From Acidobacteriota bacterium (lineage in GTDB: Bacteria; Acidobacteriota; Terriglobia; UBA7540): a stretch of 33,756 bases of DNA. Positions 1 through 33,756 of this stretch are shown here, one piece after another. The notes below the pieces were generated by a model. The model was not told the origin of the DNA. It was given only the letters and a program-made list of their open reading frames with translations, and ran no database searches. Numbering within the stretch: position 1 is the stretch's first letter; every line of letters starts with the position of its first letter. A program made the translations under genes and the position numbers. Location of the stretch: positions 1 through 33,756 of the forward strand of contig CADDZC010000045.1 of assembly GCA_902812365.1 (NCBI GenBank). Direction: 5' to 3'.

Positions 1-323
1 GTCCGCACGATGGCCACCCCGGCCACAATCACCAGGGTGGCGAGCGCCGGAGCCAGCCATCGGCCCCAGTTCAGCCAGCTTGGCCGCGCCGGACGCGCCG
101 CCGCCGCGGCCGCCCGCACCCGCGCGTCAAACCAAGCGGAGGGCTCGAGCGGCTTCCATTCCTCCAGCACCGCGTCGAGCCGGCGGTAACCGTCGAGGAT
201 GTCGCGACACGCGGCGCACTCGGCCGCGTGAGCGCGGACGTTGGACGCTTCGCCGGCGTCCAGCATGTCGTGCGCCAGCTCAAACAGCTTCTGGCGCTCC
301 CTGCACAGCTTCTCGTTCTTCAC
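1..323 (-). CDS. Zinc-finger anti-sigma factor, partial (cut by left edge)
   Basis: 107 codons are visible before the window edge. The GTG start overlaps the stop codon of the upstream sigma factor gene (GTGA), which decides the start and implies translational coupling. Residues 32-39 give the H-x3-C-x2-C signature of the zf-HC2/ZAS anti-sigma fold (H32, C36, C39). The chain then has an alanine-rich linker and a hydrophobic segment from about residue 88 to 106 that reads as a membrane span, so the missing part should be periplasmic. In this family the cytoplasmic zinc domain binds and holds the cognate ECF sigma factor at the membrane. The partner here is almost certainly the overlapping sigma factor. 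The sensor part is not visible, so the signal cannot be guessed. Confidence 0.85.
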   Translation of the reverse strand, partial: MKNEKLCRERQKLFELAHDMLDAGEASNVRAHAAECAACRDILDGYRRLDAVLEEWKPLEPSAWFDARVRAAAAAARPARPSWLNWGRWLAPALATLVIVAGVAIVR

Positions 324-904
324 AGCATGCCTCCCTTGAGGAGCGGCTCGAGGCGGCCGCGAAGGCTTTCGTAAGCTCGAAACAACAGCGATTTCACAGC
401 GCTTTCCGAAGTCTCCAAAATCTTCGCGATTTGCCGATACTCCACGTCCTGGTACTTATGCAAGATCACCGCCGCGCGTTGCTTTTCCGGCAGCGCCTCG
501 ACGGCCTGACGGATCATCCGCTCCCGGTCGCGAGCCATCAATTGTTGCTCGGCCGTGGGCCGCGAATCCGCCAGCCGGGCGGCGATCGCCGCGCCGTCCG
601 GGTCATCCTCGGCCGCTGCTGCCGTCACCTCGGGCTTGCGGTCGCGGATCGCGTTCAGCGCCAGATTGGTGGCGATGCGGTAGAGCCAGGTGGTGAATTT
701 CGCCTCCGGTTGGTAGCGCTCGCGCGCCTGATACACGCGCAGGAAGACCTCTTGTGCCAGGTCTTCGCCGAGCGCCCGATCCCCCACCAGGCGCGAGACA
801 TAGTTAACCAGCGGCAGCCGGTAGCGGCCGAGCAAAACCTCGAACGACTCTGCGTCTCCCCGGCTGACCCGCAGCATCAGCTCGAGGTCGGAATCGATGG
901 CCAT
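320..904 (-). CDS. ECF (RpoE-type) RNA polymerase sigma factor
   Basis: A 194-residue product, normal for an ECF sigma factor. Region 2 spans about residues 20-90 and includes the -10-binding stretch with the DLAQEVFLRVY motif (48-58) and the following TTWLYRIATN helix. Region 4 spans about 130-185 and holds the helix-turn-helix ending SESAVKSLLFRAYESLR. The open frame extends far upstream, but the extra N-terminal sequence is low-complexity and unlike the family. I therefore take the ATG at 904, which lies 12-14 nt downstream of a probable -10 element. The 3' end overlaps the anti-sigma factor by 4 nt. The pair should respond to an envelope signal; the regulon cannot be told from this window. 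Confidence 0.92.
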   Translation of the reverse strand: MAIDSDLELMLRVSRGDAESFEVLLGRYRLPLVNYVSRLVGDRALGEDLAQEVFLRVYQARERYQPEAKFTTWLYRIATNLALNAIRDRKPEVTAAAAEDDPDGAAIAARLADSRPTAEQQLMARDRERMIRQAVEALPEKQRAAVILHKYQDVEYRQIAKILETSESAVKSLLFRAYESLRGRLEPLLKGGML

Positions 905-915
905 CGCTCCCACAC

Positions 916-948
916 TCTTATAACACACGCTGGTAGAAATAGTTGCGG
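916..948 (-). promoter_or_regulatory. Probable ECF-type autoregulatory promoter of the sigma factor gene
   Basis: Reading the minus strand, GCAACTATT (around 946-938) is followed after about 12 nt by TGTTATAA (925-918), just upstream of the sigma factor ATG. A GCAAC-type -35 with a short T-rich tail is the usual form of ECF promoters, and ECF/anti-sigma pairs normally transcribe themselves. The assignment rests on motif resemblance and position only. Confidence 0.45.
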
Positions 949-1114
949 GCCCCCGGGCCGGCCGTCTGGCGCCGGTGGCTGGCGGGTTGGGGTGTGGCTG
1001 CGGAAAAGGCCGGAACGAGCGCCGGTGGGGAGTGATGGAGAGGCCCCCGGGGGGCCACAAAGCGGCTAGGTTGTTGAAAAAACAGAGGATACGAGTCTTG
1101 TCCGAAACTCCATG

Positions 1115-1150
1115 ACCCCGGCGGCCGAGCGCCTCACCGGCCGCCGGGGT
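1115..1150 (-). terminator. Strong GC hairpin downstream of the beta-lactamase/NamZ gene
   Basis: A perfect 13-bp inverted repeat: ACCCCGGCGGCCG at 1115-1127 and its complement at 1138-1150, with a 10-nt loop. It begins 28 nt past the stop of the minus-strand gene. No T-tract follows immediately on either strand, so it may be a weak or Rho-assisted terminator or an mRNA-end stabiliser. Confidence 0.5.
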
Positions 1151-1178
1151 GCGCAAACCGTGCCGCGGGCTGAACGGT

Positions 1179-3317
1179 TCACGGGTACAGCAGATACTTG
1201 GCTCGCAGGGCGCGGAAGGGCCGAAGTTGGTTCTGCTCCCAATCGTAGGCGATTCGCCGCGGGTCGTGCCCGCGCTTGACGGCCTCGATCACCGCCCGCG
1301 AGCCGACCAAGGGAAGAGTTTTGTCAATCTCGAAGTCTTGGGGAAACAGATGATTGAGCGCTGCCGCCAGCTCGACGCCGAGCTCGGGAGTATCGAGCGC
1401 CTGGCGATCGAGCAGGTTGAGTTGGACGCCGTGGCAAACTTCGCCGGCAAAACGGTTCTCGCGCGGCGTGAAGTCGACGGGAAGGAATCGCACGCCCTGA
1501 ATATGGCGGGCGTTGAGGTACGCCGCCAGGGTGCCGCCGTTGATCCACGGCGCGCCCAGCACCTCAAAAGGGGTATCGGTGCCGCGTCCCACGCTCACAT
1601 TGGCGCCTTCCACCATGCCAACGCCCGGATAAAGCGCCATCTCGATCATGTTTCGCAGGTTGGGCGAGGGATTAATCCACCGGAGGCCTGTTTCGTCGTA
1701 CCAATCAGTTCGCTGCCAGCCTTGCAGGCGGATCACGGTCAGCCGCGCCCCGATATGGTTTTCGGCGTTGAACATTTGCGCCAGTTCGCCCACCGTCATT
1801 CCGCAGCGGACCGGCAGCTGGAAATAGCCGACAAACGAACGCAAATCGTCGTCGAGCACGGGACCTTCGACGTTGAAGCCGTTGATCGGGTCGGGACGAT
1901 CAAGGACGTAAAAGGGGAGGCCCTTTTTCGCCGCCGCCTCCAAAGCGTAGCCCAGCGTCGTGACGTAGGTGTAATAGCGTACGCCGGCGTCTTGGAGGTC
2001 ATAGACCAGCGCGTCGATGCCCTGGAGCATCCGCTCGGTGGGACGCTCGGTCTCGCCGTAAAGGCTGTAAACCGGCAGGCCGGTAACGGGCTCGACGGTG
2101 GAGGGCACGCGGGTGTCGGCGCGGCCGAACAGACCGTGCTCGGGGCTGAAGATGGCCACCAGCTTCACGCTCGGCGCGTGATTCAGAAGGTCGATCGTCC
2201 GGCGGCCCTCGCGGTCGACGCCGGTCGGGTTGGTGATCAGACCGACGCGGCGACCGGCGAGCGGCGCGAAGTTTTCCGACTCGAGCACGTCGATTCCGGT
2301 GCGGACGTCGTCGTTGCGGGTCGGCCCCATCCGATAACCGCTCCGCAGCTCGTTGAGGGTGGTCAGGCTGAGACGGCTTTCGAGTTCTGCCGCCGTGGGG
2401 ACCCGCCCGTCCACGGCGGCAGCGAGGGTGGCGACGCGCGAGCGCAGGGAGACAACGTTGCCCTGGCCGGCCGGATGGACGGCATTGGTCAGCAGCACGA
2501 CGTAGGTCTTCGAAAACGGATCGATCCAGATGTCCGTCCCGGTGAATCCGGTGTGCCCGAACGAGCCGAGAGGAAACAGTTCGCCGCGATTCGAGGCGTA
2601 AGGGGTGTCGATATCCCAGCCCAGTCCGCGCACGTCCATGGCTCCGGGCGGTGTTTCCGGCGTCGTCATCTTGAGAACCGTGGCGCGGCGCAGAATGCGG
2701 CGGCCGCGATACGTTCCCCCGTTCAGAATCATCTGGGCGAAAATCGACAGGTCGCGAGCGGTCGAAAAGAGACCGGCGTGCCCGGCCACGCCGCCCATGT
2801 TGAAGGCCGTGGGGTCGTGCACCTGACCCCACAGCATCGGGCCGCTGGTGCCGTTCTGATACTGGGTGGGCGCGATGCGCCAGCGCAGCCGTTCGGGCGG
2901 GCGGAACCGGGTGTCGTTCATGCCCAAGGGCCTGAAGATGTGCCGGGCGCAATAGACGTCGAGAGGTTCTTTGGAAATCCGCCGCACCAGTTCGCCGAGC
3001 GCCTCAAAATTGATATCGCTGTAAATGAACCGCGTTCCGGGCGGAACGATCGGCGCTTCCTGGGCGATCATCGCCATCGCCGTGTCGTAACCCGACCACG
3101 GCGGCTCGAGTGGCAGGTCGGGGGCGAGGCCCGAATAGTGGGTGAGGAGTTCCAGCACCGTGATCTCCTGCTTGCCGTGAGCGGCAAACTCCGGCCAGTA
3201 GTCCGCCACCGGGTCGCTCAGCCTGATCTTCCCCTGCTCGAAGAGCTGCATGATGGCGGTGGTGGTGGCGACGACCTTCGTCAACGAAGCCAGATCGAAG
3301 ATGGTATCCACGCGCAT
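1179..3317 (-). CDS. namZ: Serine beta-lactamase-fold (AmiE-like) domain fused to NamZ (DUF1343) exo-N-acetylmuramidase; N-terminus disrupted
   Basis: 712 codons from the first usable ATG. The N-terminal domain (about 1-330) has the class C beta-lactamase/esterase triad: S11-x-x-K14, Y99-S-D and H255-T-G257. The C-terminal domain (about 340-712) is DUF1343/NamZ, with NPTGVD near 363, a following PEHGLFG segment and DLQDAGVRYYTY. NamZ removes terminal MurNAc from peptidoglycan fragments. In Bacillus subtilis the separate amiE (beta-lactamase fold, MurNAc-L-Ala amidase) and namZ genes are neighbours, so this fusion may do both steps; that is inference. The 5' end is odd. The family needs about 50 more residues before S11. 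The frame stays open only to a TAG at 3419-3417 and has no start codon there. A segment encoding the missing conserved stretch lies on the plus strand at 3380-3463. A signal-peptide-like start (MMICRRSRARVSAAV...) lies on the minus strand at 3531, in another frame. As written the gene is probably not functional. Confidence 0.85.
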   Translation of the reverse strand: MRVDTIFDLASLTKVVATTTAIMQLFEQGKIRLSDPVADYWPEFAAHGKQEITVLELLTHYSGLAPDLPLEPPWSGYDTAMAMIAQEAPIVPPGTRFIYSDINFEALGELVRRISKEPLDVYCARHIFRPLGMNDTRFRPPERLRWRIAPTQYQNGTSGPMLWGQVHDPTAFNMGGVAGHAGLFSTARDLSIFAQMILNGGTYRGRRILRRATVLKMTTPETPPGAMDVRGLGWDIDTPYASNRGELFPLGSFGHTGFTGTDIWIDPFSKTYVVLLTNAVHPAGQGNVVSLRSRVATLAAAVDGRVPTAAELESRLSLTTLNELRSGYRMGPTRNDDVRTGIDVLESENFAPLAGRRVGLITNPTGVDREGRRTIDLLNHAPSVKLVAIFSPEHGLFGRADTRVPSTVEPVTGLPVYSLYGETERPTERMLQGIDALVYDLQDAGVRYYTYVTTLGYALEAAAKKGLPFYVLDRPDPINGFNVEGPVLDDDLRSFVGYFQLPVRCGMTVGELAQMFNAENHIGARLTVIRLQGWQRTDWYDETGLRWINPSPNLRNMIEMALYPGVGMVEGANVSVGRGTDTPFEVLGAPWINGGTLAAYLNARHIQGVRFLPVDFTPRENRFAGEVCHGVQLNLLDRQALDTPELGVELAAALNHLFPQDFEIDKTLPLVGSRAVIEAVKRGHDPRRIAYDWEQNQLRPFRALRAKYLLYP

Positions 3318-3379
3318 GGGAAGCGCTCTGGGGACGAGCGCGCGGTGCCCAAAGGCGCGTTGGTAGACGACCCGCCCGC

Positions 3380-3463
3380 GGCGGCCTGGCGGCGATCGCT
3401 CCGGTGGTGGAAGAAGCTATCCGCGAGGGGAAGTGCCCGGGAGCGGTCGTCGCGATCGGCGGG
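3380..3463 (+). pseudogene. Inverted N-terminal fragment of the beta-lactamase/NamZ gene
   Basis: Read on the plus strand, 28 codons give GGLAAIAPVVEEAIREGK followed by CPGAVVAIGG. This is the conserved first helix and strand of class C beta-lactamase-like proteins, and it is exactly the part missing from the minus-strand gene that begins 60 nt away. The minus-strand frame resumes at GRRGRVVYQRAFG, the stretch that normally follows. Joining the GGC at 3458-3460 to the GGC read on the minus strand at 3386-3384 would restore AIG-RRGRVVYQRAFG in frame. So about 71 bp (3387-3457) look inverted. The signal-peptide side would still be out of frame, so a further small indel or a different breakpoint is needed there. 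Confidence 0.75.
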
Positions 3464-3647
3464 ACGATCCAAAGGAAGGCGCCCATCACCGCCGCCGAGA
3501 CCCTCGCCCGGCTTCGCCTGCAGATCATCAATTCATCGACTCCATCGGGCTGTTTTCCCTGCCGAGCTCCGAGCCTTTGCTATATACTCCCGTTTTTGCC
3601 GGCTCGAGAACGGACAAGTCTAACCGAATCCACAGGCAGGTTGCCTC

Positions 3648-5435
3648 ATGAAAATTAGCCTTGTTGATTGGTGCGTGGTCGCCGCCTACTTCACCGTTAA
3701 CCTGCTCATCGGCCTCTACTACCGCCACAAGGCCAGTGCCAGCACCGACGAGTTTTTTGTTTCCGGGCGGCAGGTGAGTTGGTGGCTGGCGGGAACCTCG
3801 ATGGTGGCGGCTACCTTTGCCGCCGATACGCCGCTGGCGGTCACCGGCTTCGTCGCCACCCAAGGCATTGCCGGCAACTGGATCTGGTGGAGCTTTCTGT
3901 TCAGCGGCATGATGACGGTGTTCTTTTTCGCGCGCTTGTGGCGGCGCGCGGAGGTGATCACCGATGTGGAGCTGGTCGAGCTCCGTTACGCGGGCAAGGC
4001 GGCCGCCTTCCTGCGCGGATTTCGGGCCCTGTATTTCGGCCTGCTGATGAACTGCCTGATCGTCGGATGGGTCAATTTGGCGATGGAAAAGATCCTACAG
4101 ACGGCGCTCGGCGTCACCCGGTTCCAGGCGGTGCTGATCCTCTTCGCCATCATCGCCCTGACCAGCTTCTACACCTTCGTCTCCGGGCTGTGGGGCGTGC
4201 TGTGGACCGACCTGATTCAGTTCGTCCTCAAGATGACCATGGTGATCGTCCTGGCCTATTACGGCGTGGAAGCCGCGGGCGGCTTGGCGGGGCTCAAGCG
4301 GAAGCTGGCCGTGCTCGACCGGGCGCGGCAGGCGGCGCACGGGGGCTCCGGCTCGATTCTGGCTTTTATCCCCGACCTCCATTCGCCCTGGATGCCGCTC
4401 GCCACCTTCGCCGTGTACGTCGGCATCAACTGGTGGGCCAACTGGTACCCGGGAGCCGAGCCGGGTGGCGGAGGTTACGTGGCGCAGCGCATCTTCAGCG
4501 CCAAAGACGAAAAGCACTCGCTGTGGGCGACGCTCTGGTTTAACCTCGCTCATTACGCCATGCGCCCCTGGCCGTGGATTCTGACGGCGCTCGCTTCCAT
4601 CGTCCTCTATCCCCGCCTGCAAGATCCCGAGATCGGCTACATCAAGGTCTGGGTGGATTATCTGCCGGCGGCGTGGCGCGGCTTGATGCTGGCCGCGTTC
4701 GCCGCCGCTTACATGTCCACGATCGCCACGCAGCTCAACTGGGGATCGTCGTACCTCATCAACGATTTTTACCAGCGGTTCCTGGTCAAAAATCGCGATC
4801 CTCGCCATTACGTTCTGATGTCCAAGGTCGCGACGGCGTTTCTGGCCGTGCTGGGCGCGCTGGTCTCGCTGGTGATGCAGTCGGTGGGCGGCGCCTGGGA
4901 ACTGCTGCTGGGCGTGGGGGCGGGGACCGGCGCCGTCTATCTGCTTCGCTGGTATTGGTGGCGCATCAACGCCTGGTCGGAAGTCTCGGCGATGGCCGCC
5001 GCCGCCGTCACCACGCTCGTGCTCCACACGCGCGTGCATCTTGCCGGGCCGCCGCCCATCCTGTTCGCCAAAAATATCGTGCTCACCGTCGGCATCACCA
5101 GCGCGGTCTGGCTCCTCACCACCTATTTCACCGCTCCTGAGCCGGATTCGAAGCTGATCGAGTTTTACCGGCGCACGCGGCCGTCCCTGGCGGGCTGGAG
5201 GCGCGTTGCCGCTCTGGCTCCGGACGTCCGGCCGAGCGGCGGGGGGTGGTATAACCTGCTTGACTGGGCTCTGGGCTGCCTGATGGTTTACATGGCGCTG
5301 TTTGGCATCGGCAAAATCTGCCTGGGAGCCGTGGCGACGGGAATCGTGTTCCTCGCCGTCTCGGCCCTTTCCGGCTCTTTGATTTACTGGGATTTCTCGC
5401 GTCGCGGCTGGGAGACGCTGTCCGGTAGAGACTGA
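3648..5435 (+). CDS. Sodium:solute symporter (SSS family)
   Basis: 595 residues, typical of the SSS/SLC5 family, with about 13 hydrophobic segments. The first span (about 7-25) is followed by the family's FFVSGR motif (36-41) and by the GTSMVAATFAADTPL helix, the region that carries the Na2 sodium site in this fold. It imports a small solute with sodium through the inner membrane. Its gene diverges from the beta-lactamase/NamZ fusion. In B. subtilis the equivalent cluster has the MurNAc importer MurP, so a muropeptide-sugar substrate is a reasonable guess, but nothing in the sequence proves it. The ATG is preceded by only a weak Shine-Dalgarno sequence (CAGG). Confidence 0.88.
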   Translation: MKISLVDWCVVAAYFTVNLLIGLYYRHKASASTDEFFVSGRQVSWWLAGTSMVAATFAADTPLAVTGFVATQGIAGNWIWWSFLFSGMMTVFFFARLWRRAEVITDVELVELRYAGKAAAFLRGFRALYFGLLMNCLIVGWVNLAMEKILQTALGVTRFQAVLILFAIIALTSFYTFVSGLWGVLWTDLIQFVLKMTMVIVLAYYGVEAAGGLAGLKRKLAVLDRARQAAHGGSGSILAFIPDLHSPWMPLATFAVYVGINWWANWYPGAEPGGGGYVAQRIFSAKDEKHSLWATLWFNLAHYAMRPWPWILTALASIVLYPRLQDPEIGYIKVWVDYLPAAWRGLMLAAFAAAYMSTIATQLNWGSSYLINDFYQRFLVKNRDPRHYVLMSKVATAFLAVLGALVSLVMQSVGGAWELLLGVGAGTGAVYLLRWYWWRINAWSEVSAMAAAAVTTLVLHTRVHLAGPPPILFAKNIVLTVGITSAVWLLTTYFTAPEPDSKLIEFYRRTRPSLAGWRRVAALAPDVRPSGGGWYNLLDWALGCLMVYMALFGIGKICLGAVATGIVFLAVSALSGSLIYWDFSRRGWETLSGRD

Positions 5436-5441
5436 GGCCAT

Positions 5442-5468
5442 CCTCCGCGGTTCGAAATCTTGCGGAGG
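5442..5468. terminator. Hairpin between convergent symporter and tyrS genes
   Basis: CCTCCGC (5442-5448) pairs with GCGGAGG (5462-5468) over a 13-nt loop in the 40-nt gap between two convergent stops. No T-tract is present, so it is a weak candidate for a two-way terminator. Confidence 0.35.
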
Positions 5469-5475
5469 GGCGGGC

Positions 5476-6714
5476 CTAGCCTTCAAACGTCGCTTTGAGG
5501 AGTCTCCGGCCGACCTTAAAGACGGCCACCGGGTGCTGGGCGGGGTCAAATTCCCAGGTCGGATCCGTGAGCTTCTGCCAGCGGGGCAAAGAGAGGTCTC
5601 CGCTGGCCATGTAAACCGCTCCCTCTTTGATCTTGCGCTGGGCCTCGGCATGAGACGCAAACAGTTGAAGGTCGGCCAGCAGCCGAGAAAGTTTTTGCGG
5701 AGCGCCGAGCCGGCAGCGTCGGTGGGGGAGTTCGGAGGGCAGCTTCTGATCGTGGAACTGAGCCTCGAAGTCCGCCTGCGCCTGCCGGGCGGCCGCCTCG
5801 CCGTGAAAGTCACGCACAATGCGGCGGGCCAGGGACTTTTTGGCCTCAAGCGGATGTTGCGATCCCGCGGCCACGTCCTGCTTCATCGCCTCGATCTGGG
5901 CTGCCGTCAGGTCGGTCAGCAGCAGGTAGTATCGCCACATCAGGTCGTCCGAGATCGACATGATTTTCCCGAACATCTCGGCCGGCGGCTCGTTAATGCC
6001 GACGTAATTGCCGAGCGACTTCGACATCTTCTGCACGCCGTCGAGGCCCTCGAGAATCGGCATGGTCAGGACGATTTGGGGCTCCTGGCCGTATTCCGGC
6101 TGAATCGCGCGCCCTACCAGCAGGTTGAACTTCTGGTCGGTGCCGCCCAGCTCGACGTCGCATTCAAGGGCGACGGAGTCGTAGGCCTGCACGAGCGGGT
6201 AAAGCAGCTCGTGGATGGCGATGGGGCGCTGCTCCTTCAGGCGCTTCGAAAAATCGTCGCGCTCGAGCATCCGCGCCACGGTATAACGGGAACAGAGCCG
6301 GATCCAATCCTGGCTGGTCAGAGCGTTGAACCAGCGGCTGTTGAACTCCACGACGGTTTTTTCGGGATCCAGAATCTTGAAGACCTGTTTCTTGTAAGTC
6401 TCGGCGTTGGCGGCGATCTCCTCGCGCGTCATCGGCGGGCGCGTGATATTGCGCCCCGAAGGATCGCCGATCAGGCCGGTGAAATCGCCAATCAGGAAGA
6501 TGACGGTGTGGCCGAGCTGCTGAAAGTGCCTGAGCTTGCGGAGCAGCACGGTGTGGCCCAGGTGAAGATCGGGAGCCGTCGGGTCGAAGCCGGCCTTCAC
6601 GCGTAGGGGCCGGCCCGTCTTCGCGGCGCGTTCCAGCTTGGCCCTCAACTCCTCGAGGCGGATGATCTCCTCGGCGCCTTGGGCGAGGTAGGCGATCTGG
6701 TCTTCAATCGTCAT
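5476..6714 (-). CDS. tyrS: Tyrosyl-tRNA synthetase
   Basis: 412 residues, the usual length of the bacterial TyrZ-like branch. The class I catalytic motifs are intact: HLGH (51-54) and KMSKS (229-233), with the GGTDQKFN tyrosine-pocket segment (190-197). The last ~80 residues form the S4-like RNA-binding domain ([25 protein letters not shown]). It charges tRNA-Tyr in the cytoplasm. Only 9 nt separate its ATG from the purN stop, so it appears to be the last gene of the crcB-DUF190-purN-tyrS array. An essential gene behind a fluoride-controlled promoter would need another promoter or read-through; I could not point to a convincing internal promoter. Confidence 0.97.
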
Positions 6715-6723
6715 CGTCAGCCG

Positions 6724-7401
6724 TCAGGGGGAGTGAGGGTCGAAGCCCGACCCCGCCTCCCGCTCACCCTCTCCGGGCCGGCCGAGGGAAAGCGCCGGGG
6801 CATCTTTGCGCAGGACCCGCCTCCCCTGGATGTGCACCCGATCCTCGAGCAGCAACCGGATCGCTTCCGAGTAAATGCGATGCTCTTCCTTCAGGATGCG
6901 TTCCGACAGGGTCTCGACCGTGTCCTCGTCGAAGACGGGCACGACGGCCTGGCAGATAATCGGGCCGGTGTCTACGCCCTCATCCACCAAATGCACGGTG
7001 CAACCGGTGAATTTCACACCGTACTCCCAAGCCTGCCTCTGGGCTTCCAGACCCGGAAAGGAGGGGAGCAAGGCGGGGTGAATGTTCAAAATGCGGCCAG
7101 GAAACGCCCGCACGAAATAGGGGCTCAGGACGCGCATGAAGCCTGCCAGGCAGACCACGTCGACGCGACATTGCCGAAGAACGTCGACAACCTCACGGTC
7201 ATAAGCCTCGCGCTGCTTGCCCTTCGAGGGAAGGTAACGGACCTCGAGCCCCAGGTCGCGCGCCAGGGCCAGCCCCGGGGCGTCCTCGCGGTTGCTGATG
7301 ACGACGGCGATCCGCCCCGGGATCCTGCCCGCCTCGATGTTACGGGCGATGGCCTCAAGGTTGGATCCTCGTCCGGACAGCAGGATGCCCAAATTCTTCA
7401 T
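6724..7401 (-). CDS. purN: Phosphoribosylglycinamide formyltransferase (GART)
   Basis: 225 residues. It transfers the formyl group of 10-formyl-THF to GAR, the third step of purine synthesis. The catalytic trio is at the same numbering as in the E. coli enzyme: N106 and H108 in NIHPALLPSF, and D144 in DEGVDTGP. The N-terminal ILLSGRGSNLEA motif binds phosphate. The open frame continues upstream, but the correct start is the ATG at 7401: the family begins here, and the ATGA overlaps the DUF190 stop by 4 nt, implying coupled translation. The C-terminal 20 residues are a non-conserved charged tail. Confidence 0.96.
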   Translation of the reverse strand: MKNLGILLSGRGSNLEAIARNIEAGRIPGRIAVVISNREDAPGLALARDLGLEVRYLPSKGKQREAYDREVVDVLRQCRVDVVCLAGFMRVLSPYFVRAFPGRILNIHPALLPSFPGLEAQRQAWEYGVKFTGCTVHLVDEGVDTGPIICQAVVPVFDEDTVETLSERILKEEHRIYSEAIRLLLEDRVHIQGRRVLRKDAPALSLGRPGEGEREAGSGFDPHSP

Positions 7402-7748
7402 GACCGGTTCTCCGAGCGATACAGGATAACGCGGACCTTTTCCAAAGTGATCAGGCCGCCGCCCACCATTTCGTCGAGGCGGGGCAAAATCTGTTCGATC
7501 CGCTCGGCGTATTCGACGACTTCGATGACCATGGGGAGATCCTGGGAAAGGCGCAAGATCTTCTCCGTATGATAGCGGCTTCCCGATCCGTAACCGCCCA
7601 CGCCCCGCAACACGGTAACGCCGCTGAAGCCTTCGCGCCGAAAGAGCTCGACGATGGCCTCGTAAAGCGGCTTCCCGTGCCATCGGTCGGATTCCCCGAT
7701 GTGAATCCGCATGAGCGTGCGCTCGCCTTCAAAACGCTGGTGTTCCAC
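7398..7748 (-). CDS. DUF190 family small protein
   Basis: 116 residues matching DUF190, a PII-like ferredoxin-fold family of unknown biochemical role. The signature region is HGKPLYEAIVELFRREG, followed by the glycine-rich GVGGYGSGSRYHTEKILRLS and by LPMVIEVVEYAERIE. Genes of this family commonly sit beside crcB fluoride channel genes, as here. The start is GTG at 7748, supported by GGAGG ending 5 nt upstream. It lies 35 nt after crcB and overlaps purN by 4 nt. A role in fluoride handling is inferred from context only. Confidence 0.88.
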   Translation of the reverse strand: MEHQRFEGERTLMRIHIGESDRWHGKPLYEAIVELFRREGFSGVTVLRGVGGYGSGSRYHTEKILRLSQDLPMVIEVVEYAERIEQILPRLDEMVGGGLITLEKVRVILYRSENRS

Positions 7749-7783
7749 GATGCCTCCTCGGGCGCGCCGCCGGGCGGACGGCG

Positions 7784-8155
7784 CTAGAGCCGATTCGCCA
7801 GACTCATCCCCACCTTAAGCAAGAAAAGGCCTCCGACCACGCTGGCCCCGACGTAAAGAAGGGCCCGCGCCCAGTCGCCGTCCTCGAGCAAATGCACGGT
7901 TTCCCAACTGAATGTCGAGAACGTGGTGAAAGCTCCGAAAAAACCCACCGTAATTCCCAGACGCCATTCGGGAGGGAAGGAAGCGTAATTGAGCGCCAAC
8001 TGTCCCAAAAGTCCGAGAAACAAGCACCCTAGGAGATTCACCGCCAGCGTGCCGGACGGGAACCCCACGCCGGTCGCGTCTTGCACGACCCCTTGCAGTC
8101 CCCACCGGGCTATTGTGCCGACCATGCCGAACACGGCCAGTAAGAAAATGCGCAA
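7784..8155 (-). CDS. crcB: Fluoride ion channel CrcB/Fluc
   Basis: 123 residues with four hydrophobic helices, the size of a dual-topology Fluc channel. The conserved NLLGCLFLGLLG stretch and the channel signature GFFGAFTTFSTFS are both present; in Fluc channels the phenylalanines and the TTFS break line the fluoride path. The protein exports fluoride from the cytoplasm. The start is TTG at 8155, with a GAGGGAG sequence close upstream; no ATG or GTG fits the family N-terminus. A fluoride riboswitch and terminator directly precede the gene, so expression should rise with fluoride. Confidence 0.96.
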   Translation of the reverse strand: MRIFLLAVFGMVGTIARWGLQGVVQDATGVGFPSGTLAVNLLGCLFLGLLGQLALNYASFPPEWRLGITVGFFGAFTTFSTFSWETVHLLEDGDWARALLYVGASVVGGLFLLKVGMSLANRL

Positions 8156-8192
8156 GCTCCCTCAACCTTTCCGCCCGTCATCGCGCCTCAAT

Positions 8193-8229
8193 AAAAAACT
8201 CCTGAGCGCCCCCGACGGCGGTCAGGAGT
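8193..8229 (-). terminator. Intrinsic terminator of the fluoride riboswitch
   Basis: On the minus strand ACTCCTGA (8229-8222) pairs with TCAGGAGT (8205-8198), followed by a run of T (8197-8193). The 5' arm is part of the aptamer's 3' end, so ligand-stabilised aptamer folding and terminator formation exclude each other. It lies about 40 nt before the crcB start. Confidence 0.9.
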
Positions 8230-8276
8230 TATCAGTCCTCAGCTTCCGGACGGTTCAGGTGAACTCCATCACCTGT
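8221..8276 (-). promoter_or_regulatory. Fluoride riboswitch (crcB motif)
   Basis: Minus strand, 5' to 3': AGGTGATGGAGTTCACCT (8274-8257) is the conserved P1 stem with its GATGG and TTC elements. It is followed by GAACCG, a variable hairpin, then CTGATAACTCCTGAC (8235-8221), which supplies the CTGAT and CTCC strands of the pseudoknot and 3' stem. This is the crcB RNA consensus, directly upstream of a crcB gene. By the known mechanism, bound fluoride (with magnesium) keeps the 3' strand in the aptamer and prevents the terminator, turning the operon on. Confidence 0.95.
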
Positions 8277-8292
8277 TAATTTTGGCGCTATC

Positions 8293-8301
8293 ATTATACC
8301 A
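8293..8301 (-). promoter_or_regulatory. Extended -10 promoter of the fluoride operon
   Basis: The minus strand reads TGGTATAAT: a perfect TATAAT (8298-8293) with the TGn extension (8301-8299). No good -35 is present 17 nt upstream, as is normal for extended -10 promoters. Transcription would begin near 8286, about 10 nt before the aptamer. Confidence 0.75.
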
Positions 8302-8512
8302 TTGCCGGCCCGGCGTCCTGGCGACCGCCGGTGGAGGCCACAGTCTCGTCAGGTACGGGGGCGGGAGGAGCCGCATGCCGGCGCGGGCCGATAGGCTAGG
8401 CCACATTTTACGCCTGCCGGATTCGAGAGCGGTCAGAGCCGTCAGTCTGGTGGTGGCTGTCGTGTACGCCGGTCTTTCGGCAGAGGCCATCAATTCCCTT
8501 CTCAGCGTCACG

Positions 8513-9082
8513 ATGCCACCGGAACCGGGCGACATCTGCATTGTCTGCAACCAGCCGGTCGGCCCGGATGACCAAGCCTACCGGGTGGAAGGCCAGCGGG
8601 TGCCCGTTCATGCGGGGCAATGTAACGCTAGGCTACAAACGAACCCGTCAAAGTACCTCGCGAGGATCAGGCCCGAGGGCAATCAGTTTCTGGACGCCGA
8701 CCCGGCCATCCAGTGGAAAGCGTCATGGCGCTGGATGTTCCTTGGGTGCTACATAGTCCTCGGCCTGATGTTCGGCGGCCTATGCGGTTACGCCGCCGTC
8801 AACAGGGGCGCGCCGGCAATTCGCTGGTTCGTTGCCGGTATGTTGCTCAATGTGTTCGCGTATTTGGCGCTGATCATCCGTCTGTCGCACCGCGCCTTGG
8901 GGAAAGCAGACGGCGTGTCGGCCGGACTATCCAAAGTGCCAGCGACGCGCATGCCGGTCGAGTGCGCGGCGTGCGGGAAAGCGAATCATCCTGCGGCGAC
9001 ACGATGCTCGCGTTGTCAAGGCAACCTGAAACCCGAGGTTACCTCGGAAGTGGCGAAGATGCGAATCCCCGAAGTCCCGTGA
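8513..9082 (+). CDS. Membrane protein with N-terminal zinc knuckle and C-terminal zinc ribbon
   Basis: 189 residues from the ATG at 8513; the frame is open further upstream but that part overlaps the fluoride promoter region on the other strand and has no family features. Near the N-terminus C9-x2-C12 and H33-x3-C37 form a probable zinc site. Two hydrophobic spans follow (about 73-93 and 103-123). The C-terminus has a classic zinc ribbon, C151-x2-C154 and C165-x2-C168. I do not recognise a named family or function. Both zinc sites would face the same side of the membrane, by topology the cytoplasm. The gene diverges from the fluoride operon and converges on the LssY_C gene. Confidence 0.7.
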   Translation: MPPEPGDICIVCNQPVGPDDQAYRVEGQRVPVHAGQCNARLQTNPSKYLARIRPEGNQFLDADPAIQWKASWRWMFLGCYIVLGLMFGGLCGYAAVNRGAPAIRWFVAGMLLNVFAYLALIIRLSHRALGKADGVSAGLSKVPATRMPVECAACGKANHPAATRCSRCQGNLKPEVTSEVAKMRIPEVP

Positions 9083-9518
9083 GGCGGGAAACGCCGATCT
9101 GTGCCGACGTGCCGTATGATCCGAGATGGTGCCGAGGCTCCTAATCTAGCCTAATAATCTGTTGAAAACGGGAGCATGGAGGTGCCGGGTGATGACCTGG
9201 ATGGAGTTCTCGCTCGAGAGGCACTCCGAGTAAAGCCGGCCCGGGAAGATCAACGGATGCATGGCGAAAGTTTCCGTGCCGTTCATCGGAGCAGGCACGT
9301 GTCTTGGGGAGTATGGCACCGCGAAACCCGAGCTTGGTCGTCCGCGTTTCATCGGAGCTACGACCCGCCAGGGGGCCGCGGTCCTGGGTGGAGGGCGCGA
9401 ATGAACCCGCTGACGACATTCCGGTATTTGGCGAATCATAAGGGATATAAGGGCTGAAGACGGGCCAGTCGAAGCCGGCCGCGGCAGCCTTTGGGCAACA
9501 AGCGGACTTTGGTCGATC
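9083..9518. other. Gap of 436 bases without a supportable gene
   Basis: The space lies between the convergent zinc-ribbon and LssY_C genes. Short open frames exist on both strands, but none has a ribosome binding site or a recognisable motif. No clear terminator with a T-tract, tRNA or repeat was found. Confidence 0.6.
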
Positions 9519-10865
9519 TCAGTGAAAATCAGGGGTTCGTTCCGCGGCCTCGCTCGGCTTAAGGGCGATAGCGAGCAGAAGGCCGTCGGTGCGCCACGCA
9601 CCTCCCGTCGCTGTCGTGCCGCGGCATAAGGGATCCGGCCGCGTCACGAGTTGTTCCGAGGCCACGTTTCCGCTCGCCAGCAAGTCGGCCCCCACCTTGG
9701 CGCGTTCGTCGTCCAGGTCCGGATCGGTGGCGTGGGAGGCGACGCCGGGGTGAATATCAAATCCGATGTCGTGCGTGGCGGCGCCTACCCAGATTTCCCG
9801 GCCGTCGATCGTGGTTACGCCAGTGCGCCAAAGACGCAGGTGATGGCGTTTCGTGAAAGTGTTGAGAGTTTTCTCAAAGGCCAGATCTTCGGGACGGCCA
9901 TAGAGATAGAGTTGGGAGACCGGCGCCTGGCCATAGCCTTCATCATCCATCACGGCGCGAATCGTGTCCCAAATCGACTTGGAGGTTTTCTGTTCCGCCT
10001 CACTCCAGCCCGCTTCTTCGAAGGCCCGTCGAATTTCTGCGGCGCTGCCGATGATAACGAGATTCAGAGGATCGCCCGGCGTACCGTCTTTGCTGGTGGC
10101 ACGCTGCGGAGCGTGGTCGCTCAACAGCCGGCTCACCGCGGCGGCAAGCTCCGCTGGGAGCGCGGCGGGGGCCGCCGGGGGAAACGTGGCGGTGAGTGCC
10201 AAAGGCCGGTCGAGCACAAACTCGAGGTCCGTTCCCGCGGCGTATTCAATGGCGGTGCTGGCCCGGCCAAAGTTCTTGCCGGCAATCTTCTGAATTTCCG
10301 TTCCTAGTTCGGGGTGAGTCTTAGCGAGCTTTGTCAGGCCGTCGTTAATGCGCGAGACCGGGAGCTCGCTGGCTAACAGCCCCTGGATCGTGCCGTCGTT
10401 CAGAACGGTTTCGCGCGCGTTATCCACCGCCTTGACGTGCCCGCATATCGAATGCGACTTTTCGCCTGGCAATTCGAGTCGGGTGAAGTTCAACCGCAGC
10501 AGAGCTCGATCGGCGGGGTTGGAGCTTGGTACCAGCTTTTCAATCCGGCCCTCAACGATGGTGCCGAGAGGGATGACGACGCCTTTTGGTTCGTTGACCT
10601 CCCTGACTACCTCGGCCACGATGGCTTGGTGAAGGTGGGCCGCTGTGGTGCTCACGGGGGTCTTCAGACGTAAATAGAGGATTGTGCCGGCTGGCACCGT
10701 GGGGCTGGAGCGGTCCGGCGGGGCTGCAAAATGAGGCGCACGGGCGAGAGCCGTCACATTCGCCATCGCCAAAAAGCTAACGAAGACGCGGCCTGCGAGA
10801 GCGAAAGCGGACAGGGTAAGCGTCGGCACGAGTTCGGCTCCGTCGCCCTTCGTCAAGCGATTCAT
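9519..10865 (-). CDS. Exported protein with C-terminal LssY_C domain
   Basis: 448 residues from the ATG at 10865. The N-terminal ~43 residues are hydrophobic and end ALARA, a probable signal peptide. Residues about 57-135 form a beta-rich region (VPAGTILYLRLKTPVS, VIPLGTIVEGRIEKL) like that seen in many acidobacterial envelope proteins. The C-terminal domain (about 265-400) matches LssY_C: PLNLVIIGS, the GWSEAEQKTSKS stretch, QLYLYGRPEDLAFEK, REIWVGAATHDIGF and DPDLDDERAKVGADL. LssY_C was first named from a Legionella type I secretion-linked locus, and its biochemical role is not known. No secretion or PAP2 phosphatase gene is adjacent. The gene starts beside, and diverges from, the aroF promoter. 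Confidence 0.8.
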   Translation of the reverse strand: MNRLTKGDGAELVPTLTLSAFALAGRVFVSFLAMANVTALARAPHFAAPPDRSSPTVPAGTILYLRLKTPVSTTAAHLHQAIVAEVVREVNEPKGVVIPLGTIVEGRIEKLVPSSNPADRALLRLNFTRLELPGEKSHSICGHVKAVDNARETVLNDGTIQGLLASELPVSRINDGLTKLAKTHPELGTEIQKIAGKNFGRASTAIEYAAGTDLEFVLDRPLALTATFPPAAPAALPAELAAAVSRLLSDHAPQRATSKDGTPGDPLNLVIIGSAAEIRRAFEEAGWSEAEQKTSKSIWDTIRAVMDDEGYGQAPVSQLYLYGRPEDLAFEKTLNTFTKRHHLRLWRTGVTTIDGREIWVGAATHDIGFDIHPGVASHATDPDLDDERAKVGADLLASGNVASEQLVTRPDPLCRGTTATGGAWRTDGLLLAIALKPSEAAERTPDFH

Positions 10866-10998
10866 GACCGCGCTGGATCCGTATCGAAACATTAGCCGCC
10901 AATCCATGGTTCATTATAAGAGATTCTTCACGGGGAACAACGTGACCGGCGGCACGCCATGCCTGATTGTGACCGGACGGACGCGCCCTAGGAATCGG

Positions 10999-11027
10999 TT
11001 GTGCCGATACTGGCAGTGGTTTATACT
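10999..11027 (+). promoter_or_regulatory. Probable sigma-70-type promoter of aroF
   Basis: TTGTGC (10999-11004) and TATACT (11022-11027) are separated by exactly 17 nt. The -10 matches consensus at five of six positions and the -35 at three. Transcription would start near 11034, giving a leader of about 157 nt before aroF. Confidence 0.6.
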
Positions 11028-11106
11028 GATGATTCATGTCTCGGGCGTATGCCAACTTGCTAAACGACCCTTTCTGAGGCTATTTCGCCCAGAGGCGAGG
11101 GTAGAC

Positions 11107-11169
11107 TTGGCCTGAGGCAGAGTGCAAAAGATTGTCGAAGGCCAACCCACTCTGTCGAGTGGGTTTTTT
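11107..11169 (+). terminator. Attenuator-like leader structure before aroF
   Basis: An intrinsic terminator (CCCACTC 11146-11152, loop TGTC, GAGTGGG 11157-11163, then T6) ends 22 nt before the aroF ATG, so most transcripts would stop unless it is prevented. GGCAGAGTG (11116-11124) can pair with CACTCTGTC (11148-11156; eight Watson-Crick pairs plus one G-U), an antiterminator that would destroy the terminator stem. TTGGCCT (11107-11113) also pairs perfectly with AGGCCAA (11139-11145). The competing pairings indicate transcription attenuation; the ligand or factor is not evident, and no T-box sequence is present. Confidence 0.7.
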
Positions 11170-11191
11170 GTTGAGCCGGGGAGAAACCGCC

Positions 11192-12235
11192 ATGATCATC
11201 TCCATGCGACCGCACGCCAGCCAGGCGGAAATCGACCGTGTTTGCGAGCGCATTCGCGAGTTTGGGTACAAGGTCCACACCATCATCGGGGAGGAGCGTG
11301 TTGTCATCGGAGCCGTCGGCATCGGCGACGTTACGGCTTGCCTCGACTCGCTCCAGGCCATGCCGGGGGTCGAGAGCGCGGTGCGGATTTCGGCCCCTTA
11401 CAAGTTCGTGAGCAAGGAATTCAAAAAGGAGCGCACTCGCATTCGCCTGGACGGAGTGGAGATTGGCGGCGACCAGTTTGTAGTGATGGCGGGCCCGTGC
11501 TCGGTTGAAAATGAGAAGCAGATCATGGAGGCCGCCGAGGGAGTGGCGGCGGCGGGGGCGAAGATCCTCCGCGGCGGCGCCTTCAAACCTCGCACTTCGC
11601 CCTATGATTTCCAGGGCCTGGAGCTGGACGGATTGAAGCTCCTCGCCAAGGCGCGCGCCCGTACGGGTCTATACGTCGTTACCGAGGTGATGGGCGACCG
11701 CGACGTCGACTTGGTGGCTGAATACGCCGACATTATGCAGGTCGGTGCCCGCAACATGCAGAACTTCGCTCTGCTCAAGACCCTCGGCAAGTGCGGCCGG
11801 CCGGTGCTTTTGAAGCGCGGGATGAGTTCAACCGTCAAAGAGCTGCTGATGTCGGCGGAATACATTATTGCCCACGGTAACAACAACGTGATGCTGTGCG
11901 AGCGGGGCATCCGCACCTTCGAGACCGCCACGCGCAACACCTGTGATATCGCCGCCGTTCCGGTTTTGAATGAACTTACGCACCTGCCGGTGATTCTCGA
12001 TCCCAGCCATGCCACCGGCAAGCGCAGTCTGGTACCGGCTCTGGCCCGCGCCGCCGTCGCTATCGGTGCCGACGGTATTTTGGTGGAGGTACACCCTTGT
12101 CCTGAAAAGGCACTGAGCGACGGAGCGCAATCGCTCGACCTGAACGGCTTTCGGCAGATGATGACCGACCTCGAGCCGTATTTCGAGCTGTGGAGGCAGG
12201 CGCGAATGAGCGAGGCTGTGGCTGTGCAGTCGTGA
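11192..12235 (+). CDS. aroF: 3-Deoxy-7-phosphoheptulonate (DAHP) synthase, type I beta
   Basis: 347 residues. It condenses phosphoenolpyruvate with erythrose 4-phosphate, the first step of the shikimate pathway. Residues 1-70 are the ferredoxin-like regulatory domain typical of the Thermotoga/Bacillus branch. The TIM barrel follows, with AGPCSVE (100-106, metal-binding C103), [16 protein letters not shown] (127-142) and the later [10 protein letters not shown] motif. I chose the ATG at 11192 because GGGGAG lies 9 nt upstream and the family starts with MII-M; the frame extends upstream through the terminator, which rules out earlier starts. Expression is probably set by the leader attenuator, and activity by the N-terminal domain. 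Confidence 0.96.
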
Positions 12236-12338
12236 GCGGTTTGATCCCGCTTCAGCTTGGTAGCGAAGGGCCTCCGGACTGCGGCGCGGCGGTTTTGCAC
12301 AATAGAGCCTCGGACGCGATGCGCATGACCAGAACCGA

Positions 12339-12397
12339 GTGAGGCGAAGCGCACGGTGGGACTCGCCTTGGACCTTCGGAAGGCGGACTCGCCTCAC
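12339..12397. repeat. Nested inverted repeat upstream of gcvPB
   Basis: GTGAGGCGA (12339-12347) pairs perfectly with TCGCCTCAC (12389-12397). Inside, CGCCTT (12364-12369) pairs with AAGGCG (12380-12385) around a 10-nt loop. The outer 5' arm could instead pair with the inner CGCCTT region, so two folds compete. There is no T-tract. It lies about 75 nt before the gcvPB start and may be a processed leader or a palindromic element. Confidence 0.5.
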
Positions 12398-12471
12398 CGC
12401 GCCGGTCCCGCGGGAGTCAAACGAGTCAGTTTTCGATCCGGCGTCGGGTGTCGGGGGTTTACGAACGAGTG

Positions 12472-13977
12472 ATGGATCGTATTCAACAGGCTAGGCCTCA
12501 CATGACCCGCAATGAGGGTCTGATCTTTGAGCGCTCTTCGCCGGGCAAAACCGGCGCCGAGCTCGGGCCGCTCGATGTGCCGCCAGTCGAACCAGAAGAA
12601 GTTTTGGGCAAGGAGTTTTGCCGGCCTGACGTGGAAGGCTTCCCGGAAGTTTCCGAGCTTGATGTCATCCGTCACTTTACACGGCTTTCGACTTGGAATT
12701 ATTCGATCGATGTCGGAATATATCCGCTCGGTTCCTGCACGATGAAATACAACCCGCGCATCAACGAAGTCGTGGCCCGGCTCGAGGGCTTGGTGTCAGA
12801 CCATCCGTACGCCCCCGAGGGGCTGGTCCAAGGTTGCCTGCGGGTGCTCGCCGAGACCCAGCGAGCTTTGCTCGAGATCACCGGCATGGACGCGATCTCG
12901 CTCCAGCCGGCGGCGGGAGCACAAGGTGAGCTGACCGGACTGCTCATGATGCGGGCGTGGTTGGAGGAGAAGGGAAATCCTCGCCGATACGTGCTGATTC
13001 CTGATTCCGCTCACGGCACCAATCCGGCCAGCGTCACGATCTCAGGCTACGCCGTCCGCAACTTGAAATCCAACGCCCGCGGCTGTGTCGATCTGGCGGA
13101 GCTTCAGCACGCCATGACCGAAGAAGTGGCTGGGCTAATGCTGACCAATCCAAATACGTTGGGGATTTTCGAAGAGCAAATCCGCGAGATCTGCGAAATT
13201 GTCCATCGGAAGGGCGGACTCGTCTACATGGACGGTGCCAATATGAATGCGCTGGTGGGCGTCGCGCGGCCGGGGGATTTTGGGGTGGACGTCATGCACC
13301 TAAACCTGCATAAGACGTTCTCCACACCCCACGGGGGCGGCGGGCCGGGTTCGGGTCCGGTGGCCGTGAAAAAGATTCTGGAGCCCTATCTGCCCTCGCC
13401 GACGGTCGAGGAGGCGGCTGACGGCAGCGTCCGCTTCAACAGCGAACGCCCGAAGAGCATCGGGCGAGTGCGTGCCTTTTACGGCAACTTCGGAATGGCC
13501 GTCCGCGCCCTCGCCTATATCCTGGCCTATGGAGCGGAAGGGTTGCGGCAGGCCACGGAAGACGCCGTCTTGAACGCGAACTATGTCAAGAACCGCTTAC
13601 AGGACTCGTACGAGCTGCCCTATGACGCTCCGTCGATGCACGAATGCGTCTTTTCCGACCGGCGGCAGGCGGCGCATGGGGTGCGCACGGTGGACATCGC
13701 CAAGCGCCTGATTGATTACGGCTTTCACCCCTATACCACGTCCTTTCCTCTCATCGTACCGGGCGCGATGATGATCGAGCCGACGGAAAGTGCCGACCGC
13801 GCCGAGCTCGACGCCTTCATCGACGCGCTCAAGGCGATTGCGCGGGAGGCCGAGGAGGATCCGGACTGCGTGCTGACGGCCCCCCACACCACCCGGGTGG
13901 CGCGCCTTGATGAGGTCGCCGCAGCGCGTAAACCGGTGCTGCGGTGGAAACCGGGGTCGGCAGAAGAGCCGGTGTGA
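12472..13977 (+). CDS. gcvPB: Glycine dehydrogenase (decarboxylating) subunit 2, P-protein beta half
   Basis: 501 residues, normal for the C-terminal half of the split glycine cleavage P-protein. The PLP lysine is K281 in LNLHKTFSTPHGGGGPG; DSAHGTNPAS (178-187) and DGANMNALVG (254-263) are the other conserved cofactor-pocket segments. With subunit 1, H-protein and T-protein it oxidatively decarboxylates glycine. The start is uncertain: GTG 12448, ATG 12472 and ATG 12502 are all in frame, and none has a strong ribosome site. The conserved part begins near LIFERSSPG, just after 12502. gcvPA, gcvT and gcvH are not in the window, whereas gcvPA usually lies immediately upstream. Confidence 0.94.
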   Translation: MDRIQQARPHMTRNEGLIFERSSPGKTGAELGPLDVPPVEPEEVLGKEFCRPDVEGFPEVSELDVIRHFTRLSTWNYSIDVGIYPLGSCTMKYNPRINEVVARLEGLVSDHPYAPEGLVQGCLRVLAETQRALLEITGMDAISLQPAAGAQGELTGLLMMRAWLEEKGNPRRYVLIPDSAHGTNPASVTISGYAVRNLKSNARGCVDLAELQHAMTEEVAGLMLTNPNTLGIFEEQIREICEIVHRKGGLVYMDGANMNALVGVARPGDFGVDVMHLNLHKTFSTPHGGGGPGSGPVAVKKILEPYLPSPTVEEAADGSVRFNSERPKSIGRVRAFYGNFGMAVRALAYILAYGAEGLRQATEDAVLNANYVKNRLQDSYELPYDAPSMHECVFSDRRQAAHGVRTVDIAKRLIDYGFHPYTTSFPLIVPGAMMIEPTESADRAELDAFIDALKAIAREAEEDPDCVLTAPHTTRVARLDEVAAARKPVLRWKPGSAEEPV

Positions 13978-14111
13978 ATTTATTGGCATCAAAAAAATAT
14001 TTTATTGGTGCGCCCAGGGGCGGATTGACCATGATAACGGATTGTGCTGGCGTCAGCCGCGCATGCCCTCAGCTGGAGTTTCCAAAATCAACCCGCGAAG
14101 GAGTCGCAACG

Positions 14112-15251
14112 ATGGCAGGAATGAAAATCGGGTTTTACGGCCATGCCAAGCAGTATCACAGCCTGAAGGATGAAATCGACCGAGCCATTCATGACGTGCT
14201 CGAGAGCGAAAAATACGTGCTAGGCCCGCAGCTCGTTGAATTTGAGAAAGAACTGGCGGCTTATATGGGGATGAAGGAAACCGTCGGCCTCAACTCGGGC
14301 ACCGACGCCTTGTTATTGGCGTTTGTGGCGCTCGGCATCGGCCCGGGGGATGAGGTCATCACAACCGCGAACACATTCTTCGCCACGGCGGAAGCCATCT
14401 GGCTGGCCGGGGCGACGCCGGTGTTTGTCGATTCGGATCCCCGGACGCGCAATATCGACGTGACCCAGATCGAGGCAGCCATTACGCCCAAGACCAAAGC
14501 GATCGTCCCGGTGCACCTTTATGGGCTGTGCGCTGACATGCCGGCGGTGGCGAAGATCGCCCGGGCTCACCGCCTTTGGGTCGTTGAAGACTGTGCCCAG
14601 GCGATCGGAGCCAGAGGCGACGGCTTCGCTATCGGCGAACTGAGCGACGTGGTCTGCCTGAGCTTTATCATTCAGAAAAACCTTGGTTGCTTTGGAGACG
14701 GAGGGGCCGTGGCCACCAACCATCCCGAAGTGGCCACCGCCATCCGCAAGCTGCGCAACCACGGCTCCCTCAAGCGCTCCTACCACAGTATCGGTTATAA
14801 CAGCCGGCTCGACGACATCCATGCGGCCGTGCTGCGCATCAAGCTGAAGCACGTGGACGAGTGGAGCCGGAAGCGGCGGAGCCTGGCGGCGGTATACGAC
14901 CTTCGACTGGCCGGGGCCCCGATGACCCTACCGTTTACTCCCCCCGGTTACGAGCACGTGTACCACCTCTACGTGGTGGAGGTTGAGGGTCGGGATGACT
15001 TACAGTCCTACCTGGATTCGCGTGGTATCACAGCCCTGACTCACTATCCGATCGCCATCCACCAGCAGGAAGGCTTCCCGTGGGGACGGCCGGCGCGCGT
15101 CAACCCATTACCCGTGACCGAGAAATCGGCCGCCACTGTCCTCTCGCTGCCCATGTACCCGGAACTCACCCGCGAGGAAGCCGAGTACGTGGCTCAGGAA
15201 GTATTGAACTGGGTCGCCAGCCGGCAGGCCGTGCCGACAGCGGCGCATTAA
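14112..15251 (+). CDS. DegT/DnrJ/EryC1/StrS family PLP aminotransferase
   Basis: 379 residues. The family's PLP pocket is intact: NSGTDALLLA (61-70), D160 in VVEDCAQAIGA, and the Schiff-base lysine K189 in LSFIIQKNLGCFGDGG. These enzymes aminate keto-sugars or cyclitols during envelope-sugar or antibiotic synthesis. The ATG at 14112 has AAGGAG about 10 nt upstream, which decides the start over the open upstream frame. The next gene, an NAD-dependent Gfo/Idh/MocA oxidoreductase, is a usual partner: it makes the ketone that the aminotransferase uses. The exact sugar cannot be read from the sequence. The QKNLG context is slightly unusual; many members have PTKNLG or PGKNLG. Confidence 0.9.
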   Translation: MAGMKIGFYGHAKQYHSLKDEIDRAIHDVLESEKYVLGPQLVEFEKELAAYMGMKETVGLNSGTDALLLAFVALGIGPGDEVITTANTFFATAEAIWLAGATPVFVDSDPRTRNIDVTQIEAAITPKTKAIVPVHLYGLCADMPAVAKIARAHRLWVVEDCAQAIGARGDGFAIGELSDVVCLSFIIQKNLGCFGDGGAVATNHPEVATAIRKLRNHGSLKRSYHSIGYNSRLDDIHAAVLRIKLKHVDEWSRKRRSLAAVYDLRLAGAPMTLPFTPPGYEHVYHLYVVEVEGRDDLQSYLDSRGITALTHYPIAIHQQEGFPWGRPARVNPLPVTEKSAATVLSLPMYPELTREEAEYVAQEVLNWVASRQAVPTAAH

Positions 15252-15378
15252 CAGGATTGCCGTTGGCCGAGAGTATCCTCGGGCCGGCCATTCGTGAGGC
15301 GGCAGAGGGCTCGTTGTGCGAGGGGGACACGAGGCCGGTATGCCGGCCCAGTGACAAAGGGGGGCGCACACCACACCG

Positions 15379-16407
15379 ATGACGACCGAACGAAAATACA
15401 CCGTGGCGATTGCCGGGGCGGGCAAGCGGGGCAAGGTTCATGCTGAATACTTCCACAAGGACGGGCGGTTTGAGGTGGTGGCGATCAGCGACGTTGACCC
15501 GGAAAGAGTCAACGCTGCCGCGCTTCTCGCTGGCCATCCTCAGAAGTATACGGACACGAGGCAAATGCTCCGTGAGACTAAACCCGATGTGTTTTGTTTT
15601 TGTACGCCACCGGCCGTGCGCTTAGAGCTGGTCCGACTGGGCGTCGAGCATGGTGTCCAGCTGATTGCTTCGGAAAAACCCATGGCGACGTCCTTCAACG
15701 AGGCATGGGAAATTATCAATCTCTGCCGACAGGCGCAGGTGAAGTTGGTCGTGAGCCATCAAACCAAGTATGGCGAGCACTTTCAGAAAACCAAGCAGAT
15801 TATCTCGAGCGGAGCCCTCGGGCGCGTCCACACGGTCTATGGCACGACGCTTGGCTGGCTGCTTCAGATGGGGACGCATGTTGTGGATTACGTCCGTTAC
15901 TTTGCGGGCGAGCCGGACGCCGAATGGGTGTTTGGGCAGGTGACGGGCCGCGAGAAGTTAACGGATTCCCACCCCTCGCCCGACTACTTGTTCGGCGAGA
16001 TTCATTTCAACAACGGGGTGCGCGGCATCATCGAGGTGGGTAACCTGGCTCAGGACGTCCCGGAAGTGGAATATTTCTGGCACAAGGTGCGCATTGGCGC
16101 ACAGGGCACGGAAGGCTTCGCCGAGGCGCTGATCGGCGGTGGCTGGCGCGCCGTGACACGCGACTCAGGTGGGCCGATTTCAGGCCCCGGTAAGTGGGAT
16201 GTCGCCCATGATACCCCCCCGTACATTCGCGACATGGCACTTTGGCTCGATGATCCAGCCCGCGTGCATCCATGCAACGGGGAGAGCGCATTTAAAGGAT
16301 TTGAGATCCTTATGGGCCTGTGCCGCTCGGGGGTCGAGCGGCGCAAGATTGATTTACCGCTATCGCCGGGAGAACCGGAAATGGAGGTGTTGGCGAGGAT
16401 CTTGTAG
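15379..16407 (+). CDS. Gfo/Idh/MocA family NAD(P)-dependent oxidoreductase
   Basis: 342 residues. The N-terminal Rossmann domain begins with IAGAGKRGK (11-19), a GxGxxG dinucleotide site, and continues to the EKP motif (99-101) whose lysine is catalytic in this family. The C-terminal alpha/beta domain holds the GTHVVDYVRYFAG helix with H167 and D170, the usual proton-relay positions. It oxidises or reduces a hydroxyl of a sugar or cyclitol. It lies 127 nt after the aminotransferase in the same direction, so the two probably act in sequence on one substrate. The substrate is unknown. The intervening 127 bases hold no recognisable terminator. Confidence 0.88.
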   Translation: MTTERKYTVAIAGAGKRGKVHAEYFHKDGRFEVVAISDVDPERVNAAALLAGHPQKYTDTRQMLRETKPDVFCFCTPPAVRLELVRLGVEHGVQLIASEKPMATSFNEAWEIINLCRQAQVKLVVSHQTKYGEHFQKTKQIISSGALGRVHTVYGTTLGWLLQMGTHVVDYVRYFAGEPDAEWVFGQVTGREKLTDSHPSPDYLFGEIHFNNGVRGIIEVGNLAQDVPEVEYFWHKVRIGAQGTEGFAEALIGGGWRAVTRDSGGPISGPGKWDVAHDTPPYIRDMALWLDDPARVHPCNGESAFKGFEILMGLCRSGVERRKIDLPLSPGEPEMEVLARIL

Positions 16408-16634
16408 TGTTAGCAACGTCATGAAAGTTGCGACTGGCGAAACCAGCCGCGCGGGGCACCGTTGCTGGCGGGCTAGGTAGGGCGGAGACGACGGAGCCAT
16501 GCACCCCAAGGGTGCCGGGTCGGTTCCTATGAAACGACGGCCAGTGGATTGGAGCAGCAAAGGTCGTGACTCGCGAGGCGCACCCAACCGCCGGGGAGAG
16601 CTCGATGCCGTCGCTGGAGACAACACCCCGCAAC

Positions 16635-16901
16635 TTACGCCCTATCGTAGGGCAGTCGAGCGCCCCGCAAGAATGCGACCTCGGCCTCGACGCCGCCGTT
16701 TACAGGCCGAACCCGAACCACGCGGCCTGGAACCGCTCGGTTGGAACTCTCGCCCGGGAGAATTTGCACTTTCTGTCCGGGCGCGAGTGGGAGGTTGCTT
16801 CGCAGCCGAGCTCCGTCCGCCGAGTAGTCCACAATGAATGCCCACTCGGAATAACTGACAGGGTCAGTGTCGGCGATGATACTGACTGTTTTCTGGGGCA
16901 T
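16635..16901 (-). CDS. Short PilZ-like domain protein
   Basis: 88 residues. The middle shows the PilZ core: D25-Y-S27-A-D-G30 matches the conserved D/N-x-S-x-x-G c-di-GMP contact, followed by ARLRSNLPLAPGQKVQI and the GRVVRVRPVNGGVEAEVAF strands. The N-terminal RxxxR motif that normally precedes the core by about 20-30 residues is not visible, and an in-frame TAG upstream (about 50 nt before the ATG) prevents a longer frame. It may be a PilZ relic, a non-binding variant or a gene with a frameshifted start. It stands alone between Gfo/Idh and tilS, opposite to both. Confidence 0.6.
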   Translation of the reverse strand: MPQKTVSIIADTDPVSYSEWAFIVDYSADGARLRSNLPLAPGQKVQILPGESSNRAVPGRVVRVRPVNGGVEAEVAFLRGARLPYDRA

Positions 16902-17133
16902 AGGATTCGACCATCCGTGGCATTCCCGGTTATTTGAAATTCCTTGATCCTACCCGTGCGCCTGACATCGGACGCCGGCGGTCTCCACGTGTTGTATGCC
17001 ATAGTGTTTAATAACTCCTATAGGCCATACACGTCAACCGCCCAACCTGACTCCTCCGAAAGCGCCCATCCCCTCCCGGGCCCTTGAGGTTGGGTCGATT
17101 CTCCAGCTGGCGCCTCCAGGGTTTATCCTAGTG

Positions 17134-18576
17134 ATGGCAATGCCTCGTCAATCGGATCTTTACCTGCGCTGGGTTCGTGAGATGCGCCAGGCGGGATGGT
17201 TTCGCGCTGGCGAACGGGTTGGCGCGGCGGTCTCGGGCGGACCGGATTCCTGCCTGTTGTTGGTTTTCCTCGCCCAGTATGCTCGGCAGGCCGGATTCAA
17301 CCTAGCCGTGGTGCACTTCAACCATCAGTTGCGCGGGCGGGAGTCTGACGACGACGAGCGGTTCGTGGGTGAACGCGCGCGCGAGCTCGGAAAGGAGTTC
17401 ATCACTGGTCGAGCGGACACGGCCCGCCTGGCGCGGGCAGGGCATCGAAGCCTTGAAGAAACGGCCCGCGAACTGCGCTACCGGTTCTTCTTTCGGCTTA
17501 TTGCCGAGGGTAAGCTGGATAAAGTGGCTACGGCGCATACTGCTAACGACCAAGCCGAAACTGTGCTGCTGCGCCTGTTGCGGGGCTCAGGCACGCGAGG
17601 GCTGGGCGGCATTCACCCCCTCCTTGACGGCAAGATCGTGCGGCCCTTTCTCAGCCTGACCCGAGGGGAAATTAATGCGGAGCTGGTGAGCCGCAACCTG
17701 GCCTTTCGTGTCGATGCCACCAATCAGGATCTAAAATTCGTGCGCAACCGCATTCGCGCGTCGCTCCTACCCTGGCTGGAGAGGGAATTCAATCCTAACC
17801 TCGTAAGCTTACTCAAACAATTGGCGGACCAGGCGCGCGACGAAGAGGCTTTCCTCGAAGAGGCGGCGAGCGACCGGGCGAGACCCTGGAGGGTGGCCGA
17901 GGGAGGGGTCGAAAAGATTCCGGTGCGGCGACTCCTGGAGTTCCCGCCCGCCATCGGACGGCGAGTTCTCCGCCAGATGATTGCTTCGGCACGCGGTCAC
18001 TTGCGGGGAATTACTCATGCGCACATTGACTCCTTGAAGAGCTTTGCCGCCCAAGCTCAGAGCGGCCGCAGGCTGGAACTGCCGGGTGGCTTTGAGGCCC
18101 GGAGGGAGTTTGACTGGTTGGCCATCGGCCCGGTGGGCGCCATCACCCGGGGAACAAGCTTCTGCTATGAGGTGCGGGTACCTGGGAGGGTTCGAGTGCC
18201 GGAGTTAGGGTTAGAATTTCGCCTGGAAGTCTCTGAAAATCTTGAGGCGAACGAGACGCGGACTGCGTATAATATCAGTGAGGAGTTGGCTTTGGATCCA
18301 GATACGCTGCCGGGGACGCTGGTCCTGCGGAACTGGCGGCCCGGAGATCGATTCTGGCCGTCGGGCAGGTCCCGACCCCTGAAGGTGCAGGACCTTTTCC
18401 GCGAGAGCAAGATCCCCCTTCCAGCGCGTCAAGGCTGGCCGGTTCTTCAAAGCGGAAAGCAAATTGTTTGGGTTCGCGGTTTCCCTCCTGGGCGCTGGCT
18501 GGCTGCTCCGCGGCCTACCCGCCGACGGCTCCTGATCTTCGAAACTCCTCTATGGAAGTGCCGTGACTGCCAGTGA
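17134..18576 (+). CDS. tilS: tRNA(Ile)-lysidine synthase
   Basis: 480 residues. It converts cytidine 34 of tRNA-Ile(CAU) to lysidine using ATP and lysine, which is essential for reading AUA. The PP-loop SGGPDS (34-39) binds ATP; VVHFNHQLRGRESDDDE and the ATAHTANDQAETVLLRLLRGSG motif are family hallmarks. The C-terminal third carries the TilS C domain with LRNWRPGDRFWPSGR and KVQDLFRESKIP. Starts at GTG 17131, ATG 17134 and ATG 17140 are possible. ftsH follows about 170 nt downstream, a common gene order. Confidence 0.95.
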   Translation: MAMPRQSDLYLRWVREMRQAGWFRAGERVGAAVSGGPDSCLLLVFLAQYARQAGFNLAVVHFNHQLRGRESDDDERFVGERARELGKEFITGRADTARLARAGHRSLEETARELRYRFFFRLIAEGKLDKVATAHTANDQAETVLLRLLRGSGTRGLGGIHPLLDGKIVRPFLSLTRGEINAELVSRNLAFRVDATNQDLKFVRNRIRASLLPWLEREFNPNLVSLLKQLADQARDEEAFLEEAASDRARPWRVAEGGVEKIPVRRLLEFPPAIGRRVLRQMIASARGHLRGITHAHIDSLKSFAAQAQSGRRLELPGGFEARREFDWLAIGPVGAITRGTSFCYEVRVPGRVRVPELGLEFRLEVSENLEANETRTAYNISEELALDPDTLPGTLVLRNWRPGDRFWPSGRSRPLKVQDLFRESKIPLPARQGWPVLQSGKQIVWVRGFPPGRWLAAPRPTRRRLLIFETPLWKCRDCQ

Positions 18577-18597
18577 TAACCAGGGAGTGAGCTAGTC

Positions 18598-18762
18598 ATG
18601 ATGGACGGCCGGAGTGACCCACGGACCTCCGCAGTTCCCTTAAAGCACGTCGATGCATCTAACAACCAAGGTGGAGCCCGTCGCATGAAGCCCCGGAAAA
18701 CAGTCAATAGGGGATCGAGAGGCACAGTAAGAAGGAGGAAGCACCGTGAACTCGGCGGTTAA
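18598..18762 (+). CDS. Possible small basic protein between tilS and ftsH
   Basis: A 54-codon frame with an ATG at 18598, GGGAG about 10 nt upstream, overlapping the ftsH start by 17 nt. The product would be very basic in its second half ([23 protein letters not shown]), with no family match that I recognise. The overlap would allow translational coupling to ftsH, but chance is a real alternative. Confidence 0.2.
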
Positions 18763-20650
18763 AAATATCATTTTCTGGGTGGTTATGGTGGCCACGGCGG
18801 TGCTCCTTTGGGCAGTGGTGCGCTCGAACACGGGCGATCGGGTCCAAGACCTGACCTTCACTGCGTTCATTGATAATGTGAACCAAGGCAACGTGAAGAG
18901 TGTGACGGTTTCGGGCACTGATGTCACCGGGGAGTTTAAGAAAGACAACGCCAAATTTAAGACAACGATTCCCGCCAATTTTCCCGACGTCTACAAAATG
19001 ATGCTGGACAAAGGGGTGAATATTACCCCTAAAACCGACAACGGCAATTCCTGGATGGCGTGGATTGGTAATGGAATACTTCCCATTATTATTCTCGGGG
19101 CTTTTTGGATCTTCTTCATGCGCCAGATGCAGAGCGGTGGCAACAAAGCGCTCTCGTTTGGCAAGAGCCGGGCTCGTCTGCTGTCGACCCAGCAGAAGAA
19201 GGTGACTTTTAAAGACGTCGCTGGCGTGGATGAAGCCAAAGAAGAATTGCACGAGATCATTGACTTTTTGCGCGAGCCCCAGAAATTCCAGAAACTCGGG
19301 GGCCGGATCCCGAAGGGGGTGCTGCTGGTGGGCCCTCCCGGAACGGGCAAGACGTTGCTGGCGCGGGCAATTGCCGGCGAGGCGAATGTCCCTTTCTTTT
19401 CCATTTCCGGCTCTGATTTTGTCGAGATGTTCGTGGGAGTGGGCGCTTCCAGGGTGCGGGACCTGTTTGAGCAAGGCAAGAAGAATGCTCCTTGCATCAT
19501 CTTCATCGATGAAATCGACGCGGTAGGTCGGCATCGCGGCGCTGGCCTGGGCGGTGGACACGACGAACGCGAGCAGACCTTGAACCAGCTGCTGGTGGAG
19601 ATGGACGGTTTTGAGTCGAATGAAGGCGTCATCCTGATCGCCGCCACGAACCGGCCTGACGTCCTGGACCCGGCTCTGCTGCGTCCCGGTCGGTTTGACC
19701 GCCGCGTCGTGGTTCCCCGTCCCGATGTGGGGGGCCGAGAAGGGATTCTGAAGGTTCATGCCAAGAAGATTCCTCTCGCCGAGGACGTGGATCTCACTGT
19801 GCTCGCGCGCGGTACGCCGGGCTTTTCGGGCGCCGATCTGGCCAATCTGGTCAACGAGGCGGCGCTGCTCGCGGCGCGCCAGAACCGCAAGCAGGTCTGC
19901 ATGTGGGACTTTGAGCAGGCGAAAGACAAGGTACTGATGGGAGCCGAGCGCAAGTCGATGATTCTTTCTGACGAAGAAAAAAGGAATACGGCCTATCACG
20001 AAGGAGGGCACGCGCTGGTGGCGTTGATGGTTCCGCATGCCGATCCTTTGCATAAGGTTACGATCATCCCGCGCGGCATGGCTCTGGGCGTCACTATGCA
20101 GTTGCCCGTCGACGATAAGCATACATACACGAGGGACCAACTGGAATCCCAGCTCGCCATCATGATGGGCGGCCGGGTGGCGGAAGAACTGTTCTTGAAC
20201 CACATGACCACCGGCGCTTCCAATGACATCGAGCAGGCTACAGAACTAGCCCGCCGGATGGTTTGCGAATTCGGCATGTCGGACCTCGGGCCGCTCGCCT
20301 TTGGCAAGAACCAGGGTGAAATCTTTTTGGGCCGGGATCTCGCCACCTCTCGCGATTTCAGCGAAGATACGGCTATCAAGATCGACCAAGAAGTGAAGAA
20401 ATTTATCAGCACCGGCTACCAGCGGGCGAAAGACATTCTCTCCGCCAATCGCGAGGCGATGATCCGCATCGCTGAAGCGCTGCTCGATCGCGAGGTGCTC
20501 GACGGCAACGAGGTGAAATTGCTCGTCGAGGGCAAGCCATTGCCCGCCGTGGTGAGGCCGGAGGCGCCGAAACCCCCCGAGGCTCAGCAAGTATTGACTC
20601 CACAACCCAATCCCAAGCTGCCCGGTCGCGAGCGTCCGCAGCCAGCCTAA
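18746..20650 (+). CDS. ftsH: ATP-dependent zinc metalloprotease FtsH
   Basis: 634 residues, full length. The N-terminal span (about 7-25), periplasmic domain (30-105) and second span (108-125) anchor it in the inner membrane. The AAA+ module has Walker A GPPGTGKT (196-203), the pore motif around [17 protein letters not shown] (225-241), Walker B IIFIDE (251-256) and the SRH segment with R-finger ([21 protein letters not shown]). The protease zinc site is HEGGH (418-422); most homologues read HEAGH, and the catalytic HExxH is kept. It degrades misassembled membrane proteins and short-lived regulators. The start is GTG at 18746, fixed by AGGAGGA 6 nt upstream. Confidence 0.98.
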
Positions 20651-20654
20651 GCGT

Positions 20655-20777
20655 ATGAAAAAACCGTTACCCATCACCCCTGCCAAGCAGGAGGGCATGA
20701 CTGCGTTCGCAGGGTACGGCCGGACCGATGAGTTCTATGGCAATCCTCGTCCGCTTGCTTTCTTTCCCCGCTGTTAA
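20655..20777 (+). CDS. Possible 40-residue protein after ftsH
   Basis: The ATG lies 4 nt after the ftsH stop, so ribosomes could re-initiate. The product (MKKPLPITPAKQEG..., ending FFPRC) has no recognised motif or membrane span. No strong ribosome site precedes it. Too short to judge without conservation data. Confidence 0.25.
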   Translation: MKKPLPITPAKQEGMTAFAGYGRTDEFYGNPRPLAFFPRC

Positions 20778-20863
20778 CCCGTAAACCTTCCCGCTCGAGC
20801 CGGCCTGTGTCACAATGCGGCGACATCGCCAGGTCGTTCGCGACCTACTTCCGGGAGGTCTTC

Positions 20864-21583
20864 ATGAGGCTCGTTCTGGCGGAAGCGGTAGGAACTATGT
20901 TGTTGATTGTGCTGGGTGACGGGGTCGTAGCGGCGGTGTTGTTGGCCAAATCGAAAGCCGAAAAATCGGGCTGGATCGTCATCACCACAGGTTGGGCCCT
21001 GGCGGTGGCCGTGCCGGTTTATGCCGTTGGAAGGATCAGCGGTGCGCATCTCAATCCGGCCATTACGTTCGCGTTCGCGCTGGTTGGCAAAACACCATGG
21101 CGCCAAGTACCTTTTTATCTGCTCGGGCAATTTGTGGGTGCCTTCGCCGGCGCGGTGCTGGTGTGGTTGTCGTATCTCGACCATTACGCGGCCACGGACG
21201 ATCCGGCGCTCAAGCTGCTGACCTTCGCCACGATGCCAGCGATCCGGCGACTGCCCTTCAATTTCCTCACCGAAGTCATCGGGACGTTTGTCCTGGTGTT
21301 CGGGGTGCTTGCCATCGTCGCCAATGAAGCTCCGGTCCGGTCGGGGCTGACACCGCTACTGATCGGATTTCTCGTGTGGGCCATCGGTCTTTCGCTCGGC
21401 GGCCCGACGGGATACGCCATCAATCCGGCGCGCGATCTGGCACCGCGCATTGCTCACGCCGTGTTGCCGGTGGCCGGCAAGGGCCATTCCGGCTGGAGCT
21501 ACTCTTGGGTGCCGGTAGTGGCACCGCTGGTGGGAGGCGTCATCGGTGCCGCAGCCTACGTGGCAATGTTAGCCGGGAGGTAG
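20864..21583 (+). CDS. glpF: MIP-family aquaglyceroporin (glycerol facilitator-like)
   Basis: 239 residues with six membrane spans and two half-helices. Both NPA boxes are present: HLNPAITF (NPA 64-66) and INPARDLAPR (NPA 187-189, R190). The Asp after the second NPAR (NPARD) is the mark of glycerol-conducting members rather than strict water channels. It lets glycerol or similar small neutral solutes cross the inner membrane. The ATG at 20864 is chosen because GGGAGG lies 8 nt upstream and the family starts here. No glycerol kinase or dehydrogenase is adjacent. It converges on a LacI-type regulator gene 11 nt away. Confidence 0.9.
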   Translation: MRLVLAEAVGTMLLIVLGDGVVAAVLLAKSKAEKSGWIVITTGWALAVAVPVYAVGRISGAHLNPAITFAFALVGKTPWRQVPFYLLGQFVGAFAGAVLVWLSYLDHYAATDDPALKLLTFATMPAIRRLPFNFLTEVIGTFVLVFGVLAIVANEAPVRSGLTPLLIGFLVWAIGLSLGGPTGYAINPARDLAPRIAHAVLPVAGKGHSGWSYSWVPVVAPLVGGVIGAAAYVAMLAGR

Positions 21584-21594
21584 AGAGGCGATCC

Positions 21595-22656
21595 TCAGGG
21601 TCGGGCAGCGGCTCGCTCGTGACTTCGGAGCGACCGGTGGCCGGTCGCGACGGCCGGCAAGCAGGACTCGCGCTTCACGAGGCTCGTGGGCAGAGTGACC
21701 TGCTGCGGAGCCAGATCTGGATCAGCGATACGCCTCAGTACCATTTCCACGAGCTGTTTCCCGAGCTGCTCGGGATACTCGTGGATGGTGGTCAAAGGCG
21801 GGTGAAGGACGCCTCCGTAAGTGTCATTGCAGCCGGTGACGCTGAGATCCTGAGGAATCCGTAATCCACGCTCAGCGGCCGCCCGGTAAACGCCCTGGGC
21901 GGTAGGGTCGGTGCCGGCGAAAATCGCCGTCACCTTTTCCCGCCGCGCTAAAATGGACTTGGTGGAAAGATAACCGATCTCCTGCTCGTCGCCGGAATCG
22001 AGGCCGGCCAGCCGCGGGGTCAACCCCGCTTCCTTCATGGCTTCGCAGTACCCCTGGTAGCAGCGAGCATACCAGGGCAGCCGAGTGTTGCCCACAAACC
22101 AAATGTAAGTGTGGCCGAGCGACTGCAAATAGCGGGTCATTTCGTGCCCGCCCAGAACATCGTCCGAATATATGACGTCGTATCCCTCGCGCCGGTACTC
22201 GCCCACCATATTGTTTCCAAGCGCCGCAAAGACCGCGCCGCGATGTGCGAGCGCCGCCAGCAAGTTGTCGTAATTCGTCCCCGCCAGGATCACCGCGCGC
22301 GCCACGTCGCGCCGCATCATCACCTGGGGTAGATGAAGGTCGCGGGGCGGCACGTGCGGGGCGTACTGGAAGGACAGGAACAGGAGGTCCCACCCCCGGG
22401 CGCGGCAGCAGTCCTCAGCGCCCAGCAAAATGTGGGAATGAAATGGGTGGAGCATTTCGCGGTTACCGAGCACAAACGCGATCGTTTTTGACTTGTTCGT
22501 TTCACTCAGGTCGATGCCCAGCTCCTGGGCCGCCCGCCGCACTCTTCCCTGAATGTCCCGGCTCACCCGAGCCGTGCCATTCACAATGCGGGAGACCGTA
22601 GCCACGCTCACTCCCGCCCGCTGCGCGATCTGTTGCAACGTATATTTCCTGGCCAT
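21595..22656 (-). CDS. LacI/GalR family transcriptional regulator
   Basis: 353 residues. The N-terminal helix-turn-helix is LQQIAQRAGVSVATVSRIVNG (7-27) with the hinge helix near 45-55 (RRAAQELGI). The rest is a periplasmic-binding-protein-like sensor domain: IAFVLGN, a VILAGTNYDN strand-turn, FAGTDPTAQGVYRAAAERGLRIPQDLSVTGCND and the HPPLTTIHEYPEQLG segment typical of the C-terminal subdomain. It should repress sugar-related genes and release on ligand binding. No sugar-catabolic operon lies beside it, so its targets are unknown; the neighbouring glycerol facilitator is a candidate only by proximity. Confidence 0.93.
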   Translation of the reverse strand: MARKYTLQQIAQRAGVSVATVSRIVNGTARVSRDIQGRVRRAAQELGIDLSETNKSKTIAFVLGNREMLHPFHSHILLGAEDCCRARGWDLLFLSFQYAPHVPPRDLHLPQVMMRRDVARAVILAGTNYDNLLAALAHRGAVFAALGNNMVGEYRREGYDVIYSDDVLGGHEMTRYLQSLGHTYIWFVGNTRLPWYARCYQGYCEAMKEAGLTPRLAGLDSGDEQEIGYLSTKSILARREKVTAIFAGTDPTAQGVYRAAAERGLRIPQDLSVTGCNDTYGGVLHPPLTTIHEYPEQLGKQLVEMVLRRIADPDLAPQQVTLPTSLVKRESCLPAVATGHRSLRSHERAAARP

Positions 22657-22836
22657 TCCGCGTTCCTCGGATACGGGCCGTGGGCTCCGCTCCGCCTTAC
22701 CCTTTCGTGGTACCGCCTCTGCGCCGAGCCTGCAACCTGACTCTCTCCCTAAGACTGATTATCAGAATCGGCAGTAAACTACAACCGCAGGTGGAAAATG
22801 CGCGCGCCTCCCGACCTCGATTAACCGGGCGAGCGG

Positions 22837-23700
22837 CTACACAAAATCCCGTCCGATCAGGCGTTCAATTCGCTTGCGAATCGGCGGGTGGGTAGAAAAC
22901 AGTTCGGAAAAGATTTGGCCGGCGGTCAGTGGCTGGGCACAGAACAGATGGGCCATCGAGGGTGGCACCTGCAGGGGGATACGTTTCGACCACTCGTCAA
23001 TTTTCTGGAGGGCGCTGGCCAAACCGCGCGGATTGCCGGTGATTTCAGCGCCGGTGGCGTCCGCCTGGTATTCACGTGAGCGCGAGATAGCCAGCTGAAT
23101 CAGCGTGGCAGCGAGCGGCGCTAGAATCATCATCGCCAGGGCGGAAAAGATTCCTCCGCCCCTTCCCTCTTCATCCCGCCCGCCCGCGCCGCCGAAGCCG
23201 AAAAGCTCCGCATAATAGGCCATGTGCGCGATCCAGGTAATCGCGCCCGCGATCGTCGCCACGACGGCGCTGATGAGGATGTCACGGTTGCGGACGTGAC
23301 CAAGCTCGTGGGCCAGTACCCCTTCAATCTCCTCGTCATTACACAGCTCGAGAAGACCCCGCGTCACGGCCACCGAGGCATGACGGGGATTGCGTCCGGT
23401 TGCAAAAGCGTTGGGCGAATCCGTCGGAATCAGATAGATCTTCGGCACGGGAACGTTGGCTTTAGCCGCCAGGCGCTCGACGATCTGATAGATGCGCGGT
23501 CCTTCCTCGCGCGAAATTGGTTGCGCGCCGCTGGTCGCCAAGGCAATCTTATCCGAAAAGAAGTAGCTGCCGAAATTCATGACCGCGGCAAAGACCAGGG
23601 CGATTTCAACTCCGCGCTCCCCGCCGAGCATCTGTCCAAGGGCCAGCAATAACCCGGTCAAAGCGGCGAGCAGAACCGTGGTCTTCAAGTTGTTCCACAT
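22837..23700 (-). CDS. htpX: Membrane zinc metalloprotease HtpX (M48)
   Basis: 287 residues. Two N-terminal spans (about 8-25 and 30-48) precede the M48 domain. The zinc site HELGH (131-135) is followed by the third-ligand region with SREYQADATGAEITGNP. Two further hydrophobic stretches (about 145-165 and 180-200) flank the cytosolic domain. It is the heat-shock-linked partner of FtsH in quality control of inner-membrane proteins; ftsH lies 2 kb away on the other strand. The C-terminus FSTHPPIRKRIERL is typical of the family. Confidence 0.96.
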   Translation of the reverse strand: MWNNLKTTVLLAALTGLLLALGQMLGGERGVEIALVFAAVMNFGSYFFSDKIALATSGAQPISREEGPRIYQIVERLAAKANVPVPKIYLIPTDSPNAFATGRNPRHASVAVTRGLLELCNDEEIEGVLAHELGHVRNRDILISAVVATIAGAITWIAHMAYYAELFGFGGAGGRDEEGRGGGIFSALAMMILAPLAATLIQLAISRSREYQADATGAEITGNPRGLASALQKIDEWSKRIPLQVPPSMAHLFCAQPLTAGQIFSELFSTHPPIRKRIERLIGRDFV

Positions 23701-23850
23701 GGTCTCCCGTCCCCCGTCTGCAATTCTACGCGACTACCATTCCCTTATTTAGATGCTGGGCCCGCCGGAAGGGTTAGAGTCCATAGCCCCGCGTTCGAAT
23801 CCGCCCGGTCACATCTCTCTCCCGACAGGGTGCTCCGTGGCCCGGTTCGT

Positions 23851-25122
23851 CTACAGGTGCGAGAACCGGGTCTGGCAGTTGTTGCCGAAAGTGAAAGAAT
23901 TGACGGTGAGGCCGGGCGCGGTCGGGAAGAGCTCCACTACGTGACTTCCGAAAGCCGGATTCGCCACCAGATAATACATACGCGGCTCGCGAATCTCCAG
24001 GTAGGAATGGCCTTCGGCGTCGAACTTGACGTCCACTCCTTTATCCTCAGCCGTTAGATCCTTGCCGTCCTGTTTGATGTAGAGCCTTGAAGGACGGCCA
24101 TGGGAGACGTTGATGACCGCATAAAGCTCTCGGGCGTGGTAGCGCGCCTCGAGCTCGTCGCCGGAAGCCTCCCGTCCCTTGTGTTTCCCCCGATAGATCA
24201 TGCCGTTGCGGTCCGTCTCCCAGCGCCCCGAAAGCACCACGCGACCATCCTCGACCGCCCGCGGCAGTTGATAGTCGACCGTCCGGCCGTCGTGGTATCC
24301 CTCAGGATTGGCGAGGACGCCGCGGTCGCCCCAATGTCCTACGTACATCTCCGGCGTCGGAATGCCGCAAGAGGTCGCAAAGGCGTCTTCGTCAGGAGGA
24401 ATCGTGTAGCTCGCCGGGAAGGTCAGTCCCGGATGCGCCTCGCGCAGCAGATCCTGGATGGCATGTTCGAAAGCGCTATCAGCTCCTTCGCCGGCTCGGT
24501 TGTAGCGGACATACCCTTTGGCGTCAACCAGGAAGCGGTTCGGCCATGTGGAGTTGCGATAAGCCTTCCAGATGGCGAAGCTATCGTCCACAACTACGGG
24601 GTAGGGAAGCCCGAAGCGCTTAACGGCGGCGCGGACGTGTTCCGGCGGGTAGGCGATATCAAACTCGGGGTCATGCACGCCGATAATCTCGAATCCGTAT
24701 TTGTGGTACCGATCCCACCATTTTTTGTTGTCGTCGAATGTGCGGATACAGTTGATACAGGTGTATTCCCAAAAATCGATGAGCACCACCTTGCCGCGCA
24801 GCCCGGCCATGGTCAGCGGCGCCGAGTTGATCCAGATATCGCCGGGCAACCCTGTTTGAGGTGCTTCCGCCACCTGCGGCGTTGACAGAGTCCCCGTGCT
24901 TTCAGAACGAGAAAGACCGCCTGCCCCCGCCGGAGCTCCTGGGCGGCTCAGCTCCTGTTCTAAGGCCGGGAAGTTCGGTGACGGAAATTCCGGAGCCTTA
25001 AAATGGACGGGAGTCAATCCTTCAAGGTCCGAGCCGGCCGCCGCCGGAAATATCTTCAGCGTCGTAATGGCGAGCGCCCATATCGCCAGCCCCAGCGTGA
25101 TAACGACCCGCGCCGTCTTCAT
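23851..25122 (-). CDS. Exported thioredoxin-like protein with DipZ-type C-terminal domain
   Basis: 423 residues. The N-terminal hydrophobic segment (5-27) is a signal peptide or anchor, followed by a proline-rich linker to about 90. The thioredoxin fold (about 95-245) carries the redox pair C122-I-N-C125 in FWEYTCINCIRTF, a form typical of DipZ/TlpA-like extracytoplasmic thioredoxins. The remaining ~170 residues match the DipZ C-terminal beta domain (FATSCGIPTPEMYVG, SGRWE, ARELYAVINV). The usual CcdA-like membrane part is absent. GGAGG sits 7 nt before the ATG. Thioredoxins also belong to the Campylobacter FTR1/P19 iron locus, and this gene lies beside an FTR1 operon, divergently oriented, so a link is possible. 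Confidence 0.88.
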   Translation of the reverse strand: MKTARVVITLGLAIWALAITTLKIFPAAAGSDLEGLTPVHFKAPEFPSPNFPALEQELSRPGAPAGAGGLSRSESTGTLSTPQVAEAPQTGLPGDIWINSAPLTMAGLRGKVVLIDFWEYTCINCIRTFDDNKKWWDRYHKYGFEIIGVHDPEFDIAYPPEHVRAAVKRFGLPYPVVVDDSFAIWKAYRNSTWPNRFLVDAKGYVRYNRAGEGADSAFEHAIQDLLREAHPGLTFPASYTIPPDEDAFATSCGIPTPEMYVGHWGDRGVLANPEGYHDGRTVDYQLPRAVEDGRVVLSGRWETDRNGMIYRGKHKGREASGDELEARYHARELYAVINVSHGRPSRLYIKQDGKDLTAEDKGVDVKFDAEGHSYLEIREPRMYYLVANPAFGSHVVELFPTAPGLTVNSFTFGNNCQTRFSHL

Positions 25123-25588
25123 GTCACAACCTCCGCTTCCGCCCGGTCCCGGTAAGAAACCTGTTTAGATGCTGGTTCCCGTCTTCGCGTCACGGAGTCC
25201 CGTGCGTGTCCATCGCTGACCGAGCGTCCACACCACTGTTTCGATCTCTCCGCCGGTGCGGGCGCGTTTGGGTGTTAGCAGACGGGTGATCGATTCCCTC
25301 CTATGCCACCAGGTCAGTCCCCGCCATATCGAAAACCTCTTCTTTCCCACGACGAGAAAAGTACCGCATTACTCGCTCGGGGTAAAGGGTCCAAGCGATT
25401 TCTCGCCGCGACCCGCCTTCATCCGATGCCAGATACGGGGCAAGCACAGCCGGCGGTCGGCGCGAAGCAGGTGTAGGCACGTCCTGACTCCTACCGTGCC
25501 GTTTATTAACGAGTACGGGGGCTTGCCTCCGGCCGCAGGGGGTGATAGGATGGCCGCGGAAAGGGTGGGGAGGGAGGCGACGCGGGTG
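25123..25588. other. Divergent intergenic region of 466 bases
   Basis: It separates the thioredoxin-like gene from the gluconate dehydrogenase subunit gene. I see the ribosome sites of both genes, but no clear sigma-70 promoter pair, terminator or repeat. A 61-codon minus-strand frame (25165-25350) is basic and has no recognisable motif or ribosome site, so it is not called. Confidence 0.55.
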
Positions 25589-26284
25589 ATGGAAAACCAT
25601 TCCCAGTTACGGATTCTTAACAAGAAGGATGAATCGAGGGCGCGGGGTCTCAATCGGAGGCAGGTGGTACAGAGGCTGCTGGGTACGGCAGGAGCCGGGG
25701 TCATGATGCCCGGTTTGGCGGCGGGACACCCGGTGCGCAGTCATCTGATGAGCGAGTCCACGATGGCGGAGGCGGAGACGAAAGCTGCCGACCCCGCCTG
25801 GGAACCGCTGTTCCTAGACGCGCACCAGAATGACACGGTGACCGTACTGGCAGAACGCATCGTGCCCAATTCGACCGAGGCCCAGGTTAATCGCTTCATT
25901 GACCTGCTTCTCTCCGTTGATACCCAAGAGAACCAGAAGAAATTCCTCGCTTCCCTCGGGGCCTTCGAGCACGAGGCGCTCGTTCGTTACGGCCGGCCCT
26001 TTAAGGACCTCAGCGAAGAGCAGCAGAATGAGATTCTCACCGTCGCTTCCACAGAAAAGCCGGGCGCGGCGGGCGAAAACGGGAACTGGTCATGGTTTGC
26101 CGTACCCACGAAAGAAGACGGCGAGGCGCCCACACTAACCCTGCGTGATCACTTCGAGAATATGAAGGGCTGGGTGGTCGGCGCTTTCTATTCCTCGGAA
26201 GTGGGCATGAAAGAACTGGGATGGACGGGCCAAGTCATGTGGGAAAGTTTCCCTGGCTGCGAGCATCCTGAGGGCCACGCCTAA
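25589..26284 (+). CDS. Gluconate 2-dehydrogenase subunit 3-like protein, Tat-exported
   Basis: 231 residues. A twin-arginine signal is visible: LNRRQVVQRLLGTAGAGV (21-38), with a probable cleavage near AAGHP (44-48). The mature part contains the Gluconate_2-dh3 features: LAERIVPNSTEA, FIDLLLS, the LSEEQQNEIL helix, FENMKGWVVGAFYSSEVGMKELGW and the C-terminal WESFPGCEHP. In characterised systems this small subunit carries a GMC-type FAD dehydrogenase to the periplasm. No GMC large subunit or cytochrome c subunit is next to it here; the following gene is an iron permease. The ATG at 25589 has GGAGG about 10 nt upstream; an ATG at 25551 is also in frame. Confidence 0.85.
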   Translation: MENHSQLRILNKKDESRARGLNRRQVVQRLLGTAGAGVMMPGLAAGHPVRSHLMSESTMAEAETKAADPAWEPLFLDAHQNDTVTVLAERIVPNSTEAQVNRFIDLLLSVDTQENQKKFLASLGAFEHEALVRYGRPFKDLSEEQQNEILTVASTEKPGAAGENGNWSWFAVPTKEDGEAPTLTLRDHFENMKGWVVGAFYSSEVGMKELGWTGQVMWESFPGCEHPEGHA

Positions 26285-26377
26285 CCGAGCGCCAGCTGAG
26301 GCTGGACGGAGCTTGCCGCCGCCGCAAAGATCGCGATTAAGTAGAATCGCCGCTTCAGCCAGCCGCGTGTGACTCAA

Positions 26378-26406
26378 TTGACGCTCCTCCCCCTTGCCCC
26401 TAACAT
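26378..26406 (+). promoter_or_regulatory. Probable promoter of the iron uptake operon
   Basis: TTGACG (26378-26383, five of six) and TAACAT (26401-26406, four of six) have an exact 17-nt spacer, about 65 nt before the FTR1 start. I found no Fur-like or DtxR-like palindrome overlapping it. Confidence 0.5.
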
Positions 26407-26471
26407 CAGAAACGAGAAGGGTTCGATCGGCATCTTATAACAAGAAGGGTGAATTTTCGGCCCCTGCGCTT

Positions 26472-27752
26472 ATGTTCCAGTCACTGGTCATTACCTTACG
26501 CGAAGGCGTAGAAGCGGCGTTGATTGTCGGCATCGTTCTCGGCTACCTCCGCAAAGTGGGCCGCGGCGGGTGGAATCGGATTGTGTATTGGGCCTTGGCT
26601 ACCGCCGTGGCGGCGAGCCTCGTACTCGGTTACATTCTGCATCGACTCGAGGTCACAGAACTCGGCGATGCTTATGAAGGCGGCTTGATGTTGCTCGGCG
26701 CCGTCTTTGTGGGCTCGATGGTGTACTGGATGTGGAAGACCGGAAAGCGCATGAAGCAGGAGATCGAAGAGAAGCTGCACACGCTCGCTTCGGCTCCGGC
26801 ACGCGGTGCAGCGCTGGGCCTTTTTGCCTTCGTCTTCCTGATGGTGTTTCGAGAGGGCATCGAAACCGTGTTGTTTTTGGCTGCGGTATCGCTGCGCAGT
26901 TCGAGTGAGCTCATGGAATTCATGGGTGGCGTGCTGGGGTTGGCGCTGGCCGCCGGATTCGGCATCGCCTTTTTCAAAGGCAGTTTGCGCGTGAATGTGC
27001 GCCGGTTCTTCTCGATCACGACTCTGATCCTGGTGCTGGTGGCGGTCCAGCTTTTCGTGTCCGGTCTCCACGAACTTTCCGAGGCGGAGGTGCTTCCTTC
27101 GAGCCGCGCCGAGATGTTCTGGGTGGGGCGGCTGGTGAACAATGATTTGCTCTTCTTCATCATCGTTGTCGCCTTGTGCGTTTTTCTGGTTGTGGCGCAG
27201 CAGGTTCGAGCGAGCGGGGCCAAGGCCGAAGACTTGGCTCGGCTGCCGGCTCCGGAACGGCGCAAAGTGCTGGCCGCCGAGAAGCGCGATCGATCCTGGA
27301 AGCTCGCGGCCAGTGCTGTCGGGCTGGCCGCCATCGTCTTGGCCAGCCTGCAGTTTGTCTATTCGCGTGTCGCGCAGGCCGTTTCGCCCCCCGAGCTGGT
27401 CTCGGTGCGAGATGGTGCGGTGCGGATTCCGGTCGCCAAGCTTCAAGATCATAAGCTCCACCACTTTGCCGTAACGGTCGGTGGGACTCAGGTTCGCCTG
27501 ATCGCCATTTTGGATTCAACCGACACGGTACGCGCGGCGATGGACGCCTGCCTGATCTGCGGCAGCCAGGGCTATTATCAGGACGGGCAGAACGTGATCT
27601 GCCGCAACTGCGGCGCGGCCATCTACGTACCAACGATCGGCGCGGCGGGAGGGTGTAATCCCGCCCATCTCGACCCGCCTTATCAGGTGCAAGGGGCAAC
27701 GTTGATGATTTCTGAGACGGCTCTCCAGGCCGCCGCCAGGCATTTCCAATAG
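26472..27752 (+). CDS. FTR1 family high-affinity iron permease fused to a DUF2318 cysteine domain
   Basis: 426 residues from the ATG at 26472; the frame is open 26 codons upstream, but FTR1 proteins begin at MFQSLVITLREG. The two REGxE iron motifs of the permease are intact: REGVE (10-14) and REGIE (127-131). Seven hydrophobic spans fill residues 1-295. The tail (about 305-426) is a DUF2318-type domain: C360-x2-C363, GYYQDGQNVIC377-x2-C380 and GGC395NP, which probably binds iron or an Fe-S centre outside the membrane. In Campylobacter the FTR1 and DUF2318 proteins (Cj1658 and Cj1660) are separate members of the P19 iron locus. The next gene starts 5 nt after the stop. Confidence 0.92.
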   Translation: MFQSLVITLREGVEAALIVGIVLGYLRKVGRGGWNRIVYWALATAVAASLVLGYILHRLEVTELGDAYEGGLMLLGAVFVGSMVYWMWKTGKRMKQEIEEKLHTLASAPARGAALGLFAFVFLMVFREGIETVLFLAAVSLRSSSELMEFMGGVLGLALAAGFGIAFFKGSLRVNVRRFFSITTLILVLVAVQLFVSGLHELSEAEVLPSSRAEMFWVGRLVNNDLLFFIIVVALCVFLVVAQQVRASGAKAEDLARLPAPERRKVLAAEKRDRSWKLAASAVGLAAIVLASLQFVYSRVAQAVSPPELVSVRDGAVRIPVAKLQDHKLHHFAVTVGGTQVRLIAILDSTDTVRAAMDACLICGSQGYYQDGQNVICRNCGAAIYVPTIGAAGGCNPAHLDPPYQVQGATLMISETALQAAARHFQ

Positions 27753-27757
27753 GCGCG

Positions 27758-29065
27758 ATGCTGATCCGTATCATCCAACGCTCCCTCGTCCGCCGCCGCC
27801 AGCGCAAGATGTTGAGCGCCCTGGCGGTCGCTTTGGGGATCACGGTGGCAACCGTGGTGGGTACGATGATGCTCGATGTCGGTGACAGGATCAACCGCGA
27901 ACTGCGCTCGTTTGGCGCCAATATTTCCGTGACGCCGGCGGCCGACGGGCTGCCGGTTGAAATTGGCGGCATCGACTACCGCCCGGCCGGAGCCGGGGCG
28001 TTTCTGCGGGCAGACGACCTGGCCAAAATCAAGACGATATTTTGGCGTAACAATATCGTGGCCTTTGCTCCTTTCCTGTATCTTCCGGCTACGGTTCAGG
28101 GACGGCGCGCGGTGATCATTGGTACTTGGTTCCACCACGCCGTGCCGGTCAATGGGGGGGAAGTTTTCGAGACCGGTGTGCAGGACCTTCATCCCACTTG
28201 GCAAGTACGGGGTCGGTGGCCGAGTGACGGCGACCTCCAATCCTGTTTGGTGGGTCAGCGACTAGCCCGGGCCTTGCACCTTCGTCCGGGCGACGCTGTC
28301 CGCGTATCCGTGGGCGGGACGGTTCCACCCGCTTTTGCCGCCGCTTCGAAACCTTCGGCGTCCGTCATGCAGTTTGAAATCTCGGGCATGGTGGAGACCG
28401 GCGGTCCCGAAGAGGACCAGATTTTCGCGCCCCTTGAAACCGTGCAGCGACTGGCCAGGCAACCCGGCAAGGTCCGCCGGGTCGAGGTCAGCGCCCTCAC
28501 CAAACCCGAAGACGACTTTGCCCGCCGCGACCCCTCCCGCATGTCACCGGAAGAGCTCGAGCGTTGGAGCTGTTCGCCCTATGTTCGCTCCATCGCCTAT
28601 CAGATTCAACAGGCCATTCCGGGCTCGGTAGCCCAACCCGTGTTGCCGGTGGCAGAGACCGAGGGCAAGATTCTCAATCGCGTCGGGGCGCTTATGGGTC
28701 TGCTGGCCGCTGCAGCGCTCATCACCGCGGCGCTGGCGGTCGCTTCGATGATGCTGGCGAATGTCTTCGAAAGGCGTGCGGAGATTGGTCTCTATAAGGC
28801 ATTGGGCGCCACCGACGCCCGCGTGGCGCTGATCTTTTTGATCGAGGCCTCTGTGGTGGGTGTGGCCGGCGGCACCATCGGTTATTTTGCCGGCAGCGCG
28901 CTGGCCTGGCGGCTGGCAATTCGAGTCTTTGGGACGCCCGCCGGCATCCACTGGGCGATCCTACCGGCCGTTCTGTTGCTGGCGCTCGTGGTGACTTGGG
29001 TGGGCAGCGCGGGACCGCTGGCGCGGGGCTTGAAAGCCCCTGCCGCTGCAGCCCTGAGGAATTGA
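27758..29065 (+). CDS. FtsX/MacB-type ABC transporter permease, first of two
   Basis: 435 residues. It has one N-terminal span (about 19-40), a large extracytoplasmic domain (about 42-305) and three C-terminal spans within 308-425, the four-span layout of FtsX/LolCE/MacB proteins. The cytoplasmic coupling helix FERRAEIGLYKALGAT after the second span is the family signature. These proteins do not form a substrate channel; they pass mechanical force from the ATPase to outside partners. Placed 5 nt after the FTR1-DUF2318 gene, it corresponds to Cj1661/Cj1662 of the Campylobacter P19 iron locus. Its likely role is to help release or reduce iron for the FTR1 permease; that is inference. Confidence 0.9.
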   Translation: MLIRIIQRSLVRRRQRKMLSALAVALGITVATVVGTMMLDVGDRINRELRSFGANISVTPAADGLPVEIGGIDYRPAGAGAFLRADDLAKIKTIFWRNNIVAFAPFLYLPATVQGRRAVIIGTWFHHAVPVNGGEVFETGVQDLHPTWQVRGRWPSDGDLQSCLVGQRLARALHLRPGDAVRVSVGGTVPPAFAAASKPSASVMQFEISGMVETGGPEEDQIFAPLETVQRLARQPGKVRRVEVSALTKPEDDFARRDPSRMSPEELERWSCSPYVRSIAYQIQQAIPGSVAQPVLPVAETEGKILNRVGALMGLLAAAALITAALAVASMMLANVFERRAEIGLYKALGATDARVALIFLIEASVVGVAGGTIGYFAGSALAWRLAIRVFGTPAGIHWAILPAVLLLALVVTWVGSAGPLARGLKAPAAAALRN

Positions 29066-29377
29066 CGAAGGAAGCCGTAGGCAGGGCTCGCCATGGTGGC
29101 GCGGGAACGCTCGTCGGGACCCGCAGATCCTTTTGCTCTCGAGAGCCGTCCACGTTAGGGGCGGATAGCTTGGCATCCGGGAGGGTGTGTGGGAAGGGTG
29201 AGGTGAGGTGTAACGCGTCCGAGAATATGTTAACATTAAGACGGTCAGCGTTCGAAGTCGAGAGAGTTTGGTTAACCTTTGTTTTTCAATGAGATACATT
29301 AGATCACCGGGCCGCGTTTTGAAGCTCGGAAAGCTTATGGCTTCGAGTCCGAGACGGGCTGGTTTTCCCGAAAGCGC
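29066..29377 (+). other. Gap of 312 bases inside the iron operon
   Basis: The two permease genes are separated by an unusually long gap for this operon. Its second half is AT-richer than the rest (about 29220-29310) and holds two GTTAAC palindromes at 29229-29234 and 29271-29276, 42 bp apart. No gene, terminator or convincing promoter was identified. Confidence 0.5.
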
Positions 29378-30598
29378 ATGAGTCCAAGACGGCGAAGGCC
29401 CCATCACCGAATGTTTTGGCGCATGTGGTTCCGGTGGCTGACCGGTAGGCGGCCCCAGGCGCTCCTGGCGCTCGTGTCTTTGGCCGTGGGTGCGACCGTC
29501 GCTTCGACTCTCATTGATCTGTACGGCGGTGTGCGCCGCAAAATGACCGAAGAATTTCGGGCTTACGGCGCCAATATCGTGCTGGCTCCGGCTTCCGCCG
29601 GCGGCTCATCGCTTCCCGAGGACGTGACCCCCCTCATGGACGCCGGGGTTTTGAACCGGATCGAGGAGCTTCGGGCCCGTATTCCCGGCCTGATCGATGC
29701 GCCGATGCTGGATGTGGTGGCGCTTGTTTCTCGCGTGCCGGCCGGCGCCGAGGCCTACGGCGTGGCCGAGGAAGCCGTCGCCGTCGGCACCAACCTGGCC
29801 GCCTTCCAACGGCTGAATCCCGGCTGGCACGTCCAGCAAGCCCCTGGCGCGGGTACCGCGGTTCAATGCGCGGTCGGCGCCCGCCTGGCCCAACGCCTGG
29901 GGCTTCATGTGGGGGAGTCGATCGAAGTCTCCACCCTGGGCTCGGAGTCGCGTGAAGGAGGACGGGCGCGGTTCTGGGTGTCCGAGATCATCGCTTCCGG
30001 TGCCTCCGAAGATGACCAAGTGTTGCTTCCGCTCGATTCCTTGCAGGGCCTGACGGGATTGGCGGGCAAGATCAGCGTGGTGGAACTCAGCGTGCCCGCC
30101 GACGCGGCCACGGTCGCGAGCGCGGTGAACAACCTGTCACAAATGTTGCCGGGCGTTGACGTACGCCCCCTCCGGCAGATTGCCGAACCAGAAGGTCGGG
30201 TGCTCATGACGATCCGCGGGTTGCTCATTTCATTGACTACGCTGGTTCTGGGGATCGTCGTGCTGTGCGTCATGAGCACCATGACGGTGATTCTGTTGGA
30301 GCGCCGCCGCGACGTGGCGGTGATGAAGTCCCTCGGAGCCACCCCGGCCCTGGTGAGCCGCTTGGTGCTGGCGGAAGTGGCCACGCTCGGCCTGCTGGGC
30401 GGCTTAGTAGGTTTTGCTCTGGGCGCGGTCGTGGCCAGCGATCTCGGGCGTCAACTGTTCGGAGTCCGGCTCGTCCCGCTTTGGTGGACTCTGCCTGCCC
30501 TCTGCGCCGCTTCGGTTCTGGTTACGATAGCCTCGACGGCTCTGCCTCTGGGAACGGTGCGCAGCGTTGACCCGGCCGCCGTTCTCAGGGGAGAATGA
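29378..30598 (+). CDS. FtsX/MacB-type ABC transporter permease, second of two
   Basis: 406 residues from the ATG at 29378; an ATG at 29411 (MFWRMWFRWL) is equally plausible and would remove a very basic lead. The layout is as in the first permease: a span near 27-45, an outer domain to about 270, and three C-terminal spans. The coupling-helix signature is LERRRDVAVMKSLGAT. The protein resembles the first permease in its early outer-domain motif (EEFRAYGANIVLAPAS here, RELRSFGANISVTPAA there), so the two are diverged paralogues likely to form a heterodimer. The ATPase gene follows 106 nt downstream. Confidence 0.9.
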   Translation: MSPRRRRPHHRMFWRMWFRWLTGRRPQALLALVSLAVGATVASTLIDLYGGVRRKMTEEFRAYGANIVLAPASAGGSSLPEDVTPLMDAGVLNRIEELRARIPGLIDAPMLDVVALVSRVPAGAEAYGVAEEAVAVGTNLAAFQRLNPGWHVQQAPGAGTAVQCAVGARLAQRLGLHVGESIEVSTLGSESREGGRARFWVSEIIASGASEDDQVLLPLDSLQGLTGLAGKISVVELSVPADAATVASAVNNLSQMLPGVDVRPLRQIAEPEGRVLMTIRGLLISLTTLVLGIVVLCVMSTMTVILLERRRDVAVMKSLGATPALVSRLVLAEVATLGLLGGLVGFALGAVVASDLGRQLFGVRLVPLWWTLPALCAASVLVTIASTALPLGTVRSVDPAAVLRGE

Positions 30599-30704
30599 GG
30601 CGGTTCGGCACAGCCGAGCCAGCGCCCCGCCGAGGCTCCATAACCGGTACCGGAAACACGCTGAACGCCGCCCGCAGCCGAAGTCGGGACTGACGGAGTA
30701 ACCT

Positions 30705-31793
30705 TTGGCTTTCATCGAAGTTCGCAGTTTGACCAAAAAATACGGCGCCGCCGTTTATGCCCTGAACCACACCTCCTTCACCGTCGAGAAGGGCGAATGG
30801 GTGGCGGTGATGGGCCCTTCCGGATCGGGCAAGAGCACCTTGCTCAACATCATTGGCGGTCTCGACGTCCCGACCTCGGGCCAGGTGCTCGTCGACGGGC
30901 AGGATGGGGCCGCGCTCGGAGCCGCCGCACGGGCCCGGTTTCGCGCCGAACGCATCGGCTTTATCTTCCAGCAATATCACCTCGTTCCCTACCTCACGAC
31001 GCTGGAAAACGTGATGCTGGCGCAGTATTTCCACAGCATGGCCGACGAAGAGGAGGCCGCCAACGCCCTCCGATGCGTGGGCCTCGGCGACCGCCTCCAC
31101 CACCTGCCGGCCCAGCTTTCCGGCGGCGAGCAGCAGCGCGCCTGCATCGCTCGCGCGCTCATCAACCAGCCGGACCTGATTTTGGCTGACGAGCCGACCG
31201 GCAACCTCGACGAGGTGAACGAAGCCATCGTCATGAGCCTGATGGCCCAGCTTCACCGGCAGGGGCGAACGGTGATCGTGGTGACGCACGATCCGGCCAT
31301 CGCCCGCATGGCCGAGCGGCGCATCGAGCTCCATAAGGGCCGCCTCACCGAGGTCAAGCTATTTGCCCACCATCAGGAGGAAGAGCTGCGCGACGAATTG
31401 CTGCACGCCGTGTGGAAGGCTCAAGAGACTTATGGGACGGTGGGCGTGCGCGCCGAGTCCTTGCCGGAATTTGCCGCCAGCCGCGCCACCTTCATCCTGA
31501 TGGAATCAGGCGGCTGGATTGAGCTCGGCGAGGGCCGGGTGTCGCTGACCGCCAAGGGCGAGCAGCGCGCCCGCCACGTGATTCGCCGGCACCGCCTGGC
31601 GGAGCGATTGTTTTATGACACCTTTGGCGTGGCGGAGGAGTTGCTCGACGAGAACGCTCAACGGGTCGAACACTCGCTCACGCCGGAAGTCACGGAAAAG
31701 ATTTGCATCTTCCTCCACCACCCCGAGACCTGCCCTCACGGCTCGCCCATCCCGCGCGGTGAATGCTGCCGCCAGGCCCCCCGGCCCGGCTGA
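30705..31793 (+). CDS. LolD/MacB-type ABC ATPase fused to a DtxR-like metal-dependent regulator
   Basis: 362 residues. The ATPase (1-220) has every key motif: Walker [10 protein letters not shown] (37-45), Q-loop FQQ (88-90), signature LSGGEQQR (138-145), Walker B with E163 (LILADEP) and switch H195. It is the motor for the two FtsX-type permeases upstream. Residues about 223-362 are not ATPase: a winged-helix region with wing and linker [25 protein letters not shown] leads into a DtxR/IdeR-type metal domain, with H296 and E300, then VEHSLTPEV (E322, H323) and [13 protein letters not shown]. Compared with DtxR, the ligands equal to H79, E83, E105 and H106 are kept, while H98 and C102 appear as D and Q. 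The C-terminus adds C354-C355. The start is TTG at 30705, with GGAG 6 nt upstream. Confidence 0.9.
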
Positions 31794-31820
31794 GAAGCCG
31801 CCTGGCCGTCCCGGCGCGCA

Positions 31821-33320
31821 TCACAGCCCGCGTTCGGCCAGCTCGAAGGCCTTGAGCATGGCGCGGGCCTTGTTCCAGGACTCTTCGTATTCGCGCTCGG
31901 GAACCGAATCCGCCACGATGCCGGCCCCGGCCTGCAGATAAGCGGTGCGATCCTTGATCAGCACGGTGCGGATCACGATGCAGGAATTGAGGTTGCCCGA
32001 AAAATCGGCGTAGAGCACCGAGCCGCCATACAGGCCACGGCGCGTCGGCTCAAGTTCATCGATGATCTCCATGGCCCGCACCTTGGGCGCGCCCGACAGC
32101 GTGCCGGCCGGAAAGCAGGCGGCCAGCGCGCTGTAACTGTCGGCATCGGGGCGCAGCCGGCCTTGGATCAGCGAGACCAGGTGCATGACGTGCGAGTAGC
32201 GCTCGACAAACATGATCTCCTTCGGGCGCACCGTTGAGACTTCGCACACGCGGCCGACGTCGTTGCGCCCCAGATCGACCAGCATGATGTGCTCGGCGCG
32301 CTCCTTCTCGTCGCCCTTCAACTCCTGCTCGAGACGCAGGTCTTCCTCCTCCGTCCTGCCGCGCGGACGGGTGCCGGCAATGGGTCGATACTCGACGTCG
32401 CGGCCCGTCACCTTCACCAGCATCTCGGGCGATGAGCCGAGAACCGTCGCCTCGCCCAGCCGCAGAAAGTACAGATACGGCGACGGGTTCACCACCCGCA
32501 AGGCGCGATACAGCTCAAACGGCGGCACCCGCACCGGCACCTCCAGCCGCTGCGAGATCACCACCTGAAAAATGTCGCCGGCGCGGATGTATTCCTTCGA
32601 CCGCTCCACCATCGTTTCGTATTCGTCACGGCTCACGTTGGCCCGCACCCGCAGCGGGCCCCGAGGCCGCGGAATGCGCGGCTGGCGCAGGGGGCGCCGC
32701 AGGGCGCGCTCCATGTGGTCCAGTTGGCGCAGCGCCGCCTCGTATTTGGACTGCAGGCGGCCCGGGCCTTCGTCGGTCAAAACATTGGCGATGAGGAAGA
32801 GCCGGTGCTGCACGTGGTCGAAGGCCACAAGGTTGGTGAAATACATGAAGACGGCGTCGTCCACGTCCACATCCGGTTCCACGCGGGCCGGCAGCCGCTC
32901 GAGCTGGCGGACGACCTCATAGGCCAAATACCCCACCGCTCCCGCCGTGAACGGCGGCAACCCCGGCGCCGGAGCCGAATGGTATCGCGCGCCCACCTCG
33001 CGCAGGCAGGCGAAGATGTTTCCCGAGTGTTCATGTCGTTCCCGCCCGCGCCGGATCGTGACCCGGCCGCCCCGACAGGAGACCACCTGGAAGGGATCGA
33101 CGCCGAAGAAGGTGTAACGCCCCAGCCGTTCCCCCCCTTCCACGCTCTCAAGCAGGAAGCTATAGGGATGGGCCTTCGATCCCGGCCCGGTCTGCGGCGC
33201 CAGCCTCAAAAACGCCCCGACCGGACTCAACAGATCGGCGACGATGGCGCGATAGACGGGCACGACGTTGCCGTGCGCCGCCCGGCGCCGGAATTCGGCG
33301 AAGGTGGAAGTGGCCAGCAT
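31821..33320 (-). CDS. trpE: Anthranilate synthase component I
   Basis: 499 residues. With TrpG it makes anthranilate from chorismate, the first committed step of tryptophan synthesis. The N-terminal LLES motif (56-59) is the tryptophan feedback site. The chorismate-binding core is complete: PSPYLYFLRLG, the PIAGTRPRGRT loop, the LVDLGRNDVGRVC segment, FPAGTLSGAPKVRAMEIIDELEP and the C-terminal QAGAGIVADSVPEREYEE. trpG is not visible here; downstream the gene converges on the ABC ATPase gene with a 27-nt gap. Its ATG lies 19 nt after the aroE stop, so the two are probably cotranscribed. Confidence 0.97.
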   Translation of the reverse strand: MLATSTFAEFRRRAAHGNVVPVYRAIVADLLSPVGAFLRLAPQTGPGSKAHPYSFLLESVEGGERLGRYTFFGVDPFQVVSCRGGRVTIRRGRERHEHSGNIFACLREVGARYHSAPAPGLPPFTAGAVGYLAYEVVRQLERLPARVEPDVDVDDAVFMYFTNLVAFDHVQHRLFLIANVLTDEGPGRLQSKYEAALRQLDHMERALRRPLRQPRIPRPRGPLRVRANVSRDEYETMVERSKEYIRAGDIFQVVISQRLEVPVRVPPFELYRALRVVNPSPYLYFLRLGEATVLGSSPEMLVKVTGRDVEYRPIAGTRPRGRTEEEDLRLEQELKGDEKERAEHIMLVDLGRNDVGRVCEVSTVRPKEIMFVERYSHVMHLVSLIQGRLRPDADSYSALAACFPAGTLSGAPKVRAMEIIDELEPTRRGLYGGSVLYADFSGNLNSCIVIRTVLIKDRTAYLQAGAGIVADSVPEREYEESWNKARAMLKAFELAERGL

Positions 33321-33339
33321 GTTCCCGAGCGCCCCGGCC

Positions 33340-33756
33340 TCAGCCCACGGCCTGTCCCAGGGCTTGCCGCACCGCCTGCTCCATCAGCGCGTGGGGGGCG
33401 GATTTGCCCGTCCAGATTTCGAACTGCCGCGCCCCTTGATCCACGAGCATTTCGAGGCCCGAGATGGTGATCAAGCCGCGGCTGCGGGCCTCGGCCAGGA
33501 ACCGCGTCTCGACCGGATAGTAGACCATGTCAAACACCACCCGCACCCGCAGGCGGGCCAGATCAATGGGCAAGGCGTCCACGTTCGGAGCCATACCGAC
33601 CGGCGTGGCGTTGATGACGGCGTCGACGTCCAGCCCGTCGGCGCTCCCCCAAGGTACGACCCGGGCGGAAACGGCGTGGGCCAGTTGGCGCGCCGCCGCC
33701 TCGCGGCGGGCGGCCAGGAACACTTCGGCCCCTTCGGCGCGAAGCGCAAAGGCGGC
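33340..33756 (-). CDS. aroE: Shikimate dehydrogenase, C-terminal part (cut by right edge)
   Basis: 138 residues are visible, starting inside the Rossmann domain (AAFALRAEGAEVFLAARR, with the second strand and NADP-ribose side). NATPVGM, VFDMVYYPVETRFL and GLEMLVDQGARQFEIWTG are the conserved C-terminal AroE motifs, including the Gln that contacts shikimate. The enzyme reduces 3-dehydroshikimate with NADPH. The N-terminal catalytic half lies outside the window, so a fused AroD-AroE cannot be excluded. It precedes trpE by 19 nt, placing chorismate and tryptophan steps together. Confidence 0.94.
   Translation of the reverse strand, partial: AAFALRAEGAEVFLAARREAAARQLAHAVSARVVPWGSADGLDVDAVINATPVGMAPNVDALPIDLARLRVRVVFDMVYYPVETRFLAEARSRGLITISGLEMLVDQGARQFEIWTGKSAPHALMEQAVRQALGQAVG

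Follow-up and report, generated by a model that had tools for sequence, protein, structure and literature searches.

Short inversions within coding genes

Template switches that invert the spacer between short inverted repeats have been described for coding genes of yeast (PMC8604942) and template-switch mutation at imperfect inverted repeats (quasipalindromes) for E. coli (PMC7202029), and a four-point model of template-switch mutation is set out in PMC7954356. The locus reported here is like these cases in that a short coding segment stands as its reverse complement, with a stretch of homology at the junction that is too short to carry much weight. It differs from them in that its inverted repeat is not centred on the block; furthermore, the block measures about 71-77 nt, whereas the yeast spacer inversions change 2-5 bp (PMC8604942). 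Invertons and intragenic inversions of bacteria are treated in PMC5903667 and PMC11892184. With these our locus shares a short inverted segment within a coding gene and short inverted repeats nearby; unlike them, it has repeats that lie off the inversion axis, a flip that restores no start, and no recombinase among the 22 contig proteins scanned against Pfam. Chanin et al. are said to have addressed bacterial invertons and intragenic inversions in 2024, and one bacterial paper reportedly uses “microinversion” in its title (PMC2483231). Among the papers listed by our own literature search on microinversion, template switching and bacteria, none names bacteria in the title; we make no claim that such cases are unpublished. 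The mutation described below is of a known kind and reveals no new mechanism by itself.

Inversions of less than 100 bp inside genes are easily missed, and a gene caller is expected to start such a gene at the next ATG. For a 100-bp inversion, 150-base paired-end reads yielded no detecting reads, according to PMC5903667. They can be found, however, by searching the opposite strand for the piece that a family member is missing, an approach for which the sensitivity can be measured (232 of 299 planted inversions, see below) and the background is low (1 of 307 gene pairs).

The gene concerned is located on contig C45, which constitutes the window (i.e., the whole stretch of DNA analysed, 33,756 bp) and is part of a genome (G000) of 3.50 Mb in 123 contigs with a completeness of 96.7%. 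Its remaining open reading frame occupies positions 1182-3317 of the minus strand (from 1179 if the stop is included) and encodes 712 amino acids from the first available ATG (3317). It resembles a NamZ exo-beta-N-acetylmuramidase fused to a PF00144 domain: Pfam places a serine-hydrolase domain at residues 1-285, NamZ_N at 358-557 and NamZ_C at 562-711, so that all three domains (PF00144, Beta-lactamase; PF07075; PF20732) are present and in order, and the SLTK, YSDIN and HTGFTG stretches, which we take to be active-site motifs of the beta-lactamase fold, are kept together with the NamZ part. Unlike a complete beta-lactamase/NamZ fusion, however, its frame lacks the first 43 beta-lactamase positions and the signal peptide. 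The closest relative shares 74% identity over residues 1-711, and a search of solved structures did no more than confirm relatives of both protein halves. NamZ enzymes release N-acetylmuramic acid from peptidoglycan fragments. NamZ1 and NamZ2 of Tannerella are referred to in PMC10465942; otherwise our search of the literature on NamZ found little. On the other side of the affected region, a divergent sodium:solute symporter gene (Pfam) is encoded at 3648-5435 on the plus strand. This symporter is also the divergent neighbour in 16 of 28 family loci, with 65-81% identity, three of the other 12 loci having less than 700 bp of upstream DNA.

An N-terminus divided over two strands

The initial annotation held that the minus-strand gene lacks the conserved start of its serine-hydrolase domain and that the plus strand codes for the absent residues at 3380-3463. 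Both statements were borne out. The Pfam Beta-lactamase match begins only at profile position 44 of 329, and the first 43 positions, like a signal peptide, are absent from the frame. A profile built from 36 relatives matches the minus strand over positions 30-132 (182.5 bits) and the plus strand over positions 5-31, with 23.5 bits and, when all six frames of the window are searched, an E of 2.3e-6; this second match comprises 27 residues at 3383-3463; the next best stretch in the window has an E of 1.6. The E-value of the plus-strand match rules out chance, and the codons there do belong to the family. The two pieces abut, both in the profile and in the DNA. The profile was drawn from loci L003-L030, L032-L038 and L042 out of the series L003-L100; L031 (which starts at a contig end and is without N-terminus), L039-L041 (translated only) and the distant L043-L100 were left out.

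The relatives have a consensus of about LAxIAPxVEEAIREGKCPGAVVLVGHxGxVVYRRAFG, of which the minus strand of the window carries only the part from GRRGRVVY onward, while the plus strand carries LAAIAPVVEEAIREGKCPGAVVAIGG. Positions 3318-3386 of the minus strand continue the frame of the gene, with no start codon upstream of them, and encode the hydrolase domain's second strand and the loop after it (GRRGRVVYQRAFGHRALVPRALP). The inverted block, at 3384-3460 on the plus strand (with equivalent edges at 3384-3387 and 3457-3460), encodes LAAIAPVVEEAIREGKCPGAVVAIG, which corresponds to the absent N-terminal helix and first strand. This assignment comes from an AlphaFold model of the domain of a relative that has a mean pLDDT of 55, too poor for a fold search, and was used only for the helix-strand-strand order of the first 30 residues; in this low-confidence model the residues of the block form the domain's first helix and its first strand, and the second strand comes next.

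At the DNA level, comparison of 39 family genomes, including that of the window itself, makes the switch of orientation directly visible in a few of them. Parts of 3381-3460 align with three genomes (G002, G004 and, with 86% over 70 nt, G020) in the orientation opposite to that of their gene, and two others (G019, E 1.4e-4; G024, weakly, E 0.008) match 3330-3379 in the same orientation. The 411-bp region 3250-3660 is single copy in the genome of the window. Relative to its relatives, the block is therefore an in-place reverse complement without a second copy.

Homologues sharing this arrangement would speak for an old, conserved rearrangement, but such a reading finds no support, as all 36 loci have the normal orientation. 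In 35 of these 36 relatives the N-terminal segment is open and continues unbroken into the rest of the gene. Seven of them, L032-L038, derive from acidobacterial assemblies and are the best named relatives; among the genomes compared there was no second genome of the same genus, the nearest belonging to different genera within the family. When 200 genomes of the class were searched with the 41-aa piece, the 18 listed matches outside G000 that reached E ≤ 0.001 were all located in frames of 409-884 aa, and the weaker matches among those listed, many in short frames, were taken as chance.

Edges, frame and origin of the inversion

Re-inversion of 3387-3457, with GGC shared at the junction, had been proposed to restore the family sequence on the downstream side. 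Among 1640 in-silico re-inversions, scored for left edges at 3366-3405 and right edges at 3440-3480, this one was indeed the best, with 227.4 bits compared to 183.6 bits as assembled. Because the three nucleotides GGC are shared, four choices of edges (3384-3387/3457-3460) give an identical sequence, with a coordinate sum of 6844; the left junction microhomology at 3384-3386 (GCC on the plus strand, GGC on the minus strand) is paired with GGC on the plus strand at 3458-3460. A microhomology of 3 nt is to be expected often in DNA of 62% GC and proves nothing alone. Across the restored downstream junction the spacing is the one found in the relatives, and a conserved Leu at the start of the block (27 of 36 relatives) lies inside these edges. 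The plus-strand DNA match extends left to 3381 in L007 and to 3379 in L019, and widening the block by a few bases around the same axis still gives 224-225 bits; therefore, the edges are uncertain by a few bases.

The downstream side of the gene is restored in this way, as had been claimed, and only that side. The signal-peptide-like start noted earlier at 3531 exists (minus strand, 3458-3531; TTG at 3531 or ATG at 3528, reading MICRRSRARVSAAVMGAFLWIVPP from the ATG), but it is out of frame with the gene and stays so after re-inversion: the ATG at 3528 and the ATG at 3317 are 211 bases apart, i.e., 1 modulo 3, and an inversion between them leaves this distance unchanged. The gene's own frame runs into a TGA at 3486-3488, with no ATG, GTG or TTG between this TGA and the block, and of the 422 re-inversions that bring block and gene into a single open frame, none has a start upstream of the block. 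GTG codons do exist inside the block, the use of which would leave out the signal peptide. A complete N-terminus with an in-frame secretion signal is, thus, absent from the assembled gene and no pure inversion restores it. Consequently, the inversion was accompanied by a gain or loss of bases, or an indel of separate origin adjoins it, or the signal-like stretch does not belong to this gene. This stretch, with a best 10-residue hydropathy of 2.37 versus 2.53-3.11 in the four relatives compared, could be a chance open reading frame, and the extra indel could be an event separate from the inversion. The distance from the symporter start to the equivalent of Met-3317 is 331 here, the shortest of 17 (371-1253 in 16 relatives). 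This agrees with a deletion, although the evidence is weak; among the 16, L016 and L018 have the same distance and the same translation and are, therefore, hardly independent.

The GCGATCG reported at the ends of the segment is present, at 3392-3398 and 3452-3458, although as a repeat it lies off the inversion axis. Its core, CGATCG, is its own reverse complement, and 580 copies, complement included, occur in 1.23 Mb. It forms part of a 10-nt inverted repeat with nine matches, the left arm at 3390-3399 and the right arm at 3452-3461, which has a coordinate sum of 6851 instead of the 6844 of the inversion and is, thus, centred 3.5 nt off its axis. The repeat is commoner near the ends than by chance: only 0.8% of 4998 random 71-nt coding segments equal the 10-nt one-mismatch repeat, and 1.8% equal the 7-nt exact match. 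A flip driven by it can nevertheless be rejected, as the best one on sum 6851 reaches 188.0 bits, almost no gain over 183.6. A flip on sum 6842, where a 14-nt repeat of 86% is centred, reaches 187.3 bits at best. Both are far below the 227.4 bits on 6844 and, therefore, these repeats were not the crossover points. One may speculate that they helped the polymerase to stall, but the explanation by template switching makes no use of the 10-nt repeat, which counts against it. The suggestion of a GC-rich hairpin found no support: the folding z-score is 0.94, with 169 of 200 shuffles at least as stable. An artefact driven by such a hairpin is likewise unsupported, the single strand folding less stably than most shuffles.

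We consider it probable, though well short of certain, that this is a recent, single, non-conservative, inactivating microinversion of the template-switch type. The ancestor would have been an ordinary secreted beta-lactamase-fold/NamZ fusion gene, in which about 71-77 bp near the 5' end were copied in place as their reverse complement, with the 3-nt GGC microhomology at the junction and, on the upstream side, a net gain or loss of bases that is not a multiple of three. This would most likely have come about by a template switch during replication, with the polymerase moving over to the opposite strand, copying the block in reverse and going back to a slightly wrong position, so that a single event could account for both inversion and indel. 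It would have deprived the product of its signal peptide, of the N-terminal helix and of the first two hydrolase strands, leaving the 712-codon frame from ATG 3317. Judging from the sequence, the secreted enzyme has most likely been lost, as the predicted product would not be exported and its hydrolase domain would be incomplete. It looks like a one-off copying accident and not like a genetic switch. Of the readings offered in the initial annotation, a real inactivating inversion is the one that gained support, from the clear homology, the lack of a second copy and the finding of a single convincing case among 307 gene pairs. The inverted form would then probably be carried by a living population and, if confirmed by reads, would represent a clean gene inactivation by microinversion in an uncultured bacterium.

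The main rival, unlikely but to be taken seriously, is an artefact of sequencing or assembly, in which case the gene would be normal in the organism and the contig wrong over about 150 bp; a mixed population is likewise conceivable. The genome was compared with a relative: 1.23 of its 3.50 Mb (35%) was scanned against 1.59 of about 3.9 Mb of G001, which gave 307 gene pairs of at least 45% identity over at least 100 aa, with a median identity of 65.8%. The opposite strand scored at least 40 and above the same strand in 34 of these pairs, of which two were collinear within 60 nt, i.e., this locus (79 vs. 29) and, upstream of another gene, a match that scores 43 over 10 residues rich in R, G and A and was not counted. 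With the threshold applied to the planted controls (at least 60 and above the same strand), two of 307 pairs remained, the second being of low complexity and not collinear. This locus is, thus, the only convincing collinear inverted block in 307 pairs. Planted inversions of 72 nt were recovered in 232 of 299 pairs (204 of 299 for 60 nt, 266 of 299 for 90 nt), eight of the 307 pairs being too near an edge for planting. Frameshift-like breaks, in a test that depends on strong matches to either side of the break, were found in none of the 307 pairs, and none of the 18-mers in 3300-3560 occurs a second time, in either orientation, within the 1.23 Mb examined. Because of this single convincing block, the lack of frameshift-like breaks and the lack of a recurring 18-mer, a general assembly fault is unlikely, though a local one may still have arisen. 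The longest perfect repeat noted in the 411-bp neighbourhood measures 9 nt, so there is no evident repeat for a k-mer assembler to misjoin, and the idea of an assembly error at a hairpin is left without support. Points in favour of an artefact are the fragmentation of the assembly (123 contigs), the occurrence of two defects, the inversion and the frame mismatch, within 150 bp, and the good preservation of the remaining sequence, which is what one would see in a gene that is in fact intact. An in-frame stop inside the tblastn-aligned stretch also occurs in 29 of 307 pairs; some of these may be pseudogenes and some alignment run-through at gene ends, but they cast some doubt on whether the assembly or the gene set is perfectly clean. 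The identity of the gene to its G001 counterpart is 72.8%, above that of 217 of the 307 pairs. As conservation of the remainder is on a par with that of other genes, either the change is recent, or it is an artefact, or the remainder is still functional.

A conservative microinversion combined with an independent small indel upstream seems improbable to us. Both changes are seen, and further decay is what one expects in a dead gene; however, the 712-codon frame is open and well conserved, which suggests that little time has passed, and a single event is the simpler explanation. Phase variation by an intragenic inversion (an inverton), in which the block flips and toggles secretion of the enzyme, was among the earlier suggestions and we regard it as highly improbable. 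The 10-nt one-mismatch repeat near the ends, so rarely equalled in random segments, speaks for such a system. Yet the flip on its axis scores 188.0 bits against the 227.4 on 6844, none of the 422 flips provides a start upstream of the block, the inverted state occurs in 0 of 36 relatives, and the scan of 22 contig proteins revealed no recombinase, although a nearby recombinase would be supportive and is not obligatory. The off-axis repeats and the lack of a pure inversion that restores the gene, therefore, disfavour a conservative, reversible switch. Most remote is the idea that this lineage has an intragenic inversion system of which the assembled block represents one state. In the other state, a signal peptide would be joined, through a junction that differs slightly, to a peptidoglycan-recycling enzyme, and individual cells would then differ in whether they harvest cell-wall fragments outside the cell.

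Variation in the family and the surrounding genes

Some further observations concern the relatives. The locus L023 (G003:C122) has an in-frame TAG in the conserved segment (LR*AIQKRECPG), about 110 bp upstream of the equivalent of Met-3317, which is either a second, independent disruption of the 5' region or a sequencing error. L016 (G006) and L018 (G032) are assigned to separate species and have the same N-terminal and upstream translation; these genomes may be near-identical or share contamination. At the level of the class, matches to NamZ and to the beta-lactamase fold occur at separate places in G041, G044, G049, G052, G056, G058 and G059, among others, and in one fused protein in the family of the window and in G039, G040, G048, G053 and G055, while G060 has NamZ and a beta-lactamase-fold domain within a frame of 1412 aa. 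The NamZ/beta-lactamase fusion may, therefore, have been gained or split repeatedly.

A consensus scan of 3200-3760 revealed neither a promoter nor a terminator at the junction. At the beginning of the window, a gene with Sigma70_r2 and r4 domains, presumably a sigma factor of the ECF type, is located at 320-901 on the minus strand. It is followed on the same strand by a short protein (3-323) that is cut by the contig end and, in our view, resembles a zinc-finger anti-sigma factor.
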